From: Archangium sp.
GTDB taxonomy: Bacteria > Myxococcota > Myxococcia > Myxococcales > Myxococcaceae
DNA: 11,296 nucleotides
NCBI GenBank assembly: GCA_016793585.1
Contig: JAEUJR010000995.1
Coordinates: 1 to 11,296, forward strand
Reading direction: 5' to 3'
This document shows positions 1-11,296 of the stretch, piece after piece. Every line of letters starts with the position of its first letter. The stretch's first letter is position 1. The position numbers and the translations under genes are program-made. The notes under the pieces are model-generated. The model was not told where the DNA came from and did not search any database. It was given only the letters and a program-made list of their open reading frames with translations.

Positions 1-19
1 GTCCCCGAGTGAATCAGCG

Positions 20-48
20 CTGACAACCAGCCACGACGTGTGTACAGC
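20..48 (+). promoter_or_regulatory. Candidate sigma-70-type promoter for the carboxyltransferase gene
   Basis: A -35-like CTGACA (20-25) is followed after 17 bases by TACAGC (43-48), with TG just before it. Transcription would start near 55, leaving a leader of about 30 bases before the ATG at 87. The -35 box matches consensus at five of six bases, but the -10 box is weak. The upstream gene lies outside the window, so read-through from it cannot be excluded. Confidence 0.35.
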
Positions 49-86
49 CGCGCGCGCACCAACGACGTCGAACGCGAGGTCTTCAC

Positions 87-1655
87 ATGTCGATGACGGA
101 GAAGCTGGTCGGGCTGGTCGAACGGGTCGAGAAGGGCGGCGCCGAGAAGTACCACGCGAAGAACAAAGAGGTCGGCAAGCTCTTCGCGCGTGATCGCATC
201 GCATTGCTCATCGACAAGGACTCGTTCGTCGAAGAGGGCAAGCTCGCCAACAACCGCGACCCCGAGCTGCCGTCAGACGGGGTGATCACCGGCGTGGGGC
301 GCATCGATGGCCGGCCGGTCGCGATCATGGCGAACGACTCGACGGTGAAGGCGGGCTCGTGGGGCGCGCGCACGGTCGAGAAGATCCTCCGCATTCAAGA
401 GGTGGCGCGGACCCTGAAGGTGCCGCTCTTCTATCTGGTCGACTCAGCCGGAGCCCGCATCACCGACCAGGTCGACATGTTCCCCGGTCGCCGCGGTGCC
501 GGCCGCATCTTCTACAACGAGGTGCATCTGTCGGGCACCGTGCCGCAGATCTGCGTGCTCTTCGGGCCCTCGGCGGCCGGCGGCGCGTACATTCCCGCGT
601 TCTGCGACATCGTCATCATGGTCGACGGGAATGCGTCGATGTACCTGGGCAGCCCGCGCATGGCGGCCGAGGTGATCGGCGAGAAGGTGACGCTCGAAGA
701 GATGGGCGGCGCGAAGATGCACTGCTCGATCTCGGGCTGCGGCGACGTGCTCGCGAAGACCGAGCAGGAGGCCCTCGCGTTCGCGCGCCAGTACATCGGC
801 ATGATGCCGCTGAACTGCAACGAGAAGCCGCCACGTGCCGCGGTGAAGGCGCCGAAGACCTCGGGCAAGCCGATCGACCCTGTCGCGACCGCCGCGGGTG
901 AGCCGCCCGTCGTCTCGATCATTCCAGCTGATCAGAACAAGCCCTTCGACATGTACGCGCTCATCAACGAGCTCGTCGACGAGGGCAGCTGGGTCGAGGT
1001 GAAGAAGCTGTTCGCGCAGGAGCTCGTCACCGGCCTGGCGCGCATCAACGGTTACGTCGTCGGCATCGTGGCGAACCAGCCCAAGTACAAGGGCGGGGTG
1101 CTCTTCGTCGACTCCGCAGACAAGGCCGCGCGCTTCATCTGGCTGTGCGACGCGTTCAACATTCCGCTCATCTACCTGGCTGACGTGCCCGGCTTCATGA
1201 TCGGCTCGAAGGTCGAGAAGCAGGGCATCATTCGCTCGGGCGCGAAGATGATCTCGGCGGTGAGCGAAGCCAGCGTGCCGCGCATCTGCGTCGTGGTTCG
1301 CAAGGCCTACGGCGCCGGGCTGTACGCGATGAGCGGCCCGGGCTTCAACCCGAACGTCACGCTCGCGCTGCCGGGGTCGATGATCGCGGTGATGGGCCCC
1401 GAGGCGGCGGTGAACGCCGTGTACTTCAACAAGATTCAGGAGAAGCCCGAAGGCCCCGAGCGGCAGGCGTACATTCAGAAGCTGCGCGACGAGTACCGGG
1501 AAGACGTCGACATCTTCAAGCTCGCCTCCGAGCTGATCGTCGACGAGATCATTCCCGGCAAGCAGCTGCGGCAGGAGCTCGCCTCGCGCCTCGATCTCTA
1601 CGTTCCCGCCCAGCAGCTGCCCGTCGGCCGGAAGCGCGGCGTTCTGCCGGTTTGA
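87..1655 (+). CDS. Acyl-CoA carboxylase, carboxyltransferase (beta) subunit
   Basis: This 522-residue protein is a biotin-dependent carboxyltransferase. It moves a carboxyl group from carboxybiotin to an acyl-CoA and works with a separate biotin carboxylase/carrier subunit in the cytoplasm. It has the two expected crotonase-fold halves. The first carries the oxyanion-hole loop GPSAAGGAY (from residue 160) and the second carries YGAGLYAMSG (from residue 408). The conserved stretches DSAGARI and DVPGFM are also present. The length is normal for the propionyl-, methylcrotonyl- and related CoA carboxylase family. GAGGT at 76-80 lies six bases before the ATG at 87, so that start is preferred over the in-frame ATG two codons later. 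The substrate cannot be fixed from this window, because no biotin-carrier subunit or leucine or propionate gene is adjacent. Methylcrotonyl-CoA or another branched or short acyl-CoA are the main options. Confidence 0.93.
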   Translation: MSMTEKLVGLVERVEKGGAEKYHAKNKEVGKLFARDRIALLIDKDSFVEEGKLANNRDPELPSDGVITGVGRIDGRPVAIMANDSTVKAGSWGARTVEKILRIQEVARTLKVPLFYLVDSAGARITDQVDMFPGRRGAGRIFYNEVHLSGTVPQICVLFGPSAAGGAYIPAFCDIVIMVDGNASMYLGSPRMAAEVIGEKVTLEEMGGAKMHCSISGCGDVLAKTEQEALAFARQYIGMMPLNCNEKPPRAAVKAPKTSGKPIDPVATAAGEPPVVSIIPADQNKPFDMYALINELVDEGSWVEVKKLFAQELVTGLARINGYVVGIVANQPKYKGGVLFVDSADKAARFIWLCDAFNIPLIYLADVPGFMIGSKVEKQGIIRSGAKMISAVSEASVPRICVVVRKAYGAGLYAMSGPGFNPNVTLALPGSMIAVMGPEAAVNAVYFNKIQEKPEGPERQAYIQKLRDEYREDVDIFKLASELIVDEIIPGKQLRQELASRLDLYVPAQQLPVGRKRGVLPV

Positions 1656-1681
1656 ATCGTCTCCGAGGTGAGTTTTTGGCG

Positions 1682-1710
1682 TTGGCGGACCCACCCCGGA
1701 CCTGTATGGT
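1682..1710 (+). promoter_or_regulatory. Predicted promoter of the outer-membrane barrel gene
   Basis: TTGGCG (1682-1687) and TATGGT (1705-1710) are separated by exactly 17 bases. A second TTGGCG copy sits directly upstream at 1676-1681. Transcription would start near 1717, giving a leader of about 25 bases that contains the ribosome site. The word CTGTATGGT around the -10 recurs at 3441-3449 in front of another exported-protein gene. Confidence 0.5.
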
Positions 1711-1728
1711 GCCGCGCCCGTTGTTTCT

Positions 1729-1737
1729 GGGAGGTGG
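1729..1737 (+). promoter_or_regulatory. Ribosome binding site that decides the start at 1742
   Basis: GGGAGGTGG carries a full GGAGG core (1730-1734) seven bases before GTG at 1742. The GTG begins an ideal signal peptide. Upstream in-frame starts (for example ATG at 1706) lie within or before the predicted -10 box and would put extra residues ahead of that signal peptide. Confidence 0.7.
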
Positions 1738-1741
1738 ATTC

Positions 1742-2329
1742 GTGCGGAAGCTCGTTGCGCTGCTGACCTTGACCCTCACTTCGGCGGCCTTTGCCGCGAC
1801 CCCGTCCGAGGGTGTGCCGCTGCAGGTCCGCCGTGGCTTCTTCACCGAGACGGACATCGGCGGCTTCTTCACGCTCGGTGGCGACAACGGCTACTCGAAC
1901 CTTCAGACCTACCTGCAGCTCGGCGGCGGGTACCAGCTGACCATCGGCGGTGGCTCGGGCCTCATTCCCATCGGCGTGCACGTCGGCATCGGCGCGAACG
2001 CGCAGAACTGCTGGTCGGGGCTGAAGAACAACTCGTGCAACCTGTCTGACAACTTCACGCTCATCTTCGTCAGCGCGTCGGGCGGGTACCTGCACCGCGT
2101 GCTCGAGCGCCTGTACGTCGGCGGCAAGCTCCTCGCCGGGTGGACGTTGCTCGACCCCGCGCCCGTGACCGACGTGACGGGTGGTGTGAACGCGGGCATC
2201 GCGGCTTCCATCGAGTACGCGACCAACATGGACCACTTCTCGATCGGTCTCGACGTCGCGTTCCGCTTCGTGATCGGCCCGAACATTCCGTCGCTCGGGT
2301 TCTACCCGCGCGTGCAGTACACGTTCTGA
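1742..2329 (+). CDS. Small outer-membrane beta-barrel protein (myxobacterial type)
   Basis: This predicted 195-residue exported protein starts at GTG 1742. A signal peptide (Arg-Lys, then a Leu/Ala/Thr core, cleavage after A-F-A near residue 18) leads into alternating hydrophobic/polar strands rich in Gly and aromatic residues. The last residues are QYTF; a terminal Phe with alternating pattern is the usual signal of outer-membrane barrels. Two Cys flank a loop (C-W-S-G-L-K-N-N-S-C) and could form a disulfide. The size would fit an eight-stranded barrel. The segments GGKLLAGWTLLDPAPV and YATNMDHFSIGLDV look like those of small barrel proteins common in myxobacteria, where some relatives (CglE-type) act in gliding motility. 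I cannot assign this copy to that role. It has its own predicted promoter and strong ribosome site, and is followed by kdd after 36 bases. Confidence 0.75.
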   Translation: MRKLVALLTLTLTSAAFAATPSEGVPLQVRRGFFTETDIGGFFTLGGDNGYSNLQTYLQLGGGYQLTIGGGSGLIPIGVHVGIGANAQNCWSGLKNNSCNLSDNFTLIFVSASGGYLHRVLERLYVGGKLLAGWTLLDPAPVTDVTGGVNAGIAASIEYATNMDHFSIGLDVAFRFVIGPNIPSLGFYPRVQYTF

Positions 2330-2365
2330 TCATCAGCTGGTGAGCCGCGTGGTAATGCGCGGCGC

Positions 2366-3397
2366 ATGGCTCTCGATCTCTACGGCCTCTCTCGCGTCAA
2401 GAACGAGCAGGGCGTTCTTCCTCAGCGTGCTCGTGTCATCGACCCCTCGCTGCCGTTGCGGCCTGGCGAGCTGCTGATCGACGTCGAGAGCCTCAACATC
2501 GACGCGGCCTCGTTCAAGCAACTCAAGGACACTGCGGGCGGAGATCCCTCGAAGATCGTCGACGCGGTGCGGGCCATCGTCGCCGAGCGCGGCAAGATGC
2601 AGAACCCCGTCACCGGTTCGGGCGGCATGTTGATCGGCCGCGTGCGCGAGGTTTCGAAGGAGCACCCCGCCTTCGGCACACTGAAGCAGGGCGATCGCAT
2701 CGCCACCCTCGTCAGCCTCACGCTCACGCCGCTGGTGATCGAGACCGTTCGTGGCATCAGACCCGAGATCGATCGCATCGACATCACCGGCCACGCGATT
2801 CTGTTCGCCAGCGGCATCTTCGCGAAGCTGCCGTCGGATCTGCCCGACACCCTGAGCCTCGCGGCCCTCGACGTCGCCGGAGCGCCCGCCCTCGTCGCGC
2901 GCTGGGTGAAGCCGGGCCAGACGGTCGTGATGTTGGGAGCAGGGAAGAGTGGTGCGCTGTGTCTCGCGCAGGCCCGTGAGCTCATGGCGGGCAACGGCAC
3001 GCTGATCGCCCTCGACATCTCGCAGCCGGCACTCGACGCGCTCAAGAGCATCGGGCTGTGCGATCACGTCATGGCCTGCGACGCGACGAAGGGCGTCGAT
3101 GTGATGCAGAAGGTGTCGGAGCTGACGAACGGCGCGATGGCCGACCTCGTCGTGAACTGCGCGTCGGTCGGCAACACCGAGATGGCCAGCATTCTTTCGG
3201 TGAAGAACGGCGGCACCGTGATCTTCTTCTCGATGGCAACCAGCTTCACCGCCGCGGCGCTCGGCGCAGAAGGCGTCGGCAAAGACGTCACGATGATCGT
3301 CGGCAACGGCTACGTGCCTGGTCATGCAGACCTGACCCTCGAGCTGCTGCGCAAGAACCCGAAGCTGCGGGGGTTGTTCGAGCAGCGCTACACCTGA
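2366..3397 (+). CDS. kdd: L-erythro-3,5-diaminohexanoate dehydrogenase
   Basis: This 343-residue enzyme catalyses NAD(P)-dependent oxidative deamination of L-erythro-3,5-diaminohexanoate to 5-amino-3-oxohexanoate, a middle step of anaerobic lysine degradation. It is a medium-chain dehydrogenase-like protein. The N-terminal domain contains the family's characteristic NPVTGSGGMLIG (residues 80-91), and a Rossmann loop GAGKSG lies at 191-196. The segments LDVAGAPA, NCASVGNTEMA, FFSMATSFTAAALGAEGVGKD and IIGNGY-like IVGNGYVPGH agree closely with my memory of clostridial Kdd along the whole length. The ATG at 2366 matches the expected N-terminus (GVLPQ at residues 16-20). No Shine-Dalgarno is visible; TAATGC at 2353-2358 could be a -10 box for a nearly leaderless mRNA. 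The other pathway genes (kamA, kamDE, kce, kal) are absent from this window. Confidence 0.9.
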   Translation: MALDLYGLSRVKNEQGVLPQRARVIDPSLPLRPGELLIDVESLNIDAASFKQLKDTAGGDPSKIVDAVRAIVAERGKMQNPVTGSGGMLIGRVREVSKEHPAFGTLKQGDRIATLVSLTLTPLVIETVRGIRPEIDRIDITGHAILFASGIFAKLPSDLPDTLSLAALDVAGAPALVARWVKPGQTVVMLGAGKSGALCLAQARELMAGNGTLIALDISQPALDALKSIGLCDHVMACDATKGVDVMQKVSELTNGAMADLVVNCASVGNTEMASILSVKNGGTVIFFSMATSFTAAALGAEGVGKDVTMIVGNGYVPGHADLTLELLRKNPKLRGLFEQRYT

Positions 3398-3420
3398 CTC
3401 GCTGACGGGCGTTCCGCTGG

Positions 3421-3449
3421 CTGGCCGTTCTCCGCACACACTGTATGGT
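3421..3449 (+). promoter_or_regulatory. Predicted promoter, possibly giving a leaderless mRNA
   Basis: TATGGT (3444-3449) ends nine bases before the ATG at 3459, so transcription would start at or just before the start codon. The -35 match 17 bases upstream (CTGGCC, 3421-3426) is poor. The nine-base word CTGTATGGT is identical to the one at 1702-1710, which has a better -35 box. The bases before the ATG (GCAGCCCC) contain no ribosome site. Confidence 0.42.
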
Positions 3450-3458
3450 TGCAGCCCC

Positions 3459-3941
3459 ATGCGACTGGCCCTCCTGCTCTCGCTGCTGGCGTTCCCCGCG
3501 CTGGCCCAGAAGCCGAGCCTCATCACCGTCGCGCCGTTCGAAGACACGCGGCTGGGTGGGCTTCGACTGATCAAGAACGGCGCTGAGCTCGAGCTGGGCT
3601 TCTTCGGAGAAGAGGCGCCTGCGTTCTTCGAGGGGTGCGCGCTCTGTCAGGACGAACTGGTGCGCGTGAAAGGCCTGCGCATCACGGGGCTGGTGCTCGG
3701 CATCACGGGGCCGGTCACGATGCTCGGCGGGCTGATCGTCGGTCTCGCCGCAGGAGCGATCTTCCCCATTCTTCCGATCGCGCTGCTCGGTGGCGCGGTG
3801 ATCTCGATCGCTGGCGTGCTCTTCAATCAACTGGCCGACACGTTCCTGCTGCGAGCCGTGAACCTGTACAACCTGCAGGCGTTCGAGCCTCCGAAGCGAA
3901 CCAGCGGGTTTTCGGGGCCTTTGGGGAATTCGACGCCGTAG
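3459..3941 (+). CDS. Small exported membrane protein, unknown function
   Basis: I do not recognise this 160-residue protein. A signal peptide (MRLALLLSLLAFPALA, cleavage before Q17) is followed by a short polar region. That region contains a Cys pair, E-G-C-A-L-C-Q, around residues 53-57. Two long Gly/Ile/Leu/Val-rich hydrophobic stretches follow at about 70-90 and 95-130, separated by a Pro-containing turn (F-P-I-L-P). They probably form a membrane hairpin. The tail is short, hydrophilic and Ser/Pro-rich. Third-position G/C is high and the signal peptide is clean, so I take it as real. It has no evident ribosome site and may be translated from a leaderless transcript. The gene ends 75 bases before the next start in the same phase. 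The Cys pair could be a metal site or disulfide, but that is conjecture. Confidence 0.7.
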   Translation: MRLALLLSLLAFPALAQKPSLITVAPFEDTRLGGLRLIKNGAELELGFFGEEAPAFFEGCALCQDELVRVKGLRITGLVLGITGPVTMLGGLIVGLAAGAIFPILPIALLGGAVISIAGVLFNQLADTFLLRAVNLYNLQAFEPPKRTSGFSGPLGNSTP

Positions 3942-4016
3942 CGAAAGGCGTGGTGACAGTTCTTCTCGGTGCCGGTGTTCGAGCAGGCGAACCCGATGCA
4001 CTTCGAGGAGCCCACC

Positions 4017-4718
4017 ATGTCCCGCCTGCTTGCCGCTGCCGTCTCGCTCGCCCTCACCGCGTGTGGAGGCTTTGGCCTCGTCGGAAACGGCAAGCGCGTC
4101 ACCCAGGCGCGTGAGGTGCCGGTGTTCTCGTCGCTCGAGGTCCACTCGGCGATCGAGGTGATCGCGACGAAGGGCGACCGCGCGGTGTCGCTCACCACCG
4201 ACGAGAACATCGCCCAGTACATCGAGACGTTCGTGAGCGACGGGCGGCTCGTGCTGCGGGTTCGGCCCGACATCGACCTCATGGGCTTCACGCCGGTGAA
4301 GATCGAGGTCTCGAACGATCGCTTCGAGGGTATCAGCGCGTCGGGGGCGTCGATGGTGACGGCCCCGGTGACCGCGGCGCCGAAGCTGCCGGTCGAAGCG
4401 TCGGGCGCGAGCACGGTGATCATCTCGGGCGTCGACAGCGCGACGGTGACGGTCGATGCCTCTGGCGCCTCGACGGTGAAGCTCGAGGGCAAGACCGAGG
4501 CGCTGTCGATGAACGTGACGGGATCGTCGACGGTGCGCGCGCGGCCGCTCTCGGCCAACACGGTCACGGTGTCAGCCGACGGCGCGTCGCTGGTCGATCT
4601 CACGGCGGCCACGTCGGCCACGGGGCATGCCTCGGGCGCCTCGACGGTCGAGGTCTCGGGAGCCGGCACCGTGAACGTCACCTCGAGCGGCGCCTCGACG
4701 GTGCGGCGAGCGAATTGA
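4017..4718 (+). CDS. GIN-domain (DUF2807) lipoprotein
   Basis: The predicted 233-residue lipoprotein starts at ATG 4017, six bases after GAGGAG (4005-4010). The first 15 residues form a signal peptide ending in the lipobox L-T-A-C, so Cys16 would be acylated and the protein anchored to a membrane. The mature part begins like the DUF2807 or GIN family (putative autotransporter adhesin head): a short R-x-V-x-x-F-S-x-L-E-V-H segment, then a right-handed beta-helix-like series. S-G-A-S-x-V turns recur from about residue 108 to the end and can be read as stacked strands. Such proteins sit at the cell surface or in the periplasm, and their ligands are mostly unknown. The sigma-factor ORF follows after 4 bases (first possible ATG 4723) or 70 bases (preferred GTG 4789), so co-transcription with the downstream cluster is plausible. 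An upstream in-frame GTG at 3969 would bury the signal peptide and is rejected. Confidence 0.83.
   Translation: MSRLLAAAVSLALTACGGFGLVGNGKRVTQAREVPVFSSLEVHSAIEVIATKGDRAVSLTTDENIAQYIETFVSDGRLVLRVRPDIDLMGFTPVKIEVSNDRFEGISASGASMVTAPVTAAPKLPVEASGASTVIISGVDSATVTVDASGASTVKLEGKTEALSMNVTGSSTVRARPLSANTVTVSADGASLVDLTAATSATGHASGASTVEVSGAGTVNVTSSGASTVRRAN
4338..4703 (+). repeat. Imperfect coding repeats of Ser-Gly-Ala-Ser-x-Val turns
   Basis: The GIN lipoprotein gene contains recurring near-copies of GCSTCSGGCGCSTCGACGGT-like units around 4338, 4398, 4458, 4628 and 4687. They encode A/S-S-G-A-S-T/M-V. The spacing is irregular (about 60 bases for the first three, then longer), as expected for coils of differing length in a beta-helix. 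The repeats reflect protein structure and are not a mobile or non-coding repeat. Confidence 0.65.
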
Positions 4719-4778
4719 GCCGATGAATTCGCTCTCACTCCCGTCGGCTTCTCTTGCTACCGGGGGAGCCGTTGCAAC

Positions 4779-4784
4779 AAGGAG
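4779..4784 (+). promoter_or_regulatory. Ribosome binding site favouring sigma-factor start GTG 4789
   Basis: AAGGAG lies four bases before GTG 4789. The same AAGGAG precedes the anti-sigma gene (5261-5266) and the caspase gene (5982-5987). The upstream ATG at 4723 has no good ribosome site and would add a 22-residue low-complexity N-terminus ahead of the conserved sigma domain. Confidence 0.55.
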
Positions 4785-4788
4785 CGCC

Positions 4789-5277
4789 GTGGCCCTCGAC
4801 GTCGAGCACCTCTACCGAACGCATGGACCGATGGTGCTCCGTCGGTGCCGGCGGCTGCTGCGCGACGAAGGTCAGGCGCTCGACGCGATGCAGGACGTGT
4901 TCGTGCAGGTGCTTCGGCACCAGCGCTCGCTCGATGACGCCGCGCCCTCGTCGCTGTTGTTCCGCCTGGCGACCAACGTGTGCCTCAACAGGCTGCGCAC
5001 GCAGAAACGCAAACCGGAAGATCGCGACGACGAGCTCGTGCTCACCATCGCGCAGGAGCTCGACGAAGCCGCGCGCGCCCAGGCCGCCTCGACGTTGCGA
5101 CGGCTCTTCAGCGTCGAGCCCGAGTCGACCGCCACCATCGCCGTGATGCACCTGCTCGACGGCATGACGCACGACGAGGTGGCCAGAGAAGTGGGGATGT
5201 CCGTGTCAGGGGTGCGCAAGCGCCTTCGAACGTTGAGCGCGAAGTTGTCCACGCTGGATGAAGGAGCGGCGCCATGA
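4789..5277 (+). CDS. ECF-type sigma-70 family RNA polymerase sigma factor
   Basis: This 162-residue protein (184 if read from ATG 4723) has only sigma regions 2 and 4, the layout of extracytoplasmic-function sigma factors. Region 2 runs from about residue 5 to 75, with D-A-M-Q-D-V-F-V-Q-V-L (region 2.2, core polymerase contact) and F-R-L-A-T-N-V-C-L-N-R-L-R (regions 2.3/2.4, -10 recognition). Region 4 near the C-terminus has the helix-turn-helix M-T-H-D-E-V-A-R-E-V-G-M-S-V-S-G-V-R-K-R-L. It would direct polymerase to a dedicated set of promoters. The stop codon overlaps the start of the anti-sigma-like gene (ATGA), so the two are translationally coupled. This is the usual arrangement for a sigma factor held at the membrane by its partner, and autoregulation is likely. 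I could not find a clear ECF promoter in 4719-4788. Confidence 0.88.
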   Translation: MALDVEHLYRTHGPMVLRRCRRLLRDEGQALDAMQDVFVQVLRHQRSLDDAAPSSLLFRLATNVCLNRLRTQKRKPEDRDDELVLTIAQELDEAARAQAASTLRRLFSVEPESTATIAVMHLLDGMTHDEVAREVGMSVSGVRKRLRTLSAKLSTLDEGAAP

Positions 5278-5996
5278 GCCGGCAGGAACCTCCAGACTGG
5301 CTGCTCGAGCGTTACCTCTTGGGCGAGGTCACGCCCGAGCAGCGCGCACGGGTCGATCAGGCGATGGACGCGACGCTGCAGGCCCGGCTCGACGGGCTCA
5401 GGGCCGACTCGGCGAAGACGCTGGCTGCGCACCCTCCGGCACGCGTGGCGGCGCTGGTGAAGGCGCAGGCGCCCGTGCAGCAAAGCCGTCGTTGGCTGCT
5501 TCCGGCGTTCGGGCTGGCGGCCGCCGTGATCCTCGCGATCGTCTTCGTTCCGCGCGGAGACGAGACGATCCTCAAAGGTGAAGGCGCACGGCTCGCGCTG
5601 TTCCGCATGACGGCGCAGGGCCCACAGCCGCTCGGCAACGGCGCTCCGGTTCGTGCGGGTGATCTCGTGCAGGCGCGCTACGGCGTCGACGAAGCCGGCT
5701 TCGTGGTGCTGCTGTCGTTCGACGCGCTGGGGCAGGTGACGGTTCATGCGCCGTTGCACAGCGCCGACACCTCGACCGACGCCGGCTCGTTCTCGACGCA
5801 GCAAGCGTTCGAGCTCGACGCGTCACCCGGCTTCGAGCGGTTCGTCTTGTTCACGTCGAAAAATCCACTGTCGATCGACGCGCTCTCGGAGTTGGCCCGG
5901 CAGGCCGCGCGGAGCAGTGACGCCCAACATGCGGCGCTCGCGGTCGACCCCTCCACCCACCAGCGGTCGATCGTTCTCGTGAAGGAGCTTCGATGA
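5274..5996 (+). CDS. Anti-sigma-like membrane protein with DUF4384-type domain
   Basis: This 240-residue protein has three parts. Residues about 8-45 contain W-L-L-E-R-Y-L-L-G-E-V-T-P-E-Q-R-A-R-V, the helical signature typical of the cytoplasmic end of anti-sigma factors, but without the zinc-binding His and Cys of zf-HC2 proteins. Residues 74-92 form one transmembrane helix. Residues about 105-200 (from A-R-L-A-L-F through R-A-G-D-L-V-Q-A-R-Y, V-V-L-L-S-F-D, V-T-V-H-A-P to F-V-L-F-T-S) resemble DUF4384, a domain often linked to caspase-like or kinase proteins. This part would lie outside the cytoplasmic membrane and could act as the sensor. AAGGAG is seven bases before the start, and the gene overlaps both neighbours by 4 bp. 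The inferred role is to sequester the upstream sigma factor until a signal on the envelope side releases it. The DUF4384 call rests on pattern resemblance. Confidence 0.75.
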   Translation: MSRQEPPDWLLERYLLGEVTPEQRARVDQAMDATLQARLDGLRADSAKTLAAHPPARVAALVKAQAPVQQSRRWLLPAFGLAAAVILAIVFVPRGDETILKGEGARLALFRMTAQGPQPLGNGAPVRAGDLVQARYGVDEAGFVVLLSFDALGQVTVHAPLHSADTSTDAGSFSTQQAFELDASPGFERFVLFTSKNPLSIDALSELARQAARSSDAQHAALAVDPSTHQRSIVLVKELR

Positions 5997-8167
5997 TTCT
6001 CTCAGCGCTGCTGATCGCCCAGTTGGTGACGGGTCAGTCGGAGCCCGCGGTTCGCCGCTTCGCGCTCGTCGTGGGCGCGAACGATGGAGGCAAGGAGCGG
6101 GTGACGCTCCGCTACGCGGCGAGTGACGCGAAGTCGGTCGCCACGGTGTTGGCGCAGCTGGGCGGCGTGGCCCCGCGCGATCTCATGGCCATCGAAGAGC
6201 CGAAGCCGGCCGACATCGGGCGTGCCATCGACGAGCTTTCGAGAAGGCTGACCGCAGCTCGAGACTCGGCGGGCCGGCTCGAGGTGATCTTCTATTACTC
6301 GGGCCACTCCGACGAGAACGGGCTGTTGCTGGGGCAGGAGCGCTACCCCTACGACGAGCTGCGCCGTCGGCTCGATCAGCTCCCCGCAGAAGTGCGCCTC
6401 GCGATCGTCGACGCGTGCGCTTCGGGAGCCCTCACCCGTTCGAAGGGCGGCGTGTCGCGGCCTCCATTCCTGGTCGACGCGTCGAACCAGCTCAAGGGCC
6501 ATGCGTTCTTGACGTCAGCCTCGATCGACGAAGCCGCGCAGGAGTCGGAGCGGCTCAAGGCCAGCGTCTTCACGCACGCGCTCGTCTCGGGGCTTCGTGG
6601 CGCTGCCGATACCAGCCGCGATGGCCGCGTCACGCTCGCGGAGGCGTATCAGTTCGCGTTCAACGAGACGCTCGCGCGCACCGCGTCGACCCGCAGCGGC
6701 CCCCAACGGCCGGCCTTCGACATTCAGCTCGTCGGCACGGGAGAGATGGTGCTGACCGACGTGCGCGTCGCGACGTCTCAGCTCGAGCTCGACCCTGGCC
6801 TGAGCGGGCGCGTGTTCGTGCTCAACGCGACGGGCGGCCTGGTGGTCGAAGTGGCGAAGAGCGCGGGCGCCCCGCTGCAGCTCGGCGTCGAGCCCGGCAG
6901 CTATCGGGTGCTGGTCGACGACGGGAAGGGTGGGCTCGGGCAGACGACGCTCGCGCTGGCCGAGAAGCAGACCGCGACGGTGACGTCAGCGCAGCTGGTG
7001 CCCACGGCAAAGGAGGCGCTGGTGGCGCGTGGTGACGAGCCGCGCCCATACCTTCCCGTCGACGTCGCGTTCGCGTACCCGCTGAGCCTCGGCGGTGCGC
7101 TGATGGGGCCTCCGAAGACGAACTTCAGCCTCGGCGTCTTGTGGGCCCGTGAAGGGGAGGTGGCTGGGGCAGCGCTGAGCAGTCTGGGCACGTGGGTCGA
7201 TGGGCCGACTCGCGGCGTGGCAGTGGGCGGCGTGGCCTACCGCACGGGCGGGCTCGACGGCGTGGGGGCAGCCGGTGTGGCGCTGATCTCGACCGACGAC
7301 GTGCGCGGCGTGCTGGTCGCTCCCGCTACGATCGTCGCGGGCTCGATGAAGGGCGTGCAGGCAGGTGCTTTTCACCTCGTCAGCAACGGGGCCGTAGGCG
7401 GGCAGGTGAGCGCCGTGAACGTCATCGCAGGCGGGCTGCTCGGCGTTCAGGTGGGCGCGGTGAACGTCGTGACGGGCAACACCACCGGGCTCCAGGCGGG
7501 CGCCGTCAACCTGACGACGGCCGAGCTCCGCGGCTTCCAGGGCTCTGCGCTCAACGTCGCGTCAGGCGTCGTCACCGGAGCGCAGGTCGGGGTGCTGAAC
7601 ATCGGCGGTGACGTCACGGGCGCCCAGGTTGGCGTGCTGAACATCGCCTCGACGGTGAAGGGCACTCAGATCGGCGTGCTGAACATCGCCAGGGAGTCAG
7701 ACGCGCCCATCGGCATTCTCAACGTCATCACGAAGGGACAGTTCCGCGCGGCGGTGTGGGCGAACGAGACCCAGGTGGTGAACCTCGCGGTGAAGCTCGG
7801 CAGCCGAAACGTGTACAGCTACGGCACCGTCGGGCTGAACCCGCGCGATGGAGCCCGGCTCTTCGCCGGCCTCGGGCTCGGCCTTCACCTCGACTTCGGC
7901 AGGTTCTACGGCCAGCTCGAGGCAGACACGGGAACGCTCATGTGGCTGTCGACGATCACCCGCCCGGCCGATGTGCTCGCCGTGAACGAGCGCCTGACCG
8001 TGGGCTACCAGTTCGCTGACGCCTTCTCGGTGTTCGCCGGCCCGTCGTTCACGCAGCTGGTCTCGTTCACCCGCTCGGACCTCACGGCGCTGTCTCCGTG
8101 GGGCATCGACCCGCGGCAGGGCGTTCGGCTCGTTCCGGGAATCGTGATCGGCGCGCAGCTTTTCTGA
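5993..8167 (+). CDS. Exported caspase-family (C14-like) protein with surface-type repeats and barrel-like C-terminus
   Basis: This 724-residue mosaic protein begins with a short signal peptide (about residues 1-15). A caspase-fold domain spans roughly 22-250. It starts F-A-L-V-V-G-A-N-D, has catalytic His105 in Y-Y-S-G-H-S-D-E and Cys142 in V-D-A-C-A-S-G, and ends with an EF-hand-like D-T-S-R-D-G-R-V-T-L-A-E-A (206-218), a segment common in bacterial caspase-like proteins. Residues 255-335 are a beta-rich linker resembling PEGA-type domains. Residues 408-582 hold about twelve 15-residue repeats (G-x-Q-x-G-x-V/L-N-V/I), like LA_2272-type surface repeats. The rest is made of alternating strands ending in A-Q-L-F, as in outer-membrane barrels. 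The His/Cys dyad is intact, so a cysteine protease is plausible; its substrate is unknown. The overlap with the anti-sigma-like gene (ATGA) ties it to that regulator. Confidence 0.85.
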   Translation: MILSALLIAQLVTGQSEPAVRRFALVVGANDGGKERVTLRYAASDAKSVATVLAQLGGVAPRDLMAIEEPKPADIGRAIDELSRRLTAARDSAGRLEVIFYYSGHSDENGLLLGQERYPYDELRRRLDQLPAEVRLAIVDACASGALTRSKGGVSRPPFLVDASNQLKGHAFLTSASIDEAAQESERLKASVFTHALVSGLRGAADTSRDGRVTLAEAYQFAFNETLARTASTRSGPQRPAFDIQLVGTGEMVLTDVRVATSQLELDPGLSGRVFVLNATGGLVVEVAKSAGAPLQLGVEPGSYRVLVDDGKGGLGQTTLALAEKQTATVTSAQLVPTAKEALVARGDEPRPYLPVDVAFAYPLSLGGALMGPPKTNFSLGVLWAREGEVAGAALSSLGTWVDGPTRGVAVGGVAYRTGGLDGVGAAGVALISTDDVRGVLVAPATIVAGSMKGVQAGAFHLVSNGAVGGQVSAVNVIAGGLLGVQVGAVNVVTGNTTGLQAGAVNLTTAELRGFQGSALNVASGVVTGAQVGVLNIGGDVTGAQVGVLNIASTVKGTQIGVLNIARESDAPIGILNVITKGQFRAAVWANETQVVNLAVKLGSRNVYSYGTVGLNPRDGARLFAGLGLGLHLDFGRFYGQLEADTGTLMWLSTITRPADVLAVNERLTVGYQFADAFSVFAGPSFTQLVSFTRSDLTALSPWGIDPRQGVRLVPGIVIGAQLF
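7214..7738 (+). repeat. Tandem coding repeats, about 12 units of 15 residues
   Basis: In the caspase-family gene, units start at residues 408, 423, 439, 454, 469, 484, 499, 514, 529, 543, 557 and about 570. The period is 15 residues, shortening to 13-14 at the end. The best units read G-x-Q-V-G-V-L-N-I or G-V-Q-V-G-A-V-N-V. The first three (408-453) are degenerate, lacking the Gln and Asn. The regular period and Gly/Asn positions suggest a beta-solenoid or stacked-hairpin structure. The last well-formed units are the most alike, as expected if the array grew by recent duplication there. Confidence 0.8.
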
Positions 8168-8179
8168 GATGGTCGCGGC

Positions 8180-9478
8180 ATGGCCTTCGACTGGAAGCGC
8201 TTCGAGCTCGAGCTCTTCGAGGAGCTGCGCGCGGCGCTGAAACGGTTCGCGAAGCACCACCGCCACGAGCACTTCTACGCAGTCGCGCTCTTTGGCGTGT
8301 ACCGCGAGCTCGACGGGCTGCTGTCGTTGCCGTCGCTGGCAGCGAGCAGTACGGAAGAGGGCCCTGACGCCGAGACGCCCACGAGCTTCTGGAGCGCCCG
8401 CTTCAACCCCGCCGACTGGCCGCACGAGCTCGAGCTGAACCACAAGACGGCGCGGCGGCTCGAGCAGGAGCTGACCGCCGAGGCGACTCGCGGCACCGTC
8501 GCGCAGTGGCGGTCGGTCGAGCAGCGGTACTTCAAGGTGCTCGTCCGAATCGCGGGCGCGCTGCGCGCCGATGCGCTCGAGCTCCTCGCTTGCACCGGCG
8601 ACTTCGTCTGCTTCTGGCACGACGAAGAGGGTGGCCCTGAGCTCGCGCGCGAGACGATCGACGACACGCTCGCGCGCCGGCTCTTCAGCAGAGAGGCCGC
8701 TCAGAAGCGGGCGCGCCAGAAGCTCGCCAAGCAGCAACCGAGCGAGCGGGCGGCCTTTCTGGTGACGCGCTTCGGTCAATTCGAGGGCATCACGAGCGAA
8801 CAGGCGCAACGCGAGCTGCTCGCCATGGGTGAAGCGGCACACGACGCGCTGGTTGGTGCCCTCGCCGACAAGAAGAACGGGTGGACCGCGGCGAAGGTGC
8901 TCGGGCAGATCGGCGTCGCCAGCCCGAAGGTGATCGCGGCGCTTCGCAGACGGGCCGACGAGCTCTGGTTTGCGATGGCGTTGGGCATGCTCGGCGACGT
9001 CGAGTGGCTCTCGAAGCAGAGGCCCGCCACCGCCGTGAATGGGCTCACGGCGCGGCTCAAGGCGATCACCGCTGGAGGAGCGCCTCGACCCCTCGACTAC
9101 CGACCGCTCGAGGCCTGGCTCAGCGAGAACGCGAAAGGGCGTTCACTCGTCGAGCACGAGCTCGCTCCCGGTCGAAGCTTCGTCGACCTTCGGAAGAGCG
9201 ACGTGAACGAAGCCCTGCGCGCACTCTCGAGTCCGTTCGCCGTCGTGCGCTGGCACGCCGCCTCGGTGCTCGGTGATCGTGAACTCGGCGCAGCGGCAGG
9301 TGCGAAGGCGCTCCCGGCCCTGGCAGGCGTGCTCCAGGACCAACACGCGCTGGTTCGCCGGCTCGCGGTGTTGTCTCTCTCCCGATGGAAGACCGCGTCG
9401 AAGCCGTACCACGCGGCGATTCGGGCGATGAAGAACGACGCTGACCCGGTCGTGCGCGACGTCGCGGCGACGATCTAG
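8180..9478 (+). CDS. DUF4303-like protein with C-terminal HEAT repeats
   Basis: This 432-residue soluble protein has no signal peptide. The N-terminal part (about 1-165) resembles DUF4303: a first amphipathic helix, then H-F-Y-A-V-A-L-F-G-V-Y, a loop, and F-N-P-A-D-W-P-H-E-L-E. A charged helical linker follows (around 170-190, R-A-R-Q-K-L-A-K-Q-Q). Residues about 200-432 contain HEAT-like helical pairs, clearest in D-A-L-V-G-A-L-A-D-K-K-N-G-W-T-A-A-K-V-L and in the last 90 residues (V-V-R-W-H-A-A-S-V-L-G-D, L-V-R-R-L-A-V-L-S-L-S). HEAT arrays bind partner proteins. The start is 12 bases after the caspase gene's stop, so it may be the last gene of that operon. No good ribosome site is visible; GAGATGG at 8166-8172 is the nearest purine-rich stretch. 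The DUF4303 assignment is by resemblance and the biological role is unknown. Confidence 0.75.
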   Translation: MAFDWKRFELELFEELRAALKRFAKHHRHEHFYAVALFGVYRELDGLLSLPSLAASSTEEGPDAETPTSFWSARFNPADWPHELELNHKTARRLEQELTAEATRGTVAQWRSVEQRYFKVLVRIAGALRADALELLACTGDFVCFWHDEEGGPELARETIDDTLARRLFSREAAQKRARQKLAKQQPSERAAFLVTRFGQFEGITSEQAQRELLAMGEAAHDALVGALADKKNGWTAAKVLGQIGVASPKVIAALRRRADELWFAMALGMLGDVEWLSKQRPATAVNGLTARLKAITAGGAPRPLDYRPLEAWLSENAKGRSLVEHELAPGRSFVDLRKSDVNEALRALSSPFAVVRWHAASVLGDRELGAAAGAKALPALAGVLQDQHALVRRLAVLSLSRWKTASKPYHAAIRAMKNDADPVVRDVAATI

Positions 9479-10119
9479 AGCCCTTCGTAGCGATACAGCG
9501 GGTGCAGATCGTGCCCCGGCTGCATGTCGACGAGCGGCTTGATCAGCCCGTCTTCGAGTCCGTATACCCAGCCGTGAAGCACTGGTCGATGTTCGTGCTT
9601 CCACGCTCTCTGCAGAATCGACGTCTTGGCGAGGTTGAGCACCTGCTCCCGCACGTTGAGCTCGACGAGCAGCCGTCCGCGCGCCACGTCGTCGGGGCAA
9701 GCCATCAGCTCGGCCTCGTGCAGGCGGTAGACGTCTTTGATGTTGCGAAGCCACTTGTTCAGCACGCCGAACGACTGCCGGCCCATCGCCGCGAGCACAC
9801 CACCACACCCGTAGTGGCCGCAGACGATGATGTGCTCGACCTTCAGCTGCGTGACCGCGTACTCGAGCACCGAGAGCACGTTGATGTCGGTGTGCACCAC
9901 GAGGTTGGCGACGTTGCGGTGAACGAAGATCTCTCCGGGCTCGGTGCCGGTGATCTGGTTCGCGGGCACGCGACTGTCGCTGCACCCGATCCACAAGAAC
10001 TTCGGGGTCTGCAGGCCCGACAGCCGCCTGAAGAAGTCGGGATCTTCACGAACGCGCTCGGCCGCCCAGTCCTTGTTGTGCTTCAGCAGGGACTCGATCG
10101 TCTTCGGTGCGAGGATCAT
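9475..10119 (-). CDS. can: Beta-class carbonic anhydrase
   Basis: This protein of about 214 residues interconverts CO2 and bicarbonate in the cytoplasm. Counting from ATG 10119, the zinc ligands are Cys46 and Asp48 with Arg50 in W-I-G-C-S-D-S-R, and His102 and Cys105 in C-G-H-Y-G-C-G-G. The segments G-E-I-F-V-H-R-N-V-A-N-L-V, L-S-V-L-E-Y-A-V, V-E-H-I-I-V-C-G and the tail L-H-G-W-V-Y match Escherichia coli Can closely. The length is normal. GTG at 10125 is an alternative start two codons upstream; neither has a strong ribosome site. The gene lies 13 (to GTG) or 19 (to ATG) bases after the DsrE-family stop, which suggests one minus-strand operon. Its bicarbonate product would feed biotin-dependent carboxylases such as the one at the start of the window, but that link is only metabolic. 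Confidence 0.95.
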   Translation of the reverse strand: MILAPKTIESLLKHNKDWAAERVREDPDFFRRLSGLQTPKFLWIGCSDSRVPANQITGTEPGEIFVHRNVANLVVHTDINVLSVLEYAVTQLKVEHIIVCGHYGCGGVLAAMGRQSFGVLNKWLRNIKDVYRLHEAELMACPDDVARGRLLVELNVREQVLNLAKTSILQRAWKHEHRPVLHGWVYGLEDGLIKPLVDMQPGHDLHPLYRYEGL

Positions 10120-10138
10120 CGGCACCCCATAGCCGACT

Positions 10139-10534
10139 TCACAGAAAGAAGCGGTCGACCACGCCTGCGGTGCGGCCCAGAATCGACGTCCACCCGATCA
10201 GCGTGTCGACCTTCGGCTCCACGTCGGGTGGGTTGAGCCCGAGCGACGCCATCGACCCCGTGCACGCGAACAGCGTCGCCAGCCCCGAGTCCCGCACCAC
10301 GTCGAGCAGCTGGCGGCAGGTGGGCACCTGGCGCAGCTCCATCGTGGCGTTCACGTCGTCGCGGCCTTCCAGATCGGGCTCGTCGAGGTTGCCGCGCACC
10401 AGCCGCTCGAGCGCGAACCAGAAGAAATACACCTCGACCTTCCGGCCCATCGCGACCGACGCTGCGGCGATCGACAGCCCCTGATGAACGGCGTCGTACT
10501 CGCCGCGGTGAAGAAACACGCAGACCGGACCCAT
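10139..10534 (-). CDS. DsrE/DsrF-like family protein
   Basis: This 131-residue protein has the DsrE fold pattern. It opens with a beta strand, V-C-V-F-L-H-R-G-E-Y-D, then a helix A-V-H-Q-G-L-S-I-A-A-A-S-V-A-M-G-R-K-V and strand V-E-V-Y-F-F-W-F-A-L. Later Cys91 falls in L-F-A-C-T-G-S-M, at the position where sulfur-relay members of the family carry their active Cys. A second Cys (73) lies in V-P-T-C-R-Q-L-L. Family members act in sulfur transfer or are peroxiredoxin-like proteins of unknown role, and no sulfur-oxidation genes are nearby. A purine-rich AGAGAAGAG on the minus strand (10541-10549) six bases before the ATG at 10534 can serve as a weak ribosome site. It is likely co-transcribed with the carbonic anhydrase gene. 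Confidence 0.8.
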   Translation of the reverse strand: MGPVCVFLHRGEYDAVHQGLSIAAASVAMGRKVEVYFFWFALERLVRGNLDEPDLEGRDDVNATMELRQVPTCRQLLDVVRDSGLATLFACTGSMASLGLNPPDVEPKVDTLIGWTSILGRTAGVVDRFFL

Positions 10535-10659
10535 GCGGCGCTCTTCTCTGCATCAGGTGCCGGAAACCAGCGCTTTTCGACCGGCCGCGTTAGTCAACCG
10601 ACCGCTTGATGACAAACGAGAATCAGATCAACGGGTTTGACGGTTGGATGAGGTGAACG
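10535..10659. promoter_or_regulatory. Divergent intergenic region between the dsrE-like gene and fni
   Basis: This 125-base gap must hold promoters for both directions. On the minus strand TTGACT (10592-10597 read in reverse) is a good -35 box for the dsrE-like gene, but no convincing -10 lies 16-18 bases downstream. The segment is less GC-rich than its surroundings from about 10605 to 10640. It contains CAACCG (10595-10600) and its inverse CGGTTG (10641-10646), plus several TGAC/GTCA words, which could be operator half-sites. I could not settle a plus-strand promoter. Confidence 0.4.
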
Positions 10660-11296
10660 ATGTCTGCTACGCGCCCACAGCCGATGCCGGTCGACGAGAC
10701 CACCGCGAAGCGGAAAGACGCCCACCTCGACTTGTGTGCCACTGAAGAGGTGGCGCCCGTCGAGAACACCACCCTTTTGGATCGGTTGTTTCTCGTTCAC
10801 TGCGCGATGCCCGAGCTGTCGGCTGACGAGCTCGATCTGTCGACCCCGCTGTTCGGCAAACGGCTCAAGGCCCCGTTGTTGGTGACGGGAATGACGGGCG
10901 GCACCGAGCGGGCCATGCAGGTCAATCGCGACATCGCTCAGGTGGCCGAGGAGTTCGGCGTGGCCTTCGGCGTCGGCAGCCAGCGCGCCATGGCCGAGCG
11001 CCCCGAGCTGACGAGAACCTTCGCGGTGCGAGACGTGGCGCCCTCCACGGTGCTCATCGGAAACATCGGACTGGTGCAGGCCGTACGGCTTGGCGTGGAC
11101 GGCGTTCGCAGACTCTTCGAGGGCATCAACGCCGACGCGATGGCGGTTCACTTGAACCCCGGCCAGGAGCTCACGCAGCCCGAGGGCGATCGCGATTTTC
11201 GCGGTGGCTACGAGATCGTCGGAGCGCTGGTGAAGGCGCTGGGCGCCTCGCGTGTGATGGTGAAAGAGACCGGCTGCGGCATCAGCCCCGAGGTGG
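10660..11296 (+). CDS. fni: Type 2 isopentenyl-diphosphate delta-isomerase (5' part)
   Basis: The first 212 residues of this FMN-dependent enzyme are visible; the family is about 350 residues, so the window cuts it off. It interconverts isopentenyl and dimethylallyl diphosphate, the step that starts isoprenoid chain building. Diagnostic segments are R-K-D-A-H-L-D-L-C (from residue 18), V-H-C-A-M-P-E-L (46-53), M-T-G-G-T (78-82), G-V-G-S-Q-R-A-M (104-111), N-I-G (135-137) and H-L-N-P-G-Q-E (164-170) with the catalytic Gln169 and Glu170. P-E-G-D-R-D-F-R-G and V-K-E-T-G-C-G-I-S follow. GAGG (10650-10653) lies six bases before ATG 10660. The open frame continues to the last base of the window. 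Type 2 isomerase is common where the mevalonate route is used, as in myxobacteria, but no other mevalonate gene is seen here. Confidence 0.93.
   Translation, partial: MSATRPQPMPVDETTAKRKDAHLDLCATEEVAPVENTTLLDRLFLVHCAMPELSADELDLSTPLFGKRLKAPLLVTGMTGGTERAMQVNRDIAQVAEEFGVAFGVGSQRAMAERPELTRTFAVRDVAPSTVLIGNIGLVQAVRLGVDGVRRLFEGINADAMAVHLNPGQELTQPEGDRDFRGGYEIVGALVKALGASRVMVKETGCGISPEV

Follow-up and report, generated by a model that had tools for sequence, protein, structure and literature searches.

A shared Lys-Gly motif in the membrane anti-sigma factor and the exported caspase of a conserved three-gene unit from Archangium sp.

In regulated intramembrane proteolysis of the RseA/DegS/RseP type, a membrane anti-sigma factor is first cut outside the membrane and the sigma factor is freed afterwards. 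A caspase-fold protease acts on a sigma-binding protein in Craspase, the type III-E TPR-CHAT system, which cleaves the RpoE-binding protein Csx30 (passages of PMC9729208). A caspase-like protease is also among the proposed controllers of an ECF sigma factor in the case of ECF54 with CHAT proteases (passages of PMC8999054). Operons that join a sigma-70 factor to a metacaspase were described by Asplund-Samuelsson et al. (2012, PMC3501461), in passages that assign four of the five Myxococcus xanthus DK1622 metacaspases to such operons and report the same gene pair in Anaeromyxobacter, Haliangium, Sorangium, Ralstonia and Fibrobacter. The main text of that paper never uses the term anti-sigma, and the passages concerned describe no cleavage site, barrel or mechanism.

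The window, by which we mean the whole 11,296-nt stretch analysed here, carries the same sigma factor/caspase gene pair as those operons, together with a gene for a membrane anti-sigma factor. With Craspase, the proposed arrangement has in common a caspase-fold protease that would cut a sigma-binding protein. However, Craspase is a CHAT protease in an RNA-guided CRISPR complex and cuts after Leu407, whereas the window caspase is an exported member of family C14 with a predicted P1 Lys, and its putative target spans the membrane. The likeness to RseA/DegS/RseP lies in the proposed order of events, an outside cut followed by release of the sigma factor; here, by contrast, a caspase would make the first cut, and the outer domain is DUF4384-like. 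The features are as follows.

4789..5277, + strand: ECF-type sigma-70 factor, regions 2 and 4 (TIGR02937 and Pfam models; GTG start)
5274..5996, + strand: single-pass anti-sigma factor with sigma-binding-type helices, membrane helix, linker and DUF4384-like Ig-fold outer domain (weak profile matches, structure model)
5574..5579, + strand: codons for Lys101-Gly102 (proposed cleavage site), lying after the linker and before the first strand
5993..8167, + strand: exported caspase of 724 aa with an all-beta C-terminus (PF00656, LA_2272 repeats, structure model)
5993..6037, + strand: short, probable signal peptide (hydrophobic N-termini kept in aligned homologues; helix 2-12 in the model)
6050..6772, + strand: caspase domain, residues 20-260 (His105 at 6305-6307, Cys142 at 6416-6418, acidic S1 residues Asp45 and Asp140)
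6434..6451, + strand: activation-loop motif T148-R-S-K151-G152-G153 (K151 lies nine residues after Cys142; adjoins the low-confidence stretch 153-164)
7049..8161, + strand: beta-rich C-terminus, residues 353-723, LA_2272-type repeats (profile, model, Foldseek)

The three genes occupy + strand ORFs at 4723-5277 (with an in-frame GTG at 4789), 5274-5996 and 5993-8167. The coordinates and sequence confirmed two 4-bp overlaps, each an ATGA (5274-5277 and 5993-5996), and the AAGGAG ribosome sites reported in the first-pass annotation were present ahead of all three starts (4779-4784, 5261-5266 and 5982-5987). The earlier naming of the products as a sigma factor, an anti-sigma-like membrane protein and an exported caspase was supported. 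Profile scans took in seven window proteins. The first product matched TIGR02937 (sigma70-ECF) at 62.7 bits (cut-off 42.9), and Sigma70_r2 (52.5 bits) and r4_2 (27.2 bits) of Pfam, both above cut-off. With sigma regions 2 and 4 only and the superfamily model above cut-off, it fits the ECF group, and it is predicted to direct transcription from ECF promoters. We favour GTG 4789 over the in-frame ATG 4723 as its start because conservation, judged by eye, begins at that GTG in L001, L002 and L004.

Family matches of the second product were weak and all sub-threshold: 19.7 bits to DUF4384 (PF14326; gathering cut-off 27), a Pfam call that the relatives P0127 and P0196 do carry, and 13.3 bits to zf-HC2 (cut-off 22.2). 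The match to PRK13920 anti-sigmaE (E 4e-4) was likewise under the cut-off. The structure model (mean pLDDT 88.4) comprises helices at residues 8-65 and 80-90, a low-confidence linker at 91-100 (pLDDT < 50) and a first strand from residue 106. The gene adjoins the ECF gene and, according to the model, its product has N-terminal helices followed by a membrane helix. We therefore annotated it as a membrane anti-sigma factor, for which binding and inhibition of the sigma factor are predicted. The HxxxCxxC zinc motif of the ZAS subgroup was absent by eye from this protein and its aligned homologues, and was seen by eye in some distant paralogues, such as L135.

The third product scored 48.5 bits against Peptidase_C14 (PF00656; cut-off 21.4) and 41.2 bits against the LA_2272 surface repeats (cut-off 25). 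Its model (mean pLDDT 91.2) has a caspase fold with a His-Cys dyad, as in family C14. The C-terminus is all-beta and ends in Phe. Foldseek matched this region weakly to the OprF, NspA and OmpW barrels (E 5e-3 to 2e-2), and the repeats resemble designed repeat proteins too. The hydrophobic N-terminus, probably a signal peptide, and the barrel-like C-terminus support the envelope, rather than cytoplasmic, location proposed earlier. Asp45 and Asp140 are invariant among 88 caspases, as are K151, G152 and G153; in solved metacaspases, the two S1 positions correspond to the Asp of GCxxDA and that of DSC. Such S1 residues accommodate basic residues (passages of PMC6426788). The protein thus has the two acidic S1 residues of Arg/Lys-specific orthocaspases, and a preference for Lys at P1 is predicted.

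Gene order was compared in 72 relatives that had more than 1500 bp of upstream sequence, and the linkage went beyond chance. In 63 of them, an anti-sigma gene with the same orientation lay upstream within 500 bp, and both sigma and anti-sigma genes were present in 52; at 40 of these 52 loci, the last four bases of the sigma gene were ATGA or GTGA. The unit was found in Myxococcota, Spirochaetes, Fibrobacteres, Bdellovibrionales and others. The tight operon read from the window therefore holds up, with an order conserved inside and outside Myxococcota. The anti-sigma family was matched in at least 90 of 117 genomes drawn from Myxococcota. Among the matches listed in that survey, 40 paralogue loci were hand-picked from the low-scoring part; 36 of these had a caspase match, on the same strand in 35. 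Scattering of the genes in relatives, named beforehand as evidence against the unit, was seen in part. The Myxococcus sigma gene, 88% identical to that of Corallococcus, is found at a different locus, next to a second anti-sigma gene and a barrel gene that lacks the caspase, and the Myxococcus caspase locus has an anti-sigma homologue and no sigma gene. The parts are nevertheless the same, only rearranged. Corallococcus relatives bear the NCBI name 'ActD-like', and the gene order at L052 fits that of the M. xanthus act operon (RR-GGDEF, NtrC-like, epimerase-GNAT, anti-sigma homologue, caspase; gene kinds by our own reading), which, unlike the window unit, lacks a sigma gene nearby. Existing knowledge of the act operon relates to the level and timing of C-signal (passages of PMC4320627 and PMC3824092).

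In an alignment of 166 anti-sigma factors, Lys101 and Gly102 were each conserved at 98%, ranking second and third of all columns. This set left out six DUF4384 matches judged not to be anti-sigma factors: L162, L166 and L183, with no [KR]G in the scanned stretch; L161 and L163, with Arg-Gly elsewhere in it; and L165, rejected as a mis-framed ORF. After removal of duplicates by their last 120 residues (110 loci, reduced to 99 rows), the spacing from membrane helix to Lys-Gly was found to vary. Since the position of the motif is roughly fixed relative to the beta domain and not to the membrane, Lys-Gly could be structural instead of a cleavage site. The motif [KR]G occurred in 262 of 263 proteins that have the sigma-binding domain and in none of five distinct, apparently full-length proteins without it; the five may form one clade and hence represent one event. 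Exceptions in one direction were P0196, L173, L180 and L208, sigma-type anti-sigma factors without [KR]G, and in the other P0244 and the second copy in L037, which have [KR]G and no detected sigma-binding domain. In a literature search covering main texts, the anti-sigma Lys-Gly site just outside the membrane was not found in print, and in that sense it is new; the sigma-metacaspase operon is already published (PMC3501461).

A similar motif lies in the caspases. All 135 parsed caspases had Lys-Gly in a [T]RxKG-type loop downstream of the catalytic Cys, as did, by eye, 19 of 20 unparsed ones, the 155 loci including some places fetched twice (e.g. L153 and L169). The remaining caspase, L189, has Arg-Gly at the loop position, and its anti-sigma factor carries Arg-Gly too. 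Among 122 locus pairs, which were preselected for Lys-Gly in both proteins and inform P4, P3 and P2 only, P3 was Arg in 103 caspases and 95 anti-sigma factors, and P4 was Thr in 58 and 51, respectively. The loop Lys-Gly does not exist for the anti-sigma factor alone, because caspase paralogues without sigma or anti-sigma genes retain it (L044 and six others; L080). In a further set of 30 caspase loci, it was found in 13 with an adjacent anti-sigma gene and in L206 without one; seven belonged to a second family, five lacked Lys-Gly at that offset and four (L199-L202) were unparsed. None of five unlinked Myxococcota caspases had Lys-Gly at the loop offset, and L195, L196 and L198 had Arg-Gly or Lys-Gly farther along the same loop. 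A basic-Gly loop may therefore be common to such caspases, which weakens the match between caspase and anti-sigma factor as evidence. In the second caspase family, Lys-Gly was in the N-terminal linker of 53 of 55 caspases and after the membrane helix in 46 of the 47 anti-sigma factors found, rows that are not independent: many of the 55 are closely related, with 30 listed loci at 76-100% identity. L270, with Lys-Ser in the caspase and Lys-Gly in the anti-sigma factor, argues against strict co-change of the two sites.

The match of the anti-sigma Lys-Gly to the caspase's own loop site suggests that the caspase cuts the inhibitor and turns genes on. From these comparisons, we consider it narrowly probable that the caspase frees the sigma factor in this way rather than being only its output. 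The first-pass annotation had placed the caspase downstream of the sigma factor; the comparative evidence favours at least equally a caspase acting on the anti-sigma factor, upstream of sigma. On this reading, the unit would switch an ECF sigma factor by regulated proteolysis. The cytoplasmic helices of the anti-sigma factor would hold the sigma factor, and the protein would cross the inner membrane to its outer DUF4384-like domain. The C-terminus would tether the caspase, most likely to the outer membrane, with the N-terminal protease domain in the periplasm; activation would perhaps come through autocleavage in the TRSKGG loop. The caspase would then cut the anti-sigma factor after Lys101, in the juxtamembrane Lys-Gly, and the outer domain would be shed. 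Release of the sigma factor would follow from later proteolysis in the membrane and cytoplasm, and the freed factor may boost transcription of its own operon.

Gene order and overlaps also agree with a reading that we regard as clearly less probable, if still appreciable, in which the DUF4384-like domain responds to an envelope signal, sigma release is brought about by another protease or by a conformational change, the caspase is just one of the regulon's output proteins, and Lys-Gly is the structural start of the outer domain. The model indeed places Lys-Gly at the border of that folded domain, and the motif is kept in 24 of 26 anti-sigma factors without an adjacent caspase (after reassignment of L178). 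Seventeen of these 26 are Myxococcus/Archangium-type sigma loci, 16 of them with a barrel-only remnant; the caspase was seen elsewhere in only some such genomes (G001, G002 and G056 by coordinates; G001-G004 via L052, L045, L011 and L008). Nevertheless, the five proteins lacking the sigma-binding domain have the DUF4384-like fold but no Lys-Gly, the caspase loop carries a matching [T]RxKG, and the sole Arg-Gly pair, at L189, is altered in both proteins.

It is improbable that the outer domain is instead a partner or pseudo-substrate inhibitor of the caspase, its docked Lys-Gly silencing the protease until a signal arrives and the sigma factor only reporting this state. Such a role would fit the Myxococcus caspase locus, where the anti-sigma homologue has no local sigma gene, and L031 and L033, where the outer domain is still beside the caspase despite loss of the sigma gene and the sigma-binding domain; yet L031 and L033 have also lost Lys-Gly though the caspase remains, which is unexpected for an inhibitor site. 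Least probable is a cell-death or defence module, in which the sigma factor switches on an envelope executioner caspase. The discussion in PMC3501461 suggests, in general terms, that the M. xanthus metacaspase operons are tied to developmental autolysis. However, neither the caspase nor the anti-sigma factor had a PADLOC match at E values up to 1. The unit is present, moreover, in Spirochaetes and Fibrobacter, which are not known to form fruiting bodies.

Extended beyond the window, cleavage of the anti-sigma factor by the caspase would be a widespread envelope architecture, spanning at least Myxococcota, Spirochaetes, Fibrobacteres and Bdellovibrionales, a generalization whose prospects we judge to be nearly even. 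In it, an exported caspase would cut a membrane anti-sigma factor at a Lys-Gly that copies its own processing site, converting periplasmic activation into ECF sigma activity, with two caspase families placing the Lys-Gly differently. It has long been asked what caspases do in bacteria when they are not part of a defence system. If the proposal is true, many Myxococcota caspases would be signalling proteases with a known substrate and cut site, their function would be testable by one mutant residue, and caspases would join the proteases that initiate sigma-factor release. It would also offer a molecular role for ActD and the product of the next gene in the M. xanthus act operon, an operon that tunes C-signal production.

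Family searches identified the first gene of the unit as a clear ECF sigma factor and the third as a clear caspase that carries LA_2272 surface repeats, and returned a weak DUF4384-like match for the middle gene, an anti-sigma candidate. The 4-bp overlaps at both junctions (ATGA, twice in the unit) and the AAGGAG ribosome sites ahead of its genes, both described in the first-pass annotation, are present in the sequence. GTG 4789 is a more likely sigma start than ATG 4723. The source genome looks myxobacterial, as judged by a CglE gliding protein gene in the window and by close named relatives of the caspase, which are from MAGs of Myxococcales, Myxococcaceae and Archangiaceae. Further features of the window are as follows.

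1652-2329, CglE gliding protein gene (NCBIfam NF033755, 160.2 bits)
3969-4718, DUF2807 (head GIN) gene, ending 4 bp before ATG 4723
7280-7792, LA_2272-type repeats, units of ~14-15 residues
8180-9478, DUF4303-HEAT gene, starting 12 bp past the caspase stop

DUF2807 matches also lie immediately upstream of the unit in five relatives (L001, L002, L003, L004 and L006), so this gene may be part of the operon in the window's clade. The DUF4303-HEAT gene had a match in L004 only, among the loci compared. The number of LA_2272-type repeats differs among caspase homologues (alignment A1), and the size of the caspase barrel or solenoid may therefore vary.

A caspase profile scan of a genome collection yielded 484 relatives, of which the best 80 were examined; by record title, these include Myxococcota, Spirochaetes, Fibrobacteres, Bdellovibrionales and Fermentibacteria. 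Among the 72 of these best 80 with >1500 bp upstream, an anti-sigma gene preceded the caspase in 63, sigma and anti-sigma genes both did so in 52, and an anti-sigma gene occurred without a sigma gene in 11. The gene order from which the sigma-caspase wiring had originally been drawn is kept in Myxococcota and also outside it. Neither gene was found on the caspase strand in the other 9 of 72, 7 of which form one caspase paralogue group (Myxococcus, Pyxidicoccus, Hyalangium and one record titled Comamonas). Both genes are present at L070 on the strand opposite to the caspase, and the Aminicenantes caspase locus L080 has neither upstream. The gene versions of L043 and L051, from the record titled Comamonas sp. 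KCTC 72670, are Myxococcus-like, so this record may be mislabelled.

In the first anti-sigma alignment, a Lys-Gly directly outside the membrane, beyond the fold core, was striking. When 166 anti-sigmas were aligned jointly, K101 and G102 were each conserved at 98%, exceeded only by E188. Among 279 distinct proteins, [KR]G occupied the site in 262 of the 263 with a sigma-binding domain and in 8 of the 16 without a detected one. Five of the latter (P0209-P0213, two of them duplicated by L033 and L031) are distinct, apparently full-length proteins, none of which has [KR]G; the remaining rows are mostly partial sequences, P0244 and the second copy in L037 being ambiguous. L031 and L033 themselves encode DUF4384-like membrane proteins beside a caspase, with no sigma-binding domain, sigma gene or Lys-Gly. 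The 40 distant anti-sigma paralogues sampled (E 1e-25 to 1e-41) include proteins with zinc-type sigma-binding domains; Lys-Gly was seen by eye in all 40, and 35 of the 40 loci have a same-strand caspase. Non-anti-sigma DUF4384 proteins, in a small sample, had no Lys-Gly ahead of the domain.

In a second set of anti-sigma loci, Lys-Gly occurred in 65/65 caspase-adjacent anti-sigmas, plus L178 (moved to this group once shown to be adjacent), and in 24 of 26 non-adjacent ones. The exceptions are L173, which has a sigma gene and no caspase within the fetched 10 kb, and L180 (M. xanthus AM003), with a residual sigma match and no caspase found. On these counts, a tie between caspase loss and Lys-Gly loss is suggestive, not strong.

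Caspase processing takes place in the loop after the catalytic Cys. Here, that loop, which follows the Cys directly, carries [T/A]RxKGG. At 155 caspase loci, Lys-Gly was found in 135 of 135 parsed loops (131 at identical offset) and, by eye, in 19 of 20 unparsed ones; the remaining locus, L189, has Arg-Gly both at this position and in its anti-sigma. In the predicted structure of the window caspase, residues 153-164 have pLDDT <50. Among 122 caspase/anti-sigma pairs preselected for Lys-Gly in both proteins, both favoured Arg at P3 (103 caspases, 95 anti-sigmas) and Thr at P4 (58 and 51, respectively). A second family of sigma-linked caspases is lipoprotein-like and, as a rule, lacks Lys-Gly in this loop; 53 of 55 aligned members carry it in the N-terminal linker past the export signal, the exceptions being L272 (offset by one column) and L270 (Lys-Ser). 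Among the anti-sigmas of this family, 46 of 47 have Lys-Gly past the membrane helix; at 8 further loci the fetched flank contained no anti-sigma. The M. xanthus pair L214 has GEKGGL in its caspase and GEKGRL in its anti-sigma.

In 3 Myxococcus genomes, the sigma gene is absent from the caspase locus and lies elsewhere (88% identity to the Corallococcus sigma gene). Behind it come another anti-sigma gene and a gene for a protein of 195-203 aa. The latter is the caspase gene minus its caspase domain, comprising signal peptide and barrel end. Such a remnant occurs in 16 of 17 sigma loci of this caspase-less type, including the following.

L088:5157-5768, barrel-only caspase remnant
L089:4436-5023, barrel-only caspase remnant

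An Archangium sigma/anti-sigma pair has no barrel remnant, and no caspase within the fetched 11 kb. L191:5032-7436 (M. xanthus AM003), with a Lys-Ser anti-sigma, only a residual sigma match and no caspase found, looks like a decayed operon copy. At L145:3757-6265, the sigma/anti-sigma pair is followed, in place of the caspase, by two other genes that resemble matrixin-type metalloproteases by motif; the anti-sigma retains Lys-Gly.

A sigma-metacaspase operon has been published since 2012 (PMC3501461, in whose main text the term anti-sigma is absent). Craspase is a known caspase-type protease that cuts a sigma-bound protein (PMC9729208), and the proteases proposed for ECF54 include CHAT proteases (PMC8999054). 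The arrangement of L052:1-7172 is consistent with the M. xanthus act operon, given as actABCD in PMC4320627 and as five co-transcribed genes in PMC3824092. The genes of L052 are, in order, RR-GGDEF, NtrC-like, epimerase-GNAT, an ActD-like homologue of the anti-sigma, and the caspase. Judged by this order and by NCBI names, ActD appears to be a homologue of the anti-sigma with no local sigma gene, followed by a caspase.

The anti-sigma outer domain seems not to need Lys-Gly for its fold. Since the motif seems in this sense dispensable, is kept with the sigma-binding domain and matches a motif in the loop of the neighbouring Lys/Arg-type protease, we read it as a candidate cleavage site: the caspase would cut the anti-sigma at Lys-Gly, starting sigma release. 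That the caspase is this protease is the reading we prefer, at little better than even confidence. The first-pass annotation had made the caspase the output of the sigma factor; the preferred reading reverses that direction of flow. Through autoregulation, the caspase could be both trigger and output.

Caspase paralogues without sigma genes also retain the loop Lys-Gly. Five unlinked Myxococcota caspases had none at that offset (0/5), and 3 of them have Arg-Gly or Lys-Gly farther along the loop. Because basic-Gly also occurs in the loops of caspases with no anti-sigma link, the match lends slightly less support to cleavage of the anti-sigma by the caspase, and basic-Gly processing may predate the link. 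If such processing is older, the shared site would reflect an anti-sigma factor fitting a pre-existing caspase specificity.
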